Positions 1 to 34,075 of a stretch of DNA of 34,075 bases are shown here, piece by piece; the stretch's first letter is position 1; each line of letters begins with the position of its first letter. Under the pieces are notes generated by a model. The model was not told the DNA's origin and searched no databases. It saw nothing but the letters and a program-made list of their open reading frames with translations. The stretch comes from Caulobacteraceae bacterium (GTDB lineage: Bacteria; Pseudomonadota; Alphaproteobacteria; Caulobacterales; Caulobacteraceae). A program made the translations under genes and the position numbers. Location of the stretch: NCBI GenBank assembly GCA_028290905.1, contig JAQGIW010000313.1, positions 1 to 34,075 on the forward strand, given 5' to 3'.

Positions 1-662
1 TGGAAGAGACCCTCGCGCAGATTCGCAAGACGGGCGGCGAAGGGTTGCCGGTGGTCGCCGACGTGTCCGACTCGGCCAAGGTCAACGCCATGGTCGACGA
101 GGTGGTGGCGAAGTGGGGGACGATCGACGTCCTTCTCAACTGCGCTTTCTACATGACCATCGGGACCATGGACACGCTGAGTGACGAGCAGTGGCGGTCG
201 AATTTCACGGTCACGCTGGACGGCGTATTCTACTGCGTCCGCGCGGTGCTGCCCCACATGAAGAAGCAGAAGAAGGGCTCGATCATCAACATCTCCTCCG
301 GTGGCGGCGTGCGCCAGGAGGTCACCATCGGACCCTATTGCGCCGCCAAACGGACCATCCTCAGCATCACGGAGACGCTGGCGATCGAGAACGGACGCGA
401 CGGCATCCGTGTGAACGCCATCTGCCCTGGGCCCATCGCCACGCCGCCCCTGCTCGCCTTCGTCGCGCAGATGCCGGGTCGTCCAGGCAAGGGCGCCGAG
501 GAGATCTATAACGAGCAGTTGCCCATGGGCCGGATGGGCCGCCCCGAGGAGATGGCCGCGGTCGCCCTCTTTCTGGCCTCGGACGAAGCCAGCTACGTCA
601 ACGGCGCGACGATCGTGGCCGACAGCGGCGTGGCTGTCCAAGCCGCCTCTCCGAAATTCTGA
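1..662 (+). CDS. SDR family oxidoreductase (5' end outside window)
   Basis: Short-chain dehydrogenase/reductase, C-terminal part only. The frame is open from base 3, so the start codon and the Gly-rich cofactor motif lie upstream of the window. Visible SDR elements are the NNAG-like segment read as LLNCAF, the catalytic serine in INISSGGG, the YCAAK active-site Tyr and Lys, and the post-active-site CPGPIATP. It ends with the usual substrate-loop and C-terminal segment (ASDEASYVNGATIVADSG). It probably oxidises or reduces an alcohol/ketone on a catabolic intermediate with NAD(P). It is the first visible gene of a tightly packed plus-strand operon, 7 bases before the dioxygenase-like gene. The family assignment is firm; the substrate is unknown. 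Confidence 0.9.
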   Translation, partial: EETLAQIRKTGGEGLPVVADVSDSAKVNAMVDEVVAKWGTIDVLLNCAFYMTIGTMDTLSDEQWRSNFTVTLDGVFYCVRAVLPHMKKQKKGSIINISSGGGVRQEVTIGPYCAAKRTILSITETLAIENGRDGIRVNAICPGPIATPPLLAFVAQMPGRPGKGAEEIYNEQLPMGRMGRPEEMAAVALFLASDEASYVNGATIVADSGVAVQAASPKF

Positions 663-669
663 GGACGCG

Positions 670-1797
670 ATGGACAAATCCTGGATTCACGTCTCTCGCG
701 GCCGGACTCCCCGTCAGGCGCATATCGCGGTGCCCGAGGGACTGAAGGAGGAGGAGATCAGTCGCGCCGGGTTCCAGGGGCGGGTGGCGGAACTCTATCG
801 TACGAACGAACCCACCGGCCACATCCGTAGCGAGGGCGAGGGCAGTCCCGGCGACCTCGACGGCAACAGGATCGCGGTGGCGGACAAGGATGACCCGCTG
901 GGCCGTATGGCGGTGCTCTGGCGGAATGACGACCTCACCATCTCGGTAAGCCGCCGCAGCGAGCCGCCTCCCTACTGGGGCCGCGACTGCGACTTCGACG
1001 AACTTTGGTTCGTCCACAGGGGTGAAGGAGTCCTCGAGACCGAGTTCGGGCCCATGGAGTTTGGGCCGGGTGACTATATGGTCGTGCCCAAGGGCGTGAC
1101 CCAGCGCCTGGTCCCCCGCTCCCGGGACAACTACTTCCTGCACTTGCGCTCGCGCGGCGAGATTTCCTTCGTCGAACACCTGATGCTGGGGCGGCACAAC
1201 CCCTATGACCCCGACGTCATCACCATTCCCGAGCCTCAGCCGCAGCCGACCGAGCGCGGCCGCGAGTACGAGTTGAAGGTCCTGCGCGACGGCAAGGTCA
1301 CCTCCTTCTTCTTCGACACCCACCCCATGGACGTGGTGGGTTGGAAGGGCGATCTGTTCCCGTTCAAATTCCACAATATGGACTTCAGGCCGGTGGTTGC
1401 CGACCGCAACCACGTCCCTCCTACCGCCTCAGCCTTGTTCAGCGGCGAGGGATGGATCCTGTGCAACTTCGTTCCCGCACCGATGCAGCGCGACCGCGGC
1501 GCACCGCGGTTGCCCTACTACCACCGCAACGTCGACTACGACGAGATCGGCTTCATGCATGCCGGCGCGATCGCCGGGTCGCCGATCGAGGGGGCGACCT
1601 TCCTGTGGCATCCTCGCGGCGCGGTGCACGGCCCGGGAGAAGCGGTCCGGGCGATGGAAGATCGTTTTTGGGAAGAAATTGGTGTGAACGATCTGCAAGC
1701 CGTGAATATCGACGCCGCGCGGCCCCTGACCATGAGCGAGGAGGCGCGGGCCCTATTCCGCGAAGGGGGCCAGCTCACCCACGGAAAGGCGCCTTGA
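670..1797 (+). CDS. Homogentisate 1,2-dioxygenase-like cupin ring-cleavage enzyme
   Basis: Predicted Fe(II) extradiol dioxygenase of the homogentisate dioxygenase (HmgA) superfamily, 375 residues, clearly shorter than the usual 430-450. The N-terminal half carries a cupin (DELWFVHRGEGVLETEFG, then GPGDYMVVPKG). The C-terminal cupin holds the ligand set known from HGD: YYHRN with His285, an acidic pair Asp291/Glu292, and HGP with His320. In human HGD the glutamate ligand is six residues after the first histidine; here position +6 is Asp and Glu is at +7. A GAGGA sequence sits just before the ATG. It lies in an operon with hydrolases, an amidohydrolase and an acyl-CoA ligase, so it may open a hydroquinone-type ring. 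Whether homogentisate itself is the substrate is not shown. Confidence 0.82.
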   Translation: MDKSWIHVSRGRTPRQAHIAVPEGLKEEEISRAGFQGRVAELYRTNEPTGHIRSEGEGSPGDLDGNRIAVADKDDPLGRMAVLWRNDDLTISVSRRSEPPPYWGRDCDFDELWFVHRGEGVLETEFGPMEFGPGDYMVVPKGVTQRLVPRSRDNYFLHLRSRGEISFVEHLMLGRHNPYDPDVITIPEPQPQPTERGREYELKVLRDGKVTSFFFDTHPMDVVGWKGDLFPFKFHNMDFRPVVADRNHVPPTASALFSGEGWILCNFVPAPMQRDRGAPRLPYYHRNVDYDEIGFMHAGAIAGSPIEGATFLWHPRGAVHGPGEAVRAMEDRFWEEIGVNDLQAVNIDAARPLTMSEEARALFREGGQLTHGKAP

Positions 1798-1798
1798 C

Positions 1799-3067
1799 GT
1801 GGCCCTTCCCCAACTTGCCCGCTACCCGAGCCTTGGACCCAGCCTCTGGTCCTTCGATCGCCTGCCGGACGGGATTGGTGTCGAGCCCATCGCGCTGACG
1901 GCCGCCGACGGCGGCGAGTCGAGCGGGGTCCTCTATCGCAAGGGCGGCGAGCGGGTCTGCGCCCTGTTCATGCATCCGCGCGGCGACATGCAGCGCCACT
2001 ACGCCATGCCGACACTTCTGCAAGCGGGGATAGCGACCTGGGGGCAGGCGGGCCGCTTCGTCAACAACGACATCAATTGCATCAAGGAGCGTCTGCTGCT
2101 CGACGTCGCCGCGGCCATGACGCGGCTGAAGTCGCTGGGCTTCGAAAAGCTGATCCTGGTCGGCAACAGCGGCGGCGGCGCGCTCTATACCTTTTACCAG
2201 TCACAGGCGGTGACGCAGCCGCCGGCACGCCACCGCGACACCGCCGCAGGCGACGCGTGTGACCTCAATGGGTTCGACCTTCCCGCCGCGGACGGCATGG
2301 TGCAACTTGCCACCCACCTCGGCGAAGGCAAGCTGATGGAGGTGATCATTGATCCCTCCGTGACCGACGAGAACGATCCCCTGTCGATCGAACCTTCCCT
2401 CGACATGTATGAGCCGGCCAACGGCTTCGCGCCACTGCCGGGGCCATCGCGCTACAAGCCTGAGTTTGTCCAGCGATATCGCCAGGCGCAGCGCGAGCGG
2501 ATCGCCCGCATCGACGCCATCGCGCGCGCCCTCATCGAGGAACAGCGGCACTACCTGCGGCGCATAGGCGCCGAGGACTTCGAGGCGATGCCGTTCGCCG
2601 AACAGCAATGGGCCTTGAGGCGCGGCTTCGTCGGCCGCTACATGGAAGTCCACCGGACCGAAGCCAATCCGGCCTACACCGACCCGTCAATCACGCCCAG
2701 CGCTCGGGCGATCGGCTCATTCTTCACGCCGCGGCCGGACGTATTGAACTATTCGGAGGCGGGCTTCGGCAAATACCAGACCCCCCGGGCATGGTTGTCG
2801 ACCTGGTCGGGCAAGTCCTCGCGGGCCTCGACGCTCGATTGCGTGAAGGCGATCAAGGAGCCCACCCTGGTGATCGCGTACACCGGGGACAACGCGGTGA
2901 TGCCGTGCGACACCGACGCCATCCACAGAGCCTCGCCGGCGGATGACAAGACCATCCACAAGGTCGCGGGCGATCATCTGGGCTATGGGCCGGGGGGCAT
3001 GGCGGACCGCGCCGGGCAGCGCCGGGCCGCAGCTCTCATCGCCGAGTGGATCGGAGCCCGGTTTTGA
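1799..3067 (+). CDS. Alpha/beta hydrolase, large (422 aa)
   Basis: Alpha/beta-hydrolase-fold protein. The nucleophile elbow is GNSGGG with Ser124. An oxyanion-type segment ALFMHPRGDMQRHY lies upstream. The C-terminal part has TLVIAYTGDNAVMPCDTD, supplying the acid, and KVAGDHLGYG, supplying the catalytic histidine. A long insertion (about residues 150-310) separates nucleophile and acid and probably forms a lid. Translation starts at GTG, one base after the preceding stop codon, indicating coupling. It probably hydrolyses an ester, lactone or C-C bond of a ring-cleavage product; this is inferred from the operon only. No signal peptide is seen, so the protein is probably cytoplasmic. Confidence 0.8.
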   Translation: MALPQLARYPSLGPSLWSFDRLPDGIGVEPIALTAADGGESSGVLYRKGGERVCALFMHPRGDMQRHYAMPTLLQAGIATWGQAGRFVNNDINCIKERLLLDVAAAMTRLKSLGFEKLILVGNSGGGALYTFYQSQAVTQPPARHRDTAAGDACDLNGFDLPAADGMVQLATHLGEGKLMEVIIDPSVTDENDPLSIEPSLDMYEPANGFAPLPGPSRYKPEFVQRYRQAQRERIARIDAIARALIEEQRHYLRRIGAEDFEAMPFAEQQWALRRGFVGRYMEVHRTEANPAYTDPSITPSARAIGSFFTPRPDVLNYSEAGFGKYQTPRAWLSTWSGKSSRASTLDCVKAIKEPTLVIAYTGDNAVMPCDTDAIHRASPADDKTIHKVAGDHLGYGPGGMADRAGQRRAAALIAEWIGARF

Positions 3068-3104
3068 ACGGCCTTCCGCCAGTAACGTCTCCCAACGTGA
3101 GGGA

Positions 3105-3887
3105 ATGATGGCGTTCGCCGAGATCAATGGGCATCGGATCCACTACATCGACAGCGGGGGCGCTGGCCTCGCGGTGCTGTTCTCGCACGGCTTCTCGCTG
3201 GACCACACCATGTTCGACGCCCAGGTCGAGGCGCTTGCCGGGCGCTACCGCTGCATCACCTGGGACGCGCGCGGCCACGGCATGACTCACTGCAAGGGTG
3301 ACTTCACCATGTGGGACTCGGCGAGGGACTGCATCGGCCTGCTCGACGTTCTTGGGATCGAAACGGCCGCCCTGGTGGGATTGTCGCAGGGCGGGTTCGC
3401 GTCCATGCGCGCGGCGATGACCGACCCGGCGCGGGTTCGGGCGCTGGTTCTGATGGACACTGCGGCGCGCGGTTTCGACGCCCCGACGCGGGCGGGCTAC
3501 CAGGCCATGCGCGACAGCTGGGTCACCGACGGCCCCGTGGGAGAAACGTCCGCCGTCATGGCCACGCTGATGTTCGGCCCCGGCTATGACGCCTCGATCT
3601 GGGTCGCCCGCTGGCGCGCCCGTCCGCCCGAAGACTGGGAGGGTGGCTGGTCGCCGTTGCTGGATCGCGATGACGTCTTTTCGCGCCTGGGCGAGATCGG
3701 CTGCCCGACCCTGGTGATCCACGGCGATGCGGATGGGGCCTTCGACGTCGCCGTCGCGCGCGAGATGGCTGAGGCTATTCCGGGCGCCCGCCTGGAGATC
3801 ATCGACGGCGGACCGCACGTCCCAACGGTCACCCATGCCCCGGCGGTCAACTTGGCGCTGGGCCGCTTTCTAGACCAGCATGCTTGA
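3105..3887 (+). CDS. Alpha/beta hydrolase, compact (about 260 aa)
   Basis: Classic 260-residue alpha/beta hydrolase of the kind that includes meta-cleavage-product hydrolases, haloperoxidase-like enzymes and 3-oxoadipate enol-lactonases. The oxyanion-hole segment is LFSHGFSLDHTMF, the nucleophile elbow GLSQGG (Ser94), the acid lies in VIHGDADGAFD, and the histidine in DGGPHVPTV. The frame is open further upstream, but two adjacent ATG codons at 3105 and 3108 follow a GTGAGGGA ribosome-binding site, and the family N-terminus (AEINGHRIHYIDSG) begins there, so this start is preferred. It lies 37 bases after the larger hydrolase and 25 bases before the amidohydrolase, in one operon. The substrate is not determined. 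Confidence 0.88.
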   Translation: MMAFAEINGHRIHYIDSGGAGLAVLFSHGFSLDHTMFDAQVEALAGRYRCITWDARGHGMTHCKGDFTMWDSARDCIGLLDVLGIETAALVGLSQGGFASMRAAMTDPARVRALVLMDTAARGFDAPTRAGYQAMRDSWVTDGPVGETSAVMATLMFGPGYDASIWVARWRARPPEDWEGGWSPLLDRDDVFSRLGEIGCPTLVIHGDADGAFDVAVAREMAEAIPGARLEIIDGGPHVPTVTHAPAVNLALGRFLDQHA

Positions 3888-3912
3888 ACCAGCTCATCAG
3901 GAGTGAAAGATC

Positions 3913-5097
3913 ATGCCAGACATCGAAATATTCGACTCGGACAACCATTACTACGAGGCTCGCGACGTGTTCTCGCGTCACATGGAGCCGAAGCTGCGCG
4001 ACAAGCAGGTGGACATTCACACCGCCGCCGACGGCCAGGAAGTCATTACCGCCTGCGGTCGCCGGTTCAACTTCCTCGACGACATCCGCTTCAACTTCGA
4101 CACTGCGCCCAGGCCGGGTTCGCTGCGCGAGTTTCTTAAGGCGATCAAGGAAGACAACGTAAAGGACTCTACGGTTTGGGAGCCGATCCGTCGCGAGGCC
4201 GTCGACCGCACCGCCCGCATCCGTTTCATGGATGAACGCAGGATCGACGCCTGTTTCCTGTTCCCGACGCTAGGGGTGTGCCTCGAGCCCATGCTGAAGG
4301 ACGACCCGCAGGCGCTGCAGGCCAACTACCGCGCCTTCAACCGGTGGCTGGACGACGATTGGGGCTTTGCCCGCGACGGGCGCATCTACGCGCCGCCGAT
4401 GATCTCGCTGACCGACCTGGACGCCGCCGTCGCCGAGCTGGAATGGGCGATCGGGCGCGGCGCGCGGATGATCGCCATGCTGCCCGGCCCCGTGGCGGGA
4501 CGGGCGCCGAGCGACCCCTGTTTCGACCCGTTCTGGAGCCGAGCGAACGAGGCCAAGCTGACGCTGGCCTTCCATATCGGCGAGTCCGGCTACAACCAGA
4601 TGTTCAGCACCTCTTGGGGGGAGAATCCGTGGCCCTCCGCTCACCAACAATCGGCGTTCCAGTGGACGCTCTTCTATGGTGACCGCCCGATCATGGATAC
4701 GATCGCCGCCCTGATCTACCACAACTTCTTCGGCCGCTTCCCGAACATCAAGGTGCTTTCGGTGGAGAACGGGTCAGGCTGGGCCCCCTACCTGATCAGC
4801 GCCATGGACAAGATGAAGGGCATGGGCCGCAACGGTCCCTGGCCGGGCGGCCGGATCACGGAAAGGCCCAGCGCGATCTTCCGGCGGCACATCTTCGTCA
4901 ATCCCTTTCACGAGGAGGACCACGTGGCGCTGAGCGCTCTGATCGGACCCTCCCAGGTTCTGTTCGGGTCGGACTATCCGCACGCCGAGGGGCTGGAGGC
5001 GCCCGAAAGCTTCCTGGCCGAGATCGAAGATCGGATGCCGCAGGATGAGGTGCGCATGATCATGGGCGACAACGCCCGCCGGCTGGTGACGGCCTGA
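3913..5097 (+). CDS. Amidohydrolase family 2 (ACMSD-like) protein
   Basis: Metal-dependent TIM-barrel hydrolase or decarboxylase of the amidohydrolase-2 family, which includes ACMSD, gamma-resorcylate decarboxylase and related enzymes. The N-terminus has the degenerate metal motif IFDSDNHYYE where many members have HxH. The mid-barrel histidine is in LAFHIGESG and the C-terminal metal aspartate in LFGSDYPHAEG. At 394 residues it is of normal length. A clear AGGAGTG site precedes the ATG. The stop codon overlaps the start of the next SDR (TGATG). Members with this signature are frequent in aromatic, terpenoid and steroid catabolic clusters of sphingomonads and actinobacteria. Decarboxylation or hydrolysis of a ring-derived acid is a reasonable inference, not a proof. 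Confidence 0.87.
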   Translation: MPDIEIFDSDNHYYEARDVFSRHMEPKLRDKQVDIHTAADGQEVITACGRRFNFLDDIRFNFDTAPRPGSLREFLKAIKEDNVKDSTVWEPIRREAVDRTARIRFMDERRIDACFLFPTLGVCLEPMLKDDPQALQANYRAFNRWLDDDWGFARDGRIYAPPMISLTDLDAAVAELEWAIGRGARMIAMLPGPVAGRAPSDPCFDPFWSRANEAKLTLAFHIGESGYNQMFSTSWGENPWPSAHQQSAFQWTLFYGDRPIMDTIAALIYHNFFGRFPNIKVLSVENGSGWAPYLISAMDKMKGMGRNGPWPGGRITERPSAIFRRHIFVNPFHEEDHVALSALIGPSQVLFGSDYPHAEGLEAPESFLAEIEDRMPQDEVRMIMGDNARRLVTA

Positions 5098-5876
5098 TGG
5101 CCGACGCCGAGGGGGACTTCGCCGGCCAGGTAGCCCTGGTCACGGGGGGCGGTGGGGCCACGATCGGAGGGCCGACCGCCCTGGCTTTCGCTCGCGCAGG
5201 CGCCGATGTCGTGATCTGCGACTTCCACGCCCGGCGCCTGGGCGAGTGGGCGACGCGGATACGCGACGAGACCGGCCGCCGGGTGCTCGACTTCCACCTC
5301 GACATTGGCGACCGGCCGTCCGTGGACACCATGCTCGAGGTCGCCGGGCGCGAGCTGGGCGGCGTGGACATCCTGATCTGCAACGCCGCCGAAAACATCC
5401 TGGGCAAGATCCTGGACTATGATCCGGCGGACTGGGACCGCACGATCGACGTGAGCTTGAGCGCCAACTTTTACCTGGCCCGCCACGTGCTGCCGCACAT
5501 GGTGCAAAACCGGCGTGGCGCAATCGTCAACATCGCTTCCATCGCCGGCTGGGTGGGAGACCCGAATCCAGATCGCGGCGAGCCGGCCTATTCGGTGGCC
5601 AAGGCGGGCATGTTCGCGCTCACCCGCAACATCGCCGCCGAGGTCGGTCCCCATGGCGTGCGCTGCAACTGCGTCGCGCCCGGGCTGATCTGGTCGCGCT
5701 TCGTCGAGAAGTACGAGCCGGAGATGCGCAAGTTCCGCGAAGCGACGCCGCTCCGCCGATATGGCGCATCGGACGACGTGGTCGAGGCGATCCTGTTCCT
5801 GGCCTGCGAACGCCGTTCGGGCTTCATCACCGGCGAGACGATCAACGTCAGCGGCGGCTACTACATGCGGCCCTGA
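5097..5876 (+). CDS. SDR family oxidoreductase
   Basis: Complete 259-residue classical SDR. The cofactor site is TGGGGATIGG, followed by VVICDFHARR, where the acidic residue after the second strand favours NAD(H). NAAEN replaces NNAG. The catalytic residues lie in IVNIASIAG and YSVAK, followed by CVAPGLIWSRF and a C-terminal GETINVSGGYYMRP. It starts on an ATG that overlaps the amidohydrolase stop and ends 12 bases before the acyl-CoA ligase. It probably acts as an alcohol dehydrogenase on a pathway intermediate. It is distinct from the two other SDRs in the window. Confidence 0.92.
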   Translation: MADAEGDFAGQVALVTGGGGATIGGPTALAFARAGADVVICDFHARRLGEWATRIRDETGRRVLDFHLDIGDRPSVDTMLEVAGRELGGVDILICNAAENILGKILDYDPADWDRTIDVSLSANFYLARHVLPHMVQNRRGAIVNIASIAGWVGDPNPDRGEPAYSVAKAGMFALTRNIAAEVGPHGVRCNCVAPGLIWSRFVEKYEPEMRKFREATPLRRYGASDDVVEAILFLACERRSGFITGETINVSGGYYMRP

Positions 5877-5888
5877 GGGACGAACCTC

Positions 5889-7496
5889 ATGGACATCGGC
5901 TTCGACTATGCGGCCCACGGCCTCCGGCCTTCCCGGCGCCCGCCGATTCCCGGAGGTCGGGCGACGATCGCGGCGCTCTTGGCCGCCGCCCGTGAAGCTT
6001 GTCCGGACAGGGTCGCGCTCGTGGGGCGAAGCGGCCGCCTGTCCTATGAACAACTTGCCGCTGTGGTAGATCGCGCCGCCTGGGCGCTGAGCGCGGCCGG
6101 CATCGGACGCTTCGACCGGGTTGCGGGCTCGCTGCCCAACGATGTGGACCTGGTCATCGCTTTTCTGGCGACGCTCCGCATGGGGGCGATCTGGGTCGGC
6201 TTGCCCAGGGTCCTCTCGCTGCCCGAAAAGCGGTTCATCCTGGAAGACGCCGGCGTCTCGCTATTGCTCGCTGAGAGGGGTGTCGCGGCCCAGCTGCGGA
6301 CTTCCTCCGAAACCCCGATCCTGGCGGAAATCTGGGCCGGCGACCCAGGTGACGCTTCCAGCGATTGGTCGAGGCGCCTGCAGGCCGCTCCGGATCGGCC
6401 CTTTGTCGCCGCACCGATCGACCCCCATGCTCCGGCTGCGATCGCCTACACCAGCGGCACGACGGGCTTCCCCAAGGGCGCGGTGCATAGCCAGCACAAT
6501 TTGCTGACGCCCGGCGCGGTGCTGGCGGCGACCGGCGATTTCGGCCCGCGGGACACGACCGGCGTCGTCCTGCCGCTGACCATTCCAAACCTGATGGTCG
6601 TCGGTCCGCTCGCCTTGTTCCAGGCCGGCGGCCGCTGCGTCGCCATCGACCGGACCGACCCGGTGGGCCTGGCCGAGTGGATCGGGCGCGAGCAGATCAA
6701 TCACATGACGGCCGTGCCGACCCTCTATCATGACCTGTTGTCGCGAATGGACCTCGCCGAAAGCCTCCGCAGCCTCACGCGTCCGGAGGTCGGGGGCGCC
6801 GACATGCCGGAGACGCTGCGCCGGCTGTTCCGCGAGCGGTTCGGACGGGAGGTGCAGGTCGCATACGGACTGACGGAAGCCCCGTCCCGCGTCACCTGGC
6901 ATCAGGACGATCGGGCGGTTCCGGACGCTTGCGGCAAGGCCTGTCCCCATCTGGCCATATCCATACAGGACGACAGAGGCCGCGCGGCGGCGGCGGGCGA
7001 CGTTGGCGAGATATGGGTCGGCCCCCGCGACGAGGGGCCCTTCAAGGACGTGTACACGCCGTTTCTGGGCTACTGGCGCGCGCCGGAGGCGACGGCGCGA
7101 ACCTTGCGCGATGGATGGTTGGACACCGGCGACCTGGGCTGCGTCGACGCGGCGGGCAATCTGTTCATTCGGGGCCGCCGCAAGGAGTTGATCCTGAGGG
7201 GGGGCGCCAACGTGTACCCCGCTGAGGTCGAACGCGTACTGTGCGAAGACCCGAGAGTCGCCGCCTGCGCCGTGATCGGGACGCCGGACGTCCGTCTGGG
7301 CCAGCAGGTGGTCGCCTTCGTCCAGTTCACTCCGGGCGCCTCGGCAGCGGCGGACGAACTGCGGACGCTCTGCGAGGCGAATCTCGCGCGCTACAAGATT
7401 CCCGTCGCGTTCCACGTGGTCGACGCTTTTCCCCGCAACGTCATGGGAAAGATCGTCAAGCCGAAACTGGCGGAACTGCTCCTGGGCGTGACCTGA
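5889..7496 (+). CDS. Acyl-CoA synthetase / AMP-dependent ligase
   Basis: ANL-superfamily adenylate-forming enzyme of 535 residues that would activate a carboxylic acid to its CoA thioester via an acyl-AMP. The P-loop-like motif is YTSGTTGFPKGAVHS (about 180-195). The A5-type motif is YGLTEAPSRVTW. The hinge region is GWLDTGDLGCVDAAGNLFIRG, then RRKELILRGGANVYPAEVE. The catalytic lysine lies near the C-terminus in PRNVMGKIVK. It is the last gene of the first plus-strand operon and converges with the MFS gene, only 7 bases separating the stop codons. Substrate class (aryl, aliphatic or terpenoid acid) cannot be assigned. Confidence 0.92.
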   Translation: MDIGFDYAAHGLRPSRRPPIPGGRATIAALLAAAREACPDRVALVGRSGRLSYEQLAAVVDRAAWALSAAGIGRFDRVAGSLPNDVDLVIAFLATLRMGAIWVGLPRVLSLPEKRFILEDAGVSLLLAERGVAAQLRTSSETPILAEIWAGDPGDASSDWSRRLQAAPDRPFVAAPIDPHAPAAIAYTSGTTGFPKGAVHSQHNLLTPGAVLAATGDFGPRDTTGVVLPLTIPNLMVVGPLALFQAGGRCVAIDRTDPVGLAEWIGREQINHMTAVPTLYHDLLSRMDLAESLRSLTRPEVGGADMPETLRRLFRERFGREVQVAYGLTEAPSRVTWHQDDRAVPDACGKACPHLAISIQDDRGRAAAAGDVGEIWVGPRDEGPFKDVYTPFLGYWRAPEATARTLRDGWLDTGDLGCVDAAGNLFIRGRRKELILRGGANVYPAEVERVLCEDPRVAACAVIGTPDVRLGQQVVAFVQFTPGASAAADELRTLCEANLARYKIPVAFHVVDAFPRNVMGKIVKPKLAELLLGVT

Positions 7497-7503
7497 ACGG
7501 GCG

Positions 7504-8823
7504 TCACTGGTCCAGCTTACCGGCAGCCATGGCCCTGAAGGAAAGCCAGAGCGACAGCGTCGCCAGCAACGCTGTCGGGGCGGCGACGATCGTCAGCGCC
7601 TGACCGACTGCCGCGTGGTCGTGCAGCAGATGTTCGGTCGTCAGCGCCACCAGGGTGGGGCCGAGGCCCACGCCGACGAGGGTGGTGGGGATCGCGATGG
7701 CGGCGGACGCCAGGCCGCGGATCTCGTCGCTGCAGATGTCCTGGATGGCGGTGACACTGGCGGCCCCGGTCACCGAGGTGGCGAAGTAGGTCAACCCGAT
7801 CATCAGGTATACCTGCCATGGCTGGGTTGCGAAGGCCGTCAAGGCGCCCGGGATGGCGATCAACGACACGGCGGCAGCCATCGCCATTCGTGCGGGCGGA
7901 CCTCGCCACCGGGTCACCCAATCGCCGAGCAGGCCGCCGCCGAGCGAGCCGGCGATGCCGACGGCGATGCCTATGGCGCCGATCGTCGCGCCGATTTCGC
8001 CGGCGGGCTCTCCCATCCGCCGCGACAGCAAGGCAGGGCCCCAGGCCACCAGGGCGATGCTGGACATTGCCGTGAACGCCAGCGCCGCATAGGTGGGGGC
8101 CAGCATTGCCCCGCGGCTGCGGAAGCTGGCGACCACCCGGCTCAGGGACACACGTGCGACGGCGCCCCGCCGCTCGCGCTCGGGTTCGCGAAGGGTGAGG
8201 AGCAGGAGGGACACCGCCACCCCCGGCCCACTGACCAGCACCATCACCAGTCGCCAGGGCGCCAGCCCCGCCAGGCCGGGGACGCCGAAGGCGTGGGCGG
8301 CGACCAACTGGAGCAGGATGCCGCCGATCAGATTGCCCGCGCCGCCGCCGAGCGAGGCGCCGAGCAGGAAGACGCCGATCGCGGTCCCCCGGCGGCTGGG
8401 CGGGAACACGTCGGCGAGCAGCGCGCAGGCCGCCGGCATCAACGCCGACTCCCCCGCGCCGACGAAGATGCGCGCCACGAACAGCTGGCCGAAGGAGACG
8501 GCGAGCCCGCTGGCCAGCGTCGCCGCGCTCCAGGTCAGCACCCCGAAGATCAGGACATAGCGCCTGGGAAAGACATCCACGGCCCGGCCGAGCGGCAGGC
8601 CGGCCACCACGTAGAAGATGGCGAAGGCGGCGCCCTGGGCCAGGCTGATCTGGGTGTCGGTGATCCTCAGGTCGCGGCGCACCGGATCGACCATCAGGTT
8701 GATCACCTGGCGGTCGGCGTGGGCGAGGATCAGCGCCAGGGTCAGAACGGCGAGCGCCCACCAGGCGCGCGCTGGAGAAGGCGAGGCGGCGGAAACGTTC
8801 CGCCCGGGCGTCTCGCGGCTCAG
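7504..8823 (-). CDS. MFS transporter, probable non-AUG start
   Basis: Major facilitator superfamily permease, inner membrane, closely related to the second MFS gene at 19189. The shared core reads DTQISLAQGAAFAIFYVVAG, then PLGRAVDVFPRR and FPPSRRGTAIGVFLLGA. The first ATG/GTG/TTG in frame is GTG at 8706, but that would remove most of transmembrane helix 1. Reading upstream gives WWALAVLTLALILAHADRQ, matching WWALTVFTIALVVAYADRQ of the paralogue, so the coding region must extend further. Between the in-frame stop at 8848-8850 and this helix the only plausible initiator is CTG at 8823, which overlaps the upstream gene's TGA (CTGA). That yields 439 residues against 455 in the paralogue. Probably takes up the island's substrate or exports a product. 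Confidence 0.85.
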   Translation of the reverse strand: MSRETPGRNVSAASPSPARAWWALAVLTLALILAHADRQVINLMVDPVRRDLRITDTQISLAQGAAFAIFYVVAGLPLGRAVDVFPRRYVLIFGVLTWSAATLASGLAVSFGQLFVARIFVGAGESALMPAACALLADVFPPSRRGTAIGVFLLGASLGGGAGNLIGGILLQLVAAHAFGVPGLAGLAPWRLVMVLVSGPGVAVSLLLLTLREPERERRGAVARVSLSRVVASFRSRGAMLAPTYAALAFTAMSSIALVAWGPALLSRRMGEPAGEIGATIGAIGIAVGIAGSLGGGLLGDWVTRWRGPPARMAMAAAVSLIAIPGALTAFATQPWQVYLMIGLTYFATSVTGAASVTAIQDICSDEIRGLASAAIAIPTTLVGVGLGPTLVALTTEHLLHDHAAVGQALTIVAAPTALLATLSLWLSFRAMAAGKLDQ

Positions 8824-9902
8824 ACGACCGATCCGCTGAGCGTCTCGTCAGCGAACAGCAGCGCCCGGCCCCAGCGGAGCCCGACGAGCGCATCGGCGAT
8901 CGGTGTCGTCGCTCCCTCCTTCGAGCGGAACACGCCGTTGGCAGTGCCCAGGATCTGCATCATCAGCATGACCCCCCCGTCGGTATTGTAGTGGAAGTAG
9001 GACCGTCCCGATGAGCCGACCTCGATCTCCGCAGAACCGTCGGCCGACGTCAGCGCAATCCGCCAGCGGCACGGTGTGTGCAGACCGCTGTGGGGATCAT
9101 CCCAGTATTCCAGCGTCTCGATCTCGACGCTCGATCCGGCGACCCAGGGACCAAAGTCGGTCCTCTCGCCATTGAGCACGACATTGCCGGCTTCCATCTT
9201 CCGACCGGTATGGCGGTGAACCTGGATCTCCAGTCCGGGTCCGCGAATTTCGAACGCGAGCACCTGATGGCCGCCCACCAGTTCGGCGACGATATCGCGG
9301 CTTTGGCCGACCACGGCGCGCTCGGCGGTGGCGTAGCCGTCCTGGAGTACGAAGGTCTCCCCACCAACGCTGATGGTCCCGCTGACCAGGGCCGCGACCT
9401 TGTAGCCGGCGGTATCGGCCTCCTTGAGCTTGTCGAACGGCCCCCAGCGCCACTCAGCGGGCGCGCAAGGGCGGAAGGTCAAGTCCGTCTGGACGTCGCC
9501 GTGGGAGCCGGTAACTTCCCAAGCCCCTTCGCGCCAGGCATAGTTACGCCCACCTAGCCTCCAGACAGCGCGGTCCGCTTCGCTGACCACCTCGTGGTCC
9601 TCCGGCTTCAGATACTGGTTGAAGTGCCATCCGGTGCGGACGAAGGCGTTGTCCTTCAGCCCTTGTCCAACCATGGCGCGAGGGATCGCGAAGAAGATCG
9701 TTCCGTTGATGCGCCCGTCCCGGATCAGCCAGATACCTTTTCCTCCGGCGCGGATCACATAGGCGCAAGCGTAAAGGTAGATGTCGTGATCGGCGGTGCG
9801 GGCCGTGATGATGAAGCCGGTATCTTCCGAACTGTCGCGGTCCCGCGGCAGGAGGTCGGTGTAGAGCTTGGCATCCGAGACACTAGGGACTGTTTCCGGC
9901 AT
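8820..9902 (-). CDS. Conserved protein of unrecognised function (lipocalin/AttH-like guess)
   Basis: Protein of 360 residues; I do not firmly recognise the family. It is rich in beta-strand-like stretches, aromatic residues and paired motifs (FRPCAPAEWRWGPFDKL, LVSGTISVGGETFVLQDGYA, ALTSADGSAEIEVGSSG), a pattern seen in two-domain lipocalin-like proteins such as the CrtC/AttH group. No signal peptide or membrane segment is visible. The frame is open upstream, but ATG at 9902 has AAGAGGG about eight bases before it and is preferred. It lies 40 bases after the TonB receptor and overlaps the MFS start, so it belongs to an uptake operon. A role in handling the imported hydrophobic substrate is possible but unproven. 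Confidence 0.7.
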   Translation of the reverse strand: MPETVPSVSDAKLYTDLLPRDRDSSEDTGFIITARTADHDIYLYACAYVIRAGGKGIWLIRDGRINGTIFFAIPRAMVGQGLKDNAFVRTGWHFNQYLKPEDHEVVSEADRAVWRLGGRNYAWREGAWEVTGSHGDVQTDLTFRPCAPAEWRWGPFDKLKEADTAGYKVAALVSGTISVGGETFVLQDGYATAERAVVGQSRDIVAELVGGHQVLAFEIRGPGLEIQVHRHTGRKMEAGNVVLNGERTDFGPWVAGSSVEIETLEYWDDPHSGLHTPCRWRIALTSADGSAEIEVGSSGRSYFHYNTDGGVMLMMQILGTANGVFRSKEGATTPIADALVGLRWGRALLFADETLSGSVV

Positions 9903-9942
9903 GAGTAAAACCCTCTTCACCGCCTGAGTGGTCAGGCTGATG

Positions 9943-12321
9943 TCAAAACTTGTGGTTGATCTCGAGCCCGACCGTGCGAGGCGGGCCGTAGAAAGCCAGC
10001 CCGATGCTGAGAGAGTCGGCAAACTCAATGCCGTCGTTCATGTAGTGCTTGTCGAACAGGTTGCGGCCGAAGATCGAAATCTCGGTGCGGCCGTCTGCCA
10101 GGTCCCAGGCGAGGCGAGCGTTCCAGAGGGAATAGCCGCCTTGGGTAAAGCGTCGGATCGCTTCGGGCTGGGTGGGGGAGGCGGAGAAATGCCGCACACC
10201 GTTGGCGTTCCACTCCAGTCGCGGCGTGAGGGTCCCATACCCGCCCATCGCGACATTGTACTGGGCCGCCAGGGTGACGGTGTAGTCGGGCACGCGGGTA
10301 AAGGGCACGCCGGTGGCGTCGACCGGCGTACCGTTCGCCAGGACAGTCAGGAACTTAAGGTATTTGGCGTGGGTGGTGCCGACCGAAGCCGAAAGCTCCA
10401 GATGTGGGATGGGGTAGGCGGTGGCCTCAAGCTCGACGCCATTGATCCGTGCTTTGGCCGCGTTGACAATGTCCTGAACGATGTTTCCGGTGACCGGGTC
10501 GGCCGTTAATGTGTCGATCTGGATATTATTATAGTCGCTGATGAAATAGGCCGCGTCAAACACCAGCCGGTGATCGAAGGCAGTCAGTTTGAGACCCACT
10601 TCGTAAGAGTCGAGCGTTTCGGGGTCGTACTTGTTCAGGTTGCCCAGATTGGCCTGGCCCTCGGCGTTGAATCCGCCACTCTTGAAGCCTTGCGAGAAAG
10701 TGAAGTAGGCGATGCCTTCGTCGAGCACGGTCCCATCGATCAACGAATGCGGGGCATGCAGGGTAATGTTGGCCATGCTGGTCCAGTGGTTGAATTTGGC
10801 GGTCAGGGACGTGTTTGTCGGGATGGACAGCACCGGCCCCGAGGGGTCGTTCGCCCCGATGATCGCCCGATAGGCGACGAAGCCTTTCTTCTCCGTGGTA
10901 TACCGCGCACCACCAGTAACTGAAATAATCTTATTCAAATCGTAAGTGGCCTGGCCGTAGACCGCCTGGGCGTTGTTTCCGATATTCTGTTTGTCTACGG
11001 AATTAAAATGCAGGCCGATCATAGCTACATTCGGGACTACTTCGGTAAAGCGCGTACTCTTGCCATCCTCTTTGAACTCGTAGAACCCAGTCACAAAGTG
11101 TAGATGGTTTTGTATCGCGTCACCGGTGAGCTGAAGTTCCGCGCTATATTGATTCAGCTGATTCGGAGTCAGGTCATAGGCATGGACGATCACGAACGGG
11201 ACCGCGTCGAGATCGGCGACGCGGTGCGGGTCCTCATGACGGTAGCCGAAGATTGCCTTCACATCGAGATTGTCGAAGACGCCGACTTGGCCTGGACTCC
11301 AGCCAACTGTTGCCGAGGCGCCGTAGGTCCGAATCTTGCTCTGCGCTGGGGCGTCGAAACTGACGTTGTGGCTATTGGGCTGGTCCGTCTTTTGGCATTC
11401 CCCTTTGAAGTCGATGCCGTCGACAAAATTTATCAGGCCGACAAAACCCGGGACCGGTTGAACATTGACCCACCGGCACTGGACGCCCGGGCCGCGCGAG
11501 TTGTCGTTCATGAAGTCGCCGGTGAGGTCGATCGTCAGATATTTTGACGGTGTGTAGCGCAGGGCGCCGCGCAGAGCGTAGCGATCGACGTTGTCGTAAT
11601 ATTGATTGTCGAAGGTGTTATATGAATATCCCCGGCTTATGTTGTAGGCGCCGGAAACGCGCGCATAGAGCAGGCCATCGATCAACGGAACGTTGACACC
11701 GGCGCGAACGATGCCTTGAGCCGGGTCGGCTGCTGTGACGTCGATGAAACCGCTCAGGCCGGGCCCGGGTTTGATAGTGATGACGTTGATGGCCCCGCCC
11801 ACGGTGTTGCGTCCGAACAAGGTTCCCTGGGGGCCGCGCAATACTTCGATGCGTTGAACATCGAGCACGTCGAGCAGGCTTCCGCTCGGCTTGGCGATCA
11901 GCACGCCATCCAGATACAGGCCGACGCCCGGATCGTTGGTGATGCCGGCGTTCAGGGCGCCGACACCGCGAAGCAGGATGCGGCCCACGCCGTTGCTGGC
12001 TGCGTCCCGCTCCAACACCAGATTTGGAACGTGAGCCGCGATGTCGTCTAGGCGGGTGGCGCCGATCTGGCGCAGGTTTTCCTGGCTGAATGCGGTCACC
12101 GCCACCGGCGTCTCCTGGAGAGATTCCGCACGTTTGCGCGCCGTCACCAACACTTCCTGGACGTGCGTTCCCTCGTCGGCCGCTCGGGCGACGGCCGACG
12201 GGGCCGTGACCTGCTGTGCCAACGCCGAACCCGGCAGGGCCATGAGGGCGAGCGCCGAGGCCCATGAAAGACGGCTAGGCTCTGCGAGTATCACGGCATC
12301 CCTCCCAAGGCGCCGGCGCAT
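9943..12321 (-). CDS. TonB-dependent outer-membrane receptor
   Basis: Outer-membrane 22-strand barrel with N-terminal plug, 792 residues. An N-terminal signal peptide ends near GSALAQQ. A TonB-box-like segment VQEVLVTARKRAESLQ follows. Plug signatures are GVGLYLDGVLIAKPSG, RIEVLRGPQGTLFGRNTVGG and AINVITIKPG. The barrel ends in the typical aromatic residue (LEINHKF). ATG at 12321 has AAGGTGG just upstream; a GTG nine codons later (GGGAGG before it) would also keep the signal peptide. This VTARK-type receptor is greatly expanded in sphingomonads and caulobacters. Being first in an operon with an MFS permease, it probably imports the substrate of this island rather than a siderophore; that is inference from context. 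Confidence 0.94.
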   Translation of the reverse strand: MRRRLGRDAVILAEPSRLSWASALALMALPGSALAQQVTAPSAVARAADEGTHVQEVLVTARKRAESLQETPVAVTAFSQENLRQIGATRLDDIAAHVPNLVLERDAASNGVGRILLRGVGALNAGITNDPGVGLYLDGVLIAKPSGSLLDVLDVQRIEVLRGPQGTLFGRNTVGGAINVITIKPGPGLSGFIDVTAADPAQGIVRAGVNVPLIDGLLYARVSGAYNISRGYSYNTFDNQYYDNVDRYALRGALRYTPSKYLTIDLTGDFMNDNSRGPGVQCRWVNVQPVPGFVGLINFVDGIDFKGECQKTDQPNSHNVSFDAPAQSKIRTYGASATVGWSPGQVGVFDNLDVKAIFGYRHEDPHRVADLDAVPFVIVHAYDLTPNQLNQYSAELQLTGDAIQNHLHFVTGFYEFKEDGKSTRFTEVVPNVAMIGLHFNSVDKQNIGNNAQAVYGQATYDLNKIISVTGGARYTTEKKGFVAYRAIIGANDPSGPVLSIPTNTSLTAKFNHWTSMANITLHAPHSLIDGTVLDEGIAYFTFSQGFKSGGFNAEGQANLGNLNKYDPETLDSYEVGLKLTAFDHRLVFDAAYFISDYNNIQIDTLTADPVTGNIVQDIVNAAKARINGVELEATAYPIPHLELSASVGTTHAKYLKFLTVLANGTPVDATGVPFTRVPDYTVTLAAQYNVAMGGYGTLTPRLEWNANGVRHFSASPTQPEAIRRFTQGGYSLWNARLAWDLADGRTEISIFGRNLFDKHYMNDGIEFADSLSIGLAFYGPPRTVGLEINHKF

Positions 12322-12382
12322 CGACCACCTTATGCTGTGAACTGAATGCGCCGGACGTGAAGGGTAGTGGCGTTGATACGGC

Positions 12383-12410
12383 TGTCAAGAATGAATATGA
12401 TAAAACTATC
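12383..12410 (-). promoter_or_regulatory. Candidate -35 box and operator upstream of the TonB receptor gene
   Basis: Reading the minus strand, TTGACA (12388-12383) could be a -35 box, though no convincing -10 is seen 17 bases on. Ten bases upstream of it lies GATAAAACTATC at 12399-12410, an imperfect 12-base palindrome, followed on the plus strand by AGAA. The same arrangement (GATA-N4-TATC then AGAA) recurs 68 bases away next to the divergent SDR gene, suggesting a shared regulator. Confidence 0.5.
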
Positions 12411-12466
12411 AGAAGTGGGATGCGCGAACCGGTTGGTGTGGCCCTTGCGTCGTCCCCCCGTCCGTT

Positions 12467-12478
12467 GATAGAACTATC
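12467..12478. promoter_or_regulatory. Palindromic candidate operator GATAGAACTATC
   Basis: Twelve-base palindrome with GATAG and CTATC arms around two bases, 32 bases before the SDR start at 12511. It overlaps a possible TTGATA -35 (12465-12470). It is followed by AGAAA; the ten bases CTATCAGAAA recur exactly at 13934-13943, before the SnoaL-like gene. The adjacent TetR gene at 14064 is the obvious candidate to bind it. Confidence 0.55.
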
Positions 12479-12510
12479 AGAAATCGAATAGGGTGTCGGG
12501 GAGGAGAGCC

Positions 12511-13446
12511 GTGGCGGATCATCTGTCGGGAAAGGTCGTGGTGGTGACCGGTGGCGCACGCGGCGTCGGCCGCGCCGTGGCCGAGGCTGTTTCCGAACAG
12601 GGCGCCGCGGTGGTGATCAACGATCTGGGCGGCGCGCTCGACGGAACCGGAAGGGATTCGACGCCCGCCCGGGAGGCGGCTGCGGAAATCGTCTCGCGTG
12701 GTGGGCGGGCTCACGCGAACGCCGACACCGTCGCGACCATGGAAGGCGCCCGGAACCTGGTTGCGGAGGCCCTGGCGGCGTTCGGCCGGCTGGACGCGAT
12801 CGTCATGTGCGCTGGGAATTCGTCGACGGCGCCTTTCTGGGAAATGTCGGAAGCTCAATGGGATAGCCTGATCAGCGTGCACCTGAAGGGCCACTTTGCC
12901 TGCACTCGCGCGGCGGCCGCGCCGATGATGGCCCAGAAGAGTGGCCGCATCATCCACATCACATCTCACGTCGGCCTCTACGGTCATCCCGAGGCGGCCA
13001 ACTATGCCGCGGCCAAGGCCGGGATCACCGGCCTGACCCGGTCGGCGGCGCAGGCGCTGGGACCTTTCGGCATCACGGTCAACGCGATCGCCCCCAGCGC
13101 CATTTCGCGGATGTCGGACACCGTGGCGGCCCCTATCCTGCGTGAGCGTGCGGCGGCGAGGGGCATTCCGCTCGCCCCGGACCTGTCGGACGACGAGGTG
13201 AGGCTGAAGCTGATCGGCGATCCTCGAGGGGTGGGAAACTTCGCCGCCTACCTGTGCGGCGACGACGCCAGCCATGTGAATGGTGAAGTCTTCGCGGTCA
13301 TCGGCGGCCACATCGGCCGTTTCGCGCCATGGAATGAAGCGGCGACGCTGGATACCGACAGCTTCTGGAGTGTCGAGGCGCTACGGGAGGCAGCCCCCTC
13401 CGCCCTGTTCGCCGGCCTGGTCAATCCAGCGCCCCCGAGCGCCTAG
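12511..13446 (+). CDS. SDR family dehydrogenase, MFE-2-like hydroxyacyl-CoA dehydrogenase type
   Basis: SDR of 311 residues. The cofactor motif TGGARGVGRAVAE is followed by VVINDLGGALDGTGRDSTPA, the signature of the D-3-hydroxyacyl-CoA dehydrogenase domain of peroxisomal multifunctional enzyme 2 and its bacterial relatives. CAGNSS stands for NNAG, and the catalytic residues lie in IHITSHVG and YAAAK. GTG at 12511 is chosen because GAGGAG lies immediately upstream; an earlier in-frame start at 12493 has no such site. The C-terminus extends about 45 residues beyond a minimal SDR. The gene is monocistronic, divergent from the TonB receptor operon and preceded by a palindromic operator. Oxidation of a 3-hydroxyacyl-CoA intermediate is plausible. 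Confidence 0.88.
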   Translation: MADHLSGKVVVVTGGARGVGRAVAEAVSEQGAAVVINDLGGALDGTGRDSTPAREAAAEIVSRGGRAHANADTVATMEGARNLVAEALAAFGRLDAIVMCAGNSSTAPFWEMSEAQWDSLISVHLKGHFACTRAAAAPMMAQKSGRIIHITSHVGLYGHPEAANYAAAKAGITGLTRSAAQALGPFGITVNAIAPSAISRMSDTVAAPILRERAAARGIPLAPDLSDDEVRLKLIGDPRGVGNFAAYLCGDDASHVNGEVFAVIGGHIGRFAPWNEAATLDTDSFWSVEALREAAPSALFAGLVNPAPPSA

Positions 13447-13480
13447 CCTCGCGGTTGACGCTCGCAGGGGTTCCGCCGGG

Positions 13481-13870
13481 CTACTCGGCGCCGAGGGGGA
13501 CGTCCTTGGCGCCCTGGGCGGAGTCGAAATACTCTTCCAGCCGGGTAATCCGGCCGTCCTTCACCTGGGCGACCACGGCGATGGGAACGGTCAGCTCCTG
13601 ACCTGAGCCCTTCACCCGCCCTCTACAGACATGCTGGCGAAGAAAGCCGCCGGGGATCTCGATCTGCCTGACGTCCTCGTATCGGAAGTTCTCTACGTTG
13701 GCGCAGAGCCAGCGCAGGGTGTCAATGTTCACCGCTGGACCCTTTACCGTATTGTCGGTATTATGCCAGATGATCGCGTCGGGCGCGTAGATCCTCGCAA
13801 CCTTGTCAAGCTCGCCCGATGCGACGGCGTCGAAAAAGCCGTCGGCGACGGCGAATACACTGTCGGCCAT
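13481..13870 (-). CDS. SnoaL-like / NTF2-fold protein
   Basis: Protein of 129 residues with the NTF2/SnoaL cone fold. The helical N-terminus VADGFFDAVASGELDKVARIYAP is followed by the strand IIWHNTDNTVKGP and later paired strands (RQHVCRGRV, IAVVAQVKDGRITRLEEYFD). Members include polyketide cyclases, ketosteroid-isomerase relatives and limonene-epoxide-hydrolase-like proteins. AGGGAGCA precedes the ATG. Its neighbours are an SDR on one side (convergent) and TetR on the other (divergent). Isomerisation or hydrolysis of a pathway intermediate is possible; the catalytic residues cannot be assigned with confidence. Confidence 0.82.
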   Translation of the reverse strand: MADSVFAVADGFFDAVASGELDKVARIYAPDAIIWHNTDNTVKGPAVNIDTLRWLCANVENFRYEDVRQIEIPGGFLRQHVCRGRVKGSGQELTVPIAVVAQVKDGRITRLEEYFDSAQGAKDVPLGAE

Positions 13871-13933
13871 GGATCTGCTCCCTTTTGCGGCCCCGTCCCG
13901 ACGGGACCGGGTTTCGAAGTGTTATTATGTAGT

Positions 13934-13943
13934 CTATCAGAAA
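13934..13943. promoter_or_regulatory. Operator half-site CTATCAGAAA between SnoaL-like and TetR genes
   Basis: Exact ten-base repeat of the downstream half of the 12467 operator region (12474-12483). The opposite half is degenerate here (ATGTAG in place of GATAGA). It lies in the 193-base divergent spacer between the SnoaL-like gene and the TetR gene, where autoregulation would be expected. Confidence 0.35.
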
Positions 13944-14063
13944 GGCATTGCCGATCGCAATTGATTGGGAGCAGTAAGGGGTCGGGCGAACGCGACTCGG
14001 TGCGAAAACCGGTTCGCGGCCACCCATCGGAACCGATCCGGCAAGGGATGAACGACGTTTGGA

Positions 14064-14804
14064 ATGCCCGACGACATGGACGTGAAGCCCGCCAAACCGG
14101 CCCCCAAGAAGTCCGGCGTCCAGCGTCGCCAGCGGATGCAGAGCCATCTTCGCAACGAACAACTGCTCGGTTGCGCGATCCGCGTGGTGGCCCGCAATGG
14201 TCTGGGGAGCAGCCCGCATGCCGCGACGGCAAAGGAGGCCGGCGTGTCGGTGCCGACCGTATTCGCCTATTTCCCCACGCGCGCGACGCTTCTGGCCGAG
14301 GTGGTGGCCGACGTGGATCGGTTCTACGAAGACATCGGCAAGGGCGTGCTCTACAACGGCGACGCTCTCGAGGCGATCCTGGATTTCCTGAAGGCATGCG
14401 CGCGCATGGTGGTGCAGGATCCTGACCGCACGCGGATCTGGCTCGACTGGAGCACCAGCGTGGGCCAGGGGGAGCTGTGGAAACTCTACCTCGAATTCCA
14501 TCGTAAGGCCGTCAGGCGGCTCTCGGCGGTGGTCAAGCGCGGGCAGGCCGACGGCTCGATTCCGGCAACCGTTTCGCCCAACGAAGCGGCCCTGATCATC
14601 GCGTCGGGCAGCCACACGGTGGCGCAGATGATGATGACCGACATGCCGCTGAAATCCGTCATGCGGTATGAGGAAGAGCTGGTCCGGGCCGCCCTTCACC
14701 TGCCCTCGCGGCGTGAGCTCGAGCAGCAGCGCGCACGCAAGGATGCCAGGGCGTTGGCGAAGGGCAGGGTGAAGGGCGGGGAAAAGACGGACACACCGAA
14801 ATAG
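14064..14804 (+). CDS. TetR family transcriptional regulator
   Basis: TetR-type regulator of 246 residues. The basic N-terminal extension (VKPAKPAPKKSGVQRRQRMQ) is followed by the DNA-binding domain: RNEQLLGCAIRVVARNG, then the helix-turn-helix AATAKEAGVSVPTVFAYFPT and RATLLAEVV, about residues 30-85. The remainder is the helical ligand-binding and dimer domain. ATG at 14064 is used; ATG at 14076 is an alternative. The gene lies amid the divergent promoters carrying GATA-N4-TATC palindromes, so it is the likely local repressor, with a pathway acid or CoA ester as a plausible ligand (inference). Confidence 0.92.
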   Translation: MPDDMDVKPAKPAPKKSGVQRRQRMQSHLRNEQLLGCAIRVVARNGLGSSPHAATAKEAGVSVPTVFAYFPTRATLLAEVVADVDRFYEDIGKGVLYNGDALEAILDFLKACARMVVQDPDRTRIWLDWSTSVGQGELWKLYLEFHRKAVRRLSAVVKRGQADGSIPATVSPNEAALIIASGSHTVAQMMMTDMPLKSVMRYEEELVRAALHLPSRRELEQQRARKDARALAKGRVKGGEKTDTPK

Positions 14805-14821
14805 GGGAGCGCCGTCCTCCA

Positions 14822-15925
14822 TCAGAATAGCTCAGTCAAGGCGCGCGGATCGAAGGCTTTCAAGTCGGCGGCGCGGCCCTCGCGCATCTTCGCCACCCAG
14901 TCGGGGTTGGCGAGCAAGGCCCGCCCGATGGCGACCAGATCGAATTCATTCCGGCCGAACTGCTCCAGCAAAGGCTCGAGGGACGCCAGCGGGACCTCGC
15001 CGCGCCGGCCATGGCGCGTGTCCAGGGCCTCGTCCAGCCCTACTGACCCGACGGTAATCACGGGCTTGCCCGTCAGCGCCTTCACCCACCCGGCCAGCCC
15101 CAGCGTGCTGCCTTCGAATTCAGCATCCCAGTGGCGGCGCGTGGAGCAGTGGAACACGTCCACTCCCGCGGCGGCCAGTGGCGAAAGCAGGGCCGCGAGG
15201 ACCCGCGGCGTATCGGCGATGCGGGCGCTGTAGTCCCAAAGTTTCCACTGAGAAAGCCGAAAGCCGATGGGGAAATCAGGTCCGGTCCGGCGGCGGCACT
15301 CCGCCACGACTTCGGCGGCGAAACGAGCCCGTGCCCCCTCCTCGCCGCCGTAACCATCCGCGCGATGGTTGGTCAGCGTGCTGAGGAACTGATCGGGCAG
15401 ATAACCATGGGCGCCGTGGATCTCGACGCCATCAAACCCAAGCCGCCGCGCCTCCCGAGCGCCCCGACCATAGGCGTCGATCACGCGCGCGATGTCGGCG
15501 TCGGTCATCGGTGACCCGACGACTTCTCCATCAGGCGCCACACCAGACGGACTGAGGACCGGCGGCGCGTCGGCGCCGAGTTGCAGCGACGCGCGGTGGA
15601 ACCCTGCGTGCCAGAGTTGAATGAAGACGCGGCTCCCGGCTTCATGCACGGCGTCGGCGATACGGCCGAGCCCCTTCAGCTGATCGGGACGTCCCAGGAC
15701 CGGCACGTTGGCCATGTAGGAGGCCGACGGCTCGTCTATCCAGACCCCCTCGGTGATGATCAGCCCGACGCCGCCGCGCGCGCGCCGAGCGTAGTACCGC
15801 GCGAGGTCGTCTCCCGCCACGCCATCCGGCGACCGGGCGCGAGTCATCGGGGCCATGACGAAACGGTTTGGCAGGGTCAGGCCGTTCAGCGCGAAGGGGG
15901 TGAACACGCCGCTCAAATCGGTCAA
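14822..15925 (-). CDS. Old Yellow Enzyme family NADH:flavin oxidoreductase
   Basis: FMN-dependent ene-reductase of 367 residues. The N-terminus LNGLTLPNRFVMAPMTRARS is the OYE FMN-binding segment. IQLWHAG follows. The substrate-binding histidine pair and tyrosine are in EIHGAHGYLPDQFLS, then NHRADGYGG. The C-terminal phosphate-binding stretch is VAIGRALLANPDW. It would reduce activated C=C bonds, nitro groups or quinones with NAD(P)H. The start is TTG at 15925 with GAGGGAACA upstream. It is divergent from the flavin monooxygenase operon, with a well-spaced promoter between them. It converges with TetR, 17 bases separating the genes. Confidence 0.93.
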   Translation of the reverse strand: MTDLSGVFTPFALNGLTLPNRFVMAPMTRARSPDGVAGDDLARYYARRARGGVGLIITEGVWIDEPSASYMANVPVLGRPDQLKGLGRIADAVHEAGSRVFIQLWHAGFHRASLQLGADAPPVLSPSGVAPDGEVVGSPMTDADIARVIDAYGRGAREARRLGFDGVEIHGAHGYLPDQFLSTLTNHRADGYGGEEGARARFAAEVVAECRRRTGPDFPIGFRLSQWKLWDYSARIADTPRVLAALLSPLAAAGVDVFHCSTRRHWDAEFEGSTLGLAGWVKALTGKPVITVGSVGLDEALDTRHGRRGEVPLASLEPLLEQFGRNEFDLVAIGRALLANPDWVAKMREGRAADLKAFDPRALTELF

Positions 15926-15978
15926 GATCTGTTCCCTCGTTCCAGCCGGTCTCGTCTTTGCCGGTCGAACCTGCTCGT

Positions 15979-16007
15979 CTGATATGGTGCTCAGTTAGAC
16001 GGGTCAA
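15979..16007 (-). promoter_or_regulatory. Predicted sigma70-type promoter of the OYE gene
   Basis: On the minus strand TTGACC (16007-16002) and TATCAG (15984-15979) are separated by exactly 17 bases, about 55 bases before the TTG start. GATATG (15981-15986) and CATATC (16008-16013) form an inverted repeat flanking this promoter and could be a second control site. Confidence 0.5.
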
Positions 16008-16047
16008 CATATCGTACGCCGAGCCGTTTATCCGCCCTTAGATAACG

Positions 16048-16059
16048 GATAATATTATC
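16048..16059. promoter_or_regulatory. Perfect palindrome GATAATATTATC, candidate operator
   Basis: Self-complementary 12-mer between the OYE and flavin-monooxygenase genes. It fits GATA-RWAY-TATC together with the sites at 12399 and 12467. Nine bases downstream is TTGACC (16069-16074), a potential -35 for the plus-strand operon, the same spacing as at the TonB promoter (10 bases). CCGTTTATC (16024-16032) and GATAACGG (16041-16048) form a further near inverted repeat just upstream. Confidence 0.55.
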
Positions 16060-16127
16060 ACTAACGGCTTGACCCCATGGGACCCGGGCAGTAAGCGGGG
16101 TGGGGCTGGCGACAAGATCGGGGAGGA

Positions 16128-17369
16128 ATGATGAAGTTCGATATCTTTCTGTTACCTACCGTGCCGGGAACCATGGAAGACCGCGAACGACTTCGCCCGA
16201 TCGGCCGCAATCGGGAACGCGTCCAGGCGATGTATGAAGAGGTAAAGACCATCGCCAAACTGGCGGATGACTTCGGCTTCGACGTCTTCTCGACGACGGA
16301 ACATCACTTTCATTCCGAAGGATTTGAAGTATCAACATCTCCGTTGATCCTGTATTCTTACCTTGCCGCCTTGTGTCCGCGCATCTGGTTCGCGCCGCTG
16401 GCGATGGTCATGACCACCTGGGACCCGATCCGCGCCGCCGAGGAGGTGGCGATCCTCGATCACCTGACCAAGGGCCGTGTGATCGTCGGCGTCGCCCGCG
16501 GCTATCAGATGCGCTGGACCAACGTCTTGGGCCAGAAGAACGGCGTGCGCGGCGCTACGATGGACGGCTCGGCCATCGACGAACAGAACCGCGAGGTGTT
16601 CGAAGAAAATGTCGAGGTCATGAAGAAGGCCTGGACCAGAGAGTCCTTCTCACATGATGGAAAATACTATCAGGTGCCTTTCCCCGCGGACGGCATCGAG
16701 GGCTGGCCGGTAGGGGAACTAACCGGACGATACGGTGCGCCGGGGGAACTGGATGGCCAGGGACGGATCAAGGAAATTTCAGTCTGCCCTGCGCCCTATC
16801 AAACCCCGCATCCAAAAATGTGGCAACCGTTCGCGGCCAGCGAATCGACCGTGAAACGCTGCGCGGAGCGTGACATCCTGCCCTGGATCTTCATTTCGGA
16901 GCCTGCGATCTTCAATGCTTGGTGCAGATCCTATCAGGGAATCGCCGCGGCCGCCGGGCGCGACCTGGCGCTCGGCCAGGGCGTAGGCGCCGTCCGCTCG
17001 GTCACCATTGGCGCCACCCGCGAGGAAGCCTTCGAACTGGGGGTGCAGACGACCGGCGCAACCTATCTGCATTACTTCGGACCCTTCGGATTCCTGGAAC
17101 CCTTCCGGCGCCCCGGCGACGATCCGGCGCGCCCGCTGAAGCTGGGCGATGAGCGCGCCGTCTTCCAGCGACTGGCCGAGAACCGCTACGCCATCTACGG
17201 CACCGTCGATGATGTCCTTCGGGAAATGGAGTCGCTGGCGGTCTGCCACGGCGACGGCGCTCTTGAGTGGTTCAGCTGGAACTTCTTTTTTCAGGGTCTG
17301 ACCGGCATGGACGTGCAGAAGCGCCAGCTCGAACTCTTCGCCACCAAGATCATGCCGAGGTTCCAATAG
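16128..17369 (+). CDS. LLM class (luciferase-like) flavin-dependent monooxygenase
   Basis: Bacterial-luciferase-like TIM-barrel monooxygenase of 413 residues. Family signatures are the N-terminal strand FDIFLLPTVPG, ADDFGFDVFSTTEHHF, the LAMVMTTWDPIRAAEEVAIL barrel segment and HLTKGRVIVGVARGYQMRW. The C-terminal section has helices typical of the alkanal/limonene-monooxygenase-like group. Two adjacent ATG codons (16128, 16131) follow GGGAGGA. Such enzymes need reduced FMN from a separate reductase; none is encoded nearby. It heads the second catabolic operon, so it likely performs an early hydroxylation or Baeyer-Villiger-type step. The substrate is not determined. Confidence 0.9.
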   Translation: MMKFDIFLLPTVPGTMEDRERLRPIGRNRERVQAMYEEVKTIAKLADDFGFDVFSTTEHHFHSEGFEVSTSPLILYSYLAALCPRIWFAPLAMVMTTWDPIRAAEEVAILDHLTKGRVIVGVARGYQMRWTNVLGQKNGVRGATMDGSAIDEQNREVFEENVEVMKKAWTRESFSHDGKYYQVPFPADGIEGWPVGELTGRYGAPGELDGQGRIKEISVCPAPYQTPHPKMWQPFAASESTVKRCAERDILPWIFISEPAIFNAWCRSYQGIAAAAGRDLALGQGVGAVRSVTIGATREEAFELGVQTTGATYLHYFGPFGFLEPFRRPGDDPARPLKLGDERAVFQRLAENRYAIYGTVDDVLREMESLAVCHGDGALEWFSWNFFFQGLTGMDVQKRQLELFATKIMPRFQ

Positions 17370-17490
17370 GTCGCGGAACACCGATCGACGGCTACTGAGA
17401 AAGTGATAGATTAAGGGCTCCGCGGCGCTCAAGACGCCCTCGATGGCTAGGCTGCGGAGGCGGAAAACGCGTAAGGAGGCGAAGGTTCCC

Positions 17491-19140
17491 ATGGGTTGGC
17501 TCGAGCAGAACAAGATCCGAAGGACCAACCTGCCGCAGATTATCGCCGAGCGCGCGGCCGCGACGCCGCACGAGGTGATGGCCTATCTCGTGGATGGGGA
17601 CAGCGTCACCTACGGCAAGTTCCAGCAACGCGTCCTGGACTGGGCCTCGGCGTTGCGCCGACAGGGCGTGCATGAGGGAGACCATGTGGTCACCTTCACC
17701 GAGGCGCGGTTCGACGCTTACGCCCTCTGGCTGGCGCTGGCCTGGTTGGGCGCGGTGGAGGCGCCTCTCAACCCGGCCTATCGAGGCGGCATCCTCGCCC
17801 ACGCCCTGCGCATGTCCGACGGGAAGCTGGCGGTGGTGAGTCCGGCCTTTTTGAACCGTGTGCGCGATGTCGTGGCCGAAGCCCCAGGCCTGGAAACCGT
17901 CCTGGTGCTCGACGACGGACCCATCGAGCCGGCCGCGGATCCGTTCCGCATCATCCGGGAAGGCGAGGCGTTCGCCGGCCTGGAGCCCATCGATCCGACA
18001 ACGCTCGTCGCCCCTCAACCGCACCATATCGCCTGCATCATCTTCACCTCCGGGACGACGGGGCCATCGAAGGCGGTCCTGGTGCCTTGGGGTCAGATGA
18101 TCGCCGCCGGATATCTAGGGCGCGAGGATCAGGCCAACGACGATCAGTTCAATATGAGCGAATCATCGGTCTTCTACGCATTCTTTCCAGTATTCCACAT
18201 GTCGGGCCGCTACGGATTATCCATCGCAATGGCGAGGGCCGCTAAGGTGGCTTATCGCCCGATCTTCAGCGTCGATCGATTCTGGGACGACGTGCGCCAA
18301 TACCGATGCACCCATGCCCAGATATTGTCGCCGATGAAGGCCTTTCTGCTCAACAAGCCTGAGCGTCCGGATGACCGGGACCACACTCTCATCGCCATCC
18401 TGGGCGGCCCCGCCGGTCCCATCGTGCAGCGATTCATGGAGCGTTTCGGGGTTCGGGTGCGCATGGGTTTCGGCATGACCGAGATCGGCGGGCCGCTGGG
18501 AACGCCCTGGATGGCGACGCCGCCCCAGTCCTGCGGCAAGCCGGTCGTCGGGCCGCCGGGCTATGAACTTCGCATCGTCGACGAGAACGACAATCCGGTG
18601 AAGCCCGGCGAGTCCGGCGAGTTGATCGTGCGCACCGACGACCCCTGGGCGCTGAACGCCGGCTACTACAAGATGCCCGAGGAGACGGCGAAGGCGTGGC
18701 GCAACGGGTGGTTCCACACCGGCGACGTCCTGCGCGTAGACGACAACGGCGAGTATTATTTCGTCGATCGTCGCAAGGACTGCATCCGCCGCCGGGGCGA
18801 GAACATCTCCAGCTTCGAGGTCGAGAATTACGTCGTCGAGCATGCTCAGGTGAAGGAAGTGGCCGCGGTCCCCTATCCCACCGACTTCGGCGAGGGCGAG
18901 GACGAGGTGAAGATTTTCGTCGTGCCGCGGCCGGGCGCTCCGCTGTCACCGGAGGCGCTGTGGAGTTTCCTGTCGACGCGTATGCCCAAATACATGGTCC
19001 CTCGCTTCATCGAATTCACGGACGCGCTTCCCAGGACCGAAGCCACCGAGCGGGTTCAGAAGGTCAAGCTCAAGGCGCTGGTCAACGGCGCCCGCACCTG
19101 GGACGCCGGAGAGTACCGGAAGGCCAAGCAGCCCGCATAG
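17491..19140 (+). CDS. CaiC-like AMP-dependent acyl-CoA ligase
   Basis: ANL-family ligase, 549 residues from the chosen ATG. That ATG has AAGGAGG 11 bases upstream; an earlier in-frame start at 17443 lacks a site and adds only a basic tail. Motifs are IIFTSGTTGPSKAVLVPWG, GFGMTEIGGPLG, GWFHTGDVLRVDDNGEYYFV and DRRKDCIRRRGENISSFEVE. The C-terminus is LPRTEATERVQKVKLKAL, resembling crotonobetaine/carnitine-CoA ligase (PTEKVQK) rather than the common GKIxK form. It activates an organic acid to its CoA ester. It lies 121 bases after the monooxygenase, and a GATAGA half-site sits in that gap at 17405. A class III CoA-transferase later in the operon is a thematic partner. Confidence 0.92.
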   Translation: MGWLEQNKIRRTNLPQIIAERAAATPHEVMAYLVDGDSVTYGKFQQRVLDWASALRRQGVHEGDHVVTFTEARFDAYALWLALAWLGAVEAPLNPAYRGGILAHALRMSDGKLAVVSPAFLNRVRDVVAEAPGLETVLVLDDGPIEPAADPFRIIREGEAFAGLEPIDPTTLVAPQPHHIACIIFTSGTTGPSKAVLVPWGQMIAAGYLGREDQANDDQFNMSESSVFYAFFPVFHMSGRYGLSIAMARAAKVAYRPIFSVDRFWDDVRQYRCTHAQILSPMKAFLLNKPERPDDRDHTLIAILGGPAGPIVQRFMERFGVRVRMGFGMTEIGGPLGTPWMATPPQSCGKPVVGPPGYELRIVDENDNPVKPGESGELIVRTDDPWALNAGYYKMPEETAKAWRNGWFHTGDVLRVDDNGEYYFVDRRKDCIRRRGENISSFEVENYVVEHAQVKEVAAVPYPTDFGEGEDEVKIFVVPRPGAPLSPEALWSFLSTRMPKYMVPRFIEFTDALPRTEATERVQKVKLKALVNGARTWDAGEYRKAKQPA

Positions 19141-19188
19141 GCGGACCGGCTTATCGGCCGCCACCCGCGAAGCAGAGGGAGTCTGATC

Positions 19189-20556
19189 GTGAGCGTCGTG
19201 CTCAATCCTGCCCGCGCAATCGGCGCCGCTCCTCCAGCGACGGACGCCCGCCCGTATCCCGCCGCCGTCCTGGGATGGTGGGCGCTCACGGTCTTCACGA
19301 TCGCGCTCGTCGTGGCCTATGCGGATCGACAGGTGTTGAACCTGCTCGTGGATCCGGTCCGGGCGGACCTCGGCATTTCCGACACCCAGATCAGCCTGCT
19401 GCAGGGCGCCGCCTTCGCGCTGTTCTACGCGACCGCCGGGGTGCCCCTAGGGCGCGCAGCGGACATCTTTCCGCGGCGCGCGGTCATCGTCGCCGGCGTG
19501 CTCGGCTGGAGCGCCAGCGCATTCGCCTGCGGGCTGGCCGCGACCTATGGCCAGCTGTTCCTGGCGCGGTTGTGTGTCGGCTTCGGAGAGGCGGCGCTCT
19601 TGCCCGCCGCACTCTCCATCCTGGCCGACTACTTTCCGCCGACGCGCCGCGGGACCGCCATAGGCGTGATCATCGTCGGCGCCGCGACCGGCAATGCCGT
19701 GGCGACCCTGATCGGTGGTTTCATGTACGGCGCCGTCAAGGTCGGCGCGTTCAATTGGGTTCCGGGGATCGCCGGCGTTCACGCCTGGCGGGCGGTGTTC
19801 TTCCTGATCAGCGCGCCGGGCGCGCTGGTCGCGCTGCTGGTGCTGACTGTACGCGAGCCCGTCCGGCGCGCCTTGCCGGGCGGCGCCGACCGGGCCAGCC
19901 TGAAGGAGGCCCTGGCGGAGTTCAGGGCTCGGGCCGGCGCCCTGGTCCCCATCTATGTCAGCCTGGCGCTGATGGGCGTTTCGAGTTTCACCATGATCGC
20001 CTGGGCGCCGGCTCTGCTGTCGCGGCGCTACGGCCTCAGCCCCAGCGAGATCGCCGCCCAACTGGGATTGATCGCCATGGTTGGCGGGGTCATCGGCTCC
20101 CTGGGCATGGCGATGATCGGCGATGCCGTGACCCGGCGCTGGGGCAAGTCGGCGCGGTTGGCGCTCGCGGCCGTGGTGGCTCTCACCGCGGCGATCGGCG
20201 CGGGCGTCGGCTTGGCGTCCAGCGCTCTTCAGGTGTCGCTTCTCGCTGGCGCGTCGACCTTCGGCACGGCGGGCTCGATGGCCATCGCCTCGGCCTCGAT
20301 CCAGGATGTGGTCAGTGGCCGGATTCGCGGGGTCAGCGCCGCCCTGGTCTCGCTCGCCGCCGTCCTGGTCGGCATGAGCTTCGGCCCGACACTCGTAGCC
20401 CTGGTGACCGACGCGATCTACCATGATCCGGCCGCCCTCGGCTGGTCGATCACCACCGTTGGGGTCCCCGCTGCGATCGCCGGCGCCGCCGCCTTGTGGT
20501 GGGGCCATGACAGCCTCCGCCGCAAGCCCGAACTGGCCGCGGACTCCGGTTATTGA
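19189..20556 (+). CDS. MFS transporter
   Basis: Major facilitator superfamily permease of 455 residues with about twelve predicted helices. Helix 1 is WWALTVFTIALVVAYADRQ, followed by DTQISLLQGAAFALFYATAG and the MFS loop motif PLGRAADIFPRR. ARLCVGFGEAALLPAALSIL and FPPTRRGTAIGVIIVGAATG follow. It is plainly paralogous to the minus-strand MFS at 7504. The start is GTG with GAGGGAG upstream. It resembles the spinster/hexuronate-type permeases that often accompany TonB receptors in sphingomonad catabolic loci. It probably imports a carboxylated substrate or intermediate. Confidence 0.93.
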   Translation: MSVVLNPARAIGAAPPATDARPYPAAVLGWWALTVFTIALVVAYADRQVLNLLVDPVRADLGISDTQISLLQGAAFALFYATAGVPLGRAADIFPRRAVIVAGVLGWSASAFACGLAATYGQLFLARLCVGFGEAALLPAALSILADYFPPTRRGTAIGVIIVGAATGNAVATLIGGFMYGAVKVGAFNWVPGIAGVHAWRAVFFLISAPGALVALLVLTVREPVRRALPGGADRASLKEALAEFRARAGALVPIYVSLALMGVSSFTMIAWAPALLSRRYGLSPSEIAAQLGLIAMVGGVIGSLGMAMIGDAVTRRWGKSARLALAAVVALTAAIGAGVGLASSALQVSLLAGASTFGTAGSMAIASASIQDVVSGRIRGVSAALVSLAAVLVGMSFGPTLVALVTDAIYHDPAALGWSITTVGVPAAIAGAAALWWGHDSLRRKPELAADSGY

Positions 20557-20561
20557 TAACC
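20548..20561. repeat. Palindrome GGTTAT-TG-ATAACC over the MFS stop codon
   Basis: Six-base perfect arms around a two-base centre, containing the MFS TGA stop, 35 bases before the first crotonase gene. It could be a protein-binding site or a small hairpin between the transporter and enzyme segments of the operon. There is no T-tract, so it is not a standard terminator. Confidence 0.35.
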
Positions 20562-20595
20562 TACTCATATACATCCCACCAATGAAGCGGCGCCC

Positions 20596-21441
20596 ATGAA
20601 GACCTTCGAGACCATCGCCCTGGAACGGGAAGGCCCCATCCTCTGGCTGTCCCTCAATCGGCCCGAGCGCCGAAACGCCATGACGTTCCAGATGCATGAG
20701 GATCTCGAGGACGCCCTCCAGGAGGCGGAGGAGAGCAACGAGATCCTGGTCATCATCCTCAAGGGCAACGGCAAGTGCTTTTGCGCGGGCCACGACCTCT
20801 ACGAGGTGGCCGACGACTACCTGTCGGGCAAGTTCGTCATGCGGCCGATCAAGCGGGCGCGCCCGCCGCCGCATGACGTGATCCGCGAGATTTCCAAGCC
20901 GGTGATCGCCGCTGTCCACGGCTTCGTGGGCCCGATGGGCGTGCACCTGGCGGTCGCCTGCGACCTGATCATCGCCGCCGAAGGCACGGTGCTGAGTTTC
21001 GAGCAGATGCGGGCCGGCGGCGCCGGCTGCAACCCGCTGATCCCGCTGATGATCGGTGAGAAAAAAACCAAGGAGTGGCAACTGCTCGGCAAGGCCATGG
21101 AGGCCGAGGAACTCGAGCGCCGAGGGCTGATCAACAAGGTGGTCGCGCCGGCCGACCTGCTGGCGGCCGCCCGCGAATGGGCCTCCGAAATCGCCACCAT
21201 GCCGCCGCAGAACGTCGCCGCGAACAAGGCGGCGATCAACATGGTGATGAACGTGATCGGGGCCCGTACGCTCCGCGAGATCGGCCACGTCTACGGCTCC
21301 CTCGGTCACGGCAGCGCTTTCGACAAGGCCTTCTTCTCGATGGCCAAGGAGCAGGGGCTGAAGGCCGCGCTGGCCGAGAGGGACAAGACGCACGGCGGCC
21401 GCGAGGCGTCGGGATTCAACGCTCGAAAGACAAAGGCCTGA
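20596..21441 (+). CDS. Crotonase-fold (enoyl-CoA hydratase-like) protein lacking catalytic Glu pair
   Basis: Crotonase superfamily protein of 281 residues. Recognisable parts are LNRPERRNAM, the oxyanion-hole segment KCFCAGHDLYEVADDY, AAVHGFVGPMGVHLAVACDLIIAA and the C-terminal helices. In enoyl-CoA hydratase the acid/base glutamates sit in GGGCELA and FGQPE. Here the aligned positions are His117 (PMGVHLA) and Arg139 (FEQMRA), so ordinary hydratase chemistry is unlikely. CoA-ester hydrolysis, isomerisation or C-C cleavage are alternatives within the superfamily. It is the first of two tandem paralogues with the same substitutions, and is probably translated with the next gene 20 bases downstream. 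Confidence 0.88.
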   Translation: MKTFETIALEREGPILWLSLNRPERRNAMTFQMHEDLEDALQEAEESNEILVIILKGNGKCFCAGHDLYEVADDYLSGKFVMRPIKRARPPPHDVIREISKPVIAAVHGFVGPMGVHLAVACDLIIAAEGTVLSFEQMRAGGAGCNPLIPLMIGEKKTKEWQLLGKAMEAEELERRGLINKVVAPADLLAAAREWASEIATMPPQNVAANKAAINMVMNVIGARTLREIGHVYGSLGHGSAFDKAFFSMAKEQGLKAALAERDKTHGGREASGFNARKTKA

Positions 21442-21461
21442 AACGGCGAGAGGAAACTGCC

Positions 21462-22280
21462 ATGCGAACGGAATTCGAGACCTTGCTCGTCAACGTCGAC
21501 GGGCCGATCTGCGAAGTGACCCTGAACCGGCCGGAGGTGCGCAACGCCTGGAACGCGTTGATGCATCACGAGTTCGACCGGATGCTCGACGAGGCCGCGG
21601 ACGACGACGAGGTCAAGGTCGTCACGGTTCGTGGAGCCGGGGAAGTGTTCTCCGCCGGCCATGACCTCAAGGAGGTCGCCTCGGGCTACGCCTCGGTCGG
21701 CAAGCCGGGCGGCTGGGACCCCCACCGGGTGCCGCAGTTGCCCAGGGCCTGGTACTTCCACAAGCCGATCATCGCCGGGGTGCACCAATACGTGGGCCCC
21801 GTCGCCATGCACGCGCTGGGCACCTTCGACTTCGTGATCGCCGCGGAGGGCACGCGCTTCAGCTTCGAACAGACGCGGATGGGGGGAGGCGGCAACGGCG
21901 GCACCACCATGGTGTTCCATTTCCCCATGCGCGTCTGGAAGAAGCTCTACATGATGGGCGGGTGGATGGACGCCGAGCAGGCGCGCGAGTTCCACTTCGT
22001 GCAGCGGGTGGTCAAGCGCGAGGACCTCGACGCCGAGGTGCGGCGGTGGGCGGAGGAGATCTGCCGCGTCGCACAGCGCCAGGTGCAGACCGCCAAGGAA
22101 GGCATTCACCGCCAGTATGAACTGATGGGCCTGGGCAATATGGAGCTGGTCCAGAACCGCAACTCCGGTCACGGATCCAAGCCCGACATGGAGTGGTTCC
22201 AGAAGGTGATGGATGTCGGCCTGAAGGCGGCCCTGGCCGAGCGCGACGGCGGCTTCGATCAGGACCTGGCCAGGATATGA
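21462..22280 (+). CDS. Second crotonase-fold protein, paralogue lacking catalytic Glu pair
   Basis: Crotonase superfamily, 272 residues. The frame is open far upstream through the preceding gene, but ATG at 21462 follows GAGAGGAAA and aligns with the paralogue's N-terminus (FETLLVNVDGPICEVTLNRP against FETIALEREGPILWLSLNRP). The oxyanion segment is VFSAGHDLKEVASGY. The positions of the hydratase glutamates are again His117 (PVAMHAL) and Arg139 (FEQTRM). The pair may form a hetero-oligomer or act on successive intermediates. Its stop overlaps the CoA-transferase start (ATGA). Confidence 0.88.
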   Translation: MRTEFETLLVNVDGPICEVTLNRPEVRNAWNALMHHEFDRMLDEAADDDEVKVVTVRGAGEVFSAGHDLKEVASGYASVGKPGGWDPHRVPQLPRAWYFHKPIIAGVHQYVGPVAMHALGTFDFVIAAEGTRFSFEQTRMGGGGNGGTTMVFHFPMRVWKKLYMMGGWMDAEQAREFHFVQRVVKREDLDAEVRRWAEEICRVAQRQVQTAKEGIHRQYELMGLGNMELVQNRNSGHGSKPDMEWFQKVMDVGLKAALAERDGGFDQDLARI

Positions 22281-23506
22281 GCGAGATGGTGCTGGCCAGC
22301 GCCCTCGACGACGTCCTGGTGCTGGACCTGTCGCTCCACCTGTCGGGGCCGTTCACCTCGCGCATTCTGGCCGACCTGGGCGCGCGCATCGTCAAGGTCG
22401 AACCGCGAGAGGGCCGAAAGCTGCCCTACAGCGGCGAGGGGCCGCCGCCGGGATTCGTAGCCTCGAACCTCGGCAAGCAGAGCATCGCCGTCGACCTGAA
22501 GAGCGCGCAGGGCCGCCAGGTCATTCACGACCTGGCCAAGGTGGCCGACGTGGTGCTGGAGAACTTCCGGCCGGGCGTGACCAAGAGGCTTGGCGTCGAC
22601 TATGAGACCCTGCGCGGGCTCAACCCCGATCTGATCTACTGCACGATCACCGGTTTCGGCTCCAATGGGCCGCTGGCCACGAAGCCAGCCTTCGACGCCA
22701 TTATCCAGGCCATGAGCGGGGCGATGGAGGCGACCGGCGAGAGCGATCGCCCGCCGGCCCTGATGACCGTGAACATTGGCGACCTGGCGGCCAGCTGCCT
22801 GGCCTCGAACGCCATCCAGGCCGCCTTGCGTGCCCGGGACAAGGGCGCGGGCGGAACTCATATCGACATGAGCATGCTGGAATCGCTGATGTATCTGATG
22901 GTCTTCCACACCCAGTTCTATCTTCAGCAGGGCTATCTGATGGGCCGGCACGGCTCGGGCTATGGGCCTCGCTCGATCGCCGGCGCCTTCGAGACGTCGG
23001 ACGGCAAATACATCCAGGTGCTGTGCCCATACGTCCACTTCCAGGACAGCTTGCAGAAGGTGATTTCCGAGGTGCCCGGCTTCGATCACCTGAACACCGA
23101 CCCGCGTTTCGCCAGCGAGCTGGCGCGAGCCGAGAACAACGAGGCCTTTCTCGCCATCGCCCGTCAGGCCTTCGTTCGTCGAAGCGAGGAGGAATGGCTG
23201 ACCCTGCTGGCGGCCGCCGACATTCCCCATGGCCGCATCCAGAATGTCGGCGAGGCCTTGACCAGCGCCCAGGCCGTTCACCGCGGCATGGTGGCCGAGG
23301 TGGACGCGCCGGAATACGGCGTCAGCCTGCCGTCGATGGCGTCTCCGTTCCACACCGCCGTGAGCTCGGTCGCGCCGCGCCGGATGTCCGTGCCCGCTTT
23401 TGCTGAACACACGCGGGCTGTGCTGGGCGACGTGCTCGGCTACCCCGAGCATAGGATCGACGAGCTGGTCCGCACCGGCGTTGTGGCGGCGCGGGAGGCC
23501 ACATGA
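22277..23506 (+). CDS. Class III CoA-transferase (CaiB/BaiF/Frc family)
   Basis: CoA-transferase family III, 409 residues, moving CoA between a donor thioester and a carboxylic acid through an aspartyl-CoA intermediate. Signatures are VLDLSLHLSGPFTSRILADLGARIVKVE, SIAVDLKSAQGR, ENFRPGVTKRLGVDYETL and ITGFGSNGP. The catalytic aspartate is in NIGDLAAS, Asp169 from the chosen start, the same number as in formyl-CoA transferase. ATG at 22277 overlaps the preceding stop (ATGA) and fits the family N-terminus; an earlier in-frame start at 22193 is inside the upstream gene. Translationally coupled to genes on both sides. Confidence 0.94.
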   Translation: MSEMVLASALDDVLVLDLSLHLSGPFTSRILADLGARIVKVEPREGRKLPYSGEGPPPGFVASNLGKQSIAVDLKSAQGRQVIHDLAKVADVVLENFRPGVTKRLGVDYETLRGLNPDLIYCTITGFGSNGPLATKPAFDAIIQAMSGAMEATGESDRPPALMTVNIGDLAASCLASNAIQAALRARDKGAGGTHIDMSMLESLMYLMVFHTQFYLQQGYLMGRHGSGYGPRSIAGAFETSDGKYIQVLCPYVHFQDSLQKVISEVPGFDHLNTDPRFASELARAENNEAFLAIARQAFVRRSEEEWLTLLAAADIPHGRIQNVGEALTSAQAVHRGMVAEVDAPEYGVSLPSMASPFHTAVSSVAPRRMSVPAFAEHTRAVLGDVLGYPEHRIDELVRTGVVAAREAT

Positions 23507-24528
23507 CGATCTCCCGGGAAATCCGGCTCCGCGCCAAGCCGAACGGCGCGCCTGTGCCTAGCGATTTCGAATTGGCCACGGTCGATGTCCCGCCGCCCGG
23601 CCCGGGCGAGGTGCAGGTCCGCAACCTGTGGATGTCCGTCGATCCCTGGATGTTGCGCGCGCTGAGGGAGGCGGTGGGACCGGAGGCGCCGCCGCAGCCC
23701 TCCAGGTTCGGCTCCTCGGTGGTTGGCAAGGCCCCGCACGCCAACGCCGTCGGTGAGGTGATCGCCTCGGGTGATCCGCAATTCACCGTCGGCGACCTCG
23801 TGCTGTCGCTCGACGGTTGGCGGGAGGTGTTCAACACGCCGGCTAAGGATCTCGAGCGGCTGACGCCCGGGCGCCTGCCGCCTCAGGCCTATCTCGGCGT
23901 GGGCGGCCTGACCGGCCTGGCCGCCTATGCCGGGGTCACCCGCGTCCTGGATGTGAAGGCCGGCGAGACCCTGTTGGTGACCGCCGCCGCCGGGGCCGTA
24001 GGCTCGACGGCCTGTCAGATCGCCAAGATCCGGGGCGCGACCGTCATCGGCTCGGCGGGCGGGCCGGAAAAGGCGGCCTTCCTCAAGGAAATCGGGGTGG
24101 ACGGGGTCATCGACTACAAGGTCGAACCCGACCTCGACGCGGCCCTCGCCAGGGTGGCGCCGGGGGGCGTGGACGCGGTGTTCGAAAACGTGGGGGGACG
24201 GCACCTGGCCGCGGGACTCAACGCGGCCAAGCCGTTCGCCCGGGTGCTGCTGTGCGGCCTCATGACCGGCATGGCCGGCGGGGCTTCCGAACCTGTGCCT
24301 GCCAATCTCATGCGCGTGGTGCGCCAGCGCATCCGCATCGAGGGCTTCTCCGCCGGCGACCATTTCGGCGAGATGCCGACGCTGCGCGCGCTGTTGGCCG
24401 ACTGGCTTGAGACTGGCCAGCTGCAGTTGCGCGACACGGTGGCGGAGGGAATCGAGGCGGCGCCCGGCGCCCTGCTCGGCCTGGCCACCGGCGCCAACGT
24501 CGGAAAAATGCTCGTCAAGCTCTGCTGA
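23503..24528 (+). CDS. NADP-dependent MDR oxidoreductase (CurA/PTGR-like)
   Basis: Medium-chain dehydrogenase/reductase without zinc ligands, 341 residues. The N-terminus has RLRAKPNGAPVPSDFELATV and LWMSVDPWMLRAL, typical of the curcumin reductase/leukotriene B4 dehydrogenase/YncB group. The nucleotide-binding fold starts at LLVTAAAGAVGSTACQIAKI (about 160-180) and is followed by GVDGVIDYK. VFENVGGRHLAAGLNAAKPF and ALLGLATGANVGKMLVKL complete the fold. It would reduce an alpha,beta-unsaturated ketone or acyl compound using NADPH. It begins on an ATGA overlap with the CoA-transferase and is the last gene of the second operon. The 163 bases after it hold no gene that I can support. Confidence 0.93.
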   Translation: MTISREIRLRAKPNGAPVPSDFELATVDVPPPGPGEVQVRNLWMSVDPWMLRALREAVGPEAPPQPSRFGSSVVGKAPHANAVGEVIASGDPQFTVGDLVLSLDGWREVFNTPAKDLERLTPGRLPPQAYLGVGGLTGLAAYAGVTRVLDVKAGETLLVTAAAGAVGSTACQIAKIRGATVIGSAGGPEKAAFLKEIGVDGVIDYKVEPDLDAALARVAPGGVDAVFENVGGRHLAAGLNAAKPFARVLLCGLMTGMAGGASEPVPANLMRVVRQRIRIEGFSAGDHFGEMPTLRALLADWLETGQLQLRDTVAEGIEAAPGALLGLATGANVGKMLVKLC

Positions 24529-24691
24529 AGTCCGGCGCCGCCGACCCTCAGGCGTCAGGCGGACGAAGAACGAATGGGAGAATCCACGCTTGGCAGGCTC
24601 GGTTGGCGCGGATTCTAAAAGAGGCGCATTTTGTGGACTGGGTGACGGTGACCCGGCGCATATCGGCCCGAGGCGATTCCCCAGGAGACTT

Positions 24692-25043
24692 TCAGCGAAT
24701 TGCCGACTCGGCGAGGGCGAGCTGCGCGGAGGGCTGGCCCCGTGCGGCCGCCCGGCGGTACCAGCGCTGGGCTTCGCCCGGGTCCACCGCCGTCAGGAGA
24801 CCGCGCCGATGGCAGACGCCCAGGTTGTACTCGGCGTCGGCGTTGCCCCGGTCGGCGGCGCGGCCTCGAGGCCCAGGAAATGATGGGTCTCGGCCCTGAC
24901 CACCGGGAGCTTCGCGAGGACGTCCAGCAGGGCGCCCTCTCGGAGCTGCTCGTCGAAGCCCAGGCCCAGAGGGTCGCATCCGGCGCTCGACCACAGCGGC
25001 AGGGCGGCGTCGCGCACCCAGGCGCGGAACCGCGCGTAGCCCA
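24692..25043 (-). pseudogene. Frameshifted remnant: AGE-epimerase-like N-terminus joined to a Sel1 repeat
   Basis: From ATG at 25043, whose codon overlaps the hldE stop (TGATG), the first frame reads FRAWVRDAALPLWSSAGCDP, like the start of N-acylglucosamine 2-epimerase family proteins, and continues to HHFLGLEAA. Around 24865 the coding pattern moves to another frame that reads NADAEYNLGVCHRRG and AQRWYRRAAARGQPSAQLAL, a Sel1-type repeat, to a stop at 24692. The original protein(s) cannot be active as sequenced unless the shift is a sequencing error. Joining two unrelated families within 350 bases suggests deletion plus frameshift decay. Confidence 0.5.
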
Positions 25044-26501
25044 TCAGAGCGCGTCCGCCACGGCGTCCCGGTCGCGGATCTGATGCACCATGTTGGTGGT
25101 CGACTGGCCCTTGACCAGCGGCGCCAGATAGACCCGGCCGCCGGCGGCCTGGACGATATCGGCGCCGACCACGGTCTCTACGGTGTAGTCGGCCCCCTTG
25201 ATCAGCACGCCCGGCACGAGGCGCCGGATCAGCTCGACGGGGGTCTCCTCGTGGAAGGCGACCACGCAATCCACATAGCGGATGGACGCCATCACCTGGG
25301 CGCGTTTCTCCAGCGAGTTTATCGGCCGCGTCGGGCCCTTGAGGCCGCGCACGCTGGCGTCGGTGTTGAGGGCCACCACCAGCCGGTCGCATTGGGCGCG
25401 GGCCGCCGCCAGAAGGGTGACGTGGCCTGCGTGAATGAGGTCGAAGCAGCCGTTGGTGAAGCCGACCGTCAGGCCGAGCGATTTCCAGTGTGCGACGAGG
25501 CTGGCGGCGTGGTCCAGGGTGGAGAGGCTCGGCGGCTCCCAGGCGCCCTGGTCGTCGGCGCCGAGCTCATGCATGACCTCGGCAATGTGGGCCGTGGCGG
25601 TCCCGGCCTTGCTGACCACCACCCCGGCGGCGGCGTTGGCGATCGGCGCGGCCTGGGCGAGGGTGCGGCCGCTGCCGTGGGCGAGCGCCATGGTGGCGAT
25701 CACGGTGTCGCCCGCGCCGGAGACGTCGAAGACCTCGCGGGCGCGGGCGGGGATCACCGTCACGCCGCCATCGGCCTCGACCAGGATCATGCCCTTCTCG
25801 GCGCGGGTGGCCAGGACGCTGGCGGCCCCGGCCTCGCCCATGACCTTGCGCGCCGCCGCGATCACGGCGGCCTCGTCGCCCACCGGCGCCCGGGCGGCGG
25901 CGGCCAGCTCCTTGAGGTTGGGCGTCAGGCAGGTGGCGCCACGATAGCGCGAGAAGTCCTCGGACTTGGGATCGACGAAAACGCCGACTCCGGCGGCCCG
26001 GGCCGCGGCCACGGTCCTGGCGATCACCCGGTCGCTCACCACGCCCTTGCCGTAGTCCGACAGCACGATGGCCTGCGCACCGGGGGCGGCGGCCTCGACG
26101 GCGGCGATCAGGGCGTCTTCCTCCGCCGGGTCCAGCGCCAGGCGGCTCTCGTCGTCGGTGCGCACGACCTGCTGACCGGCGGCCACATAGCGCGTCTTGC
26201 AGATCGTCGGGCGCCGCGGGGTCTCGACGAGATGGCCGGCGATCCCGGAGGTACGTTCCACGAGCGCGCGGACAGCGCCGGCCCCGGCGTCCGACCCGAG
26301 CAGGCCGATCAGGATGGCCCGGCCGCCCAGGCTGGCGATGTTGTTGGCCACGTTGCCCACCCCGCCCAGCATTTCGCTGGTGCGGGTGAGGCGCAGGACC
26401 GGCACCGGCGCCTCCGGCGAGATGCGCTCGATGTCGCCGTAGACGAAGCGATCGAGCATGAGGTCGCCGATGCAGAGGACGGTCGAGTTGGAAAAATCCA
26501 T
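25044..26501 (-). CDS. hldE: Bifunctional heptose-7-P kinase / heptose-1-P adenylyltransferase HldE
   Basis: Two-domain HldE (RfaE) of 485 residues, making ADP-heptose for the lipopolysaccharide inner core. The N-terminal PfkB/ribokinase domain has VLCIGDLMLDRFVYGDIERI, MLGGVGNVANNIASLGG and the GAGDT catalytic motif (DVSGAGDTVIATMAL). The C-terminal cytidylyltransferase-like domain begins at VGFTNGCFDLIHAGHVTLL, with the HxGH nucleotidyl-transfer motif, and includes VVALNTDASVRGLKGPTRPI. Length and domain order match the family. This is a core envelope gene, unlike the catabolic genes on both sides, so it helps mark where the accessory island stops. Confidence 0.97.
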   Translation of the reverse strand: MDFSNSTVLCIGDLMLDRFVYGDIERISPEAPVPVLRLTRTSEMLGGVGNVANNIASLGGRAILIGLLGSDAGAGAVRALVERTSGIAGHLVETPRRPTICKTRYVAAGQQVVRTDDESRLALDPAEEDALIAAVEAAAPGAQAIVLSDYGKGVVSDRVIARTVAAARAAGVGVFVDPKSEDFSRYRGATCLTPNLKELAAAARAPVGDEAAVIAAARKVMGEAGAASVLATRAEKGMILVEADGGVTVIPARAREVFDVSGAGDTVIATMALAHGSGRTLAQAAPIANAAAGVVVSKAGTATAHIAEVMHELGADDQGAWEPPSLSTLDHAASLVAHWKSLGLTVGFTNGCFDLIHAGHVTLLAAARAQCDRLVVALNTDASVRGLKGPTRPINSLEKRAQVMASIRYVDCVVAFHEETPVELIRRLVPGVLIKGADYTVETVVGADIVQAAGGRVYLAPLVKGQSTTNMVHQIRDRDAVADAL

Positions 26502-26528
26502 TGCAAGGACCTCCGGTCCGGGGGGGTT

Positions 26529-27125
26529 CTAGTCTGCGACCGCCGCGGCGCCACGGCGCTCACCATCGCCCGCGTAATCCGCCCCCACCTTGTCCTTAGG
26601 GGTCAAGGTGAAGGGCGCCGGCTGCCGATAGCTGCCTCGACCGTCGGTGCGGAGTGAGGGAAGTCGGATCCGGGTTGGGGTGGCGGGTATCTCAAGGCGC
26701 TTCAAACCATGTCCTCCTGCGTCGAGAAAGATCACCGCCACGTAGGCCGCGTGGGCGAGCCCTTCGGCGGCGCCGATCGGCACAGATAGCGTGAAAGGCA
26801 TACCCGGGCTCACGGGGAATGGAGCGCCGTTTTGGGAGACGGTGAGCTGGGGCTGCACGAGCAGGGTTTGATCGGCTCGCGCGTCATTGCTCGCACGGCT
26901 CTCAATGGCTGCTCCTCCGGCGTCCTGATAGTGCGCAACGCCAACAATCATCTGGCCTGACCCCACAGACCCTGCAGTCTCCGTATTGACGCGTAGGGCC
27001 ACAAGCGCCTTGGCAGCCTGAGCGGGGACAACTCCCTCTAACCGGCGCAGCGAGACCGGCCGAGGGGAGTCGGAATGGCTGATCCAGATCGAAACGTCCC
27101 TTCGATGATAGCAACTTTGCGGCAA
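26529..27125 (-). CDS. Uncharacterised protein fragment, probably missing its 5' end
   Basis: An open frame of up to 198 codons that looks coding over about residues 38-185: ALVALRVNTETAGSVGSGQM, LLVQPQLTVSQNGAPF and PGMPFTLSVPIG alternate polar and hydrophobic residues as in a beta-sandwich. I do not recognise the family. The only upstream initiator is TTG at 27125 without a ribosome-binding site, and the first 35 residues look non-coding. A promoter-like TTGGAC-17-TATCAT (27133-27105) lies across this start, so the true start, if any survives, is further in (for example GTG at 27002). It ends 28 bases before hldE and may be the 3' piece of a larger surface or carbohydrate-related protein cut by the adjacent rearranged DNA. 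Confidence 0.4.
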   Translation of the reverse strand: MPQSCYHRRDVSIWISHSDSPRPVSLRRLEGVVPAQAAKALVALRVNTETAGSVGSGQMIVGVAHYQDAGGAAIESRASNDARADQTLLVQPQLTVSQNGAPFPVSPGMPFTLSVPIGAAEGLAHAAYVAVIFLDAGGHGLKRLEIPATPTRIRLPSLRTDGRGSYRQPAPFTLTPKDKVGADYAGDGERRGAAAVAD

Positions 27126-27290
27126 TAGTCCAAAATGATATATTTAAAGAGTTTTTCACAGAAAAACGGATGTTGCGACAACAAAATTCTCAACTCTCGG
27201 ACGGCCCCGATGGACCAACCTTGCTTTGTTGGCGGGCTTGATGTTGTTTTGGATGGGTGTGGTGTTGAAGTTCACGGTCTGACGACGTCC

Positions 27291-27307
27291 GTGTCCGGTC
27301 CGGACAC
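27291..27307. repeat. 17-base palindrome GTGTCCGG-T-CCGGACAC
   Basis: Perfect eight-base arms around one base, 12 bases outside the IS6 remnant end. The surrounding stretch 27126-27319 is partly AT-rich and has no gene I can support. The palindrome may be a hairpin or an operator. No T-tract follows. Confidence 0.4.
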
Positions 27308-27319
27308 CGACTCGGTGGC

Positions 27320-27421
27320 GGTGCTCTCAGCCTAGCAGCAGCTTGTCTCCGGTTGGCGCGAGCAGCCGCAACCCACACGGGTCTATTCCGCGACTGCACG
27401 GCGCTCGGCCGGGCGGCCGAG
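27320..27421 (-). mobile_element. Decayed end of an IS6-family element
   Basis: About 100 bases resembling 33131-33234, the left end of the IS6 element on the other side of the tmo cassette. The first 33 bases (from GGTGCTCTCAG) match it at 27 positions, and the CTATYCC-GACTGC-CGCTCGG part near the transposase C-terminus is also conserved. Only the terminal repeat and the end of the transposase frame remain; the sequence then joins the VOC gene's 3' end. Divergence from the right-hand copy shows it is an older or different member of the group. Confidence 0.6.
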
Positions 27422-27811
27422 CTAAATCCGCTGAAGCGGTTCGATGACATGGCCCTCGTTGTCTGTGGCCATCGCGTATTTCAAGCTGGCTTCCGGCAGA
27501 GCTTTCACCGGGCTGGTCACAGACCCGCCGGCCGCGACCAGGCGCTCCAGGAAGGCGTCTATGTCGGCGGTATAGAAGCCCAGCACGCTGTCGCCGCGCG
27601 GGGCGACGGGTTCGCCATGATAGGTGATCAGGATCAGCGTGGCCGGTGCGGGCGGATCGCTGGCGAGGATGATCTCCGTCAGCGTCCGACCGTCGGATTC
27701 GGCGCTGATCCGGTCGACCTCGATCAGGCCGCAGACGTCGCGATAGAAGGCCGCCGATCGCTCGAGGTCGCCGACGATGAGTTTGGTAAAGGTGAAGGCG
27801 CCGTCAACCAT
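27422..27811 (-). CDS. VOC family protein (glyoxalase/dioxygenase fold)
   Basis: Vicinal-oxygen-chelate protein of 129 residues with two beta-alpha-beta-beta-beta modules: TKLIVGDLERSAAFYRDVCG opens the first, and SVLGFYTADIDAFLERLVAAG the second. It ends GHVIEPLQRI, containing the usual metal-ligand glutamate. The N-terminal histidine ligand is not evident (FTFTKLIV), so metal binding may be altered. Glyoxalase, resistance and ring-cleavage enzymes share this fold, so a specific reaction cannot be named. It is divergent from tmoA across a 192-base spacer containing a long inverted repeat, and may share regulation with the monooxygenase. Confidence 0.85.
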   Translation of the reverse strand: MVDGAFTFTKLIVGDLERSAAFYRDVCGLIEVDRISAESDGRTLTEIILASDPPAPATLILITYHGEPVAPRGDSVLGFYTADIDAFLERLVAAGGSVTSPVKALPEASLKYAMATDNEGHVIEPLQRI

Positions 27812-27887
27812 GGGTTTCCCTTTTTCGATCTCTGCCAGACGCGAACCGCGCGGCTACCACGAACGTACTATCAATCCCACCGGGCCT

Positions 27888-27921
27888 GCTGCGTGAGCGC
27901 GGAACCGAGAGCTCACGCAGC
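27888..27921. repeat. 11-base perfect inverted repeat in the VOC/tmoA spacer
   Basis: GCTGCGTGAGC (27888-27898) and GCTCACGCAGC (27911-27921) are exact reverse complements around a 12-base loop. The repeat lies 82 bases before the tmoA start. It could be a regulator-binding site for the divergent pair, or a leader hairpin controlling tmo transcription. It is not followed by a T-run, so simple termination is unlikely. Confidence 0.6.
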
Positions 27922-28003
27922 GCCAGGAGCCGCTGCGGATTGCCCGCGACGGCGTGACGGTCTACCCTGAGCACACCCTTTACCGATGCAGGAAGATCGC
28001 GGC

Positions 28004-29494
28004 ATGCTGCTCGATCGAGACGATTGGTATGGTGTCGCGCACGATCTTGAGTGGTCGCTGTCCTATGTCGAGCATGAAGACGCTTTTCCGGACGCATGGA
28101 CCGGATCAAACGGTATCCCGCGCGAGGCGTGGCGCGCCTGGGAGGAACCGTTCCGCGTATCCTACCGCGATTACGTGGCGGTTCAGCGTGAGAAAGAAGC
28201 CGGCGTAGCCGGCGTGCGCGACGCTCTCAAACGATCTCGCGTCTACCAGAATCTGCATCCATCGTTTGCCGCAGTCTCCCACCTTCACATGGGGGCGACA
28301 TGCATGATCGAGCAGATGGCGGTGATGATGCTCGGGAGATTCGCGCGATTTGCGCCCAGCCCGCGATGGCGAAACATTTCCGTATTCGGCATGTTGGATG
28401 AAATCCGTCATGCGCAGCTTGACCTCTTGTTTTCACATGATTTACTCAAGTATGACTCCCGGTTTGATTGGTGCCAGAAAGCGTTTCACAGCAATGAATG
28501 GGCCATCATCGCCATTCGAAGTTTCTGTGACGACTGGATGCTGGATACAAACTGTATCGATGCCGCCTTAGCCGTGAATCTTACTTTCGAGCACGGATTT
28601 ACTAATATGCAATTCGTCGCCCTCGCCGCGGACGCAATGGAAGCGGGCGACGTCGGATTCTCGAACCTGTTGTCGAGCATTCAGACCGACGAGGCGCGCC
28701 ACGCGCAGCAGGGCTTTCCAACTCTGGAAGTTCTCATGAAGCACGATCCGGAGCGCGCCCAGCGTGTGCTCGACGTCAGCTTCTGGAGGTCATTCCGGCT
28801 GTTCCAGGCAATGACTGGGCCCGCGATGGACTACTACACGCCGCTCGATAGACGGACCATGTCGTTCAAGGAGTTCATGCTGGAATGGGTTGTCGACCAG
28901 CACGAGCGAACCCTGCGCGACTATGGTCTCAAACGGCCCTGGTACTGGGATACGTTTTTGCAATCTCTCGAGCACGGCCACCATGCTCTGCATCTGGGAA
29001 TGTGGTTCTGGCGCCCAACCCTGTTTTGGAAGCCGAGCGCGGGTGTTTCCAAGGTGGAGCGGCGTTGGCTCAACGACAAGTATCCGAGTTGGGAAGACAG
29101 CTGGGGCGTGCTGTGGGACGAAATCATCCAAAACGTCAACCACGGAAGGATGGCGCAAACCCTGCCAGAAACCCTACCGGCGCTCTGCAACCTGACCCAG
29201 CTTCCGATCGGCACACATCTGGATCGCCATCATCTCGAGTGCGTTACCAGGGAACATCATGGCCGCATGTATTATTTCGATTCCGAGGTCTCGAAATGGT
29301 GCTTTGAGCAAGAGCCGGAGCGCTATGCGGGCCACCTGAACGTTGTCGATCGATTCGTCGCCGGCTTGATCCAGCCGGCGGATCTTTCCGGTGTACTACA
29401 ATGGATGGGGCTTACCCCCGACGTGATGGGAGACGACGCCGTGGACTACAGTTGGGCGCGCGACTACCTCCCTGACGCGCAATCGGCTGGGTAG
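28004..29494 (+). CDS. tmoA: Toluene-4-monooxygenase-type diiron hydroxylase, alpha subunit
   Basis: Large subunit of a soluble diiron monooxygenase (TmoA/TouA/TbuA1 group) that hydroxylates aromatic rings with O2. Counting from this ATG, the carboxylate/histidine ligands are Glu103 (CMIEQ), Glu133 and His136 (DEIRH), Glu196 (FEHGFTNMQF) and Glu230 and His233 (TDEARHAQQG), each one less than the T4MO numbers. SSIQTDE and GPAMDYYTPLDRR are family hallmarks, as is the 496-residue length. ATG at 28004 has AGGAAG upstream and fits the family N-terminus; ATG at 27986 is an alternative. By recalled alignment, T4MO pocket residues Ile100 and Gly103 are Thr and Ile here, hinting at a changed substrate or position preference. 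Confidence 0.95.
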   Translation: MLLDRDDWYGVAHDLEWSLSYVEHEDAFPDAWTGSNGIPREAWRAWEEPFRVSYRDYVAVQREKEAGVAGVRDALKRSRVYQNLHPSFAAVSHLHMGATCMIEQMAVMMLGRFARFAPSPRWRNISVFGMLDEIRHAQLDLLFSHDLLKYDSRFDWCQKAFHSNEWAIIAIRSFCDDWMLDTNCIDAALAVNLTFEHGFTNMQFVALAADAMEAGDVGFSNLLSSIQTDEARHAQQGFPTLEVLMKHDPERAQRVLDVSFWRSFRLFQAMTGPAMDYYTPLDRRTMSFKEFMLEWVVDQHERTLRDYGLKRPWYWDTFLQSLEHGHHALHLGMWFWRPTLFWKPSAGVSKVERRWLNDKYPSWEDSWGVLWDEIIQNVNHGRMAQTLPETLPALCNLTQLPIGTHLDRHHLECVTREHHGRMYYFDSEVSKWCFEQEPERYAGHLNVVDRFVAGLIQPADLSGVLQWMGLTPDVMGDDAVDYSWARDYLPDAQSAG

Positions 29495-29501
29495 ATGACG
29501 G

Positions 29502-29756
29502 ATGGCGATCATTCCAGTTTATGGACGGTTCGTTGGCGACTTCACCGCCCACCTGGTGGCCGTCGACACCGAGGACACGATCGACGAAGTCGCGACCAAG
29601 ATAGCGGCGCACGCCATCGGCCGCCGGCTGCCGCGGCAGCCTGGCGCGACAGGCCTGGAGGTAGTGGCCGAAGGTCGGACGCTCGCTCCGACCTCCCGCC
29701 TGAAGGATTTCTCGCCGCGACCGCTGCAATGGCTGGACGTGCGTTGGAAATGGTAG
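29502..29756 (+). CDS. tmoB: Toluene monooxygenase hydroxylase gamma subunit
   Basis: Small 84-residue subunit of the hydroxylase, ubiquitin-like in known structures. It reads IPVYGRFVGDFTAHLVAVDT, then DTIDEVATKIAAHAIGRR, comparable to the T4MO gamma chain (FPVHAAFEKDFLVQLVVVD, DSMDQVAEKVAYH). It completes the alpha-beta-gamma hydroxylase with TmoA and TmoE. It starts seven bases after tmoA and its end overlaps the start of the ferredoxin gene, consistent with translational coupling. Confidence 0.92.
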   Translation: MAIIPVYGRFVGDFTAHLVAVDTEDTIDEVATKIAAHAIGRRLPRQPGATGLEVVAEGRTLAPTSRLKDFSPRPLQWLDVRWKW

Positions 29757-30112
29757 AATTTGCAAGATCTCGGGACATCGGCGTCGTCGAGATTTGTGGC
29801 GTCGACCAACTTTGGGACGGCGAGATGCAGCTCTTCCGTGCAGGCGCTACGAGCGTCCTCCTTCTCAAGATCAACGGGCAGTACCACGCCTATCAGGGTC
29901 GCTGTCCTCATCAGGGCGCCGCGCTGGTGGACGGTGACCTCGATGACGGACTCCTGACCTGCCCCGCGCACCGATGGCAATTTGACGCTACGAACGGAAG
30001 GGGCGTGAACCCCGAAAGCGCCCGCCTGAAGTGTTTTCCGGTTCACGTCGTTGAACGGAAGGTATTGGTTGAAGTGGAGCTCGGCGGCGTCAACGCCGAG
30101 CCGGAGCCATAG
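29750..30112 (+). CDS. tmoC: Rieske-type ferredoxin of the toluene monooxygenase
   Basis: Rieske [2Fe-2S] ferredoxin of 120 residues that passes electrons to the diiron hydroxylase. Cluster ligands are Cys52 and His54 (CPHQG) and Cys71 and His74 (CPAHRW), the standard CxH-CxxH spacing. The end (NPESARLKCFPVHVVERKVLVEV) matches the family. ATG at 29750 overlaps the tmoB stop region (ATGGTAG) and fits the ferredoxin N-terminus; the frame is open further upstream through tmoB without meaning. No reductase to feed it is visible in the window. Confidence 0.94.
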   Translation: MVEFARSRDIGVVEICGVDQLWDGEMQLFRAGATSVLLLKINGQYHAYQGRCPHQGAALVDGDLDDGLLTCPAHRWQFDATNGRGVNPESARLKCFPVHVVERKVLVEVELGGVNAEPEP

Positions 30113-30151
30113 CCGCTTTGCGGCAGCCATCCGAAACGGAGGACGCTCTTG

Positions 30152-30460
30152 ATGGCGAGTGAGACCAGCAGAGGCGACGAGACGGACAATTTCGTCGGTC
30201 CGGTCATCCGCGCCGGGGATTTCGCCGATGTGGTGGCGCGGTCAATCGAAGACGACAACCCAGGCAAGGAAGTGCGGATCGTCGATCGCGGCGACTATGT
30301 GCGGATCCACACGGCTCAGGTCTGCCGCCTGACTCGAAAAGCCTTGGAACGACATCTGGGGCATTCGTACGAGTTGCGGATGCTGGAGATCGAAATGCCG
30401 TCGTTTTGCGGCCGACTCAGGACCCGCGATGACGAATATGTCTGGTTCTACGACCACTGA
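30152..30460 (+). CDS. tmoD: Toluene monooxygenase effector (coupling) protein
   Basis: Cofactorless effector protein of 102 residues that binds the hydroxylase and tunes oxygen activation. The conserved start NFVGPVIRAGDFADVVARSI is followed by DNPGKEVRIVDRGDYVRIHT and LTRKALERHLG, the T4MO effector pattern (NVGPIIRAGD, DNPGKE, YVRI, LTRKTLE). ATG at 30152 with GGAGG upstream is preferred over a TTG one codon earlier. The TmoE frame can be read from an ATG overlapping its 3' end. Confidence 0.93.
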   Translation: MASETSRGDETDNFVGPVIRAGDFADVVARSIEDDNPGKEVRIVDRGDYVRIHTAQVCRLTRKALERHLGHSYELRMLEIEMPSFCGRLRTRDDEYVWFYDH

Positions 30461-30497
30461 CGGCTCAGCTGGGCGCGAGCCGCGCGAGGAGACGCGG

Positions 30498-31508
30498 ATG
30501 GACACTGGAAACTCGGAAGAACTTCGCCGGCCACCGCTCAAGACCTGGTCCGCCTTCGGAAATTTGGGCCGTCGGCCCAGCGAGTATGAGATCGTCACTC
30601 ACCAGATGAACCACACGTTGCGAGACAAGCCGCTTGAGATTGGTCCCGACAGGCATGGCAATCGCTGGCTCGTGCGACACCGAGACGCCGCCAAGTTCGC
30701 GGTCAAGGATTGGGACGGGTTCCGCGATCCCGACCAGCTCACCTACCGGAAATACGTGACGTCCCAGGACAACAGCGAAACCTATCTCGATGCGGTGCTA
30801 CAAGAGTTCGATCAGCTCGGCCGCGCCGAGACAGCGCCGGACTTTCTGCAAGCCTGCCTGACGCCGTCACGTTACCTGGCGCATGGACTGCAGATGATGT
30901 CTGCCTATCTGCAGCAGCTGGCGCCTTCAGCCTATGTCGGCAATTGCGCGGCCTTCCAGACCGCTGATCACCTGCGTCGTGTCCAGCGTGTGGCCTATCG
31001 CACCAAGCAGCTCGATCGAACATATCCGGGGCGTTCATTCGGAACGACTGAACGGCGTGCGTGGGAGCAGGCGCCGGCGTGGCAGGGACTACGCAAAGGA
31101 ATCGAGCGGTTGCTCGTCGCCTTCGATTGGGATGACGCCTTCGTGGGCCTCAACCTCGTGGTCAAGCCTCTCGCCGACGAACTCACTCTACGACAGTTCG
31201 CGGTGGCGGCGCGACACCTCAACACCGAGCTCGATGCGCTGGTGGCCGACAATCTGTTTCTCGACGCCGAGCGTAGCCGCCGGTGGTCCGCCGCGCTTAC
31301 CCGGTTTGCGATCGCCGAAGATAGCGTCAATCTCGGGCGTCTCCATACGCTGATCGCCAAATGGCGCCCGCTGGCGGACGAAATCGTGGAGACCGGGAGC
31401 CGCTTGTCGGAGGCCTTCTTGCCCGGGCTTAACTCTTCCGATCAGATAGCGGCTGCGGCCGTGGGCGCCTGGCGAAGCTTCCTGGAAGAGGCGGGCCTTC
31501 AGGCCTAA
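30498..31508 (+). CDS. tmoE: Toluene monooxygenase hydroxylase beta subunit
   Basis: Beta subunit of the hydroxylase, 336 residues from this ATG. It has the diiron-oxygenase ferritin-like fold but no iron ligands. Family features are LKTWSAFGNLGRRPSEYEIV near the N-terminus, then SQDNSETYLDAVLQEFDQ and LTPSRYLAHGLQMMSAYLQQ, followed by a long helical C-terminal half. ATG at 30498 has GAGGAG six bases upstream; an earlier in-frame ATG at 30429, inside tmoD, would add 23 residues not typical of the family. In known operons tmoF follows; here a histidine kinase follows after 16 bases. Confidence 0.93.
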   Translation: MDTGNSEELRRPPLKTWSAFGNLGRRPSEYEIVTHQMNHTLRDKPLEIGPDRHGNRWLVRHRDAAKFAVKDWDGFRDPDQLTYRKYVTSQDNSETYLDAVLQEFDQLGRAETAPDFLQACLTPSRYLAHGLQMMSAYLQQLAPSAYVGNCAAFQTADHLRRVQRVAYRTKQLDRTYPGRSFGTTERRAWEQAPAWQGLRKGIERLLVAFDWDDAFVGLNLVVKPLADELTLRQFAVAARHLNTELDALVADNLFLDAERSRRWSAALTRFAIAEDSVNLGRLHTLIAKWRPLADEIVETGSRLSEAFLPGLNSSDQIAAAAVGAWRSFLEEAGLQA

Positions 31509-31524
31509 ACAGAGGAGTGTTCCG

Positions 31525-32970
31525 ATGGATACGCACCTGTCGACCAGATCGCTGCGCAGAACCGGGCTGGATGTCTTGGGCGATCGTCCCTGGGGCAGTC
31601 ATTTCTGTCTATTCTTCGACACCAAGAGCGATCTCCTCGATATTCTGGTGCCCTATTTCAAGACAGGGCTCGCTCAGAACGAATTCTGTTTTTGGATTCT
31701 GGCTGACCCGCTCACCGAAGACGACGCGAGGCGTGCGCTACATCAGGCCCTTCCCGCCTCGGATCGACACCTGATCGATCGACAAATGGAGTTCATACCC
31801 TGTGAGGAATGTTATCTGAGCGATGGGGTCTTCGATCTCGATCGCGTGGCAGGCGGGTGGAAAGCGCGCCTCAGCGACGCTCTCTCGGCTGGCTACGACG
31901 GCATCAGAGTGACCGGCAGCACCGGTTGGTTGCATACGCGAGAGTGGGCGGATTTCTGGAAATATGAGGCGACGCTCAACGAGTCCATCACCGATCAGCC
32001 AATGACGGTGTTGTGCACCTATCCCCTTGAGGATAGCGGCGGCTGCGACATCCTCGATGTGACGCATACCCATCAATCCGCTATCGCCAAGCGCGGCGGC
32101 AATTGGGAGGTTATCGAAACGGCCGCTCTGAAAGATGCGAAGGAGGAAATCCGAAAGCTGAACGAAGAACTCGAACAGCGTGTCGTCGAGCGCACCCAGG
32201 AACTGCGGGTCGCCCAGGCCGAGCTCGCGCGCGCCGAACGATTGACCACGATGGGTCTGCTGGCGGCGTCGATCACGCACGAAATCGCCCAACCGATCTC
32301 CGCGATGGTCGCCGATGGCGGTTCGTGCCTGCGCTGGCTGGAAAACGCGCAGCCCAATCTGGAGGAGGCGCGTGACGCGGCGCGCCACATTGTGGACAGC
32401 GGAAATCGGGCCGCCGACGTGTTCCGAAGCATTCGCTCACTCGTGCAAAAGGCCGAGCCGCGCGTGGCTCGATTGGATCTCGACACGGTGATCGAAGAGG
32501 TCCTGGTCCTTGCCCGGGGCGAGTTGCGGCAGCAGAACGTCGTGGTGCGGACTGAAGTGGAGGGCCATTTGCCAACGGTTCTCGGCGACCGGATGCAGCT
32601 GCAGCAAGTCTTGCTCAATCTGATCATGAACGCCGTTCAGGCGATGTCGGGCGTGAATGATCACTCTCGCGATCTGTTCATTCGATGCACGATGAATACC
32701 CCGGAAGGTGGGGTCCTCATCGTGGTGGAGGATTCCGGAACCGGGTTCGACGCCGGCGCTGGAGAGCGCATTTTCGAATCGATGTTCACGACCAAAGCCG
32801 GCGGCATGGGCATGGGATTGTCGATCTCACGTTCGATCATTGCCGCGCACGGAGGCCGGATTTGGGCCTCGCCAGGGGAATCTGTCGGCGCGATCTTCCG
32901 GATCCTCCTGCCGTCGGAGGGCGGCGCCGAGGGCAATCAGATCAATTCAAGCGTGACCGCTGCGGGCTAA
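31525..32970 (+). CDS. MEDS-domain sensor histidine kinase
   Basis: Cytoplasmic hybrid of an N-terminal MEDS (methanogen/methylotroph, DcmR sensory) domain and a histidine kinase, 481 residues. Residues about 15-190 carry the MEDS pattern: GSHFCLFFDTKSDLLDILVP with His26 and Cys28, then GYDGIRVTGSTGW and CTYPL. Residues 201-240 form a coiled coil. The phospho-acceptor is His252 in SITHEIAQPISAM. The ATPase domain shows NLIMNAVQAM, VVEDSGTGFD and GGMGMGLSISRSI. No membrane segment is seen. AGAGGAGTG precedes the ATG, 16 bases after tmoE, so it is likely co-transcribed. It may sense the aromatic substrate or its metabolite. No response regulator is encoded before the IS element. Confidence 0.93.
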   Translation: MDTHLSTRSLRRTGLDVLGDRPWGSHFCLFFDTKSDLLDILVPYFKTGLAQNEFCFWILADPLTEDDARRALHQALPASDRHLIDRQMEFIPCEECYLSDGVFDLDRVAGGWKARLSDALSAGYDGIRVTGSTGWLHTREWADFWKYEATLNESITDQPMTVLCTYPLEDSGGCDILDVTHTHQSAIAKRGGNWEVIETAALKDAKEEIRKLNEELEQRVVERTQELRVAQAELARAERLTTMGLLAASITHEIAQPISAMVADGGSCLRWLENAQPNLEEARDAARHIVDSGNRAADVFRSIRSLVQKAEPRVARLDLDTVIEEVLVLARGELRQQNVVVRTEVEGHLPTVLGDRMQLQQVLLNLIMNAVQAMSGVNDHSRDLFIRCTMNTPEGGVLIVVEDSGTGFDAGAGERIFESMFTTKAGGMGMGLSISRSIIAAHGGRIWASPGESVGAIFRILLPSEGGAEGNQINSSVTAAG

Positions 32971-33130
32971 ATCGGGATCAGAGACAGCCGGAGACCTGGT
33001 GGGGTCAATGGGTCAAAAGTGGCCGATTGTACGACGGCCAACGGCCAGCGTACCTCGGTTCGAGATCGAATGGACGGGGGCTACCGCGGGGGCGGCTAAA
33101 TTCTGGAGCGCGACTCTGTGGGTGGTTGGC

Positions 33131-33946
33131 GGTGCTGTCAGTCTAACGGCAACTCGTCTCCGGCGAGTACAGCTTGGCCAAACCCGTCGATGCTCTATCC
33201 CATGACTGCGCGCCGCTCGGCTAGGGCGGCGGAGCGTCTCTCCTTGTAGATTTCCCGGCTGATGAGATGGCGTTCCTGGTTGAAGTGGTTGTGAACTGAG
33301 CCGTGGACCGAGGCGAATTTCTGGAGTGTTTTCATCCTGCGGAATCTGAACATCGCCCGTTCTCGTCGCCGGAAGGGGAGATGGGAGTTTTCGACCCTGT
33401 TGTTGGCCCAGCGGCCCACCTCCTGACGATCGGCGTTGCTGATCTCCTTCATGGCCGCCTTGTATGACCTCAGCCCATCCGTCGTGATCTTCCGTGCTTG
33501 GCCGTGGCGTTTCATCAGCTTCTTCATGAACGTCAGGGCCGCGGCTTTGTCCCGCTCCTTGGTGGCGAAGGATTCAAGCACCTCGCCCTCCTGGTCGACC
33601 GCTCGCCAGAGGTAGTGCATCTGGCCGTTGATCTTCACGTAGACCTCGTCGAGGTGCCAGCGCCAATGGGTGTAGGCGCGCATGTGTTGGACACGCTTAC
33701 GCCGGATCTCGGCGGCGAACATCGGCCGAAACGGTTCCACCAGAACCGCACGGTCTCATGGCAGATATCGATGCCCCGCTCGGCGAGGAGGTCCTCAACG
33801 TTGCGCAGGGACAGGGGGTACTTCACGTACATCCTCACCACGAGGCGGATCACCTCAGGCGACGAGTTGAAGCAGCGAAACGGGTTGGTCATCCGGCGTA
33901 CGTAGGGCAGGGCGGTTACCGATCGGCTAATTGCTCTGACACTGCC
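33131..33946 (-). mobile_element. IS6-family insertion sequence (about 816 bp)
   Basis: Ends are placed by imperfect inverted repeats: GGTGCTGTCAG at 33131 and, read on the minus strand from 33946, GGCAGTGTCAG. A transposase of IS6 type fills the interior. No matching 8-base target duplication is seen at these ends, so the boundaries are approximate or the flanks have recombined. It sits 160 bases after the kinase gene. The 160-base gap (32971-33130) has no gene. Two GGGTCAA repeats (33002-33008, 33011-33017) there may be a scar of another element. Confidence 0.75.
33195..33892 (-). pseudogene. IS6-family DDE transposase, frameshifted
   Basis: The N-terminal part from ATG at 33892 reads NPFRCFNSSPEVIRLVVRMY, then SLRNVEDLLAERGIDICHET and WWNRFG, the IS6/IS26 helix-turn-helix region. 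The catalytic part continues in another frame: PMFAAEIRRKR, HWHLDEV-like WRWHLDEVYVKING (first Asp), ITTDGLRSYKAAM (second Asp), NRVENSHLPFRRRER (Glu). The frames meet near 33722, where one C appears to be missing (GGCCGATG for GGCCCGATG). Unless this is a sequencing error, the element is not autonomous. Confidence 0.8.
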
Positions 33947-34007
33947 CCGCGGCCGCATGACGATCGATTGGCCCAGCGGACCTTCGCGGCTCGGCCGAGT
34001 TAACCTG

Positions 34008-34075
34008 TCAGTACCGCTTGAAGAGACCAGCGTCCCCCATCAGCTCCTCCGGTTTCGACACCCCGGCGATCAGCT
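34008..34075 (-). pseudogene. Possible IS256-type transposase N-terminal fragment
   Basis: At the window edge the minus strand reads LIAGVSKPEELMGDAGLF, then KRY and a stop at 34008. KPE(E/D)L(M/I)G-x-x-GL(F/L) is the pattern found near the N-terminus of many IS256-family (mutator-type) transposases. The premature stop suggests a truncated copy. The fragment is short and is cut by the window end. Confidence 0.35.

Follow-up and report, generated by a model that had tools for sequence, protein, structure and literature searches.

An oxygenase operon that carries a sensor kinase at the place of its reductase gene raises the question of what the enzyme is, from where it receives its electrons and whether the kinase serves it. 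Such a cassette lies on contig JAQGIW010000313.1, which was analysed over its whole length of 34075 bases (the window). Five intact soluble di-iron monooxygenase (SDIMO) genes follow each other between 28004 and 31508 in the order A-B-C-D-E, as an earlier note on this DNA had stated (Table 1). The spacing given there was also found: the sensor kinase starts 16 bases after E (stop at 31508, ATG at 31525), no reductase gene lies between them and AGAGGAG precedes the kinase ATG. The beginning of the locus at 27422 was placed too early, as 27422-27811 is an unrelated VOC/glyoxalase-type gene on the minus strand. The frame of gene A is open from 27986, and the end of gene B overlaps the start of gene C by 7 bases. 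All Pfam domains from A to the kinase (Phenol_Hydrox and YHS, TmoB, Rieske, MmoB_DmpM, Phenol_Hydrox, MEDS and HATPase_c) scored above their curated cut-offs, and the CPH...CPAH motif was read in gene C. Beyond the kinase only 1.1 kb of contig remain, which break off in an IS6-type element.

Table 1. Features of the oxygenase cassette and its surroundings in the window.
Feature	Position	Strand	Evidence or remark
Perfect inverted repeat, GCTGCGTGAGC-N12-GCTCACGCAGC	27888..27921	.	Upstream of gene A; candidate operator
Gene A, hydroxylase alpha subunit, Iso/Xamo-clade soluble di-iron monooxygenase	about 28004..29494	+	PF02332 and YHS
Gene B, gamma subunit (TmoB family)	29502..29756	+	PF06234, 85.2 bits
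Gene C, Rieske ferredoxin	29750..30112	+	PF00355, 67.9 bits
Gene D, coupling/effector protein	30152..30460	+	PF02406, 78.8 bits
Gene E, hydroxylase beta subunit	30498..31508	+	PF02332, 191.7 bits; alternative start 30429
Soluble MEDS histidine kinase, 481 aa	31525..32970	+	MEDS 148 bits, HATPase_c 75.6 bits
MEDS sensor domain of the kinase	31600..32076	+	60% identity to the MEDS domain of the L024 kinase

The enzyme had been described as toluene-4-monooxygenase-type. Among solved structures in the PDB it matched toluene-4-monooxygenase and toluene/o-xylene monooxygenase best, with E-values of about 1e-172 to 1e-168, and it shares their domain set and iron ligands. Despite the A-E gene set and order this identity was ruled out by the trees and the identities. 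The alpha subunit is 79% identical to that of a gammaproteobacterial MAG (L024), 72% to IsoA of Variovorax WS11 and 65.5% to XamoA, but at best 51.7% to toluene-monooxygenase-type proteins (plasmid sequences). In a tree of 75 rows, in which toluene-type rows stood for the absent TmoA of P. mendocina, the window and L024 grouped together (100/99) within an Iso/Xamo clade of 20 rows (100/100). Both groupings were kept when three long-branch rows were omitted (72 rows; 100/100 and 100/100), and where the pair branches within the clade was weakly supported (82/35 and 80/38). The alpha subunit is thus a member of the Iso/Xamo clade of group-1 SDIMOs (isoprene and propene monooxygenases), in which the window and L024 form a subclade of their own, while the toluene-type monooxygenases (about 52% identity or less) belong to another clade. 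At the positions that we take to be those of the six iron ligands and the catalytic Thr, gene A is conserved. Pocket site 176 is a Cys in the window and a Phe in 65 of 81 relatives, the change F176->C being confined to the window and L024 among 81 rows; both also have T192->V, unlike the 14 other Iso/Xamo rows compared. At sites 100/103/141/176/192 the window reads T/I/D/C/V, against I/A or G/Q/F/L in four toluene-type rows (L017, L018, L044 and L010).

In L024 genes A-E are likewise followed by a MEDS kinase, 2 bases after E, and neither F nor a remnant of it was found in the 8.0 kb after E. The other subunits are 60% (B), 53% (C), 67% (D) and 64% (E) identical to those of the window. A-E with a MEDS kinase and without F is therefore present in two genomes from two proteobacterial classes, both of them fragmented assemblies. 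The earlier note had named an unconserved kinase as grounds against its own proposal; the adjacency is conserved in this one other genome. A general association of these monooxygenases with MEDS was rejected, as a MEDS gene was found at 2 of 59 clusters (79 sources minus 20 without E or without 1.4 kb after E). Nor is the missing F the peculiarity of the locus: of the 18 Iso/Xamo clusters in which 1.4 kb or more beyond E could be read, 8 have no intact F adjacent to E (20 rows minus L035 and L038, which had too little DNA; L040 stands outside the tree). One of these, L029, was counted as lacking an intact F since it retains only a 65-residue frame after E, a piece of F (43% over 47 residues, 28 bits). 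A search of its MAG at E<=1e-10 yielded no F, and together with the fragment this shows that F can decay in members of the clade. Among 396 genomes of L024's order only its own held a member. In the class of the window 15 of 385 genomes matched at E<=1e-100, and only its own and that of L029 (G564) reached at least 70%. Genome contigs were scanned by two exact heptapeptides (MSFKEFM and PWYWDTF), a scan that misses relatives without either.

In TmoABCDEF the reductase F is encoded in the operon, whereas here the kinase follows E instead. No F-type reductase is found next to E, and the search for a TmoF-like reductase in the remainder of the 96%-complete own assembly gave none either. The Rieske ferredoxin C must consequently use another reductase, encoded elsewhere as had been predicted, provided that no F gene is missing from the assembly. 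Because the contig ends at the IS6-type element and completeness is 96%, an F may exist elsewhere. The only Fer2-FAD-NAD-type reductase found in the own genome belongs to a second SDIMO on contig C7 (235 bits). One GR-type ferredoxin reductase is encoded on contig C87, and it is 42% identical to the GR-type reductase directly after E in an Iso-clade cluster (L032). The C87 protein is the most likely candidate for the electron donor; the C7 reductase is a less likely one. The best reductase of the L024 genome (220 bits, 32% to XamoF) scored lower than the true, unlinked F that the same search recovered in the genome of L030 (408 bits, 48%); it is located where a contig begins, so that the genes upstream of it are out of sight.

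The reading frame of the kinase is uninterrupted. Its H-box (SITHEIAQP), N-box and G-boxes were seen by eye, for the H-box by eye only, as Pfam reported no HisKA. With a MEDS domain far above its cut-off of 29.8 bits and an HATPase_c domain it is a MEDS histidine kinase. Its highest 19-residue hydropathy is 1.16, without a membrane-like stretch, and the best match of the transmitter was the FixL model NF041777 (8e-49, below the cut-off of that model). TodS/TmoS-type kinases have PAS sensor domains. Pfam found no PAS domain in the window kinase, which is hence not of the TodS/TmoS type; the L024 kinase has one, behind MEDS. The two MEDS domains are 60% identical and are sisters in a 12-row tree (95/98), and the transmitter halves differ. 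MEDS is rare in the class of the window (4 of 289 sampled genomes at E<=1e-25, its own included), and 0 relatives were confirmed among 11 viral stretches. An AlphaFold2 model of the domain from a two-row alignment had a mean pLDDT of 46. The same architecture of MEDS plus transmitter is found in histidine kinases of Methanosarcina and on plasmids of Methylocystis, Azospirillum and Caballeronia, the MEDS domains of the last three being 39-45% identical to that of the window. No oxygenase is listed near the annotated MEDS loci that are closest in sequence (Azospirillum, Mesorhizobium, Caballeronia, Methylocystis), so that MEDS alone is no proof of hydrocarbon sensing.

The earlier note had regarded a MEDS kinase as a different way to couple hydrocarbon sensing to the oxygenase. 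This idea is only partly new: in the accessible part of PMC8784404 the MEDS protein EtnR2 is already the proposed sensor of the ethene monooxygenase etnABCD. EtnR1/EtnR2 of Mycolicibacterium chubuense NBB4 resemble the window in that a MEDS sensor is encoded at an alkene monooxygenase. The window kinase is not of their kind: EtnR2, of 198 aa and so too short for a histidine kinase, has a CdaR-type partner, lies upstream of a group-4 SDIMO and is 29% identical in MEDS. The accessible part of PMC11507031 describes a Methylohalobius MEDS-HTH protein as a predicted alkene/epoxide sensor and reports no rise of the MEDS protein with ethylene. MEDS proteins at alkene oxygenases thus have a precedent.

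Taken together, these observations favour, at a probability of roughly 0.55, a horizontally acquired, self-regulated alkene oxygenase module of the Iso/Xamo clade with its own MEDS sensor and a reductase encoded elsewhere. The hydroxylase (A, B and E), the Rieske ferredoxin C and the effector D would most likely epoxidise an alkene. The kinase gene would be the last on the oxygenase transcript, and its cytoplasmic product would bind the alkene or the epoxide and signal to an unlinked response regulator that turns the operon on. As the kinase would switch on its own operon, sensor and enzyme are proposed to rise together. C would be reduced not by a dedicated IsoF/TmoF but by the product of an unlinked gene, for which the GR-type protein of C87 is the most likely candidate. 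If true, an alkene oxygenase of group 1 would come with its own candidate sensor built in, and the ligands of MEDS and the reductases that feed the Rieske ferredoxin of such enzymes in vivo would become testable questions. A transfer of the module would agree with its distribution and composition. Among 99 relatives, its own genome included, only this genome and one order mate (50% identity) matched at E<=1e-20; the GC content of the cassette is 57-62%. Of the 27 kb-steps that precede it, 22 are at 65-72%, but five other kb-steps of the contig have a similarly low content of 58-64%.

That the kinase is a passenger, which landed behind E in the common ancestor and regulates something else while the oxygenase is constitutive or otherwise controlled, appears doubtful. 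The lack of a listed oxygenase at the nearest annotated MEDS loci would fit it, as would the unlike transmitter halves of the window and L024 and the cassette itself, which holds no response regulator (none was identified). However, the adjacency has outlasted a divergence to 79% (A) and 53-67% (B-E) identity across two classes, the short distances from E to the kinase (16 and 2 bases) point to a single transcript, and it is the MEDS half that stayed alike while the transmitter did not. A decaying or truncated isoABCDEF, in which F was lost or severed by the IS6-type element while the enzyme is idle or served by chance partners, is a still less probable explanation. The frames of all five oxygenase genes and of the kinase are open, the catalytic residues are conserved and no trace of F was found in the 8.0 kb after E in L024 either, although a transposase split over two frames and the contig end lie within 0.2-1.1 kb of the kinase, and the frequency of clusters without an intact adjacent F as well as the fragment in L029 speak for such losses.

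Least of all does the locus look like that of an ordinary isoprene degrader whose pathway genes are dispersed, which is highly improbable. With the isoprene monooxygenase IsoABCDEF of Variovorax sp. WS11 and Rhodococcus sp. AD45 it shares the A-E order, a group-1 SDIMO, the Rieske ferredoxin and the high alpha identity (to WS11), but it differs by the MEDS kinase after E, the Cys at F176 and its own subclade. According to the accessible part of PMC10057887, isoGHIJ and aldH are adjacent 'nearly always' in isoprene degraders. In the window no isoF follows isoE, and BLAST revealed no adjacent isoGHIJ/aldH set: IsoG and IsoH gave matches of just 33% and 25%, and IsoI, IsoJ and aldH gave no match at E<=0.001. 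At the same threshold no IsoI homologue was found in the own genome, whereas the control gave a 100% match in the genome of WS11. The pocket residues at 176 and 192 also argue against isoprene. The propene monooxygenase XamoABCDEF of Xanthobacter autotrophicus Py2 is similar in A-E order, alpha identity and larger clade; its F overlaps E and an epoxide-CoM pathway lies downstream, both of which were not found for the window. The best epoxyalkane:CoM transferase frame in the own genome (C282) shares 28.6% identity with XecA and 30.3% with EtnE, less than the 46-50% by which XecA and two EtnE of different genera resemble one another. It is thus not assigned to this enzyme, though a distant functional analogue may exist. 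Iso/Xamo-type enzymes act on climate-active alkenes, and the accessible part of PMC12917321 treats isoA as a marker of isoprene degraders. Iso/Xamo members without isoF and in which no isoI is found could be miscounted as such by this marker.

The preferred reading, a self-regulated alkene oxygenase module, can tentatively be taken further, at less than even odds: the subclade, not described before, may have swapped F for a MEDS kinase and travel as a mobile module that draws on the general GR-type ferredoxin reductase of its host, with exchanged transmitters leading to different phosphorelays and with a substrate alkene that is neither isoprene nor propene (F176->Cys, T192->Val).

A separate promoter for the kinase was rejected: a single sigma-70-like match was obtained where 1.5 were expected, and it lay within the kinase gene itself. 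The inverted repeat was rejected as an operator common to both loci, as none was seen upstream of A in L024. Its pattern (10-base arms) occurs once in the window and in 0 of 100 shuffles. The control pattern gave 0 sites in the own genome, which contains one exact site of the repeat and one 3-mismatch site on contig C15.

The earlier note had described tmoABCDE at 27422-32970, ending in a MEDS histidine kinase. The gene coordinates bore out the order A-B-C-D-E (hydroxylase alpha and gamma, Rieske ferredoxin, coupling protein and hydroxylase beta) with the kinase 16 bases after E. The range holds for A-E and the kinase, but its start is a VOC-type gene on the opposite strand. The GC content of the cassette is 57-62%; the preceding 27 kb-steps have 65-72% in 22 cases and 58-64% in five. 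About 0.2 kb beyond the kinase lies an IS6-type transposase, after which the contig stops; its split into two frames could reflect a break in the assembly or a defunct copy. The assembly comprises 5.23 Mb in 317 contigs (completeness 96%), and the window is all of contig C88 (34075 bases).

Features of the window and of the loci compared with it
Feature	Location	Strand	Remarks
Large catabolic region (recognised by eye)	1-24528		SDRs, two acyl-CoA ligases, crotonases, CoA transferase, OYE-like protein, TonB receptor, MFS transporters
VOC-type gene	27422-27811	minus	
Inverted repeat	27888-27921		upstream of A; 11-base arms, 12 bases between
Gene A	28004-29494	+	
Gene B	29502-29756	+	
Gene C	29750-30112	+	
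Gene D	30152-30460	+	
Gene E	30498-31508	+	
MEDS histidine kinase	31525-32970	+	481 aa
IS6-type transposase	33195-33958	minus	broken into two frames, at contig end
Second SDIMO	own genome C7 (L008: 1233-5316)	minus	alpha-type subunit, own Fer2-FAD-NAD reductase, second Phenol_Hydrox subunit
MEDS protein with LuxR-type DNA-binding domain	own genome C112 (L096: 4761-5597)		278 aa
F fragment	L029: 13591-13785		65 residues, directly after E
GR-type reductase	L032: 5037-6263		immediately 3' of E
F reductase of the L030 genome	G102:C69 (L111: 4981-5979)		separate contig
Cluster with two alpha genes	L070: 5193-10602		alphaproteobacterial, A-B-A-C-D-E
Cluster with two alpha genes	L076: 544-5887		alphaproteobacterial, A-B-A-C-D-E

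The cassette had been taken for a toluene-4-monooxygenase type. However, the best annotated-plasmid relative of its alpha subunit was XamoA of Xanthobacter Py2 (65.5% identity), and toluene-monooxygenase-type proteins reached at most 51.7%. When genomes, one for each species, were scanned with two exact heptapeptides as probe, 71 relatives were obtained. The closest was that of L024, a cluster in a gammaproteobacterial MAG (79%), followed by Variovorax WS11, a Polaromonas MAG and Ramlibacter WS9 (71-72%); according to PMC12917321, iso clusters occur in Gram-negative genera that include Variovorax and Ramlibacter. A tree of 75 rows made L024 the sister of the window (100/99) inside a 20-row isoprene/propene monooxygenase (Iso/Xamo) clade (100/100), at which the long branch L085 joins. 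Without L085, L057 and L071 (72 rows) both pair and clade received 100/100. The position of the pair within the clade was weakly supported (82/35 and 80/38). In the tree, the alpha copies of L070 and L076 are paired with one another.

Every iron ligand and the catalytic Thr are conserved in the window alpha subunit. At the pocket site that we take to be F176 in toluene-enzyme numbering, Cys was found only in the window and L024 among 81 alpha subunits (Phe 65, Met 10, others 4, Cys 2). Sites 100/103/141/176/192/196 read T/I/D/C/V/F, versus mostly T/V/D/F/T/V in 14 other Iso/Xamo rows. From these residues we infer that the substrate range may differ from that of other Iso/Xamo members.

A MEDS kinase after E proved to be shared with L024. 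In the window kinase the MEDS domain scored 148 bits and the top match of the transmitter was a FixL model; Pfam detected no PAS domain in it and hydropathy no membrane-like stretch. In L024 a gene 2 bases after E encodes a 743 aa MEDS-PAS-HisKA-HATPase-receiver hybrid kinase. Identity between the two MEDS domains is 60%, or 61% when the following stretch is included, and they were sisters in a 12-row MEDS tree (95/98). The other ten domains compared reached at most 47% with that of the window, the top value belonging to the C112 MEDS-LuxR regulator of the own genome. The MEDS domain of EtnR2, found at an ethene monooxygenase, is 29% identical to that of the window. Among 79 cluster sources scanned, a MEDS gene occurred at an SDIMO (soluble di-iron monooxygenase) cluster in the window and L024 only; the count proposed in the earlier note gave 2/59 clusters with enough DNA after E. 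Among 289 sampled genomes of the host's class, Alphaproteobacteria, four carried MEDS at E<=1e-25, the own genome being one of them. In the titles, abstract openings and text passages covered from the accessible, largely non-subscription literature on MEDS and on isoprene or soluble di-iron monooxygenases, no description of a group-1 SDIMO accompanied by a MEDS histidine kinase was recognised. The parts are known already; within the reach of these searches, their combination and its conservation are new.

A MEDS kinase that responds to substrate and is encoded within the oxygenase operon would provide positive feedback, and a candidate operator is the inverted repeat that precedes A. Its pattern was present in 0/100 shuffles and in the own genome at one exact and one 3-mismatch site, but the region before A in L024 yielded no inverted repeat. 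A partner response regulator was not detected within the cassette. The C112 MEDS-LuxR protein could be a partner of the kinase or a parallel sensor; a small receiver-like protein was seen by eye 0.5 kb from it. With regard to further processing of the product, a search of the own genome gave no IsoI, and the nearest frame there resembling epoxyalkane:CoM transferases, on C282, shows just 29-30% identity to XecA and EtnE.

The absence of tmoF after E was confirmed with a profile built from 36 F reductases (NADH reductases of the IsoF/TmoF/XamoF kind). For eighteen of the 20 Iso/Xamo members, 1.4 kb or more of sequence follows E; F adjoins E in ten and is not there in eight (window, L024, L026, L029, L030, L031, L032 and L039). 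The F fragment of L029 is apparently a remnant, and eight F proteins used as genome-wide queries gave no F at E<=1e-10 in that genome. In L032, an Acetobacteraceae cluster, one reductase type is swapped for another, a BphA4-like (GR-type) ferredoxin reductase. The same eight queries detected a true F in the L030 genome (408 bits, 48% to XamoF), unlinked to A-E, and in the L024 genome at best a protein at a contig start (220 bits, 32%). In the own genome, where the earlier note had suggested looking for a TmoF-like reductase, the sole match was that of the second SDIMO on C7 (235 bits, 28% to XamoF), the gene order of which resembles that of propane monooxygenases. Two more reductases of this genome are without a Fer2 domain. 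Its one GR-type ferredoxin reductase, found on C87 through its C-terminal family, shares 42% identity with the one in L032; its neighbour was judged by eye to be a 2Fe-2S ferredoxin. According to PMC9004368, IsoC was reduced by the T4MO reductase but not by that of a three-component alkene monooxygenase, and IsoMO activity was not lowered without added reductase when the other components were put in cell lysate. These results point to the C87 GR-type protein, rather than the C7 reductase, as the likelier donor to the Rieske ferredoxin of the window.
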